From assembly GCF_026229185.1 (NCBI RefSeq), contig NZ_JAGGJA010000023.1, positions 1-40,556 on the forward strand: a stretch of DNA of 40,556 nt. Reading direction: 5' to 3'. The notes beneath the pieces are model-generated. The model made no database searches, was not told the DNA's origin, and saw nothing but the letters and a program-made list of their open reading frames with translations. Below, piece by piece: positions 1-40,556 of this stretch (position 1 is the first letter of the stretch; every line of letters starts with the position of its first letter). This DNA comes from Fodinibius salsisoli (GTDB taxonomy: Bacteria > Bacteroidota > Rhodothermia > Balneolales > Balneolaceae). The translations under genes and the position numbers were made by a program.

Positions 1-121
1 ACTTATCACCATTAGTTGTGCCATCTGGAACAGTGGGGAATTTTATGACCCGGATCATACCTCCCGGTTTGACCGGGAGAAAAAAGTGGCCTAAGACTTG
101 ATAAAGTCATAGCATTCCCTC
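1..121. repeat. left copy of 121-bp terminal inverted repeat
   Basis: Bases 1-121 are the exact reverse complement of 40430-40550; identity stops at base 122. It contains an 8-bp stem with a 3-base loop (61-79) flanked by an A-rich run. The segment around 33-60 (GTGGGGAATTTTATGACC) resembles the repeated blocks near the ends of IS21-family elements, recalled from memory and not verified. No transposase is in the window, so only the end of an element would be present. Confidence 0.9.
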
Positions 122-720
122 CGAGCTGTGGTTGGGGAAGGCTATACAGCGCTAACTTTCTTTACTTTAGGCCATCATCCCCCTGAATTTGCAGATTAAC
201 CGCTGCAAATTTATCTTCCTTCCCCGAATAGCTCGGGGCAAGCTAAGGGGATTCTGAGCTCTTTTTTCATTTCTCGATTTACCAATAGAAGATTTCTTCC
301 TGCCACTCGAAATGACTGGACAAGGTGATTCAAAATCACGCTATGTTCTCCCTTCCCTACCAGTAGGAAAGGGCTGGCCTGCACTACGAAGTACAGCCTA
401 CGTAGCCACGCCTGTTCAAGAAATTTCTACATTCGTTAAGCTACTTTGGCGTAGTGGACTTTTAACGTAGTGGTGGGATGGTTAAAAAGGGACACAAATT
501 TTTCCGATGGGCATTGTCCTTTTTGTAGAAATAAAAAAAAGAAGTCGTTTTCCCCCTCCGGAAGAGGCCTTAGAAGGGAGACTGACAGCTTCATAACTGA
601 GACTCCCCAATGAAAGGTTTTCTTCTTCCATACTTAAAACGTAACACTTTGGACTTTATATTAAATATTTGATTCTTTTCTGTAAGTTAGTCCAAAACTA
701 ATAACTTCGATTACATACCC
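122..720. other. non-coding, degenerate dispersed repeats
   Basis: No supportable gene. Bases about 165-310 are a diverged copy of the roughly 250-bp dispersed repeat seen intact at 4581, 6319, 9172 and 9738: the AATTTGCAG and CTGCAAATT arms and the CAATAGAAGATTTC tail can be recognised. Bases 370-480 hold short palindromes built on CTACG/CGTAG. Confidence 0.6.
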
Positions 721-1605
721 ATGGAACTATCAGACCTATCCTTTGGACCTTTCCATTTATACACCATTGAAACCGGCCGTTTTCGTTTGGATGGGGGGGC
801 AATGTTCGGTGTAGTCCCCAAGACACTCTGGTCTCGTTATATTGAAGCCGATGATGATAACCGTATTCCCATGGCTATGCGGTGTCTGCTTATCACCTCC
901 GAAAATACCGGCCGCACCTACCTGGTAGATAACGGTTGCGGAACCAAGTTTGATGAAAAATATGAACAGATCTACCAGCTGGATTACACCCATAGCACCC
1001 TTAAAGATTCCCTCAAATATCACGGCTTTGATCCCGAAGACATTACCGACCTTATCTTCTCACACCTGCATTTTGATCATTGTGGCGGCACCACCTATTA
1101 TAATGAGCAGCAAGAAATTCAGCATACCTTTCCCAATGCCACCTACCATGTAACCCAGGAACATCTACAAACAGCTACCAGCCCCAACGCCCGTGAAAAG
1201 GCCAGCTTCCTGCCCGACAACATAGCCCCCATCGCAAAATGGGGTAAGCTTAATGTAGTGGATGAAAATCATGAGTATGAAGAAGGATTGCAGGCCCTGC
1301 CGGTCAATGGTCATACGCTCGGGCAGCAACTACCCAAACTTACCTTTGGCGATGAGACCATTGTCTTTATGGGTGATCTGCTCCCCACACACGTTCATCT
1401 CCCCCTGCCCTGGATCATGGGGTATGACATGTATCCCGTACAAACGCTGACTGAAAAAGAACGCCTTTTAGACCAGGCCGTAGAAAACAACTGGCATCTT
1501 TTCCTGGAGCATGATGCAGAAGAAGAGGTTATTACCATAGCATCTGAAAAAGGAAGGTATGTGATAAATAAGCGATTGCGGCTCAGCGATATTCCCGGCA
1601 AATAA
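721..1605 (+). CDS. MBL-fold metallohydrolase
   Basis: A 294-residue metallo-beta-lactamase-fold hydrolase, probably cytoplasmic since no signal peptide is seen. The zinc site is complete: HLHFDH at residues 115-120, H198 (NGHTLGQ), D219 (MGDLLPTH) and H264 (LEHD). The second-metal Asp/His pair in HxHxDH and the spacing match two-zinc members such as lactonases and other ester hydrolases. The substrate cannot be told from sequence. The N-terminal part (FGPFHLYTIETG) is typical of the family that includes N-acyl-homoserine-lactone lactonases, but that specific function is not shown. It is the only large plus-strand gene in the left half and stands alone, with repeat-rich DNA on both sides. The ATG start has no Shine-Dalgarno, as for most genes here. 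Confidence 0.9.
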   Translation: MELSDLSFGPFHLYTIETGRFRLDGGAMFGVVPKTLWSRYIEADDDNRIPMAMRCLLITSENTGRTYLVDNGCGTKFDEKYEQIYQLDYTHSTLKDSLKYHGFDPEDITDLIFSHLHFDHCGGTTYYNEQQEIQHTFPNATYHVTQEHLQTATSPNAREKASFLPDNIAPIAKWGKLNVVDENHEYEEGLQALPVNGHTLGQQLPKLTFGDETIVFMGDLLPTHVHLPLPWIMGYDMYPVQTLTEKERLLDQAVENNWHLFLEHDAEEEVITIASEKGRYVINKRLRLSDIPGK

Positions 1606-2383
1606 CTCCACGTGCGCACTACCATTGTTTCTTTCCCTTTTGCCGTGTCTGCCCATTTTATCCTCTCCCTAATGTCAGGATTAGAGAGAGGAACATTTTG
1701 AAGCTTAATAATAGAAGATTTCTCTCCGCCGACTGGCGAAATATCAATATCCCGGCCCAACGAATCATTGGCGAGGCTTAAAGAATGATCAAAAGTCATC
1801 CCCCATGGCCCCCTTCAAAGGGGGACATGTAGCTTTATCTCTCCTTTTACTGGTCTTTAGCCTTTAACATTCCGGCATCAGAATACGGTGCGGAAGCCGA
1901 GGGGAATCAGAAAGAATGGTTGTCCGAGTCTAGATTCTTCAGGATGAGTTTCCATTCTTTCCCGAGGAAGCGACCCAATATACACCTGATGAATCCATCA
2001 GCCTGCCCCTTGGAATATCACGCAGTGACCCGCCCGGATTCCATGGGACGGTGTGTTTTTGGGTTACTTTTTTGATCATTCAAAAAAGTGATAGCAGAAT
2101 GGCATTGCTTAACAATACGACAGTCATTCCTTTCGCCTTTATTCTTGACCCGCTCCTATCCCCTCCCTAATGTTAGGATTAGGGAGAGGGATATTTTGCA
2201 GCTAAAAACTAAAAGGGGTTCTCTCTTCTCACGACGGCTGGCGGAATTCGTTCTAATATGACTGTGATAGTTGATTAAAAAATATGCCTTTACTCCCTTC
2301 CCTGACCCATGGAATCCTCCGAAGAATCGGAGGGCCACAGCGTAGTATCCCCCAAGACCTGCTTGTAGAGAGAGAATCTTCTT

Positions 2384-2448
2384 ACTCATCGGATGAGTGA
2401 CAGGATCCATAACAAGCATTGAGCAAGATCACTCATCCGATGAGTGAT
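2384..2448. repeat. REPIN-like pair of palindromes, copy 1
   Basis: Two short palindromes face each other. ACTCATC-G-GATGAGT (2384-2398) and ATCACTCATC-C-GATGAGTGAT (2428-2448) are separated by about 30 bases. Their cores are reverse complements of each other, so the whole unit is itself an inverted repeat, as in REPINs. A second copy with the same layout but an unrelated spacer lies at 4502-4568. The two copies bracket the UDP-sugar dehydrogenase gene. Confidence 0.8.
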
Positions 2449-2730
2449 ACCAGCCAATTTCCCATTTGCCCCCAGTGGAATAAGATTTCACAGGTCAGGT
2501 CGGGGATGGGTCAAAAAAGAGCAAAACTCCCCCCGATAAGTTGACAGCCTATGTCCCCACTTGAGACTCCTCGTCACCGGCTCCTCGGAGTGACATGCAC
2601 GGCATTGAGCTAACTCTTGACCGTCACAAGTTACAAACTTGCGACAGTAAAAAATTCAACTCCAGAAGATTCTCCCCTTATAAAAGGGGGTTAGGGGGAT
2701 TTATGGATACTTAAAACCGAACAAGGCTTT

Positions 2731-2800
2731 GAGGGAGTTAAACTCTCGTTAGTCAATAGCATGAGCTAAAACCGGCGGGAGTACAACTCCCCTGGAGCTG
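2731..2800 (+). repeat. twin-hairpin dispersed element, copy 1
   Basis: GGGAGTT-aa-ACTCTC and CGGGAGT-aca-ACTCCC hairpins flank a linker with ATAGCATGAGC and an AAAACCGG tail. Inverted copies with the same linker occur at 36429-36520 and 37233-37309, and a half copy at 34204-34240. Confidence 0.7.
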
Positions 2801-3039
2801 TGAACCTTTAGACTTAACACTCACGGACTTTGCAAAACTTAGCTTGTCATCCTGTCCCTCCCGAGTAGTCGGAATCGGGATCAGGATCTTCCTCAAAGTT
2901 TACTAAAATCATATGAGATGCTGTCCCGAATTCTCGGGATCAGCATGACAAGGTCTGATAGTTTTGTTTTACAAGGTCCTCTAACTTAAAACGCCCTGCC
3001 CTCTCAATTCCTAATTTTTAATTCTTCATTGCCCATTCC

Positions 3040-4365
3040 CTACGCCTGCCACACCTGCTCAGGATTCTTCGCGTAGCCATTCATCGCATCGCGGGTGTCG
3101 ATGATGCACTCCGACCACTCCGCCAGCTGCTCATAGTCGATATCCGAATGGTTCGTGGCAATGATCACCGCATCATAGCTGCGGATATTTTCCTCGCTCC
3201 ACGCAATCGACTCCGTGCCCGTCCACTCCGCATGCTCCCGCGTCGGCTTGATGACCGGGATATGCGAATCGTAATAGGCTACCTCCGCCCCGTACTCTTT
3301 CAGCAGGTCCAGGATCTTGAAGGTCGGCGACTCCCGCATGTCGTCCACATCCGGCTTGTAGGCCAGTCCCAGGACCAGCACGCGGCTTCCGTTCATCGGC
3401 TTCTTGTGGGCATTCAGGGCCTTCAGCGTCTGGTCCATCACGTATTGCGGCATGGAGGTATTAATCTCCCCCGCCAGCTCAATAAAGCGGGTGTTCTGTT
3501 CATACTCCCGTGCCTTCCACGTCAGGTAAAAGGGATCGATGGGGATACAGTGCCCCCCGAGCCCCGGACCCGGCACAAACTTCATAAAGCCAAAGGGCTT
3601 CGTATCGGCGGCATCCAGCACCTCATGCACGTCAATATCCATCTCCTGGAAGACCACCTTCAGCTCGTTCACCAGGGCGATGTTGACCGCCCGGAACACA
3701 TTCTCGGTAATCTTCACCGCCTCGGCCGTCTTGGTATCAGAGACCGGCACCGTCTGCACGATGGCCGTGTCATAAAGCGCGCAGGCCAGCCTGATGGCCT
3801 CCTCCCCATGGCCGCCCACAACTTTGGGAATCTTGGCGGTATTGAAGTTCACATTCCCGGGATCTTCGCGTTCGGGGCTGTAGGCCACATAAAAATCCTC
3901 TCCTGATGTCAGGCCGGACTTCGACTCCAGGATGGGGATGATCAGCTCTTCGGTGGTCCCCGGATAGGTGGTAGACTCTAAAATAACCAGCTGGCCTTTC
4001 TGCAGGTGCTCACCAACGGTAAAACAGGTACGCTCTACGTACTGCATATCCGGCTCGCGGTGTTCATCCAGCGGCGTAGGCACGCAGAGCAGGACCGCAT
4101 CCACTTCCGCAAGACGATCAAAATCGGTGGTTGCATCGGCCCGGTCGCTTTGTGCCAGCTTCCCCATCATCTCTTTGCCCAGGTGCTTAATGTATGGACG
4201 CCCCTCCCGGATGCAATTGACCTTTTCTTTATCGATATCAAAGCCCAACACCGGCATGTTTTCATTGTGGAAGGTCCACATCAGGGGTAGACCCACATAG
4301 CCCAGCCCTACAATACCGATGGCAAACTCTTTGTCATCTATTTTTTTGAGTAGCTCTTGAAGCAT
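3040..4365 (-). CDS. wecC: UDP-N-acetyl-sugar 6-dehydrogenase (WbpA/WecC type)
   Basis: A 441-residue nucleotide-sugar dehydrogenase that oxidises C6 of a UDP-HexNAc to the uronic acid with two NAD+. Rossmann motif GLGYVG is at residues 20-25 with D43 after beta-2. The central domain carries the conserved NIALVNEL helix (about 228-235). The catalytic cysteine is C273 in GPGLGGHCIPIDP, followed by the C-terminal UDP-binding domain (GLAYKPDVDDMRESP). The length is normal. The GHCIPIDPFYL context points to the UDP-GlcNAc/UDP-ManNAc dehydrogenase branch (WbpA, WecC, VipA) rather than UDP-glucose dehydrogenase. With wecB nearby, UDP-ManNAc to UDP-ManNAcA is the likely step, but UDP-GlcNAc cannot be excluded; the symbol is therefore tentative. 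It stands alone on the minus strand, bracketed by two REPIN-like elements. Confidence 0.88.
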   Translation of the reverse strand: MLQELLKKIDDKEFAIGIVGLGYVGLPLMWTFHNENMPVLGFDIDKEKVNCIREGRPYIKHLGKEMMGKLAQSDRADATTDFDRLAEVDAVLLCVPTPLDEHREPDMQYVERTCFTVGEHLQKGQLVILESTTYPGTTEELIIPILESKSGLTSGEDFYVAYSPEREDPGNVNFNTAKIPKVVGGHGEEAIRLACALYDTAIVQTVPVSDTKTAEAVKITENVFRAVNIALVNELKVVFQEMDIDVHEVLDAADTKPFGFMKFVPGPGLGGHCIPIDPFYLTWKAREYEQNTRFIELAGEINTSMPQYVMDQTLKALNAHKKPMNGSRVLVLGLAYKPDVDDMRESPTFKILDLLKEYGAEVAYYDSHIPVIKPTREHAEWTGTESIAWSEENIRSYDAVIIATNHSDIDYEQLAEWSECIIDTRDAMNGYAKNPEQVWQA

Positions 4366-4501
4366 GAATTTTATGGCTGATTATAAATTTTATAAGACGC
4401 TGAATATAAGCAAATGTTATAAGAATATGGAATACCTATTATTGAAGGCCGTACTTTAATTTATGTTCCCGTTCACGGAAGCCGAAAATTAGAGCATTTC
4501 A

Positions 4502-4568
4502 TACTCATCGGATGAGTACCAAAAGACATGGTTACATATTCGGTCAAATCACTCATCCGATGAGTGAT
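4502..4568. repeat. REPIN-like pair of palindromes, copy 2
   Basis: TACTCATC-G-GATGAGTA (4502-4518) and ATCACTCATC-C-GATGAGTGAT (4548-4568) have the same arms, central bases and near-identical spacing as copy 1 at 2384. The spacer sequence differs apart from a shared AATC/GATC edge, so the palindromes and not the spacer are conserved. Confidence 0.8.
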
Positions 4569-4580
4569 AAACCTATGGAC

Positions 4581-4868
4581 TTGCTAAACTTTTATAGCTC
4601 GCTTCCCTATCCTGTCATCTCGACCATTGGGAGAGATCTTCTACTCGCAGGGCAGGAGATTTAGAGGCTGCAAAGCTGGAACGGGCACTTCCAAGGCCCA
4701 ACCTGTTATAGATGCCACAGGTCATCCCCCTGAATTTGCAGTAAAAAGCGCTGCAAATTTTCCCCCTTCGAAGGGGGACTCCAAACTTTTCTTCATTTTT
4801 CAGCTTACCAATACAAGATCCGGGAGATCACCGCGGTCGCAACAGGTGTTCCCTTGTGATGACAACCC
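4581..4868. repeat. dispersed ~250-300-bp repeat, copy 1
   Basis: Shares long stretches with 6319-6620, 9172-9421 and 9738-9987. Two internal hairpins are conserved: AATTTGCAG...CTGCAAATT, and the perfect palindrome CCCCCTTCGAAGGGGG. No protein is plausible, since frames differ between copies. Confidence 0.75.
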
Positions 4869-4891
4869 CTAATTTCAAATCAAATACCCTA

Positions 4892-5211
4892 CTATTTCAG
4901 TCCAAGTAAAACTTTCAGCTTCTTATTCAGCTCTTTTAATCTTGATTCAGAAATAGTCCCCAGGCGACCTAAAATTAAATTCTTTTCGAGAGTCGTAATT
5001 TTTGCCAATCTAACAAGAGACTTTTTCTTCAAGCCATTCAATTCTGTCGGTTCTAAAAAAGGTCTCACTCCTTTTTCCAATGTAATTGTGTAGTAAGAAA
5101 AGCCAATGTTACATCATCTTCATCATCTACTAAAACCACGGCCGGTCTCCTCTTAGTTGAAGATAAATCCGTAAAAGGAAAGGGAACTAACACAATATCT
5201 CCTTTCCTCAT
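4892..5211 (-). pseudogene. PemK/MazF-family toxin, frameshifted
   Basis: The start at 5211 overlaps the antitoxin stop as ATGA. It reads MRKGDIVLVPFPFTDLS, then STKRRPAVVL and TTQLHWKKE, and hits TGA at 5067-5065. A shifted frame continues with the family's C-terminal half (FLEPTELNGLKKKSLVRLAKI, LGRLGTIS) to 4892. The N-terminal part matches the PemK/MazF ribonuclease fold, including the KRRPAVVL segment. A single-base indel in the A/G-rich stretch around 5060-5090 explains the break. Joined, the protein would be about 106 residues, normal for this family. It is either a true pseudogene or a sequencing error. Confidence 0.8.
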
Positions 5212-5438
5212 AATTCCTCGTCACCTTTAAGATCCTCAAGGGTATATAACTCTTCTTCGTCATGTAAAAAATCAAAAGATTTGCCCTTCTCTGCCTGTTG
5301 TTGGATCTCATCCACCAATCCCCTCTCAGCAACTTTAGACAGCAAGAAATCCACAAAATCCTTTGCTTCTTTCAACTCAACATCATCAAGCTGATGAAGC
5401 TTTTCTATTGTATTTTTTAAAACTTGATCTCTTTTCAT
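5208..5438 (-). CDS. antitoxin of PemK-type module
   Basis: A 76-residue acidic protein with an N-terminal helical segment of the DUF2281-like kind (LHQLDDVELKEAKDFVDFLLSK) and an acidic tail (HDEEELYTLEDLKGDEEL) of the sort that wraps a PemK/MazF toxin. Its stop overlaps the toxin start by four bases (ATGA), the usual coupled arrangement. With the toxin frameshifted, this antitoxin may be a leftover; it could still bind other PemK toxins. The family assignment rests on pattern and on the neighbouring toxin. Confidence 0.8.
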   Translation of the reverse strand: MKRDQVLKNTIEKLHQLDDVELKEAKDFVDFLLSKVAERGLVDEIQQQAEKGKSFDFLHDEEELYTLEDLKGDEEL

Positions 5439-6318
5439 TGTTCAGGAATTAAATAGCTTTGGACACGATCATTGCACTAAGAATGTTGCTACATTAATAA
5501 AACTTAAACAAATATTATTCATATTTCACTATTTAACAACCGGTGGTGTTAAAAACAGTCCGGAATACGGTATCAGTCTAACTATTGGCAGTCCACGGAT
5601 AGTATACGGCCCACACACTCCGCCCGGCACTAAAGTACCAGTCTATGGATGTCCTTGACGAAAACCCTGACAAGCAGGTTTCGCAGCTCGAACTATCCTG
5701 CTATCGTAAAAACCCTTCAGATGCTACTCGGACCTTTATTAGGAGATCCCTCCACTGCGGATCCCCAAACGTGTTCCTGCCCCACTTACATAGTTAATTA
5801 TTGAGAATCCCTATTCAGGGGATGTAGGGCTCCACCCGGTCATTTAGATAATATGCATCTGATGTGTGGACAGGCCTGGTTTCCGTTTCTTTTTTGACCC
5901 ACTCCTATCCTCTCCCTAACATTAGGGAGAGGGACATTGTGCAGCCTAACAATAGAAAATCCGGGAGATCACCGCGGTCGCAACAGGCGCTCCCTCGTGA
6001 TGACAGCCCTCCTCGGAGTGACGGCTTGGGATAATATAGGGATGCTTTTTACACTGTTCCAAGTTACAAACTTGAAACAGTTTGGGGCTAAAAACCGATC
6101 GAGAGTACAACTCCTCTTCGAGCTGTGATGCCTCTTATATGCAGGCCGCTGAAACAACCTGCAAGAGATCGGTAGGTCGGGAAGCTGTCCCGACCATGCT
6201 TGATTTAATATCCATACTACTACACAGAAAAGATCTATAGAATGTTAAATTAGAGCATTTCATGCTGCTTTTTTTGTCAGTAGAGGTACCTAAGCAAAAT
6301 AAATTTCGCTCTACAATT

Positions 6319-6640
6319 CTGCTAAACTTTTATAGCTCGCTTCCCCACCCTGTCATCTCGATCCCGACTACTGTCGGGGAAGAGATTTTCTACTCGCAGG
6401 CCAGGAGATTTAGGGGTTGCAAAGCTGGAACGGGCACTTCCAAGGCCCAACCTGTTATAGATGCCACAGGTCATCCCCCTGAATTTGCAGTAAAAAACGC
6501 TGCAAATTTTCCCCCTTCGAAGGGGGACTCCAAACTTTTCTTCATTTTCCAGTTTACCAATAGAAGATCCTGAAGATCATCACGGTCGCAACAGGTGTTC
6601 CCTCGTGATGACAGCCCTCCTCGGAGTGACGGCTTGGACT
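6319..6640. repeat. dispersed ~250-300-bp repeat, copy 2
   Basis: Begins with the same GCTAAACTTTTATAGCTCGC as the copy at 4581 and keeps both internal hairpins. It extends further right into TCGGAGTGACGGCTTGGACT, which is also found at 9475 and 8640. Confidence 0.75.
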
Positions 6641-6726
6641 CTCGGCTTTCAAGTGGATTCGGCTCTGGATATCAACCTTTCCCAAGCTATTCGGGAGGGG
6701 CAGCGGATTTAGAGATAGAGAATCTA

Positions 6727-6749
6727 AGCGAAATAAATTTCGCTCTACA
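6727..6749 (+). repeat. variable-stem palindrome with CTACA tail
   Basis: AGCGAAAT-AA-ATTTCGCT followed by CTACA. The element at 37451-37472 has the same layout with compensatory changes on both arms (GCGAGAT-AA-ATCTCGC, then CCTACA). This covariation suggests that base pairing is what is kept. Confidence 0.65.
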
Positions 6750-6894
6750 ACCGAGAATTCGAGCATTTCCCTAACTGGCGCAAGTTTGCAACTTGGGCCT
6801 TCAACTGAAGGGGAGATTAGATTGTGACAGGTGGCCTACAATAGTAGGCCGGACATCTCGTCCGGCTGATAGCATCTTTATTATAGTTGTTACA

Positions 6895-6918
6895 GTCGGG
6901 AAAAATTCCCGACCTACA
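6895..6918 (+). repeat. variable-stem palindrome with CTACA tail
   Basis: GTCGGGAA-AAA-TTCCCGAC followed by CTACA. Related units lie at 10643-10666 (same arms, loop AGC) and, on the other strand, near 6172-6195. Confidence 0.6.
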
Positions 6919-7103
6919 TATGGAATACTGTCCTGTTTCCCATTTGAGACTCCTCGTCGTTGGCTCCTCGGGATGACAAGGCGAGATAATATGGGGCTGC
7001 TTTACACTGTTCCAAGTTACAAACTTGAAACAGCAGAGAAATGGAATTAGAGCATTGCCCGAACATTCAACCTTCTACATCCAACATTTAACATCCGGAG
7101 TAC

Positions 7104-8342
7104 TTAAACCGCAATCTTATCCTGTTCGCTCTCTTCCTTATCCGATAAATCGTAGACCTTGGACGCGGAACCGTTTTCAACAATATTGCTTAACAGGTCA
7201 ACACCTCGCTCCTGGTCAAACTGCAGGCCCCATTTGTAGCTATACCAGCGCTGCCACTTGCGGCCAAAGACCTTTGAAAAGAGACGTCGTTTAAACCCAT
7301 TAGTAGGAAAGATGAGCAGGCAAGAGCCTACCACCAGCCCCAGCATCACATTTACATTCAGAGTCGTCTGGCTAAGGAGCAGTGCAAAACCCACTACCAA
7401 AGAGCTTAAAACATAAAGCGTCGTTGAGGCCCATTTATGCGAGAGTCCCATACGAAGCAGTTCATGATGCACATGATCCTGCCCCGGCCGGAATATTGAG
7501 CGACCTCTTCGTAATCGCTTAACAACGACGCGGAGCGTATCAAAGAGTGGAAAAGCCAGGATAGCAACCGTAAGTACCGATACCGTATTGCCAAACAAGG
7601 CCGTAAAGGCCGGTACACTACCCAGGTTTAAAAAAGCAATCGCTTGTACTGAAAGCAAAAAGCCCAATATCATGGATCCCGTATCGCCCATAAAGATGGA
7701 AGCCGGGCTAAAGTTATAACGCAGAAATCCTAATAACGCCCCGGCCAGGCATAACGAAAAAGCAACCATGGGCCATTGGCCTGCGAACATAAATCCCGCC
7801 CCAAATAACAGCGAAGCAAGGACGCCAAAGCCTCCGGCCAGCCCGTCGATACCATCAATTAAGTTTACCGCATTAATAACGACTATCACCGTGAACAACG
7901 TAATCGGCAAGGCTATCCATAACGGTATTTCTGCCAGGCCGAACATCCCATAAAAATCATTAATAATGATGCCGGAGCCATACATAACCAAGCCGACCGC
8001 AGATATCTGGGCTCCCAGCTTTACTTTCGCCGACAGGGTCACCAGGTCATCCTTAAGGCCAACAAAGAATAAGATGACTAATGCTGCTACCAAGTAAGAA
8101 AAACCGGTAAAGCTGTCCGACCAGGAACTGATAGCAAAGCTCAAAAGGAAAGAAGCAAATATAGCAATTCCTCCCAGGGTGGGTATGGACTCTGAATGTA
8201 TTTTACGGCTGTAATCCGGATGATCAAACAGATTACGCCTATTCGCCGCTCTGATAATGACAGGAATGGAAAAAGAGGATATCAAATAAGCAAATAGGAC
8301 CATCCCGCCCATCATCACCCTGTCCTGTAACAAGTATTCCAT
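7104..8342 (-). CDS. wecA: undecaprenyl-phosphate GlcNAc-1-phosphate transferase (WecA/TagO family)
   Basis: A 412-residue polytopic membrane protein that moves a HexNAc-1-phosphate from its UDP form to undecaprenyl phosphate, the first membrane step of glycan assembly. Hallmarks of the MraY/WecA superfamily are all present: GLKDD (95-99), NAVNLIDGIDGLAGG (157-171), FMGDTGS (217-223) and DHVHHELLRMG (289-299). About ten hydrophobic segments can be seen. The soluble C-terminal tail of about 60 residues is rich in charge. Its likely role is priming of the polysaccharide built by the cluster at 13.9-33.8 kb. The gene is monocistronic, with an AT-rich upstream region (8345-8450) that probably holds its promoter. 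Confidence 0.92.
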   Translation of the reverse strand: MEYLLQDRVMMGGMVLFAYLISSFSIPVIIRAANRRNLFDHPDYSRKIHSESIPTLGGIAIFASFLLSFAISSWSDSFTGFSYLVAALVILFFVGLKDDLVTLSAKVKLGAQISAVGLVMYGSGIIINDFYGMFGLAEIPLWIALPITLFTVIVVINAVNLIDGIDGLAGGFGVLASLLFGAGFMFAGQWPMVAFSLCLAGALLGFLRYNFSPASIFMGDTGSMILGFLLSVQAIAFLNLGSVPAFTALFGNTVSVLTVAILAFPLFDTLRVVVKRLRRGRSIFRPGQDHVHHELLRMGLSHKWASTTLYVLSSLVVGFALLLSQTTLNVNVMLGLVVGSCLLIFPTNGFKRRLFSKVFGRKWQRWYSYKWGLQFDQERGVDLLSNIVENGSASKVYDLSDKEESEQDKIAV

Positions 8343-9171
8343 AGAATATGATTAATTCATCGGTATACGCCTCATCTTATATTTCGTTCTGAAGATAACA
8401 CATTAATACCTTTGACACAATATTAACAATTCTTAACGTCTGTTTATAGTAAAAGCTGCCATTAAATGTTCCAATGAATTTCTATTACAGAATCTATCGT
8501 CAATGCGCCTTTACTTCTAATGTTAATGACCAAGCCATCTCTATTTCAGGTATAGATTTTCTATTCGGAGGCCGCACCCTTAACAACTGAGCTATTGTTT
8601 CTATCCCTTTTGCCGTGTTGGACCTGCTCAAAAGTGACAACCTGGACTCTCGGCTTTCAAGTGGATTCGACTCTGGATATTGAGGCTGTCCAAAAAGTCC
8701 AAACTCTGGAATGGGGCCTAAATAATTAAAGTATATCAATCTCCCTAAATCCCTCTTCTCCAAAGCCTGTCCCGACCACTGTCGGGGAGGGACTTTAAAA
8801 GGGCCTTGATGGCATTTTGAGCGATATCGAAGTCTAAGAGTTCCTCCTTGCGTGTCCCGAGCGATTCGGGGGAGAAGGAGGACAGGAGGATTGACCAATC
8901 GATTGAAATCATAGACCTCATTTGTTTAGGAATCTGATTGTTGACTGTGATTTTTGGGACAGCCACACAGGGGGATTTAACTTGCCTGGTCCCGACACAT
9001 CGGGATTTCCTGGGTGAAAAATAATAATGGAAGCATCGCATTATTTAATAACCGAGTTATCGTTTCTTTTGCCTTTTATTTTGACCCACTCCTATCCTCT
9101 CCCTAACATTAGGGAGAGGGACATTGTCCTGCTTAACAATAGAAGATTTCTGGCCGCCAACGGGCGGATCG

Positions 9172-9421
9172 AAATGACATTGTAAGCCCCCCCTTTCTTT
9201 TTTAACCCACACATGGTCATCTCGAATGCAATAAGAGCCCCCCTACTCGCAGGCCAGGAGATTTAGGGGTCGCAAAGCTGGAACGGACACTTCCAAGGCC
9301 CAACCTGTTATAGATGCCACAGGTCATCCCCCTGAATTTGCAGTAAAAAGCGCTGCAAATTTTCCCCCTTCGAAGGGGGACTCCAAACTTTTCTTCATTT
9401 TCCAGCTTATCAATAGAAGAT
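9172..9421. repeat. dispersed repeat, copy 3
   Basis: Nearly identical to 9738-9987, differing at a handful of positions including one inside the C5-TTCGAA-G5 palindrome. The pair looks like a local duplication of about 570 bp. Confidence 0.75.
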
Positions 9422-9737
9422 CCGGGAGATTACCGCGGTTGCAACAGGCGCTCCCTCATGATGACAGCCCTCCTCGGAGTGACAACCTGGACTCTCGGTT
9501 TTCAAAGGGATCGACTCTGGATATTCCCCCTTTCAAAACCTGTCCCGAGCTATTCGGGAGGGGGACAGGGGGATTTAGAGGTAGAGAATCTTAGCGTAAT
9601 TAATTTCGCTCTACAATTCTGCTAAACTTTTATAGCCCGCTTCCCTATTCTGTCATCTCGACCAGCGGGAGAGATCTTTTATTCCCAGGGCAAAATCCTC
9701 AACAGTAGAAGATTTCTCTCTCCACCTGCGTTCCGTT

Positions 9738-9987
9738 CGAAATGACATTGTAAGATCCCCCTTTCTTTTTTACCCCACACAGTCATCTCGAATGCAATAA
9801 GAGCCCCCCTACTCGCAGGCCAGGAGATTTAGGGGTCGCAAAGCTGGAACGGACACTTCCAAGGCCCAACCTGTTATAGATGCCACAGGTCATCCCTCTG
9901 AATTTGCAGTAAAAAGCGCTGCAAATTTTCCCCCTTCGAATGGGGACTCTGAGCTTTTCTTCATTTTCCAGCTTACCAATAGAAGAT
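9738..9987. repeat. dispersed repeat, copy 4
   Basis: Near-identical partner of 9172-9421. In this copy the CCCCCTTCGAAGGGGG palindrome is broken by one base (G to T), and the downstream segment differs. Confidence 0.75.
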
Positions 9988-10642
9988 TTCTCGCTCCGCT
10001 CCCCGATTGGCTCGGGACACGGCGAAATGACGGTAAGAGTAAGTAAAAAAACGAATGCCATACTTAAAAACTGAACACTTACCTACTTGCTGCTTTATAC
10101 TATACGAACAAACACCCCTCCTCCCGAGAAATCGGGACGGCACTCCCCTGAAGGGGAGATATCTGCCGACAAATGTAAAGCCAGTGATACCTTAGAATCA
10201 TGCTCCTTTTAGCATTCCGACCTAACATAAATTCTGCTGGAACAAGTGACCGAAGCCGAAGTGTAAAAAATCATTTCCTGTCTGAAAGTTGCGCTTTTGG
10301 CAACTTGAGTTAAATGATTTTAACGGAGGCAAAGAGAACGGCAGCAAGAATTTATTCAGACGGTGGCTTTTTTGCGTTTCGTTTTTTGGCCAACCAAAAA
10401 ATGGAACAAGAAAATAGCCCATTACAGTAGAAGATTTCTCATTCCGCTAACGCTCCCCGATTGGCTCGGGGCACGGCGAAATGACGGTCAGGGGGGATAG
10501 CTCATACAAGAAGAAAAGCCATAGCTCTCATCATCACCTCCATACTGTCATCTCGACCAGCGGGAGAGATCTTCTACTCTAAAGGCAGAGCGTGACATCG
10601 ATACTGGCTGACACACTCTTTGGACAAGTACCGTTATTAAGG

Positions 10643-10666
10643 GTCGGGAAAGCTTCCCGACCTACA
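10643..10666 (+). repeat. variable-stem palindrome with CTACA tail
   Basis: GTCGGGAA-AGC-TTCCCGAC followed by CTACA; same arms as 6895-6918 with a different loop. Confidence 0.6.
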
Positions 10667-10695
10667 TATTTAAGGGGGACTCTGTGTTCCATCAA

Positions 10696-11106
10696 CTAAT
10701 TTCTAAATTGCTCAAGCAGCTCAGCATCCGCTAAATCTTTCGTCCTGCTACTGGATCGTTTATTTATAATCAGATCATCCAAAGAGATAAAACTGATCCC
10801 CTGTCCCCCAAGTTCGCTGTTTTCTCTATTACGATAGGCCTCCTGAAATGAAACCCCACTTATACCGGTCATAATATCTATCCTCACCGGTTCATATCCC
10901 AGCTGGAGAATTTTATCATTCCCCATAAAATCCTCTTGACTTAGAGCGAGTTCACCAAAACCAAATTCACCAAGCACCGTCAAAAGCCGCTTTATATTTT
11001 CTTTTGAATTATTGACAAAAAATGGGGAAGCCTACACAACGAGATACTCAACACTATGCTCGTTCAACAATTCGATAAACTCTTTGTAATCCTTCTCGAG
11101 CCTCAT
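10696..11106 (-). pseudogene. MNT-type nucleotidyltransferase with internal deletion
   Basis: From an ATG at 11106 the frame reads MRLEKDYKEFIELLNEHSVEYLVV, then meets TAG. Shortly after, without a start, it continues FFVNNSKENIKRLLTVLGEFGFG to 10696, ending with LGYEPVRIDIMTGISGVSF and IINKRSSSRTKDLADAE. The flanks match the small nucleotidyltransferase family (DUF6036-like) of Bacteroidota. The missing piece between VEYLVV and FFVNN is where the catalytic GG...HG...R.T.D.D core should be. So roughly 50 bases with the active site were lost. The 95-residue frame at 10696-10983 is only its C-terminal part. Confidence 0.75.
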
Positions 11107-11257
11107 AGCCTCCCTTTTCCTTTAGGAACAATCTAATATACTGCTCTCGTAAATCCTGGAGTATGCTTAGACGTTCTTCCGGTGATTTGGATTTCCAATA
11201 GGTAATATCTTCCTGTTCAGCCTTATCTCTGCTTAAAAAACGGGCTTCTTTAATCAT
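11054..11257 (-). CDS. small partner protein of nucleotidyltransferase module
   Basis: A 67-residue charged protein with a WKSKSPEERLSILQDLREQYI core. This is a pattern I recall from small genes that precede DUF6036-like nucleotidyltransferases in Bacteroidota. Its 3' end overlaps the start of the broken nucleotidyltransferase by about 50 bases in another frame. Pairing and overlap suggest a toxin-antitoxin-like unit, but no activity has been assigned to it here. With the enzyme broken the module is probably dead. Confidence 0.6.
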   Translation of the reverse strand: MIKEARFLSRDKAEQEDITYWKSKSPEERLSILQDLREQYIRLFLKEKGGYEAREGLQRVYRIVERA

Positions 11258-11700
11258 AAATAGTTATTTTGCAAATAGATATTACATACTAATGTAACAA
11301 TTAAAATGATACTCTGATATTGCTTTTCCAAATTTGTTGCAGGTTCCCTATGCTACCTTTTTTAACGCAGAGCGCGCAGAATACGCCCTACAAGACCTAT
11401 CAGGTTTTGAAAACCTGATAGGTCTGTTACTTACGTCCCCGGCACTTCCCATTTTGATATAAACCACGTCTGATTGAAAATTCCTAATTCATAATTTGTA
11501 ACTCTCCGCGTTCTTTCATTTTGACCCCATCTTATTCTTCCCCTACCAGGCAGGGGAAGAGACGCTTTGATCCAGATCTTACTCAGCTTAATAATTTAGT
11601 CTTCATATTCTATACCTTTTTAACACAGAGTACAGAAAGCACAGTCATATTTTGTCCGTGCCCTTTGTGTTCCAACCCTCAGTGCCCTCCCTGTTCTATT
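11258..11700. other. non-coding gap with direct repeat
   Basis: Holds the first 118-bp direct repeat (11519-11636), preceded by a copy of 'ctgattgaaaattcc', which also occurs at 12603. No gene is seen. Confidence 0.6.
11519..11636. repeat. 118-bp direct repeat, left copy
   Basis: Identical over 118 bases to 12416-12533. It includes a small hairpin (CTACCAGGCAGGGGAAG region) and ends in a CACAGAGTACAGA motif. The two copies bracket the vapBC pair. Confidence 0.9.
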
Positions 11701-12090
11701 CTACGTTTGATATAATTTTAGCTCTTCAATATATCTGAAATCTTTTTTATTCCGAGTATAAAGCGGGATATCTTCTACAATAGCAGTAGCTGCTATAAGT
11801 CCATCCGGTAATGACAAGTTATGGCTCAATGAATAGGTATCCATCAGATCCATAAAGCATTCATCTATAGCCGGATCGAGATGTAAAAGATGAAGATGAG
11901 CGATATCCTGACGAATTTGCTGATATTCTTCCTTATTTAACGCACCAAACAGAAGTTCTCCGGCAGTGACAATACTTATAGCTATAGAATTCTGCCCAAT
12001 AGCCTGTAGCTTTTTTAGCGTATCCGGATGCTCTTTATAGAAATCAATAATGATATTTGTATCACAAAGTACTAACGACTTCTCTTCCAT
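11701..12090 (-). CDS. vapC: VapC-like PIN-domain toxin
   Basis: A 129-residue PIN-domain ribonuclease. The acidic metal site is complete: D10 (LCDTNIIID), E45 (TAGELLFG) and D96 (LSLPDGLIAATA), with a further D117 (TRNKKDF). It would cleave RNA, often tRNA, when released from its antitoxin. Its start overlaps the antitoxin gene by 19 bases. It looks intact. The pair sits between two identical 118-bp direct repeats, which suggests it arrived or can be lost as a unit by recombination. Confidence 0.9.
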   Translation of the reverse strand: MEEKSLVLCDTNIIIDFYKEHPDTLKKLQAIGQNSIAISIVTAGELLFGALNKEEYQQIRQDIAHLHLLHLDPAIDECFMDLMDTYSLSHNLSLPDGLIAATAIVEDIPLYTRNKKDFRYIEELKLYQT

Positions 12091-12278
12091 GCCTGCTTTC
12101 TTAATTCCCTGGCATCAATGTCTCGGCCTTTCCACATTCCGGCAGACGAAAAAAAATCATACGCCTCATCCACCTTTTTTCCGCTTTGTTGGATCTCTAT
12201 AAAGTCAAACTCCTCCAACAGCTTCATCAAAAAACCAATCTTTTTATCATCTTTTATGGTCAGCGTTATTTTCTTCAT
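12072..12278 (-). CDS. VapB-like antitoxin
   Basis: A 68-residue small protein directly upstream of and overlapping vapC by 19 bases. It begins with a beta-strand-like MKKITLTIKDDKKIGFLMKL stretch and ends in a basic tail containing GMWKGRDIDARELRKQAW, a tail typical of antitoxins paired with PIN toxins in Bacteroidota. No classical DNA-binding fold can be named from sequence alone. The antitoxin role is inferred from the arrangement and the tail motif. Confidence 0.8.
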   Translation of the reverse strand: MKKITLTIKDDKKIGFLMKLLEEFDFIEIQQSGKKVDEAYDFFSSAGMWKGRDIDARELRKQAWKRSR

Positions 12279-12585
12279 AATTGATTATTTCCAATAGTTA
12301 TTTATCATAATATATTAAAATACAAATTTCCTCCATACTTTTGAACACAGAGTACCCAGAGAACCCACAAAGTACACAGTTAATATTTTTCTCCGTGGGC
12401 GCCGTGTTCTTTCATTTTTGACCCCATCTTATTCTTCCCCTACCAGGCAGGGGAAGAGACGCTTTGATCCAGATCTTACTCAGCTTAATAATTTAGTCTT
12501 CATATTCTATACCTTTTTAACACAGAGTACAGAGCTTATATTTTTCTCTGCGCCCTCTGTGATCAAACCCCGTGTCCTCTGCGTT
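12279..12585. other. non-coding gap with direct repeat
   Basis: Contains the right 118-bp direct repeat and 'cacagagtac' fragments in both orientations. No gene is visible. Confidence 0.6.
12416..12533. repeat. 118-bp direct repeat, right copy
   Basis: Same orientation and sequence as 11519-11636, 897 bp apart. No divergence between the copies implies a recent duplication or gene conversion. Confidence 0.9.
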
Positions 12586-13674
12586 CTATGCTTTTTTCAA
12601 CACTCTGATTGAAAATTCCCAATTCATAATCGCTTCCACAATCCGCTCCGCCGTATGCCCATCCCAATACAGCGGCTTCGGCAAGTCTTTTTGACCGGCC
12701 ACTCCATTTTGCAGGTGCTTTTCAATATGATCCAAAATCACCTTTGGATCCGTACCTACCAGCGTATTCGTCCCTTCCGTAATGGTAATAGGCCGCTCCG
12801 TATTCTCACGCGCCGTCAAACAAGGAACGCCCAAAGCCGTGGTCTCTTCCTGGATGCCGCCTGAATCGGTCAGGACCAGTCGGGCATTGTTCATCAGGTT
12901 TACATTATCGAGGTAGCCCACCGGCTCCAGCAGGTGTAAGTTTGCTATGGACTCAAGTCGCTCCCACAACTCAAACTGCTCGGCTCGGTTCTTGGAGCGC
13001 GGATGTACGGGCCATACCAGCGGTATATCGGAGGCCGTCTCTTCCAGGATATCCACAAAGTTGTTAAGCGTCTCTTCCTGGTCCACATTCGAGGGACGGT
13101 GCAGTGTCACCAGCCCGTATTTTCGTGCATCGAGCCCAAGGTCGCTCAGTATGGTTGATTCGCCCGACCGCTCCCGCATATTGAAAAGCGTATCGATCAT
13201 GATATTCCCCACAAAACGGATCTTTGCATCAGGTATGCCCTCTTTCTTCAGGTTCATATTGCCATCAATGGAAGGCGTCAGCAGCAGATCGGCAATACTG
13301 TCGGTCAGCACCCGGTTGATCTCTTCGGGCATCTCTCGGTCGTAGCTGCGCAGGCCCGCTTCTACATGCGCCACCTTGATACCCATCTTATTGGCCACAA
13401 TGGTACAGGCCATGGTGGGATTGACATCCCCCACTACCACCACCCAATCGGGCTGCTCTTCTTCAAGCACTTGCTCAAACTCGGTCATCACTTTGGCGGT
13501 CTGTACGGCATGGCTGCCACTACCCACTCCCAGATGGTGGTCGGGAGCCGGTATCCCCAGTTCATCAAAAAATATTTTGGACATTTCATAGTCGTAATGC
13601 TGACCGGTATGCAACAACTGTGCTTCTATCTCTTGATGGTTTTTGTATTCTTCTAATAAGGGCGCAACCTTCAT
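12586..13674 (-). CDS. wecB: UDP-N-acetylglucosamine 2-epimerase, N-terminus interrupted
   Basis: Non-hydrolysing UDP-GlcNAc 2-epimerase giving UDP-ManNAc. Conserved pieces present: VVGDVNPT (D83 of this frame), HVEAGLRS (E105), EEINR, LHRPSN (H192) and DSGGIQEE. The open frame gives 362 residues but begins at an internal ATG. The natural start is at 13713: ATG TAG GTA ATC AAC..., reading M-stop-VINVASTRSNFMKVAP. The canonical first strand and the Arg of the G-T/A-R-P loop are thus encoded but sit behind a TAG at codon 2 (13708-13710). Reinitiation at M14 would keep Lys15 but lose Arg10 (E. coli numbering), a residue lining the active site. It is therefore either a weakened protein, a nonsense mutant, or a sequence error. 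It would feed the ManNAc(A) branch with the dehydrogenase at 3040. Confidence 0.88.
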   Translation of the reverse strand: MKVAPLLEEYKNHQEIEAQLLHTGQHYDYEMSKIFFDELGIPAPDHHLGVGSGSHAVQTAKVMTEFEQVLEEEQPDWVVVVGDVNPTMACTIVANKMGIKVAHVEAGLRSYDREMPEEINRVLTDSIADLLLTPSIDGNMNLKKEGIPDAKIRFVGNIMIDTLFNMRERSGESTILSDLGLDARKYGLVTLHRPSNVDQEETLNNFVDILEETASDIPLVWPVHPRSKNRAEQFELWERLESIANLHLLEPVGYLDNVNLMNNARLVLTDSGGIQEETTALGVPCLTARENTERPITITEGTNTLVGTDPKVILDHIEKHLQNGVAGQKDLPKPLYWDGHTAERIVEAIMNWEFSIRVLKKA

Positions 13675-13902
13675 AAAATTAGATCGAGTGCTTGCTACGT
13701 TGATTACCTACATTATGGATTACTATAATTAATTTGTTCATGTTTTTGCGAATTCTATAAACAGATACTTGTCCACTGAAGCCATGTTTATGCTAAAAAT
13801 CTTTGGCAGACTATACCTTATGCGAAGATAAGCTATGATTTCACATAGGCCTATTATCAGTAGTTTTTATTCAATATTTTAACAAAAAAATAATATACCT
13901 TT

Positions 13903-14772
13903 CTATTTAGAAGGCCTATCACCATTAACTCGGTTCAAAACGTTCCAATCATTTAATACCTCCTGACAAGTACCAAAGGTAAAATTTTGGAGCAACATAT
14001 TTAATTTACCTTTAGTTGTACTTAGGCCGATATAACATTTAAACCGTCTATTCAAAGGCATTCGTACTCTCGGACAATCGGGAGCAAAATCTCTTGGATG
14101 GAGGTAGACCACACCTGGTATCTCCCTTTTTTCCAGTTGGTTAAAGCCATATTTAATGACGGATTTCGGCCAGAAACGCAAATATCCTCCACCGCTAAAT
14201 GGAATATTCATTGATCCAAATGATATCATACTCATTGGCAATTCAGCAAACCGAGTGTCAAAATATTCTTTGGAGAGAATCTGAGGACCTTGTTCAATGT
14301 CGTAGCCACCATGACCTCGCTGGGCAGGGAACAAACTGGCATCATATTCTATACCCATTTCACTCATTACTTCAAAGGCCCATTCATTTCCCTGTGTAAT
14401 TGAAAAAGAAGGTGCCCTATATCCTTTTATCTTGGAGCCGATTAAATCTTCCAACACCTCTACAGATTGTTTCAAATAATCATGAAACTGATCAGGCGAT
14501 AATGTGTTTACCCGGTAGTGCCAATAGCCATGGGTACCAATTTCGTGTCCTCGGGCGGCTATATCTCTTACAAGACTGGGATATTTCTGGGCAACCCATC
14601 CCAAAACAAAAAAAGTAGCCTTTACTCCATATCTATCTAAAATGTCTAAGATTAGATTTGTCTTGTCCTCAACAATGGAAGGATATTGCTCCCAATTTCC
14701 CCGCCGCTCAAGCTGAGGAAGCCCTGCTATATGGAACCAATCTTCAATATCAAACGATAAAGCGTGTTTCAA
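13903..14772 (-). CDS. polysaccharide deacetylase, DUF3473 type
   Basis: A 289-residue NodB-homology deacetylase of carbohydrate esterase family 4. Metal and catalytic residues are seen: D8/D11 (SFDIEDWFH), H81 and H85 (GTHGYWHYR), RAPSFS (119-124) and HPRDF (225-229). The C-terminal part (CPRVRMPLNRRFKCYIGLS) is the DUF3473 extension found in deacetylases of exosortase-linked and other exopolysaccharide loci. It probably removes an N-acetyl from the glycan or its lipid-linked precursor. The start is TTG (14772), since no ATG lies upstream in frame. It is the last gene of the long minus-strand run, 30 bases after the FemAB-like gene. Confidence 0.9.
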   Translation of the reverse strand: MKHALSFDIEDWFHIAGLPQLERRGNWEQYPSIVEDKTNLILDILDRYGVKATFFVLGWVAQKYPSLVRDIAARGHEIGTHGYWHYRVNTLSPDQFHDYLKQSVEVLEDLIGSKIKGYRAPSFSITQGNEWAFEVMSEMGIEYDASLFPAQRGHGGYDIEQGPQILSKEYFDTRFAELPMSMISFGSMNIPFSGGGYLRFWPKSVIKYGFNQLEKREIPGVVYLHPRDFAPDCPRVRMPLNRRFKCYIGLSTTKGKLNMLLQNFTFGTCQEVLNDWNVLNRVNGDRPSK

Positions 14773-14802
14773 GGATTTTACAGTTATCTTAAAATGGTCA
14801 AA

Positions 14803-15795
14803 TTAATACACCCTTTTTGAAAAGAATGGACCTATTTTATCTGCAATAGATTTAGGGATTTTAGCCCATATATCAGCCAAAAAATCCATATTCTTAACAT
14901 TCATATCCGAGGGATTACTATAATTAAAATATAGCTGTTTATCCTCTGTCCCCCATTGTTTTTTAAATCTGTGAGAACCACTCCCTTCTGTTGCCCGGCC
15001 AAATGAAAAAATATCATACCCTTGATTAATACTGTACGCAATCATCTTCCAATACAAGAAGTTATTTGCCCCAAACTTGCTGTATTCCCAAAGTGATGCA
15101 GCCCAAGGGACTTCTACAAAGTTTTTATAGGTCATTATTATAGATGAACTGACCGGTTTATCTTCATAATAATTAATAAATAATTTAGCCTCACCAAATT
15201 CATAATCCTCTAAAATGTTAGAAAACAGTGATCTTGTAAGCACGGGAGACCCTAACCTATGCATTATGTCAGAATATACGGTATAGAATTCATCAAGAAG
15301 TTCTACTCCACCTATTTCCGTTTCAATGCCTTCCTTTCTTCCCTTGCGAACTTCCGTCCTTTTATCCCCATCAAAAAACTCCATCTGTTCATCTTCAGAG
15401 TCCTGCAGGTTTAAGAATGCTGAAATTTTTTTGCTGTTGGTTTCCTCGACAAGATCATCTGAAATCCCATGGAAGGATCGTATTTCGAACTCTGCATCGA
15501 AGTAGCTGAATATTTCTCTATATACTTCATCTTTATCATACTCTTCTGATAAAAAACATCCTCCATATGAAAAATGTGGCATAGAAACTATCGTATTACC
15601 CACTTGACAACAAGGGAAAATTCCTATGACAGTTTCATCATCATAGAGCAATACACTTTTATCATTAAATTTAAATGTTTTTTCAATTATACTACCCAAG
15701 GATGGATTATGGGCAATCGTTGGTTGGCCCGGATAATGATCAACAAATGTATTCCAATCTTCTTGATTATTGGCTTGCAGCTTTTCAATCCTCAT
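14803..15795 (-). CDS. FemAB/GNAT-like acyltransferase of exopolysaccharide loci
   Basis: A 330-residue protein of the FemAB-related GNAT superfamily, the type that sits beside DUF3473 deacetylases in exosortase/EPS loci. Hallmarks: LGSPVLTRSLF (181-191), a W..SLWEYSKFGANNFLYW block (231-249) and FGRATEGSGSHRFKKQWG (265-282). Members are thought to transfer an acyl or aminoacyl group, but the substrate is not established. Here it pairs with the deacetylase 30 bases downstream, so the two may remodel the same amino-sugar: deacetylation, then another acyl group. Codon use is AT-rich, like the genes upstream. Confidence 0.85.
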   Translation of the reverse strand: MRIEKLQANNQEDWNTFVDHYPGQPTIAHNPSLGSIIEKTFKFNDKSVLLYDDETVIGIFPCCQVGNTIVSMPHFSYGGCFLSEEYDKDEVYREIFSYFDAEFEIRSFHGISDDLVEETNSKKISAFLNLQDSEDEQMEFFDGDKRTEVRKGRKEGIETEIGGVELLDEFYTVYSDIMHRLGSPVLTRSLFSNILEDYEFGEAKLFINYYEDKPVSSSIIMTYKNFVEVPWAASLWEYSKFGANNFLYWKMIAYSINQGYDIFSFGRATEGSGSHRFKKQWGTEDKQLYFNYSNPSDMNVKNMDFLADIWAKIPKSIADKIGPFFSKRVY

Positions 15796-15872
15796 GAATT
15801 CAAAATTATTTAAGATTGCCTAATTAAAAATTGCTCATAGTATAAAAATCAGCTTACAGCTATACAACTATA

Positions 15873-16967
15873 TTATTCTTTTAGCAAGGTAGATATTTTA
15901 TGCACTATTTCTTTACTAATTCCTAAGTGAGTTGGTAGCGTAATTAAAAACTCTTCCAAGAAGTTCGAATTTTTGAGTTTACAGTTAGATGAAACATTGT
16001 CAAATTCTTTGCTGATAAAAATATTATTTCGATACATTTTTCTAACACCCATCCTATATAATACCTCTGGGATACTATCATTCTCATGTATAATTGGGAA
16101 ACGAATAAATATAGAACTCGTATTAGCTGTTATTAACTCCTCATCCAAAGATGAAGAATAAAGAGCTGCTACCTTTTTTCTATGATCGTTTAATTCTTTC
16201 AGATAAGTATTTTTGTCAGCTATTACATTTTTCAAAAATGGTATCTTTGAGCAAGTATATTCATCTGCTTTATATTTTTGAATGCTATCTCTCTTTGACA
16301 GATATAACATTTCTATTAATGAATAAGATACAGAATTCTTACCCAGTTGTAATAAACCTAAATTCAATAAAAATCTAATTTTTCTATGAACCTCACTGGG
16401 ATTATAAACTTCCTCAAGTCCCCAAAACTTTTCATTGTTTATCCTTAATAGACCTCCCATACCTAATGGCAAAGGTTTGCCTCTATCAAAACTGTATAAT
16501 TGAAAATCTCCCTTTATATTGGAATCCGAGGAAGAGGTTGATAAGTATTGGGAAGAATCGTAGATCACTAAAAGCTCATTCTCCTGAGCAAAATTAAGCA
16601 CCCTTTCTACATCTATATTCAAGCCAAATAAGTCTTGAAGTAAAATAGCTCTCGTATTTTCAGAGATATTTTTTTTAATTGATGAAAGCGAAGGTTCAAG
16701 AGTAGTTTTCTCTATATCATAAAGTTTGATCTTATTTTGAATAAAAGCATAAATTACTGATTCACAAGTATATGCTGGTAACAAAACTTCATCATTGGGT
16801 TTTAGTATTTTTTTAGCAATAAAACGGAGCAAACTACGTGCATTTTTACTGATCAGAATAGGAAATTGCCCATCGTATGTAATTTCATTATCTAAGAAAG
16901 AAGTTATTTGGTCTTTAGAGTTAGAAAACTCAAACGGAATGGCACTTTCAGCTGGTGGGGTATACAT
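15873..16967 (-). CDS. DegT/DnrJ/EryC1/StrS-like PLP protein
   Basis: About 364 residues from the ATG at 16967, one base after the sulfotransferase stop; ATG 16994 and TTG 17000 are alternative starts that would overlap it. The fold of sugar aminotransferases can be recognised: LPAYTCESVIYAF near residue 65, IYDSSQ near 135-140 (in place of the usual D-A-A-H/Q) and SFDRGKPLPLGMGG with the probable PLP lysine near 164. The sequence is more diverged than the VioA-like protein at 27874, and the DSS variation is unusual. It may aminate a keto-sugar or act as a non-canonical PLP enzyme of the glycan pathway. Function is inferred from fold and position. Confidence 0.75.
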   Translation of the reverse strand: MYTPPAESAIPFEFSNSKDQITSFLDNEITYDGQFPILISKNARSLLRFIAKKILKPNDEVLLPAYTCESVIYAFIQNKIKLYDIEKTTLEPSLSSIKKNISENTRAILLQDLFGLNIDVERVLNFAQENELLVIYDSSQYLSTSSSDSNIKGDFQLYSFDRGKPLPLGMGGLLRINNEKFWGLEEVYNPSEVHRKIRFLLNLGLLQLGKNSVSYSLIEMLYLSKRDSIQKYKADEYTCSKIPFLKNVIADKNTYLKELNDHRKKVAALYSSSLDEELITANTSSIFIRFPIIHENDSIPEVLYRMGVRKMYRNNIFISKEFDNVSSNCKLKNSNFLEEFLITLPTHLGISKEIVHKISTLLKE

Positions 16968-16968
16968 A

Positions 16969-17868
16969 TTATCTATGCCAAACACTGAGATCATTATCAA
17001 TTAATGAATCTAATTTTTTAATATCTTCATTAAAGAATTCCTTTAATTCTCTTCTTATATCCTGTGCCATTTCTTCCTTTTCTTCAATCATTTTCCCTGA
17101 TACTTTTTCCAAAACATTTCTCGGAATTACTTTTTTTACCGTCTCCCTGAGCATCAATGAAATTGAATTATTTCTATCTAAAATAAACTTTGCTACAAAA
17201 TTAGATGGTTCACCCGCACTATTATAGTTAACACTCGAATCATATTGAAAGTTGTTTGATATGGATAAAAATTCTGTAACCCTGCTAATTTCTTGTTCTG
17301 GTTGTCTTTTTAAATCTTCCTGTAAAAGAACATGGACATTTGAAAATCTCTCTTTAAATGTTTTTACTTGTTCATAATATAATCCCACCTCTTTATACAA
17401 CCACATAAAATCATAATTATCTTTTTTACGCTGATCTTCCAATTCCAGAGCATCTTTAAAACTTAATTTTTCACGATTATCTCTTAATAGATGATTATAA
17501 GCTGAATATGCTCGCTCTACTGGATTCCGTAATAGAATAATTATCTCAGCATCCCCTAAATAATTATAAATCTTATCTGCAGTAAATTCATGGAAAAACA
17601 AATAGTCTGGGCTTGCCTCACCTATTCTTTTACCTTCAACTTTTGCAAAAAGTTTTTTATAGTTTTTTTCTTTCCTTATTACTGCATTATCTATTGTATG
17701 ATCTCCTGGCCCATTATGTGGAAATTCTAAATGCCGTGAGCTAAAGTAGCGAGGTTCTTTAAGCCCTGCCATCGAAATATCGGGGTGTTTTCTTAATATA
17801 TTATAGAGAGCGGTTGTTCCGCATCTTGCCGCACCAACAATTAGAAAGTTAGGAAGTTGAGTTTCCAT
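16969..17868 (-). CDS. PAPS-dependent sulfotransferase
   Basis: A 299-residue cytoplasmic sulfotransferase. The 5'-phosphosulfate loop is VGAARCGTT (11-19). The 3'-phosphate site is in IILLRNPVERAYSAYNH (109-126), with the conserved RNPVERAYSAY. These are standard marks of enzymes that move sulfate from PAPS to a sugar hydroxyl or amine. It starts 20 bases inside the upstream glycosyltransferase gene, so translation is probably coupled, and it is followed at once by a DegT-like gene. It is one of three sulfotransferases in the cluster, so the glycan is probably sulfated at more than one place. Confidence 0.9.
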   Translation of the reverse strand: METQLPNFLIVGAARCGTTALYNILRKHPDISMAGLKEPRYFSSRHLEFPHNGPGDHTIDNAVIRKEKNYKKLFAKVEGKRIGEASPDYLFFHEFTADKIYNYLGDAEIIILLRNPVERAYSAYNHLLRDNREKLSFKDALELEDQRKKDNYDFMWLYKEVGLYYEQVKTFKERFSNVHVLLQEDLKRQPEQEISRVTEFLSISNNFQYDSSVNYNSAGEPSNFVAKFILDRNNSISLMLRETVKKVIPRNVLEKVSGKMIEEKEEMAQDIRRELKEFFNEDIKKLDSLIDNDLSVWHR

Positions 17869-18973
17869 AAATCTCCTTAAAATATTTATAGTACCTGCTA
17901 ATAATAGATGGCCAGTTATAATACTCTTCTATTCTCTTAAAACCGGCCTCTCGTATTTCATCCCATTCGCTTGCTTCTGGGCTTATCTCTATTTCTTTTA
18001 AATGGTTAGAAATATCTTGAGCATCGGAAAAATAAAGGGCTTTATTATCAGTCACTTCACGTGTAAATGAATTATCATGACAAATACACAAGTTTTTTGA
18101 AGCCATTGCTTCTAAAAGAGATGGATTGGTTCCACCAACAGAATGACCGTGCAAATATGTTAAAGCACCATACCGAACGGCTTGGAGTTTTTCACTGTCA
18201 TAGATGCCATCTAAAAACTTAACCTGCCCGTTGCCCAATTCTTTCAAGCTGTTAACATAAGCCGTGTCTTGTAGATTACCTACAACAGCCAAAGGATATT
18301 TACGCTTCGTGTTGCTGTACCCTTTTATAATATGATGCACATTATTTTCAGGCTCAAGCCTACTGACGATCAAATGATATTTATTAGCTTCCAGTCCATA
18401 TGACTTTAAGGTACTATCAATATCATCATGATGTTCCATGAAAATATTTTCATGGGCACCATATTCTATAAAATCACTCTTCTGCCGTCGATTGAACTCT
18501 GATTCCATCGCATCCGCAATTGCCCTGGAATCAGATAGATAATATTCGCTGGTCTTTGTCGATAGCCAAAACATCGTATAAAGAGCTATCTTGGTACTCC
18601 AAGACCATTTGCTTCTCCACCATCCCATGCCATCTGGGTTGGTAACAAATTTTACTCCCTTCAACTTGGGTATCCAGCAGCTAAAGGCAGCACCCACCCC
18701 GCATGAATAAATGATATCTGCTTTGTCTAACACTTTCTTTGTAGAGTCCCAATAATATAAATTGGGGTTCTCTGCTTTCGAATATTTGGAATAGATAAGA
18801 TCAATATTTTTATATGTCTTTTTAGAATAAAGTTTCTTTTGATACTTATCACAGACAACAATAATACTGACATCATCATACTCACTAAGGCCTAACCCTA
18901 CCTCTTCCACAAATGTTTCAAACCCACCATATCCTGCGGGAATTCCTCTTGACCCTATAAAAGCTATCTTCAT
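17849..18973 (-). CDS. DUF1972 / GT4 glycosyltransferase
   Basis: A 374-residue GT-B glycosyltransferase. The N-terminal DUF1972 domain begins with GSRGIPAGYGGFET (7-20), and the C-terminal GT4 domain carries VSRLEPENN (203-211) and GTNPSLLEAM (281-290) with the donor-binding glutamate. Relatives include rhamnosyltransferases (WchF/Cps2T type), so a dTDP- or UDP-deoxyhexose donor is possible, but the sugar is not fixed by sequence. It is cytoplasmic, acting on the undecaprenyl-linked chain. It overlaps the downstream sulfotransferase by 20 bases and lies 8 bases after the upstream GT. Confidence 0.88.
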   Translation of the reverse strand: MKIAFIGSRGIPAGYGGFETFVEEVGLGLSEYDDVSIIVVCDKYQKKLYSKKTYKNIDLIYSKYSKAENPNLYYWDSTKKVLDKADIIYSCGVGAAFSCWIPKLKGVKFVTNPDGMGWWRSKWSWSTKIALYTMFWLSTKTSEYYLSDSRAIADAMESEFNRRQKSDFIEYGAHENIFMEHHDDIDSTLKSYGLEANKYHLIVSRLEPENNVHHIIKGYSNTKRKYPLAVVGNLQDTAYVNSLKELGNGQVKFLDGIYDSEKLQAVRYGALTYLHGHSVGGTNPSLLEAMASKNLCICHDNSFTREVTDNKALYFSDAQDISNHLKEIEISPEASEWDEIREAGFKRIEEYYNWPSIISRYYKYFKEIYGNSTS

Positions 18974-18981
18974 TATAATTA

Positions 18982-20196
18982 TTAAACCGTCTTTTTTTCA
19001 TTAAAAAGTAACTTGGCAAAATAGTTTGATTTAGATTTCCAAGACAACTCATTTGGCAATTCATATGAAATGTTTTTACCAATCTGATTCTTTACTATCT
19101 GAAAATTATTTAGAAAATCGTCTCTTGAATCACAAATGATGATATTTTTGTCGTCATGAAATTTTTCAATATTACCAATATTAGTAGAAATTATTGGCTT
19201 ATTTGCAGCCATATATTCGTAAAACTTTATTGGGTCTCCGCCATGTTGATTTTCAATTATGTATGGAATAAATAAAATGTCGAAATGATTGTAATAACTT
19301 GGTATTCTTTCGTAATGTTTATCGCCTAGATAAAAGACATTCGATAATCCCTTGATATCTTTATCCCAATTCTTCTTTTTCCATTTTTTGTCCAAGAATT
19401 TACCTAAAATAACAAAATTAAGATCTGGATTTTGTACAGCTAATTTTGATAACAACTTTGTATCAAACATTCTCTGCATTTTTCCAGCATAACCTACAAG
19501 TGGTTTATCCTCTGGCAAATCTGACGGCCTCTCAAAAGTTCCGCTGAACTTTTTGAAATCTACACCATTAGGTACTAATTCAAGATTTGCCTCACAATCT
19601 TTTGAGAGATATCTATATGTGTCTTTTGAATTAACAATGATATGATCAAAATCACATTTAGCAGTATCATATAATTGCTCAATTTTATCTCTAAAATATG
19701 CCCATTCTTTATATTCAGTAAAATTGTCAACAGCATCAAGCATCTTTATGTTGGCATCTAGATTTAACCCAAGATTTACAGAAAAGGGGAAAGACATATA
19801 AATTGAATATTGGGTTATTTCCAAATATGACAATACATCTTTGATTCTATCCACAATTTCACTACTTGAGTAAATTTGCGGTAACCATGCATGCCTTTTC
19901 CAAATGACATTAAAAAAGTCATATACAAAAAAATCAACAACATATGTTTGATGATTAATTTTCTGAATATAAGTATGGTTACTTTTCTTTATCAATTTAT
20001 CTTTTTCAGAAACTACTTTTTTATTTCTTAATAAAACTTCAGCAAGCGAGGTTGGCCTATTGATAATAATTATATTATCAATATTATCATATTCCTCGCT
20101 AATATAGTGCTCATAAATATGAGAATCTCTTGTTCTAAATCCATTATTTAGGGCTACCTTATAATCATGGAATGGAATTATTAGCAAACTCTTCAT
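18982..20196 (-). CDS. GT4-like glycosyltransferase
   Basis: A 404-residue GT-B protein. The C-terminal half carries ELVPNGVDFKKF (206-217), VGYAGKMQ (234-241) and a donor-site segment GDPIKFYEYMAANKPII around 325-341, where an E follows F/Y as in GT4 enzymes. The N-terminal half is diverged and has a LPQIYSSSEI region. The donor sugar is unknown. It is one base from the EpsG-like polymerase gene upstream and eight from the next GT, so it belongs to the same transcript. Confidence 0.82.
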   Translation of the reverse strand: MKSLLIIPFHDYKVALNNGFRTRDSHIYEHYISEEYDNIDNIIIINRPTSLAEVLLRNKKVVSEKDKLIKKSNHTYIQKINHQTYVVDFFVYDFFNVIWKRHAWLPQIYSSSEIVDRIKDVLSYLEITQYSIYMSFPFSVNLGLNLDANIKMLDAVDNFTEYKEWAYFRDKIEQLYDTAKCDFDHIIVNSKDTYRYLSKDCEANLELVPNGVDFKKFSGTFERPSDLPEDKPLVGYAGKMQRMFDTKLLSKLAVQNPDLNFVILGKFLDKKWKKKNWDKDIKGLSNVFYLGDKHYERIPSYYNHFDILFIPYIIENQHGGDPIKFYEYMAANKPIISTNIGNIEKFHDDKNIIICDSRDDFLNNFQIVKNQIGKNISYELPNELSWKSKSNYFAKLLFNEKKTV

Positions 20197-20197
20197 T

Positions 20198-21325
20198 TCA
20201 AAATATCAACTTAAAATTTGAATAAGTATTACTGCCATAAGTCAGAATGGCAACGAGCAAAGTCACAAGCAAATAGAAAACATAATATTTTTTTTCACCT
20301 ATTATATCCAATGAATTAATACTAGCAACTAAAGCAGGTAAATATGCTGTATACATAAATCTATATGAGAAAGGACTTATCCACACTAAAGCATAGATCA
20401 GGGATAATAAAAAAGTCAAACCCCAAATACTCATATTTGGTAATTTTTTTAATGGTAAACGAACCTTGGATTTTAGCAAATAAAAGTGAGATAGAAAAAA
20501 TATCAATATTACCAAAAAATAATATCTATATATCCATGATAGTATATCTTTTTCACTTGTAAGATACGTGTTTAATTTTGTTCCCAAACCAAATACACTG
20601 TCCATTAAAGGTATCTGAATACTCTTAAAAAAAGGGCTAAGAAAACTAGAAAAATCAATTAATTGCCATGTTACTATCAAGGCTCCAAAAATATAAGTAG
20701 CGTATCTAATTAGTTTTAATATTCTATCTTTGTCTAAGACTTTTTCCCAAAAATAATAGATAGGATAAAGCAAGGTAGATTTGTGACCTAATACAATAGC
20801 TAATGAAACTACCTTAGGAATTTTCCTTTTGTGAAATGCTAAAACAAAAATTAATAGTGCAACACATGATGATAGCCCCTGTCTTAAACCATTAGTGAGC
20901 ATATCAAAGCCTGGATAAAAACTTATATATACTAACAGTACTAATGACCTATTTTTTATGCCAATAATTGAGACAATGCCTAAGATAAGACATAATTGTA
21001 CCAAGACATTGCTTGCAATAAAAAAGTTCTTGCCCCCAATTTGTGAAATGGTAAAGGCAAAGCTATTGTAGAGGAAATCCCAAGAGTTCCTAAATGAGGA
21101 AGTTGCACCTATTTCTTGAAAATGATTTACATATTCAATAGTATCTGTTCCAGAGTACTGATCCCTTAACCCAAGAAATAAAAATGCAAAAAAAATTATC
21201 GCAGAGGATAACAAGTAATCAATTTTCTTATCCTTTATTACTACAATAGAAATAGATACCAATATCCATATTAAGAGATATGAAATGCCCGATATACTGA
21301 AAAGGAAATTTGCGATGTACTGCAA
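20198..21325 (-). CDS. EpsG-family (Wzy-type) polysaccharide polymerase
   Basis: A 375-residue membrane protein with about ten to eleven hydrophobic segments and the signature periplasmic motif RDQYSGTDTIEYVNHF near residues 54-69, which marks the EpsG/Wzy family. It probably polymerises repeat units on the outer face of the inner membrane after the flippase at 29678. No ATG is available in frame after the upstream stop; TTG at 21325 is the only reasonable start. It is strongly AT-rich. Confidence 0.87.
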   Translation of the reverse strand: MQYIANFLFSISGISYLLIWILVSISIVVIKDKKIDYLLSSAIIFFAFLFLGLRDQYSGTDTIEYVNHFQEIGATSSFRNSWDFLYNSFAFTISQIGGKNFFIASNVLVQLCLILGIVSIIGIKNRSLVLLVYISFYPGFDMLTNGLRQGLSSCVALLIFVLAFHKRKIPKVVSLAIVLGHKSTLLYPIYYFWEKVLDKDRILKLIRYATYIFGALIVTWQLIDFSSFLSPFFKSIQIPLMDSVFGLGTKLNTYLTSEKDILSWIYRYYFLVILIFFLSHFYLLKSKVRLPLKKLPNMSIWGLTFLLSLIYALVWISPFSYRFMYTAYLPALVASINSLDIIGEKKYYVFYLLVTLLVAILTYGSNTYSNFKLIF

Positions 21326-21474
21326 CGATATTACCGGTAACTGAGTTAGTTCTAAAAAATATTATCAAGAATAGAAATTAAACCTATCTTCTAATGCAAT
21401 AAATATTTTAACTGAAATCATATTTATAAATTTCCCCTCAAACTATTGATAATACAATTATTCTATGAATAATA

Positions 21475-22623
21475 TTATTTAGTTGTATTATCAATTATTT
21501 TTTTCTGAAAATCTTTTATTCCATACCTATTCTTAAATTTTATTATATTTTCAAAATTGTGTTTGGCATTTTCCTCATCAAAAAATAAATCATTGTTATA
21601 TAAGTCATTTTTAAAGTCCTCGATAGAAAAAACATGGAACCCTTCATTTTCTAGCCATTTTTTGTGAACATTTTTATTATTTAAATATACTTTAACCCCG
21701 GTTTGAAAAGCCGTCCTAATATTGGCACCGGCCATTTGCCTATAACCATTTATTACTAATGCTGAAGCTTTTTGATAAAATGAAAAGAACTTCTCCTTGC
21801 TCATGAAATTTTCTATTAACCTAAAATAACTTTTATTATCAGTTCGTCTTTTTATTTCATTGGTATAGTCCTTACTACTATTACCGTAGCTATAAAGCAG
21901 AGCAAAATCATAATTTATTTTAGGCCTTTCTTTCTCAATAATATTAATCAAATCTAAATGATTGTTGTAGAAGGATCGGTTATTCCCTAAAATAATAGTT
22001 GGTTTTTTTGTTTTTTGTTTTATGTCATAATCAATATTCCTTAACTCAGTTATTTGATGAAAATGCGGAAGTTTTACAAACTCGGGTAAATTTTTCCATA
22101 TTGATTGTAAGAATAAATACTCTTCTTCACTTAAAGCAAGAAAATAATCAATTCTTTTCATCGCCTTCCATAAATACTTCTTACGTCTTACTCCGTATTT
22201 AAGTAAATCACGTATTGGAGCTAAAATATACCTGAAATTTATTCCTAACAAAGTTGTCTTTCGTTCATAATACTTTTGGGAGAGTTCGCTATAAAATAAA
22301 TCCGAACGCATTGAATATAACTCATAACCATAAAATCGCCAGACTATTTTCAACTGTTTCGGTAATGCCAAAGCTATTTTCATTTTAAAGACATCAAGAT
22401 TATATAACACAACAAATTTTGCTTCGTTACAGATTGATAATATCTCATCTAAACCTCTCTTATCTTGACTGACAACTACCATATTATGATCTTCATGAAT
22501 AACTTGAGTATCAGTTTTACCAACCTTGACAATAAGGTTACTAAAATAGTCTCCTTCAAATATTTTTGTTTGATGAGCAAATTTTTGATCTGAATAAATA
22601 TGTACTACTTTTATTCCTGACAT
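21475..22623 (-). CDS. WecF-like 4-amido-4,6-dideoxyhexose transferase (GT56)
   Basis: A 382-residue protein resembling TDP-Fuc4NAc:lipid II transferases (WecF/RffT). Seen: VWRFYGYELY (94-103), corresponding to the W-x-x-G-x-D/E-L-Y element, and ILGNNRSFYNNHLDLI (211-226), the family's GNS/GNR-S..N.H block. The substrate would be a dTDP-4-acylamino-4,6-dideoxyhexose, matching the rfbA/rfbB/VioA-like genes upstream. The nature of the acyl group is open. WecF normally takes the N-acetylated sugar, but no WecD acetyltransferase is present, while a sulfolactate-plus-ligase cassette is. There are 32 bases between it and the sulfotransferase gene upstream. Confidence 0.82.
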   Translation of the reverse strand: MSGIKVVHIYSDQKFAHQTKIFEGDYFSNLIVKVGKTDTQVIHEDHNMVVVSQDKRGLDEILSICNEAKFVVLYNLDVFKMKIALALPKQLKIVWRFYGYELYSMRSDLFYSELSQKYYERKTTLLGINFRYILAPIRDLLKYGVRRKKYLWKAMKRIDYFLALSEEEYLFLQSIWKNLPEFVKLPHFHQITELRNIDYDIKQKTKKPTIILGNNRSFYNNHLDLINIIEKERPKINYDFALLYSYGNSSKDYTNEIKRRTDNKSYFRLIENFMSKEKFFSFYQKASALVINGYRQMAGANIRTAFQTGVKVYLNNKNVHKKWLENEGFHVFSIEDFKNDLYNNDLFFDEENAKHNFENIIKFKNRYGIKDFQKKIIDNTTK

Positions 22624-22655
22624 TTTATATTTTTTGGAAATCTTATTTTACAGAT

Positions 22656-23621
22656 TTAAAATGCGTAAGAGTAACTGCTTATTTCTTCTAATAATTGGTT
22701 TTCCAAATCAGTTGCTGCATCAAAATTTATTTTTCGATTCTTTTCCTTATGCTCTAACCATTTTAGCCCCTTACGCTTAGCCAAAACTTCAGAAAATATT
22801 TCCTCCTCCGCATAATCAATACGCGATTTTACATGTATCAAACGAGACCTATGGCGTGCAAACGGTTCTGTTTGGTCTTTGCCTAAACCTCTTGGGTTTT
22901 CTTTATTCCACTCCACTAACGAAGCAATTTCTTGCAAATTTAGAGAAGGATTATCATTTGTTATAGGCATATGATGATAGTCAATATCAAACCAATCAGT
23001 TAATTTCTCATTTAAAATTTTTTCCACTCCTTTATCTTTTATTGAATCAAAATCTAACCAATCTACATTGTCAGAACCAAAAAAAGAATTGAGCTGGTCT
23101 TCTTTCATTTTAAAATTTAAATCCGGCAGAAAGTTTCTATCCTGAAAGGTAATAATCCATTTCAGAAATTCAGGATAAGCTTTATCATATCCCATCTTGA
23201 CATACTCACCATACATACTCCGAACAAAAGAGACGGGCTTACGTTTAATAACCAATATCTTGATCCTATGCTCTCCTGTAAGATATTTAATCCTGTCATA
23301 TTTTTCTTCATTTGAGATGCCCTGAAGAGTGAATTTGGTAGCAAAATGCTCACTTGAAAAAACAACTTTTCTACTTCCAGCTTCGCTTATAAAATTTTGA
23401 ATCGCTTGTTTGACTTTGTTCCTTTCTTTGAACCAGTAATGCTCGTTAGCATATTTTAACAACGACTCAAATCCTAATTCAAGAGAATCATTAGCATAAC
23501 TAATATTATTACCTATCCCTACACCTCCGAAATGCAGTTTCGGATGTTTTTCGAAATAGCTGCGCTGCAGAGTCGTGGAAAAACTTTTGGGATAACCGAT
23601 GTGCAAATAGACAGTAGCCAT
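22656..23621 (-). CDS. sulfotransferase-family protein
   Basis: A 321-residue P-loop sulfotransferase. The phosphosulfate loop is HIGYPKSFSTTLQ (7-19), where F-S-T-T replaces the more common G-T-T-L. The 3'-phosphate segment is ILVIKRKPVSFVRSMYGEY (122-140). The C-terminal half is charged and unassigned. It probably sulfates the glycan or an intermediate. It sits between the epimerase and the WecF-like gene in the cluster. A role other than sulfation is possible, given the altered loop. Confidence 0.8.
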   Translation of the reverse strand: MATVYLHIGYPKSFSTTLQRSYFEKHPKLHFGGVGIGNNISYANDSLELGFESLLKYANEHYWFKERNKVKQAIQNFISEAGSRKVVFSSEHFATKFTLQGISNEEKYDRIKYLTGEHRIKILVIKRKPVSFVRSMYGEYVKMGYDKAYPEFLKWIITFQDRNFLPDLNFKMKEDQLNSFFGSDNVDWLDFDSIKDKGVEKILNEKLTDWFDIDYHHMPITNDNPSLNLQEIASLVEWNKENPRGLGKDQTEPFARHRSRLIHVKSRIDYAEEEIFSEVLAKRKGLKWLEHKEKNRKINFDAATDLENQLLEEISSYSYAF

Positions 23622-23663
23622 TTTATTGTTTTTACTTATTGGCGTGTGCTTTATTATATATTT

Positions 23664-24572
23664 TTATTTAATTCTTATATGATTCTTAAAATTCAAAAAA
23701 GATTTTTTGATTAAGGTCTCCTGCCCCTTATCTAAAAGCAATGATTTATGTAATGAATGACTATCAAATGAGAGATTTTGGTTTAAGTATATATATTCCA
23801 ACTCTGGAAGATTGTCTAAAAGTATTTGTTTAATTTGATTTAAATTGGAATTGAAATCCGCAATAGTTTTGGTTGTTTGGCTGGTTGAAAAATCTTCAAG
23901 CAAATCCACTAAATACATGCACAATGTATCAATATGAATAAATGGACGCATCTGCTTTCCGTTACCATAGATTTGAATTTTTTTATTCACAATACTTTCA
24001 AAGATAAAATTGTTAATCACTGCGTCAAGCCGGAAACAGAGGTTATAGCCAAAAATATTTCCGGATCGAATGACATTTATTTCACATTTTTCTGAAAGTG
24101 CCTTAACATATTTTTCTGCTTCATATTTTGATTTACTGTAGGCATTTTGCGGTTGAGGAACTGCTTCAGGACTAATCTCATGTCTGTTACCATAAACAGC
24201 AGAAGTGCTTAGAAAAATTATTTTTTTTACAGTTTCCACCCTTTTAATAGCATTTACCACATTTAGTGTCCCCCACTGGTTTATCTGCTCATATCGAAAA
24301 TTCTCTAAGTGATTTTTAGGGAAAGGTGTATGAGCTGCTAAATGGTAAACCACATCAATATTTTTGAGGATTTTTATAAGTTTGTCTGTATTAAGTATAT
24401 CCCCCTTTATAAAAGTAGTTTTATTTAACTTTTTTGAGCCCAGAAAAAAATTTGGATGCACCCGCGAGAGATTATCATAAACAATAACTTCGGATATATC
24501 TCCAAGCTCATTAAGATAGTTTGTTAACGAATAGCCTAAATAACCGGCCCCTCCTGTTACTAATACACGCAT
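23664..24572 (-). CDS. NAD-dependent sugar epimerase/dehydratase (extended SDR)
   Basis: A 302-residue extended SDR. NAD(P)-binding GGAGYLG at residues 7-13, acidic D33 after beta-2, LSTSAVYG at 121-128 and catalytic YSKSK (Y145, K149). This could be the nucleotide-sugar reductase or epimerase that completes the rfbC branch, because no rfbD is present; the substrate cannot be told from sequence. It follows cysH by nine bases, so it is part of the coupled run that includes comA, the phosphatase and the ATP-grasp ligase. Confidence 0.85.
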   Translation of the reverse strand: MRVLVTGGAGYLGYSLTNYLNELGDISEVIVYDNLSRVHPNFFLGSKKLNKTTFIKGDILNTDKLIKILKNIDVVYHLAAHTPFPKNHLENFRYEQINQWGTLNVVNAIKRVETVKKIIFLSTSAVYGNRHEISPEAVPQPQNAYSKSKYEAEKYVKALSEKCEINVIRSGNIFGYNLCFRLDAVINNFIFESIVNKKIQIYGNGKQMRPFIHIDTLCMYLVDLLEDFSTSQTTKTIADFNSNLNQIKQILLDNLPELEYIYLNQNLSFDSHSLHKSLLLDKGQETLIKKSFLNFKNHIRIK

Positions 24573-24581
24573 AATCTTGTT

Positions 24582-25232
24582 CTAAAGTTCTGTATGTAAA
24601 CCACATTCTGTCTTCTGCTGGCCATCCCAACGCCCTTCGCGAGTTGCTGCAACTCCGCGAGAAGTGCAGGGCACACATCCTATTGATGTATATCCTTTAT
24701 CTTCTAGTGGGTGCTTGGGTAGGTTAAAGGTATTAATATGGCGATAAATGTCGCGGGCTGTCCATTCGAGCATAGGATGAAATCGTATAATATCATTTTC
24801 TCTTTCTTCTATTTGCTTCATACCTTTTCTTACGGATGACTGATCCCTTCGTACACCGCTGATCCATACATCTCCTTTCTTAATCCATGTATTCAACGGT
24901 TTAACCTTATTCAAGTAACAGCAATAATCGGTATCGGACGAGTAATAATGAAGACCCTCATCGTTTTTTTGGAGGTGTAAAGAAGTTTCGGAACTAATTT
25001 CAACAACATTTAAATGAAGTAGCCTTGCCACATGCTCCTTGAACTTATATGTTTCAGGAAAAAGAAAACCTGTATTTATGAACACAATTGAAATCTCTGG
25101 GCAAACCTCAGATATTATATGCAGTAATGGTATACTCTGTGTTTGAAAAGAGGAAGTAGCAAATATTCTTCGGCCATTCTTTTGGAAATAATTTATTTTC
25201 TCTGATAATAAATCGACAGTATTATCATACAT
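24582..25232 (-). CDS. cysH: APS reductase-like CysH protein
   Basis: A 216-residue PP-loop reductase that would convert adenylyl sulfate to sulfite. Key features: PP-loop region ATSSFQTQS (25-33), the Cys-Cys pair C104/C105 and C186-V-P-C189, the four ligands of the [4Fe-4S] cluster found in APS-type enzymes, GVRRDQS (126-132), and the C-terminal catalytic ECGLH (C210 in 209-213). All expected residues are there. An assimilatory cysH is usually next to cysD/N or cysI/J; here it sits in a glycan cluster, 30 bases after the ATP-grasp gene. Its product sulfite is the substrate of ComA two genes upstream of that ligase. Local supply of sulfite for sulfolactate is the simplest reading (inference). 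Confidence 0.9.
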   Translation of the reverse strand: MYDNTVDLLSEKINYFQKNGRRIFATSSFQTQSIPLLHIISEVCPEISIVFINTGFLFPETYKFKEHVARLLHLNVVEISSETSLHLQKNDEGLHYYSSDTDYCCYLNKVKPLNTWIKKGDVWISGVRRDQSSVRKGMKQIEERENDIIRFHPMLEWTARDIYRHINTFNLPKHPLEDKGYTSIGCVPCTSRGVAATREGRWDGQQKTECGLHTEL

Positions 25233-25262
25233 TTTATTAACTATTATTTAAATAATTTATAT

Positions 25263-26450
25263 CTAGTTCCGATTCTGCAGATATTGTTGTGCAATATAAG
25301 GTATTGTTCGTTTGGAATGTTCCCAAAATACTCGAAGATCTCTGCCATAGAAAAATGCTTCCTGATTTGACTTCAAAAGATACTTGAATATGTTAAAAAA
25401 GCTTGTGTTTTTATTTAGCAATCTATTATGAAGCAAATCCATCCAGAAAAATTGCCAATATATTTCTTCCTTTTTTACAGGTTCAAAAGTTAAATTATTT
25501 TCAATTTCACCATGTAAATAGTCTAAACAAATTTGTGTAAGATTTACTCCTCTTGCGTTGTTTATCTGGTGCCAGCTCCATATTCTGGGGTTAATCTCAA
25601 TCAAAAAATACTTTCCTTTATATTCTTTAAACTCAATTTGGGCTATTCCTGTCAGTGATAGCTCTCTAAGCAAATCTTTGGCAGGCTTTACTAATTCAGG
25701 TTTATAAATTGTTTTTCCCAATGAACATTCTCCAGTCACTGGTGGAAATTGCCTCTCTTTTGTGCAGGTTGACCATGCAATGAGTTTGCCATCAAAACTA
25801 TAGGTCCCTATCGTACATAATTTATCATCTCCACCGGGTATATATTGCTGTACAATTCCTTCTTGATTAAGCGATTGTAACTGGTTAGCTGCTGATAAAA
25901 GCTCGTTTTTATTATCACAAATTTTTACACGGAATGCTTCTTTAACAACATTTATCTCTGGAGTCTTTTTAATGGCAGGTTTTATAATAATAGGAAATTC
26001 ACTTGCATTTATTTTTGAAACTTCAGCCATCTTATATGATTTAGGAGCTGATACCCCAATAGATTGGGCGAGTTTATTCACTTTTGATTTGTTCAAAGCA
26101 TATTCTAATAATTTGTAATCGGTTTCAAAACTGTACTGGTAATATTCTTTAAGTCTATTATAATACTTGGCAAAAAATAATAAATAGTCATCGTCGCCGG
26201 TAAAAATTACCGGTTTCGATTCTCGATAATTCATTTTTTCGGCAGCTTGAATTAAAACCTCTATAAATTTTTCATCGCTAACCGCAGTTATTTCAGGTAT
26301 GACAAAAAAATCTTTCAGATATTTTGACTTACTTACGGGCGTTCTCCATGTATCTGCTCCATAAATTTCATACCCACTATCTTTTACGGATCGTATCACA
26401 CCATAGCCAGTTCTTCTGCAATGAATCACGAAAATCTTCTTCAATTCCAT
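25263..26450 (-). CDS. ATP-grasp carboxylate-amine ligase
   Basis: A 395-residue ATP-grasp protein. ATP-binding elements: FPIIIKPA (about 152-159), QQYIPGG (about 201-207), QIEFK (about 271-275) and the metal-binding IEINPR (284-289). Its N-terminal preATP-grasp domain resembles those of carbamoyl-phosphate-synthase-like ligases. It would join a carboxylate to an amine through an acyl phosphate. Its ATG overlaps the phosphatase stop as TGATG, so it is made together with comA and the phosphatase. The carboxylate is probably sulfolactate, and the amine may be the 4-amino sugar made by the VioA-like protein. Both assignments are inference; the sequence only gives the class. Confidence 0.8.
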   Translation of the reverse strand: MELKKIFVIHCRRTGYGVIRSVKDSGYEIYGADTWRTPVSKSKYLKDFFVIPEITAVSDEKFIEVLIQAAEKMNYRESKPVIFTGDDDYLLFFAKYYNRLKEYYQYSFETDYKLLEYALNKSKVNKLAQSIGVSAPKSYKMAEVSKINASEFPIIIKPAIKKTPEINVVKEAFRVKICDNKNELLSAANQLQSLNQEGIVQQYIPGGDDKLCTIGTYSFDGKLIAWSTCTKERQFPPVTGECSLGKTIYKPELVKPAKDLLRELSLTGIAQIEFKEYKGKYFLIEINPRIWSWHQINNARGVNLTQICLDYLHGEIENNLTFEPVKKEEIYWQFFWMDLLHNRLLNKNTSFFNIFKYLLKSNQEAFFYGRDLRVFWEHSKRTIPYIAQQYLQNRN

Positions 26451-26977
26451 CAAATATTAACTCGAGTTAAATGGTTATTTGGGATTTCAATGTGATTTAA
26501 ACGGTCAATATCATTATATCGATATTGAGCCAATATATATCTACTTACAAAACCATGCGAAAATAATAATACGTTTTCCAAAGACTTTTTTTCATCTATA
26601 AAGGCATCCACACGCATTTTAAACTCATCAAACTGCTCTCCTAATTTTAGTTTTTCTACATTATCATACCATATTGAACTAATATCAGCAAGCATTTCAC
26701 TCTTTGGCCTACCTTCATATTTTCCAAAATCAAATTCGATAACGCGATTATCGGTAGTCGGAGTTTGGAATCCATATTCTTTAGCTGTACTAACAGTTCG
26801 TTTAAGAGGTGATGAAAAACATTTTGTAATAGGTACTTTGTTTAATCTTTTTTTCGTCTTATTTATTCTTTTTGACGTCTTCTGATCAACTTTTTTTATC
26901 GGAATATCTTTACGACCCTGTAGCCTCCCTTCTTTATTCCAGGTAGTTGGCAAATGACGAATTAAATACAGTTCCAT
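26450..26977 (-). CDS. histidine phosphatase (candidate phosphosulfolactate phosphatase)
   Basis: A 175-residue histidine-acid-phosphatase/phosphoglycerate-mutase-like protein. Motifs: LIRHLPTTWN (phospho-acceptor H8, with R7), SPLKRTVSTA (R60), VIEFDFGKYEG (E81) and FSHGFVSRY (H141). The GTG at 26980 is also possible, but the ATG at 26977 overlaps the comA stop as TGATG. In coenzyme M synthesis the phosphosulfolactate made by ComA is dephosphorylated by ComB, which belongs to another family. No comB-like gene is here, and this enzyme stands in its place, so a non-homologous replacement of ComB is likely (inference). Confidence 0.85.
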   Translation of the reverse strand: MELYLIRHLPTTWNKEGRLQGRKDIPIKKVDQKTSKRINKTKKRLNKVPITKCFSSPLKRTVSTAKEYGFQTPTTDNRVIEFDFGKYEGRPKSEMLADISSIWYDNVEKLKLGEQFDEFKMRVDAFIDEKKSLENVLLFSHGFVSRYILAQYRYNDIDRLNHIEIPNNHLTRVNI

Positions 26978-27735
26978 CACGAGTTAATTTTAAATGTTTC
27001 TGACCGCAAACCAACTCTTTCCGCCTCAAGCAATAAAATATCATGGGGATTAACATTACCCAAATTAACATTACTGCCAATTAAATTAATCAAAAACATT
27101 TGCGAATCACCTGTCGGGGCTTCTAAAATTAAATTTGCAGGATCAATAGTGTGTATAATATCATCAATTAAGTCTGTCCGCAGCTCCCCGTTTGGCCCAA
27201 ATAATCCGGCTGTCCCAGAATTTCTCCCTTCCGTTATTACATATTTAGCCCCCTCTTTCAGCAGTATTTCAATTTCGTTAATCCATTCACTGGGTGGCAT
27301 CGTTTTCTGCTTATCCTTACTTCCAACTTCACAAAGAACATCAATGTCACTTCCAGTAAAAAAAGAGATAAGATCTTTTCTCTCACTTAAACTTAAATCG
27401 ATAGTACCATTAGAAATTTCTACAAAATCTATTTCATATTTTAACAATATATCTTTGAGGTTGGTCAGCCTATTTTGAAAATGAAATTTTTCAAACAATG
27501 TTCCTCCAAAGTAAACTTTAATATCAAATTTATGATACAGTGAAATTTTTTCCTCCAAATTGGGAGATACAGCTGCAATACCAACTCCTAATTTTGCTAT
27601 ATCTACATAATCACTATAATCATTCAAGATCATTTCCAATTCTCTTGTAGATAAACCAACATCCATAATAGATGTTAACCCTTTCTTTCTTGGTTTTTTT
27701 GTTCTATAAGGTACTTCAAGTCGATTAATAAACAT
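26977..27735 (-). CDS. comA: phosphosulfolactate synthase
   Basis: A 252-residue TIM-barrel enzyme of the ComA family that adds sulfite to phosphoenolpyruvate, giving (R)-2-phospho-3-sulfolactate. Family blocks occur in order: KPRKKGLTSIMD (14-25), DIAKLGVGIA (45-54), VYFGGTLFE (74-82), VEISNGTIDLSLSERKDLI (105-123), VLCEVGSK (133-140), VITEGRNSGTAG (166-177), LILEAPTGDSQ (202-212) and NLGNVNPHDILLLEAERVGLR (224-244). The length is typical. Known bacterial and archaeal relatives serve coenzyme M synthesis or spore sulfolactate. Finding it inside a surface-glycan cluster, coupled to a phosphatase and ligase and near an APS reductase, is unexpected. Its stop overlaps the phosphatase start. Confidence 0.92.
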   Translation of the reverse strand: MFINRLEVPYRTKKPRKKGLTSIMDVGLSTRELEMILNDYSDYVDIAKLGVGIAAVSPNLEEKISLYHKFDIKVYFGGTLFEKFHFQNRLTNLKDILLKYEIDFVEISNGTIDLSLSERKDLISFFTGSDIDVLCEVGSKDKQKTMPPSEWINEIEILLKEGAKYVITEGRNSGTAGLFGPNGELRTDLIDDIIHTIDPANLILEAPTGDSQMFLINLIGSNVNLGNVNPHDILLLEAERVGLRSETFKINS

Positions 27736-27873
27736 ATTGATATTTTCGTTCTAAAATAGTTCTTCTTTCTGAACTCATTAAAATGGTGATTTTTTATTCG
27801 TAATAAAATAATATCAAGCCACTAGTACTCTACTGTATACACAATAAATAGAGAAAATAAGTTTTAACTGATA

Positions 27874-28965
27874 TTACAATAAAACTTTTGTTAAACTTTC
27901 TTTAATAGTTGTAATTATCTTTGTTTGATCGGTCTCTTTTAAATCATGGAACAAAGGTAAACATAAAATCCTTTTAGAAATATCAACTGAAATGTCTGTT
28001 TCATTGGACCTTACATAATCAAGCTCACATAAACTCGGATAAAAATATCGTCTTGAATATATGTCTTCTTCTTCTAATCTTTTTTTTACGCTCAATGCTG
28101 TTTGTTCATTTTTGAAAATGACTGGATAATAAGCATAATTATATACTGTTTCTGGCTTTACCTGTTGTGTTTTGACTGTTAAATCATTCAGCAATGATTC
28201 ATAGACATAACTCTGCTTTTTTCTTCGCTCTAATACATTGTCAATGTATTTCAAGTTACAAATACCCATTGCTGCATGAAATTCTGAGTTTTTGCCATTG
28301 ATGCCTATCCCATCGAAATGCCCGGGTCCGGCATGACCAAAATTGCGCATCTGCTGAATTTTTTGGTTAAGCGCAGGATCCTTTGTTATTACTGCCCCCC
28401 CTTCTACCGTATGAAATAGTTTCGTGGCATGAAAACTGGCCGTGCTGATATCTCCGTAGTTATAGACCGACTCTCCTTTATATTTCGTTCCAAAACAATG
28501 CGCCGCATCATAGATAACTTTCAAACTATGTCTATCAGCTATTTGCTGTATCGTATCAATATCACAAGGATTGCCAAAAACGTGAGTAGCTAAAATACCA
28601 GAAGTTTTATTGGTAATGGCCTCTTCTATCAGTGCCGGATTTATATTTAGCGTATCCGGATCAATATCCACAAACACCGGCTCGCCCCCCTCCCAGACAA
28701 TACTGCTGGTGGTAGCGACATAAGAAAAAGGAGTAGTAATAACTTCTCCTTCAAGCTCCAATGCTTTAATGGCAATTTGCAGAGCAATGGTCCCATTGGA
28801 TACCAAATTTAGGTACGGCACATCCAGATAATCTTCCAACTCATTTTCAAGTTGTTGCACCAAAGGCCCATTATTGGTCAGCCAATTACGTTCCCAAACA
28901 TCATCCAGCAAGGCTACATACTCTTCCCTGGGCGGCAAAAACGGTTTTGTTACGGGAATACTCAC
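27874..28965 (-). CDS. dTDP-4-amino-4,6-dideoxyhexose transaminase (VioA/WecE-like)
   Basis: A 363-residue PLP aminotransferase of the DegT/DnrJ family. Motifs: VTKPFLPPREEY (5-16), WLTNNGPL (28-35), TTPFSYVATT (77-86), IYDAAHCFGT (151-160) and SFHATKLFHTVEGG with the PLP lysine K182. The N-terminal FLPP...WLTNNGP pattern is what I recall for VioA, which makes dTDP-Qui4N; WecE (Fuc4N) starts differently. It would use dTDP-4-keto-6-deoxyglucose from rfbB. GTG start (28965) overlapping the preceding stop as GTGA. The product gives a free 4-amino group that must be acylated before transfer by a WecF-like enzyme. Confidence 0.87.
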   Translation of the reverse strand: MSIPVTKPFLPPREEYVALLDDVWERNWLTNNGPLVQQLENELEDYLDVPYLNLVSNGTIALQIAIKALELEGEVITTPFSYVATTSSIVWEGGEPVFVDIDPDTLNINPALIEEAITNKTSGILATHVFGNPCDIDTIQQIADRHSLKVIYDAAHCFGTKYKGESVYNYGDISTASFHATKLFHTVEGGAVITKDPALNQKIQQMRNFGHAGPGHFDGIGINGKNSEFHAAMGICNLKYIDNVLERRKKQSYVYESLLNDLTVKTQQVKPETVYNYAYYPVIFKNEQTALSVKKRLEEEDIYSRRYFYPSLCELDYVRSNETDISVDISKRILCLPLFHDLKETDQTKIITTIKESLTKVLL

Positions 28966-29681
28966 TGTTTCACCTCTTTAGTCTTATTTTTCCATGGAAA
29001 ATCCTGCCACTCACTTTTCACATCTAAGAAATCACAGAGTTTTTGGTAGGAACCATCATTCGCGACATTTAGTACTAATAAATCATCCGGCCGATGACGA
29101 AAATAGTCTCTCACATTTTTGTTGTGTCGTTTATAGCTTTCGATTAGTATATCTTTATTATATAAATCATCTATTGGGGTATTGAAATGTATTCGATTTT
29201 TCTCCCATCTATAACCCTTATAAAACTTTGTATCATTTATAAGGTCTTCTTTATTAGGAATTCGTCCATCCTTTCCCCATAGTTTAGCATGAAATTTAAT
29301 TAGCGAATTGTACCACTGTTCTGGATTATCACGAACTGTTAATATAAACTTACTGTTTGGAAATTCATGATCTAACACAATAAATGTAAATGGCTTGCTA
29401 AATGGATTATCCTGAAAAAATTGTCCATATTTACAATATTTTATCAAACTTTCAAAATCCCTTTGCCCCCAATCTCTGGTATATTGGATATCAGTTATTT
29501 GGTCACCCACGACAAATCCTAACCTCTCCATCGCTGCTTCCAAAGAAGTAGTTCCTGTTTTATTATTTCCTATACCAAATACTTTCTGCCTACCAATAGA
29601 CTGGAAACGGGATATACTTTTTTTAACCCTTCCTTTTACTCTTTTCAACAATTTATCCTTAATTATTTCAATCATATTCAC
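28962..29681 (-). CDS. sulfotransferase-family protein
   Basis: A 239-residue P-loop protein of the sulfotransferase family. GIGNNKTGTTSLEAAMERLGF (36-56) is the phosphosulfate loop and the following helix. FILTVRDNPEQWYNSL (112-127) corresponds to the 3'-phosphate site. The N-terminal 30 residues are basic. GTG at 29681 overlaps the flippase stop; ATG at 29675 is equally possible. Its stop overlaps the VioA-like start. This subgroup of short sulfotransferases is functionally vague. Role in glycan sulfation is inferred from the neighbours. Confidence 0.78.
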   Translation of the reverse strand: MNMIEIIKDKLLKRVKGRVKKSISRFQSIGRQKVFGIGNNKTGTTSLEAAMERLGFVVGDQITDIQYTRDWGQRDFESLIKYCKYGQFFQDNPFSKPFTFIVLDHEFPNSKFILTVRDNPEQWYNSLIKFHAKLWGKDGRIPNKEDLINDTKFYKGYRWEKNRIHFNTPIDDLYNKDILIESYKRHNKNVRDYFRHRPDDLLVLNVANDGSYQKLCDFLDVKSEWQDFPWKNKTKEVKQ

Positions 29682-31120
29682 TTAGAAATAAACTCTTTTA
29701 CCGTATTGATCGAATACTGCATAATTTCCCTTTCAAATTGGTATAACAAACTGAGATAAACAATGACCCCGGTTACGGTACCAACAATAAGTGTTAGTAG
29801 ATCTCCAAGGGCTAAGTAAGAGGTAATTCCCCACATGGCCCCTCCCATTAAAGCTGAGAGAAACAAAAAACACCATATATCCTGTATCTGTTCAAACACT
29901 CCATATGCAATAAACTTACCACTGTAATAACTATTTATAAAATAAGACAAAAGCGATTGGAATACTCTGAATATCACCAGCGCTATAACCGAGTACTGCA
30001 CAAAAATAAGAATACCCAAAACAGCAATTCCTTTTTTAACTAACCCCACATACAAAAATAGATCACTTCGGCCTTTTACCTTAAGAATATTCAAATTATA
30101 TGCGCTAGCCGGATAAAACAACCCGCTAATACAAAGCCACTGAAAATAGGGTACCGCCGGCAACCACTTTTCGGTTAGCACAAAGCGAAAAAGAGGCTCC
30201 GCTAAAACAATAGCTCCTACCATTATCGGTGCAATAACCAAGAAGAGTTGTCTGACGATTTTTTTATAAGCCCGTTTTAATCGCATATCGTCAGTCTGAA
30301 TTTCAGACAGTATGGGAAAAGTAACTCGTCTCAGTGCATTTGATATATTTTGCACCGGCAATTGTTTAATTTTATTAGCTTGGGTATAAAAGCCTACCTG
30401 AGCTGTTGAAAAATAACGACCAATCATTACTTCATAAAAATTCGTATATATCCTACTCAAAACTCCTTCAATCATTATTTTACTACCAAAATCAAAAAGC
30501 TCTTTCACCCGCTGCCAATCAAAAACCAAGATCGGTCGCCATTTCGACTGTATCCATATCTGAATAGAGTATGCTGTAGAATCTGTTAATTGTTGAATAA
30601 TCAGGCTCCAAACGCCAAGCCCCCCATAAGCGGCTCCTATGCCGGCGGCTCCGCCCAGCAGCGTGGAAGGCAGCTTGGCCATCATCAGTTTTTTAAATTG
30701 TACCTCTTTAGTCAGCCGTGCAATTTGGACCATCGAAAAGGCGGCAATAATAAACTTTAGACCCAAGACCCGGATGAGATTAATCAGAATGGATTCACCA
30801 TAAAAAGAAGCAATCAGTGGAGCCGTGACAAAAAGCAAACCATAAATAACTATACTTACAATCAGGTTAATATAAAATACTGAAGAGTAGTCAATTTCAT
30901 CGGTCTCTTTTTTCTGTATCAGAGCCTGTCCAAATCCGCTGTCCGTCAGGCTTTGGCTGACGGCAATAAATACCGCCAGCATGCCCATCAATCCGAACGC
31001 TTCCGGCGCAATCTTGCGGGCTAATACGATAAAGACAACCATCTGTAGCAACTGAACGCCAAAGCGTTCTCCAAAGGCCCAAATAAAACCGGATAACGTT
31101 TTATCCGTGAGTGAGGCCAT
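29678..31120 (-). CDS. Wzx-type lipopolysaccharide/polysaccharide flippase
   Basis: A 480-residue MOP-superfamily exporter (WzxC/polysaccharide_synt type) with about 12-14 membrane segments. It opens with TLSGFIWAFGERFGVQLLQMVVFIVLARKIAPEAFGL, typical of the family. It carries the lipid-linked repeat unit across the inner membrane before polymerisation by the EpsG-like protein. By eye its 5' part (30600-31120) is visibly more GC-rich than its 3' part and the genes that follow, as if a recombination boundary lay inside the gene. Confidence 0.9.
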   Translation of the reverse strand: MASLTDKTLSGFIWAFGERFGVQLLQMVVFIVLARKIAPEAFGLMGMLAVFIAVSQSLTDSGFGQALIQKKETDEIDYSSVFYINLIVSIVIYGLLFVTAPLIASFYGESILINLIRVLGLKFIIAAFSMVQIARLTKEVQFKKLMMAKLPSTLLGGAAGIGAAYGGLGVWSLIIQQLTDSTAYSIQIWIQSKWRPILVFDWQRVKELFDFGSKIMIEGVLSRIYTNFYEVMIGRYFSTAQVGFYTQANKIKQLPVQNISNALRRVTFPILSEIQTDDMRLKRAYKKIVRQLFLVIAPIMVGAIVLAEPLFRFVLTEKWLPAVPYFQWLCISGLFYPASAYNLNILKVKGRSDLFLYVGLVKKGIAVLGILIFVQYSVIALVIFRVFQSLLSYFINSYYSGKFIAYGVFEQIQDIWCFLFLSALMGGAMWGITSYLALGDLLTLIVGTVTGVIVYLSLLYQFEREIMQYSINTVKEFISK

Positions 31121-31197
31121 TATATCAACTCCCTACTCAAAGAGCAGTTATTACAGTATGTGAAAGAACAAATTATTTTAAAATTTCTCATCACTCT

Positions 31198-31734
31198 TCA
31201 ATAGCATTGATATGCTTTAAAAGTACCCAATTGTTTATCCTTATTTGATACTATTGGATTTTCAATAGGCCATTTGATATCTAAGTTTGAGTCATTCCAG
31301 ACTATTCCTCCTTCATCATTGGAATGATAAAACTCCGTGCATTTATAATTAAAGTCTGCCACCTTGCTTAGCACACAAAAACCATGAGCAAAACCGGGTG
31401 GAATATACATTTGCAGGTGGTTTTGATCACTCAATTCGTTCCCATACCATTTACCAAATGTCTCGGACTCAGGACGAATATCCACAGCTACATCAAAAAC
31501 CTTTCCCTGCCGAACACTTACCAGCTTACCTTGTGGATACTTTTTCTGAAAATGAAGCCCACGCAATACCCCCTTCGTAGATCGAGACCAATTGTCTTGC
31601 ACAAATTCTTCCTCAATACCTATATTTTTATAACGTTGTTGCTGCCACGTTTCCAGGAAAAAGCCGCGATCATCTTCATATACATCAGGCTGAATTACTA
31701 ATAATCCCGGCAGTGGTTCTTTGATAACTTTCAT
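31198..31734 (-). CDS. rfbC: dTDP-4-dehydrorhamnose 3,5-epimerase
   Basis: A 178-residue cupin-fold epimerase. The catalytic base is H61 in VLRGLHFQ (56-63), followed by PQGKLVSVRQGKVFDVAVDIR and IPPGFAHGFCVLS (111-123), the standard RmlC blocks. The length is normal. It acts on dTDP-4-keto-6-deoxyglucose from rfbB. The rhamnose pathway needs rfbD next, which is not in the window, so either it lies elsewhere, the SDR at 23664 replaces it, or another 6-deoxyhexose is made. The order is rfbB, rfbA, rfbC, all on the minus strand. Confidence 0.93.
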   Translation of the reverse strand: MKVIKEPLPGLLVIQPDVYEDDRGFFLETWQQQRYKNIGIEEEFVQDNWSRSTKGVLRGLHFQKKYPQGKLVSVRQGKVFDVAVDIRPESETFGKWYGNELSDQNHLQMYIPPGFAHGFCVLSKVADFNYKCTEFYHSNDEGGIVWNDSNLDIKWPIENPIVSNKDKQLGTFKAYQCY

Positions 31735-31778
31735 GTTTTTTGTCTAAGGTCTTTAAGTCTAAGGTCACAGATCCAAAA

Positions 31779-32681
<903 letters not shown>

Positions 32682-32744
32682 GGTTTGGTTATTCGTTAAT
32701 TGTTATTGGTTATCGGCAAACAATAGTACGACCCTTTATTTTGA

Positions 32745-33815
32745 TCATTCAGCTGTTCCAAGTCGTTCGAGACTATAATTATTCTCCGTTACTGCTTCGC
32801 ACCAATCGATATTATCCAGATACCACTGTACGGTTTTCTTAATACCACTTTCAAACGTTTCTTCAGGTTTCCAGCCAAGTTCTTCTTCTATCTTGGATGC
32901 ATCAATAGCATATCGGAAATCGTGTCCGGGGCGGTCAGTAACAAAGGTAATTTGGTCTTCGTAGTGTCCGGTAGCTTTGGGTCGTAGTTCATCCAGTATC
33001 GAACAGATCTCTTTTACCACTTCAATATTCTGTTTTTCGTTATGACCGCCGATATTATAGGTTTCACCAATTTCACCTTCTTGGGCGACCTTAAATAACG
33101 CACGGGCATGATCATCTACATACAGCCAGTCGCGTACATTGGTTCCATCACCATATACGGGGATATCTTCTCCCTGCAGGGCTTTCAAGATAACGACTGG
33201 GATGAGTTTTTCAGGAAATTGGTAGGGGCCATAGTTATTGGAACAATTCGTAATGAGTACAGGAAAGTCATAAGTATGAAACCAGGCCCGGGCTAAGTGA
33301 TCGGAAGATGCTTTACTGGCCGAATAAGGAGACCTGGGATCATAGGAGGTCGTTTCTTTAAAGAATCCCTCGTTACCAAGCTCTCCATAAACTTCATCGG
33401 TAGAGACATGCAGGAAGCGAAATATTTCTTTTCTTTCGCCCTCCAAAGACTCATAGTAATCTTTGGCGAGCTCCAGCAAGTTATGCGTTCCAACAATATT
33501 TGTTCTGATAAACTCTGCTGAACCGTCAATAGAGCGATCAACATGCGATTCTGCAGCCAAATGTATTACTGTATCGGGTTGATATTCATCAAATAAGCGT
33601 TGTATTTCCTCTTTATCACAGATATCGCCCTGCACAAAATGATAGCGATCAGAATCTGTAATCGGTTCCAGACTTTCCAGGTGTCCGGCATAGGTAAGTT
33701 TATCAACATTTATTACAGTATGGTCTGTTTCCCGAATTAGATATCGAACCAGTGCAGAACCGATAAATCCCGCCCCTCCGGTGACAAAAACTGTTTCAGA
33801 TTTGTTGCTACGCAA
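32745..33815 (-). CDS. rfbB: dTDP-glucose 4,6-dehydratase
   Basis: A 356-residue extended SDR producing dTDP-4-keto-6-deoxyglucose. TGGAGFIGS (12-20), [12 protein letters not shown] (85-96), STDEVYG (138-144) and the catalytic Y164/K168 in YSASK are all seen. No ATG lies between the upstream in-frame stop and the Rossmann motif, so the TTG at 33815 is the probable start. It is the first gene of the polysaccharide operon; two overlapping palindromes lie 37-54 bases upstream of the start. Confidence 0.94.
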
Positions 33816-34291
33816 AATATTATGTGCTTATATTAATAACTTTTCTTTTGACTGTAGACTACAGTAGTCCTAACCCTACATCCGGGAGAACATTCACCCA
33901 CCCAATAGGCGCCCATTTTTAAAGGCCGGCATACCGCTACGCATAAATAACTTTGGATATGCTTATCTCGCATATTGTAACTTATCAAGCCGCTAATAAT
34001 ACGGATTATTTTTCAAGACCAAAAGGGTAAGAATGGTGTATAGTCAGTGTATGAAAAATTGTTCCTGATGGTTAGAGGGGAATTCGAGCATTTCTTTATC
34101 CTCCGGCCTACCTATAAAGAATTTCATGCTGAGGCCTCCGATACCTCTGAGGATTCCATGAGCCAGGCAAGAGATATGGATAAAAACAACCTGCACGCAG
34201 CTTTGAGGGAGTGGTACTCCCTCGAAGCCTTGGGTCTGACATGCCCGCGGACCGGCATCCGCTAACTGATATCCAGCGTCTGGCTTCTAAC
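33816..34291. other. non-coding gap between rfbB and Argonaute gene
   Basis: No gene is supported. It holds the candidate operator region of the polysaccharide operon and a half twin-hairpin element at 34204-34240 (GGGAGT-ggt-ACTCCC). Confidence 0.6.
33852..33869. promoter_or_regulatory. overlapping palindromes upstream of rfbB (candidate operator)
   Basis: CTGTAG-A-CTACAG (33852-33864) and GACTAC-A-GTAGTC (33857-33869) share bases, so the site can pair in two ways. It sits just upstream of the first gene of the long operon. It could be an operator or an alternating RNA hairpin; there is no regulator next to it. Confidence 0.35.
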
Positions 34292-36388
34292 TCACAAAAA
34301 CCAGAGACTCCGGCGGGCATACGGCGGCAGCGTATCAACCTTAAAATAGGGCAACATCTGTGCCACCATCTCTGGGTATTTTATCGTCACCGGCAGGCTC
34401 TGCTGGTCGGCCGACTTCCAGTAGATACGGCTGAACTGATAGATCTGTCGCACCACGCGCTCCACCTCTTCCTCTTTGTGCATGAACCCACGGATATCTG
34501 ACTTTATATATACCTTTACCGGAAACGGATAATCCCGCGGCTTGCCGTTCCGTCCCGGGTACCGCGTATTATTACATAACAACAGCCGGTGATGGTCCAG
34601 GCGGAGATAAGTACCGCTGTATGGCATCTTCTCTTGCCAGCCCGCATCAAATACCACCGTATCAAACGAAGGCGTCTTGTTGATCGTCACGATCACAATA
34701 TCCACATCATCCAGCCCCAGGTTATCCAGGGTCCGCTCAATAGGACGCCGTTCCCGCCTGCTCATCTGTTTATAATAATGGATGACCAGCCGCTCAGGCT
34801 TGCCGTGTTTGTCCACATAACGGTGTACGGCATCGCGGATCGATCCGGCCAGCATATTCGTCTGTTCTTTTTCAAAGCATTGCACGCCTTTAAACCGTCC
34901 GCTGTTGTCAAAGCAAAAGGCACTGCCTACATACTGGCGATCCTTGTCACGGGGACGAAAAGCCCCCACACCTACAATAAGCTCGTCCCGTTCGGGCACG
35001 TCCAGCTTCCAGGGTACCCCGCCCAGCTTGGCCAATACTGCGGGAGCGATATTGCGCATATGAAATTTAAAATACTTATCCCTGATGTTATGGCTATGGA
35101 TATTTTGCATACCGATCCCCCGCTTCAGCAACTCTTCCTTAAGCCGGTAATAGGGGCGCTGGTCGCGTGGCCCCTGCTTTTCTTCGGGAATGGGATTCAC
35201 GTAGATAGCCAGCAGCTGCCGATCGTCGGGAAAGGTGCCATTGGTCAGCCGCTGCATAATGTCCGGCAAAGGGTTATGGATATCCCGAAACAACACATCT
35301 TCCCCATAATATTTTATGGGCGTATTGATATAGCGGCTCAAACTTTTAAAATCCTCGGTTCCTTCTATCAGCGCTTTTTTGAGCGCCCGGCCGTCACCGC
35401 CCTCCCGGGCATCCTCTTCGGCCATAATAAAAAAGATACCACAGGGCTGGTCCGGGGCCCGATAGCCGCCGTGTTTCCAGATGCCTGTCTTTGGTTCTAT
35501 GGCTTTGCGGTCGCCCCGAAATACCAGTTTCCGGGAAGCAGCCTCAAGCCGATGGATGCGATGTTGCTGTGGCCGGTACCACCCCTCTTCAGTAAGGTCA
35601 AAAAGCTGGTTAAAATCCTCATGTGCGGTTAGTCGTTTGCGGATCCGTTCCAACTGTCCGTAATAATCTTTCATCTTGTTCGACACATAGCGGTGCGGCA
35701 TAGAGATGCCCAGATGAGCAGCAATCTGCCGATTTAACACGGGATATACTTCCTCGTGGTCCAGATCGGTATCCTCAGAAAGATCCTCATACCGGCCGTT
35801 TTGTCCCTTATACACCACCCAGTTGATATCCGACGGATCTCCATGATAATCGAGCATACTATCCTTACCGACATACCGATGGCCCCGCACGTTGATCAAC
35901 AGTTCTCCGAGTGCGGGTTGTCCATCATCACGGCCGGTGTATTTGCCGATGCTCACCCGCAGCTCAAACTGTCGATAGGCTTTCCACCCCTGATGGTCGT
36001 ATTTTTCATCCCGCAACCACAGCACATTGTTATGGATAAAATTGCGTTCCCGTATATCCGCCAGTTCTCCGAGTATTTTAAAAAGACGGTAGCCCAGGTA
36101 TCCACCGGCAAAGCGAGGCACCTTTTCCAGATCGATCGTCAGCTCCAGACTTGCCTTGCCTGTGGTTAAAAAGTCCGTATATATAAAGGGATCTTCTGTC
36201 CGGGGTGTTACTTCTTCCGGCCATTCGCTTTTATGAAGCGGGGCCATCGGACGGTCTGGGTTATCCCCATAATAGAAATCGAAGGTAACCTCCGTGTCCG
36301 GTGGATGAAAAGTGAGGATATTCATCCGAAGCTGCTGCCCCGTCTGCTGTTTCTTTCGTAACGCTGATCGTGGTTGTTGTACTTCCAA
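34292..36388 (-). CDS. ago: long prokaryotic Argonaute, nuclease site lost
   Basis: A 698-residue protein with the long-pAgo layout: N domain (about 22-110), linker and PAZ-like region (200-370), MID (about 375-465) and PIWI (468-698). MID shows Y413...K417, GIGMQ (Q428) and AKLGG (K454), matching the Y-K-Q-K pocket for a guide 5' phosphate. The catalytic DEDX tetrad is not kept. Where the first Asp should be there is IVGVGAF (G475), and the next is replaced in LVIHYYKQ (about Y539). The last position reads KYPEMVA (P672/E673). The C-terminus ends in the usual hydrophobic RSLWFL. It should bind guide and target without cutting, as known for 'long-B' pAgos, which work with an effector protein. 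TTG at 36388 has an AGGGAGG site just upstream; ATG at 36325 is the alternative start. Confidence 0.85.
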   Translation of the reverse strand: MEVQQPRSALRKKQQTGQQLRMNILTFHPPDTEVTFDFYYGDNPDRPMAPLHKSEWPEEVTPRTEDPFIYTDFLTTGKASLELTIDLEKVPRFAGGYLGYRLFKILGELADIRERNFIHNNVLWLRDEKYDHQGWKAYRQFELRVSIGKYTGRDDGQPALGELLINVRGHRYVGKDSMLDYHGDPSDINWVVYKGQNGRYEDLSEDTDLDHEEVYPVLNRQIAAHLGISMPHRYVSNKMKDYYGQLERIRKRLTAHEDFNQLFDLTEEGWYRPQQHRIHRLEAASRKLVFRGDRKAIEPKTGIWKHGGYRAPDQPCGIFFIMAEEDAREGGDGRALKKALIEGTEDFKSLSRYINTPIKYYGEDVLFRDIHNPLPDIMQRLTNGTFPDDRQLLAIYVNPIPEEKQGPRDQRPYYRLKEELLKRGIGMQNIHSHNIRDKYFKFHMRNIAPAVLAKLGGVPWKLDVPERDELIVGVGAFRPRDKDRQYVGSAFCFDNSGRFKGVQCFEKEQTNMLAGSIRDAVHRYVDKHGKPERLVIHYYKQMSRRERRPIERTLDNLGLDDVDIVIVTINKTPSFDTVVFDAGWQEKMPYSGTYLRLDHHRLLLCNNTRYPGRNGKPRDYPFPVKVYIKSDIRGFMHKEEEVERVVRQIYQFSRIYWKSADQQSLPVTIKYPEMVAQMLPYFKVDTLPPYARRSLWFL

Positions 36389-36428
36389 AAAAGCCTCCCT
36401 GTCTTCTTGATGTTAAATACACTTGACT

Positions 36429-36520
36429 CCAGGAGAGTTACACTCCCGATCGTTTTCGGCTCATGCTATGCTATATCTTCAATAGTGTCAGATCCACGGG
36501 AGTTTAACTCCCTCAGAGCC
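36429..36520 (-). repeat. twin-hairpin dispersed element, copy 2
   Basis: On the minus strand it shows GGGAGTT-..-ACTCCC, a linker with ATAGCATGAGCCGAAAACGATC, then GGGAGT-..-ACTCTCC. Its linker is longer than in the other copies. Confidence 0.7.
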
Positions 36521-37232
36521 TTATACTGACATATACAATGGTAGCAAAAAATATGCTAAGTCGCTACTGCCCTTGCCATTCTACCCATTTTGCCCGCCCC
36601 TTGTCAAACTTACCTTTTGCGGCTGGGGCCTGCCCCTTCAAAGGGGGAATCTGGGTATTTCTTTATCCTCTCTGGCCTAAATAAATTCTGCTGGAGAAAG
36701 TTTTAAACTCTCACAGGATAGCAAAACCCACCCCTTAATCCCCTCCCACGGAGGGGAGATAAGATTGAAATTACAATAAGATACCCGGCCTAAGAAAGGT
36801 GAGGTGACCGTATCGGCGGGACGAATGGGAGCGTAAAGAAATCATTTCTGTCTGAGAATTGGTGGTTTTCCAGCTCGAGTTAAATGATTTTAGCGACGTG
36901 AAGCCCGACGGGGAGCCGAAGCTTTCTCAGTCGGTGACTTTTTTGCGTTTCGTTTTTTGGTCACCCAAAAAATGGAACATAAAAAGAATACAGACCGTAC
37001 TATTGCTTCTGTCTTCGTATATAGAGATTCATCGGCTCCTGATATCCAAACACCCCTCCCGCTGCGCGGCACTCCCCTCAAGGGGAGAATTCGATACGAG
37101 CTTTTAAATAGTTCTGAGGCACAAAATAAGAGCCCCTCCTTGTGGCGCAATTTTCGCCAGAGGGAGAGGAACAGAACAAAGCGCCTCCTGCACCCTGCGT
37201 GAAGGCCTATTACGGTGAAGTAAACCAACGTA

Positions 37233-37309
37233 GCTCAAGGGGAGTTGTACTCCCGATCGTTTTTCGGCTCATGCTATTGGATAACGGGAGTGTAACTCCC
37301 TCGGAGCCT
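37233..37309 (-). repeat. twin-hairpin dispersed element, copy 3
   Basis: On the minus strand: GGGAGT-tac-ACTCCC, linker with CAATAGCATGAGCCGAAAAACGATC, then GGGAGT-aca-ACTCCCC. It aligns along its full length with copy 1 at 2731. Confidence 0.75.
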
Positions 37310-37450
37310 TGGGTCTGACCGCTGCAAATATCCCCTTTCAAAACCTGTCCAGAGCTATTCGGGAGGGAGCCAGGGGAATTTAGGGTTACAAAACAGTAGG
37401 GGCAGGACGCGCCGTGTCCCTACTATAGTAATTCAATCATGGGTACCCAA

Positions 37451-37472
37451 GCGAGATAAATCTCGCCCTACA
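37451..37472 (+). repeat. variable-stem palindrome with CTACA tail
   Basis: GCGAGAT-AA-ATCTCGC followed by CCTACA, the covarying counterpart of 6727-6749. It partly covers the 3' end of the HTH gene (stop at 37468). Confidence 0.65.
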
Positions 37473-38850
37473 TCTCGGTATGCTTCTCCAGAAACCGCTT
37501 CAAATCCTCCTCATGATACCACACATTTTGTTTTAGTCGCAGCCTCTTGATCGGTTTTTCTGCCATATCCAGGTATTTCTTCAGGGTCTTGTGGTTTATC
37601 CCCATAGCTATTTCCACCTCCTGCTTATGTACATAGGTTTCCTGGAAAAATTTAACAAACGCACTGATCTCATTCTCAGCCGCACCGTTCCCCGCCGCTC
37701 CGTAGCTTACCTCTTCATCTTCTGACGTTCCAATAGATAACTTCTCTGAATCCATTAGCTGTTCAACCAGTAGCACCCACCGTCCGGCCTCCGACATGGG
37801 GTACTCCCCTCCGCTTCTATGATGGCTCAAATGCAGATCAAACCAGGAACGCACTTCAATCAGTTGCTGAAATCGTTGATGGATGGCCTTATCGTCTTCT
37901 CCGGCTACAAGGTTGGTAATCATCTGCCTTACCCATTCCCGGCAAAAATCAGCTTCACAGAGACGTTCCGGATGTCTCTCTAAAAAAGACGTCTCCATCT
38001 TCCACAAAAACAGCGCATTTTCCAGGTGATGGAATAATGCTGCCAATGTACGAAAGTCCGTTGTTTCCCCTCCCATAGCTGAAAGCCTGTTATCTATTTC
38101 ATCCATTACGTCCGTTATACCGGAGATCAACGGTTCATCCGCCCCTTCTGTTGTAGCCAGTTTGTGTAAATAATGATTGGACTGCTGCCTGTGCCATATC
38201 ACCGTTGGCCGGTGAGGGGAAGGATCGGGCGGACGTCGGTCAAGCAGTTCCAGATAGATATCAGCTTCAGAATAGACCTGTTTATTAAAGGCCGGATAGC
38301 GTTTCTGAAGATCCAGCAACAGGTTGGCGAGGCGCAGGCTTACGACCTCCATGACAAATTTGGATATCGGATTTTCTTTCTCCTCCGGATGGTACCTAAT
38401 GCGTTGCCTAATGGAGGAGATATCCAGCAAAAGGTTCTGAAGGTCACCCCGGACTACCGCATAGTGGTACTTCTGGTCCTCTGTTTCACCCCTTGATTCA
38501 ATAGATTCGATAGCCGAGCCATACCACTTAGAAAGATATTCTGCGATATATTTCTCATAGGCCCGTGCGATGCGACCTTCCGGTTCGGGCGTATCTACTT
38601 CGCTCAATAAGGGAGGTTGCGAGTGCTTTTTAACAGGCCGGCGGTCCCTCCGGCCTTCCATAAACCGAGTGGTGCCCTCCCTGGTCCAGGGGCGCCAGGA
38701 TCCGTACAGAAGTTGCGGAAGCAGGTGGTCTTTCTTTTTATCCATCTCTTTTGTCAAGTCTAACATTATGCGGTTATCTGAGATATGCGCATCTTTTCTT
38801 AAAAACTTATACAAATGTGATAGCAAATAGTGACAATTGCAACTTTCCAT
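37468..38850 (-). CDS. uncharacterised protein with C-terminal helix-turn-helix
   Basis: A 460-residue protein that I do not recognise over most of its length. The C-terminal 65 residues (about 395-460) read as a MerR/excisionase-like helix-turn-helix: VHKQEVEIAMGINHKTLKKYL, then a basic LRLKQNVWYHEEDLKRFLEKH wing. Residues 80-330 are helical and charged, with no obvious catalytic motif. Similar C-termini occur in Bacteroidota mobile-element regulators. ATG 38850 gives the full frame; an internal ATG at residue 29 (LDLTKEM) would drop a Cys/His-containing leader. An 11-bp iteron-like array sits directly upstream (38946-39020), a possible binding site. It may be an initiator or regulator of an integrated element, but this is inference. 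Confidence 0.65.
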   Translation of the reverse strand: MESCNCHYLLSHLYKFLRKDAHISDNRIMLDLTKEMDKKKDHLLPQLLYGSWRPWTREGTTRFMEGRRDRRPVKKHSQPPLLSEVDTPEPEGRIARAYEKYIAEYLSKWYGSAIESIESRGETEDQKYHYAVVRGDLQNLLLDISSIRQRIRYHPEEKENPISKFVMEVVSLRLANLLLDLQKRYPAFNKQVYSEADIYLELLDRRPPDPSPHRPTVIWHRQQSNHYLHKLATTEGADEPLISGITDVMDEIDNRLSAMGGETTDFRTLAALFHHLENALFLWKMETSFLERHPERLCEADFCREWVRQMITNLVAGEDDKAIHQRFQQLIEVRSWFDLHLSHHRSGGEYPMSEAGRWVLLVEQLMDSEKLSIGTSEDEEVSYGAAGNGAAENEISAFVKFFQETYVHKQEVEIAMGINHKTLKKYLDMAEKPIKRLRLKQNVWYHEEDLKRFLEKHTEM

Positions 38851-38945
38851 TCCCTCTCCCCGGATACCGAATATTTTTAGGTACCCACCGAAGCCCTGCC
38901 TAAAAAAATGGGCCTCCGTTGAGCTTTAAAATCCTTCGGTGGGGG

Positions 38946-39020
38946 TCCGGTGCCTCTCCGGTGGACCTCCGGTGCTGCTCCGTACCCCCTCCGTACCAAC
39001 CTCCTACCAAGGTCGGTGGC
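38946..39020. repeat. 11-bp iteron-like tandem array (about 7 units)
   Basis: Units start at 38946, 38957, 38968, 38979 and 38990, then 39002 and 39013: TCCGGTGcctc, TCCGGTGgacc, TCCGGTGctgc, TCCGTACcccc, TCCGTACcaacc, TCCTACCaagg, TCGGTGG. The TCC(G)G/TNN core is kept with one turn of helix between units. Confidence 0.7.
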
Positions 39021-39172
39021 GCCCATCCCAATCCCTTTCCGGCTGCACCGGAGATGGTACGGGGCGGGTACCGGGTTGATAGCGGACTGTTCCCGAAAAA
39101 TCCCGCTGTTTTTTCTTGTCATCCAGACGTTTGATTTCTTTCAACTGCCCAACCATACCAAAAGGCGCTATA

Positions 39173-39217
39173 GAAAAGATGTGAAAAGTATGGAAAAGAG
39201 TGGAAAAGCGGCGAAAA
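39173..39217. repeat. phased A-tracts, five units of 10 bp
   Basis: GAAAAG/GAAAAC starts at 39173, 39183, 39193, 39203 and 39213, an exact 10-base period. A4 tracts phased with the helix are expected to give intrinsically bent DNA. Confidence 0.75.
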
Positions 39218-39351
39218 CTGCCCTGACAAATTGCTAACGGCGATTTCAGCCCATAGATTCTTACCGAATCGCAGACGACGGTCCCCTGTCGGCTAAACCG
39301 GCAAGCCGCAGAATGCATCAATTATAACTAAACGCTATTAAGCAATATATT

Positions 39352-40020
39352 ATGGCAAAATATAATAATGGCGCGTTAGGTTCTTTCAAAGGTAAAGTCG
39401 GCAACCTTGTCGGCAGCTACTGGAGAGGAATTCCTTATATGCGCTCAGTACCCAGCCACGTAAAGGATCCCCAAACAAATGCACAACAAGTGCAGCGGGC
39501 CAAGTTTGGCCTGATGATGGGGTTCTTAAAGAAGATCAAACCGGTCTTAAAGGCCGGTTTTGAAACGGAGTCCAATCAGCGGACGGCCTTTAACAGTGCC
39601 GCATCCTTTAATCTCAAGAATGCAGTGACGGGCGAAGATCCTGAAAATCTGCAGATTGATTTTGCGGCGCTGACGGTTACCCGCGGTCCGCTAACCCCGG
39701 TCGATTCGGCTTCGTTCCAATCTGAAAATCCCGGGGAGGTTGTTATCAGCTGGCAATCGGATACAACCTTTGGCAGCGCTTCTGCCGACGATGAGGCTAT
39801 CATCCTGTTGTATAATACAACAAAGGATCGTGCTCTTTACATCGTAGAAGAAGGTCCCAAGCGGAGTGAAGAAACCTATACCCTCACCCTGCCGGCTGTA
39901 TACGAGGGAGATAACCTGGAAGGATACCTCTCTTTTGTCCGGCCGGATGGCTCTGAGGCATCAGACAGTACCTACCTGGGATCACTTACCGTAGCAGAAG
40001 AGCAGGTTCCCGAACCTTAA
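39352..40020 (+). CDS. DUF6266-like protein
   Basis: A 222-residue protein. The opening MAKYNNGALGSFKGKVGNLVGSYWRG, then RSVPSHVKDPQTNAQQVQRAKF, is the pattern of DUF6266 proteins of Bacteroidota (function unknown; family recalled from memory). The second half, from about 110, looks like a beta-rich Ig-like or fibronectin-like domain. No signal peptide. The gene is plus strand, divergent from the HTH gene, and closed by a strong hairpin terminator 51 bases after its stop. It is GC-richer than the glycan genes. Confidence 0.8.
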   Translation: MAKYNNGALGSFKGKVGNLVGSYWRGIPYMRSVPSHVKDPQTNAQQVQRAKFGLMMGFLKKIKPVLKAGFETESNQRTAFNSAASFNLKNAVTGEDPENLQIDFAALTVTRGPLTPVDSASFQSENPGEVVISWQSDTTFGSASADDEAIILLYNTTKDRALYIVEEGPKRSEETYTLTLPAVYEGDNLEGYLSFVRPDGSEASDSTYLGSLTVAEEQVPEP

Positions 40021-40071
40021 TCCGGGAGACCTGTCACCTATAAACAATCCTGGTATAATACCGGGAATAAT

Positions 40072-40103
40072 GGGCTGCCCGCCCCACCGGGCGGCCCTTT
40101 TTT
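40072..40103 (+). terminator. Rho-independent terminator of the DUF6266-like gene
   Basis: Ten-base stem GGGCTGCCCG / CGGGCGGCCC with one G-T pair, a six-base loop (40082-40087), then six T residues (40098-40103). Confidence 0.9.
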
Positions 40104-40429
40104 AAGATACTGAAGCTCCTCTATAAACTAAAGTGGCGGGCTTCATTATGTTTCGCGCGGAATGACAGCCGTTGATGGGACTGAGAAGCATTTTCACTTT
40201 AAAAAGCAATGTCATACTGAGCGGAGGGAACGGTAGCGAACGCAGTCGAAGTATCTCCTGCCACGGGGCTCGCGTAGAATCTAAAGGGCGACTCCTTCAA
40301 CCGTTAGTCAATCAAGTTAGGGAGATGGATTCGACTACGGCTCTAAAAAGCAGAGCCTTCGCTCACCATGACATCAACGCTGATTGGGAATACTCAGGAT
40401 AACAGCCGTTGATCCTAAAACGTAGCTCC
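40104..40429. other. non-coding, dispersed repeat fragments
   Basis: Contains 'aatgtcatactgagcgg...cgaagtatctcc', a short border motif common in intergenic DNA of this group, and then the right terminal repeat. No gene is supported. Confidence 0.55.
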
Positions 40430-40550
40430 GAGGGAATGCTATGACTTTATCAAGTCTTAGGCCACTTTTTTCTCCCGGTCAAACCGGGAGGTATGATCCG
40501 GGTCATAAAATTCCCCACTGTTCCAGATGGCACAACTAATGGTGATAAGT
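40430..40550. repeat. right copy of 121-bp terminal inverted repeat
   Basis: Perfect reverse complement of 1-121, followed by six further bases to the end of the window. Having the same repeat at both ends in opposite orientation fits either two inverted copies of one insertion sequence or an assembly that stops at a multicopy repeat. The same 8-bp stem-loop appears at 40472-40490. Confidence 0.9.
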
Positions 40551-40556
40551 TTGTTC

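Follow-up and report, generated by a model that had tools for sequence, protein, structure and literature searches.

A candidate sulfolactyl-glycan cassette in a polysaccharide cluster of Fodinibius salsisoli, and a comA-comB-ATP-grasp arrangement in another order

Bacterial glycans carry small hydroxy acids amide-linked to amino sugars, and carbon-bound sulfonates on glycans are rare relative to sulfate esters. Coenzyme M biosynthesis, which runs through ComA, ComB, ComC and later steps, starts from PEP and sulfite and proceeds by dephosphorylation, as is proposed for the cassette considered here. YitB of Bacillus subtilis is presumably a CysH-type reductase. The passages on sulfolactate in PMC517825 link yitCD of B. 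subtilis with yitBA-yisZ in the making of this compound. Here, I describe four genes in the window (the whole stretch of 40,556 nucleotides of Fodinibius salsisoli DNA that was analysed), for which the leading reading is sulfolactyl-glycan synthesis, as a tailoring part of an acquired surface-polysaccharide cluster. This reading is held tentatively, at somewhat less than an even chance, and is unproven because the ComA homologue has lost two otherwise near-invariant residues.

The minus-strand order comA, histidine phosphatase, ATP-grasp and cysH, put forward in the original prediction, was borne out by open reading frames and profiles, as was the family claimed for each of the four genes (Table 1). 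Both of the TGATG overlaps claimed are present, one between comA and the phosphatase gene (CTCGTGATGGAA) and one between the phosphatase and ATP-grasp genes (TTTGATGGAA), while 30 bases separate the ATP-grasp gene from cysH. The cluster that holds them is low in GC and contains Wzx, EpsG and rml genes together with glycosyltransferases; the Wzx flippase and the EpsG-family polymerase found around the cassette confirm its surface-polysaccharide setting.

Table 1. Cassette genes and selected neighbours in the window
Feature	Coordinates	Strand	Profile evidence
comA homologue (phosphosulfolactate synthase family), 252 aa	26977..27735	-	PF02679 E 3.2e-74
Histidine phosphatase, proposed ComB stand-in, 176 aa	26450..26980	-	PF00300 E 1.5e-31
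ATP-grasp enzyme, proposed carboxyl-amine ligase, 396 aa	25263..26453	-	PF15632, PF02655 marginally above cut-off
cysH, (P)APS reductase, 216 aa	24582..25232	-	PF01507 E 9.4e-38; NF002537
Sugar SDR (epimerase/dehydratase-like), context	23664..24572	-	PF01370 E 1.1e-37
DegT aminotransferase, context	27874..28965	-	PF01041 E 3.3e-93
Sulfotransferase-like, context	28962..29681	-	PF17784 E 2.6e-24
Wzx-type flippase, context	29678..31120	-	PF13440 E 1.5e-95
EpsG-family polymerase, context	20198..21325	-	PF14897 E 5.6e-16
rmlC, rmlA, rmlB (dTDP-sugar genes), context	31198..33815	-	TIGR01221, TIGR01207, TIGR01181, all above cut-offs
Polysaccharide deacetylase, context	13903..14772	-	TIGR03006 274.2 bits, cut-off 276.2, narrowly missed

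From these families I infer every chemical step as it would run in F. salsisoli, as well as the acceptor and its amide linkage. CysH would yield sulfite, which the ComA homologue would join to PEP to give 2-phospho-3-sulfolactate; the histidine phosphatase, in the place of ComB, would release free sulfolactate, and the ATP-grasp enzyme would activate its carboxyl and couple it to an amine on a glycan or a glycan precursor. A possible source of that amine is the DegT aminotransferase, whose score against the DesI model TIGR04427 (256 bits) does not reach the cut-off of 650; the polysaccharide deacetylase may be an alternative one. Should the product instead be free sulfolactate, serving as an osmolyte or excreted, no glycan would be modified at all; the precedent is the free sulfolactate of B. 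subtilis spores, about 5% of dry weight in the passages of PMC517825, yet the ATP-grasp overlap, the location within a Wzx/EpsG cluster and the second, ordinary ComA encoded elsewhere in the genome, on contig 39, make this improbable.

The genome has two further CysH-type genes, which makes the cassette cysH a surplus copy; it scores 212.3 bits against NF002537/PRK02090 (cut-off 154). The original prediction gave it all the cysteines of an APS reductase, and the CC, CxxC and C-terminal ECGLH motifs are indeed there; the choice between APS and PAPS is nonetheless not settled by them, because NF002537, whose cut-off is exceeded, bears the name PAPS reductase and TIGR02055 (APS_reductase) stays below its cut-off (155.6 against 235.3). 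The SDR gene starts 9 bases past cysH, and one could imagine that CysH supplies a sulfoquinovose-type sugar made by this SDR, comA being incidental. The SDR does match the UDP-sulfoquinovose synthase model NF041015, weakly, at 52.1 bits; with a cut-off of 575 bits, and with the GalE and RmlB models scoring best, both below their own cut-offs, that assignment was rejected and the idea is very improbable.

The critical case is ComA. The window protein matches PF02679 at 249.9 bits (cut-off 25.2) over model positions 2-242 of 243 and can be aligned with the solved ComA structures 1U83 and 1QWG; 24FO, 24GZ and 9CM1 are further solved ComA entries. It falls below the cut-off of the NCBIfam equivalog TIGR03849 (211.7 against 280), an archaeal model which is not decisive because the genome's ordinary ComA misses it likewise, at 252.7. 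The original prediction of a full ComA therefore stands for length and not for residues: in an alignment with 22 reference ComA rows, 58 positions are conserved in 20 or more of the rows, and the window protein keeps 51 of these and departs at seven, including N172 in place of E and G209 in place of K. Set against 63 other distinct ComA sequences (identical sequences and the window's own removed, and the parallel-order and class-2 ComA discussed below lying beyond the E-value limit), these two stand out, E being found at the first position in 63/63 and K at the second in 62/63. From their place in the chain, E172 and K209 would have a role in binding. The near-invariant strand-end residues K140, E136, E169, R171, E205 and N227 are retained, and K140 aligns with K137 of MjComA, which I take to be the general acid. 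Loss of the substrate-binding residues, which the original prediction had named as fatal to it, is thus found in part. The protein also forms a long branch, and across 92 family genomes no other ComA exceeds 49% identity to it. Single-sequence structure prediction gave no usable model, with a mean pLDDT of 45.9 for ComA and 35.2 for the ATP-grasp enzyme.

The replaced residues and the long branch are what one would expect if the ComA reaction had been changed or lost, the cassette turning a phosphorylated three-carbon compound into some other small acid, to be fixed to the glycan by the ATP-grasp enzyme. Along the same line, the phosphatase has its closest match among CobC/PGM-like enzymes; PF00300 is its single Pfam match, PF04029 (ComB) being absent. 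I regard such a change of reaction as rather unlikely, for the adjoining cysH points to sulfite, and K140 and most of the conserved positions persist. A point against the leading reading is that sulfolactate synthesis by the cassette would not strictly need a second phosphatase, since the genome encodes one ComB-family (PF04029) gene of its own, outside the cassette, on contig 4.

Other genomes offer a parallel. A comA-like gene occurs in 9/98 genomes of another order of the phylum; all nine loci have ATP-grasp genes within 8 kb of it, a polysaccharide cluster is visible around seven, and in five comB follows comA (comB being recognised by PF04029 in the three loci scanned and by tblastn with the comB of locus L151 in the other four). 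No ATP-grasp neighbour was seen at any of 19 ordinary ComA loci, a count which includes three with a 3 kb flank (L168-L170), a second copy in genome G244 (L084) and Legionella (L137), nor at any of eight class-2 ComA loci. Since ATP-grasp genes thus accompany 9/9 of the parallel loci and 0/19 of the ordinary ones, the comA-phosphatase-ATP-grasp combination recurs. The original prediction would have been undermined by a neighbourhood unique to the window; the complete set with cysH was seen here alone among the loci fetched (in the set of 66 short loci some places are counted twice), and the window cysH has no match in the parallel loci, yet its first three genes have their counterpart in comA-comB-ATP-grasp. 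The predicted link with a 4-amino-sugar aminotransferase was not borne out, none being present within 8 kb in 9/9 parallel loci. Locus L151 also carries an Ldh_2 gene for which the best NCBIfam model is L-sulfolactate dehydrogenase, below cut-off.

The five parallel ComA proteins with comB keep K140 and K209, departing from the reference set elsewhere, e.g. at positions 45, 108 and 244, whereas the four without comB have lost those lysines. Still more divergent are the ComA-like genes of a third lineage (genus g103), found in four genomes in or near polysaccharide genes, none of the four with an ATP-grasp match. Such drift of polysaccharide-linked ComA lends further weight to an altered reaction. 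DegT-like matches lie near comA-like genes in this third lineage (L200, L202).

Elsewhere the survey returned little. PF02679 is found in 0/98 genomes of the order of G405, so the earlier weak ComA matches there were due to chance. Exact matching of short peptides, by which distant relatives are missed, recovered one archaeal ComA at 31% identity (L081) and no relative of the window ATP-grasp enzyme from genome contigs, and no cassette relatives from viral contigs. ComA matches on plasmids came to 31 records, all below 60% identity; annotation of the seven examined showed no cassette: the one from Legionella has ComA-ComB, three have MmgE/PrpD genes nearby, and the remaining three have in common a gene run encoding lyase-type products.

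The ATP-grasp enzyme barely passes PF15632 (29.4 bits, cut-off 29.1) and PF02655 (23.3 bits, cut-off 23.2), remaining below cut-off for PRK12767-type models. No demonstrable kinship or grouping was obtained with the ATP-grasps beside comA-comB in the other order, in a comparison limited to ORFs of roughly 280 aa or more, contig ends having truncated the shorter ones. ComA is absent from 19 fetched loci with ATP-grasp genes of the broad family, and none is annotated in the two stretches examined from 62 plasmid records with an ATP-grasp match; phosphatase relatives sit between glycosyltransferases, again with no ComA annotated, in the three plasmid loci examined of 198 matching records. These genes may then be ordinary glycan tailoring, with comA and cysH as island passengers or as a sulfur supply for the sulfotransferase families that the cluster contains, so that no single pathway exists. 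I consider this unlikely: two translational overlaps tie the genes together, comA-comB-ATP-grasp is present elsewhere, and sulfotransferases need (P)APS as donor, which reduction by CysH would deplete.

To sum up, sulfolactyl-glycan synthesis leads for the window, and the independent comA-comB-ATP-grasp arrangement of the other order raises a wider possibility, which I regard with more doubt than conviction, that at least two distant orders separately evolved in-cluster sulfolactate synthesis (comA with comB or a histidine phosphatase) and ATP-grasp attachment to make N-sulfolactyl glycans. Both K140 and K209 are retained by the ComA of the comA-comB-ATP-grasp clusters, for which reason these clusters may suit testing better than the window. 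If true, N-sulfolactyl groups would define an undescribed class of glycans with carbon-bound sulfonate, in which an amide-linked sulfonic acid confers a lasting, sulfatase-resistant negative charge; ComA would gain a role past coenzyme M and spore sulfolactate, and microbes that degrade sulfonates would be able to draw sulfolactate from such glycans.

The original prediction knew of no described system of this kind, and the literature search agrees, no published description appearing among the matches listed, as far as titles and abstract openings tell. Acylated amino-sugar glycans likewise have a small hydroxy acid in amide linkage; a sulfonated acyl group was not found in the literature searched. 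The pBM600 locus of P. megaterium, with a PIG-L deacetylase, a GT4 and an ATP-grasp enzyme, resembles the cassette in that its ATP-grasp enzyme, at 27% identity, belongs to the same broad family and lies beside a deacetylase that might free an amine, and differs in that the annotation there lists no ComA, CysH or histidine phosphatase; the passages of PMC517825 describe B. megaterium spores as lacking sulfolactate. Coenzyme M biosynthesis differs in using a PF04029 comB where the cassette has a histidine phosphatase. In B. subtilis the product is free spore sulfolactate, and the passages of PMC517825 mention neither an ATP-grasp enzyme nor a glycan cluster; like the cassette, however, yitCD and yitBA-yisZ bring together a ComA (YitC, solved as 1U83) and a dedicated sulfate-reduction operon, a precedent which supports the pathway reading.

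The cassette of Fodinibius salsisoli was read as a sulfolactate pathway that tailors a glycan. Its four genes lie on the minus strand exactly where the original prediction had placed them, and both claimed stop/start overlaps can be read from the sequence as TGATG. Between the ATP-grasp gene and cysH lie 30 bases, and the gap from cysH to the sugar SDR gene that follows it is 9 bases.

Genes of the candidate cassette and their domain matches
Gene	Position	Strand	Pfam
comA	26977-27735	-	PF02679
histidine phosphatase	26450-26980	-	PF00300
ATP-grasp	25263-26453	-	PF15632 and PF02655, each less than 0.5 bits above cut-off
cysH	24582-25232	-	PF01507

The location inside a polysaccharide cluster also stands: a Wzx-type flippase, an EpsG-family polymerase, glycosyltransferases and rmlB, rmlA and rmlC are present, together with two DegT-family genes, two Pfam sulfotransferases and a FemAB-type protein. 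GC content is 28-37% from 14 to 30 kb versus 40-52% in the remaining bins, as expected of an acquired island. The protein encoded at 22656-23621 (minus strand) looks sulfotransferase-like at its start, judged by eye, and has no Pfam or NCBIfam match. Adjoining the cluster, a prokaryotic Argonaute is encoded at 34292-36388 on the minus strand (PADLOC pAgo PDLC02385, 652 bits, almost full length); the large ORF that comes next, at 37468-38850, is without a PADLOC match.

The exact four-gene cassette was found once, in the window only, among the neighbourhoods of the fetched loci, many of them with a flank of 1.5 kb. The window ComA was matched in 87 of 92 family genomes (source genome included; others at most 49% identical) and in 96 of 394 sampled phylum genomes (others at most 48%), and the source genome carries a second ComA on contig 39. 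For the ATP-grasp protein, the top-scoring match outside the window has 29% identity, both in 195 class genomes (with short partial matches of up to 32%) and in the 394 phylum genomes (E up to 1e-15). Searches of the open-licence PMC literature found no description of a sulfolactyl glycan of this type.

The weak link of the sulfolactyl reading is the window's own ComA. Of 58 positions that are conserved in 20 or more of 22 reference ComA rows, it deviates at 7. Two deviations matter most: N172 replaces an E present in each of the 63 other distinct ComA sequences, and G209 replaces a K present in 62 of them. To judge from topology, both likely lie at the active-site face, since they directly follow strand-end motifs (EGR, EAP). 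The window ComA retains the lysine that corresponds in the alignment to MjComA K137. In the tree, the window ComA stands beside Bacteroidota-type ComA on a long branch, outside every starred set.

The cassette logic gains from a real parallel in another order of the phylum. In genome G369, a distant ComA is directly followed by two ATP-grasp genes within a polysaccharide cluster, and PF02679 occurs in 9 of the 98 genomes of that order (G369 counted), all nine loci being compared here. All nine have ATP-grasp matches no more than 8 kb from comA; six have a polysaccharide deacetylase inside the same distance, and six a Wzx within 10 kb. Glycosyltransferase or deacetylase matches occur in seven, while L150 and L152, both short contigs, show ATP-grasp, GNAT and other flanking genes alone. 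By comparison, no ATP-grasp match was found within 8 kb in 19 ordinary or 8 class-2 (divergent) ComA loci. None of 19 loci fetched for the ATP-grasp gene had a ComA match, so that ATP-grasp genes are common without ComA.

In five parallel loci (L150-L154) the gene directly after comA is comB, the 2-phosphosulfolactate phosphatase family (PF04029 in the three scanned; by tblastn the L151 comB matched the remaining four of these five; the L153 copy is split over two frames). The four loci outside this set have no comB match. Lysines 140 and 209 (window numbering) are kept in ComA of the five comB loci and lost in the four others, a 5/5 versus 0/4 pattern among related sequences rather than nine independent events, and ComA of the five deviates from the reference set at further positions. 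L151 also carries an Ldh_2 gene; among NCBIfam models it scores best with L-sulfolactate dehydrogenase, below cut-off. Queried with the window cysH or phosphatase, none of the nine loci gave a match. Upstream of comA, a methyltransferase-like gene is seen in L150, L151 and L153 and an AMP-binding ligase in L151 and L153 (PF00501 in L153); with these genes present, the parallel clusters may modify or activate the acid in another way.

The window phosphatase is a branch-1 histidine phosphatase with CobC/PGM-like nearest models. Relatives stand between glycosyltransferases, without ComA, in Sulfitobacter, Ruegeria and Azospirillum, and the substrate is therefore not fixed by family. A PF04029 gene is present elsewhere in the source genome; in this order PF04029 is not tied to sulfolactate, for of 15 genomes of the order that belong to other families, 14 carry it and show no PF02679 match. 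In the ATP-grasp comparison, the window protein falls apart from those adjoining comA-comB; the two kinds would have been recruited separately, if both make sulfolactyl glycans.

For the predicted co-occurrence with a 4-amino-sugar aminotransferase, no match was found within 8 kb in any of the nine parallel loci. An amino sugar freed by deacetylation would serve as acceptor just as well as an aminotransferase-derived amine, and the window cluster, too, has a deacetylase of this kind (slightly below the cut-off of the XrtA model). On P. megaterium pBM600, a row of PIG-L deacetylase, GT4 and ATP-grasp genes (L176, 7022-10152) looks like a deacetylate-then-acylate logic.

In a third lineage, genus g103, comA-like genes occur in 4 of 11 matching genomes (class sample, n = 294). 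Six fetched stretches gave no ATP-grasp match; DegT-like matches lie close to the comA-like genes in L200 and L202, L201 has Wzx and deacetylase matches, and the comA-like ORFs are short in L204 and L205. Paired, strongly diverged ComA-like genes were seen amid polysaccharide and chitinase-like genes in L200, L202 and L203. After the ordinary ComA of the window's family comes a half-length gene with a starch-synthase domain (PF08323), as in L082 (9893-11570) and related loci. This holds for 62 of the 66 short ComA loci, with some places counted twice; a branching-enzyme gene is also present in all five long-flank family loci. Class-2 'ComA' lies close to annotated MmgE/PrpD genes on haloarchaeal and Paracoccus plasmids (L138, L139, L140), and in L083 (8316-10571) the preceding gene looks similar by reading. 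Annotation of class 2 as phosphosulfolactate synthase is doubtful, because the lysine at position 140 is absent.

To sum up, the genes, their order and their overlaps stand and a parallel exists elsewhere, whereas the window ComA has lost the near-invariant E172 and K209; sulfolactyl tailoring of a glycan is the leading reading of the cassette, though somewhat less likely than not.

As to the sulfite source, four genes of the source genome match PF01507. Besides the window cysH, they are a contig 43 gene, whose neighbours read from sequence as sulfite reductase, SUMT and siroheme genes; a contig 39 gene, with a counterpart of similar length and score in 8/8 genus genomes searched; and, on contig 22, a frame of 308 residues taken for cysD. 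The window cysH is 42% identical to the contig 39 gene and 34% to that of contig 43. Sulfite use by the window ComA would be the simplest reading of the adjoining cysH, along the line of Bacillus subtilis spores, for which PMC517825 infers a ComA with its own sulfate-reduction operon.
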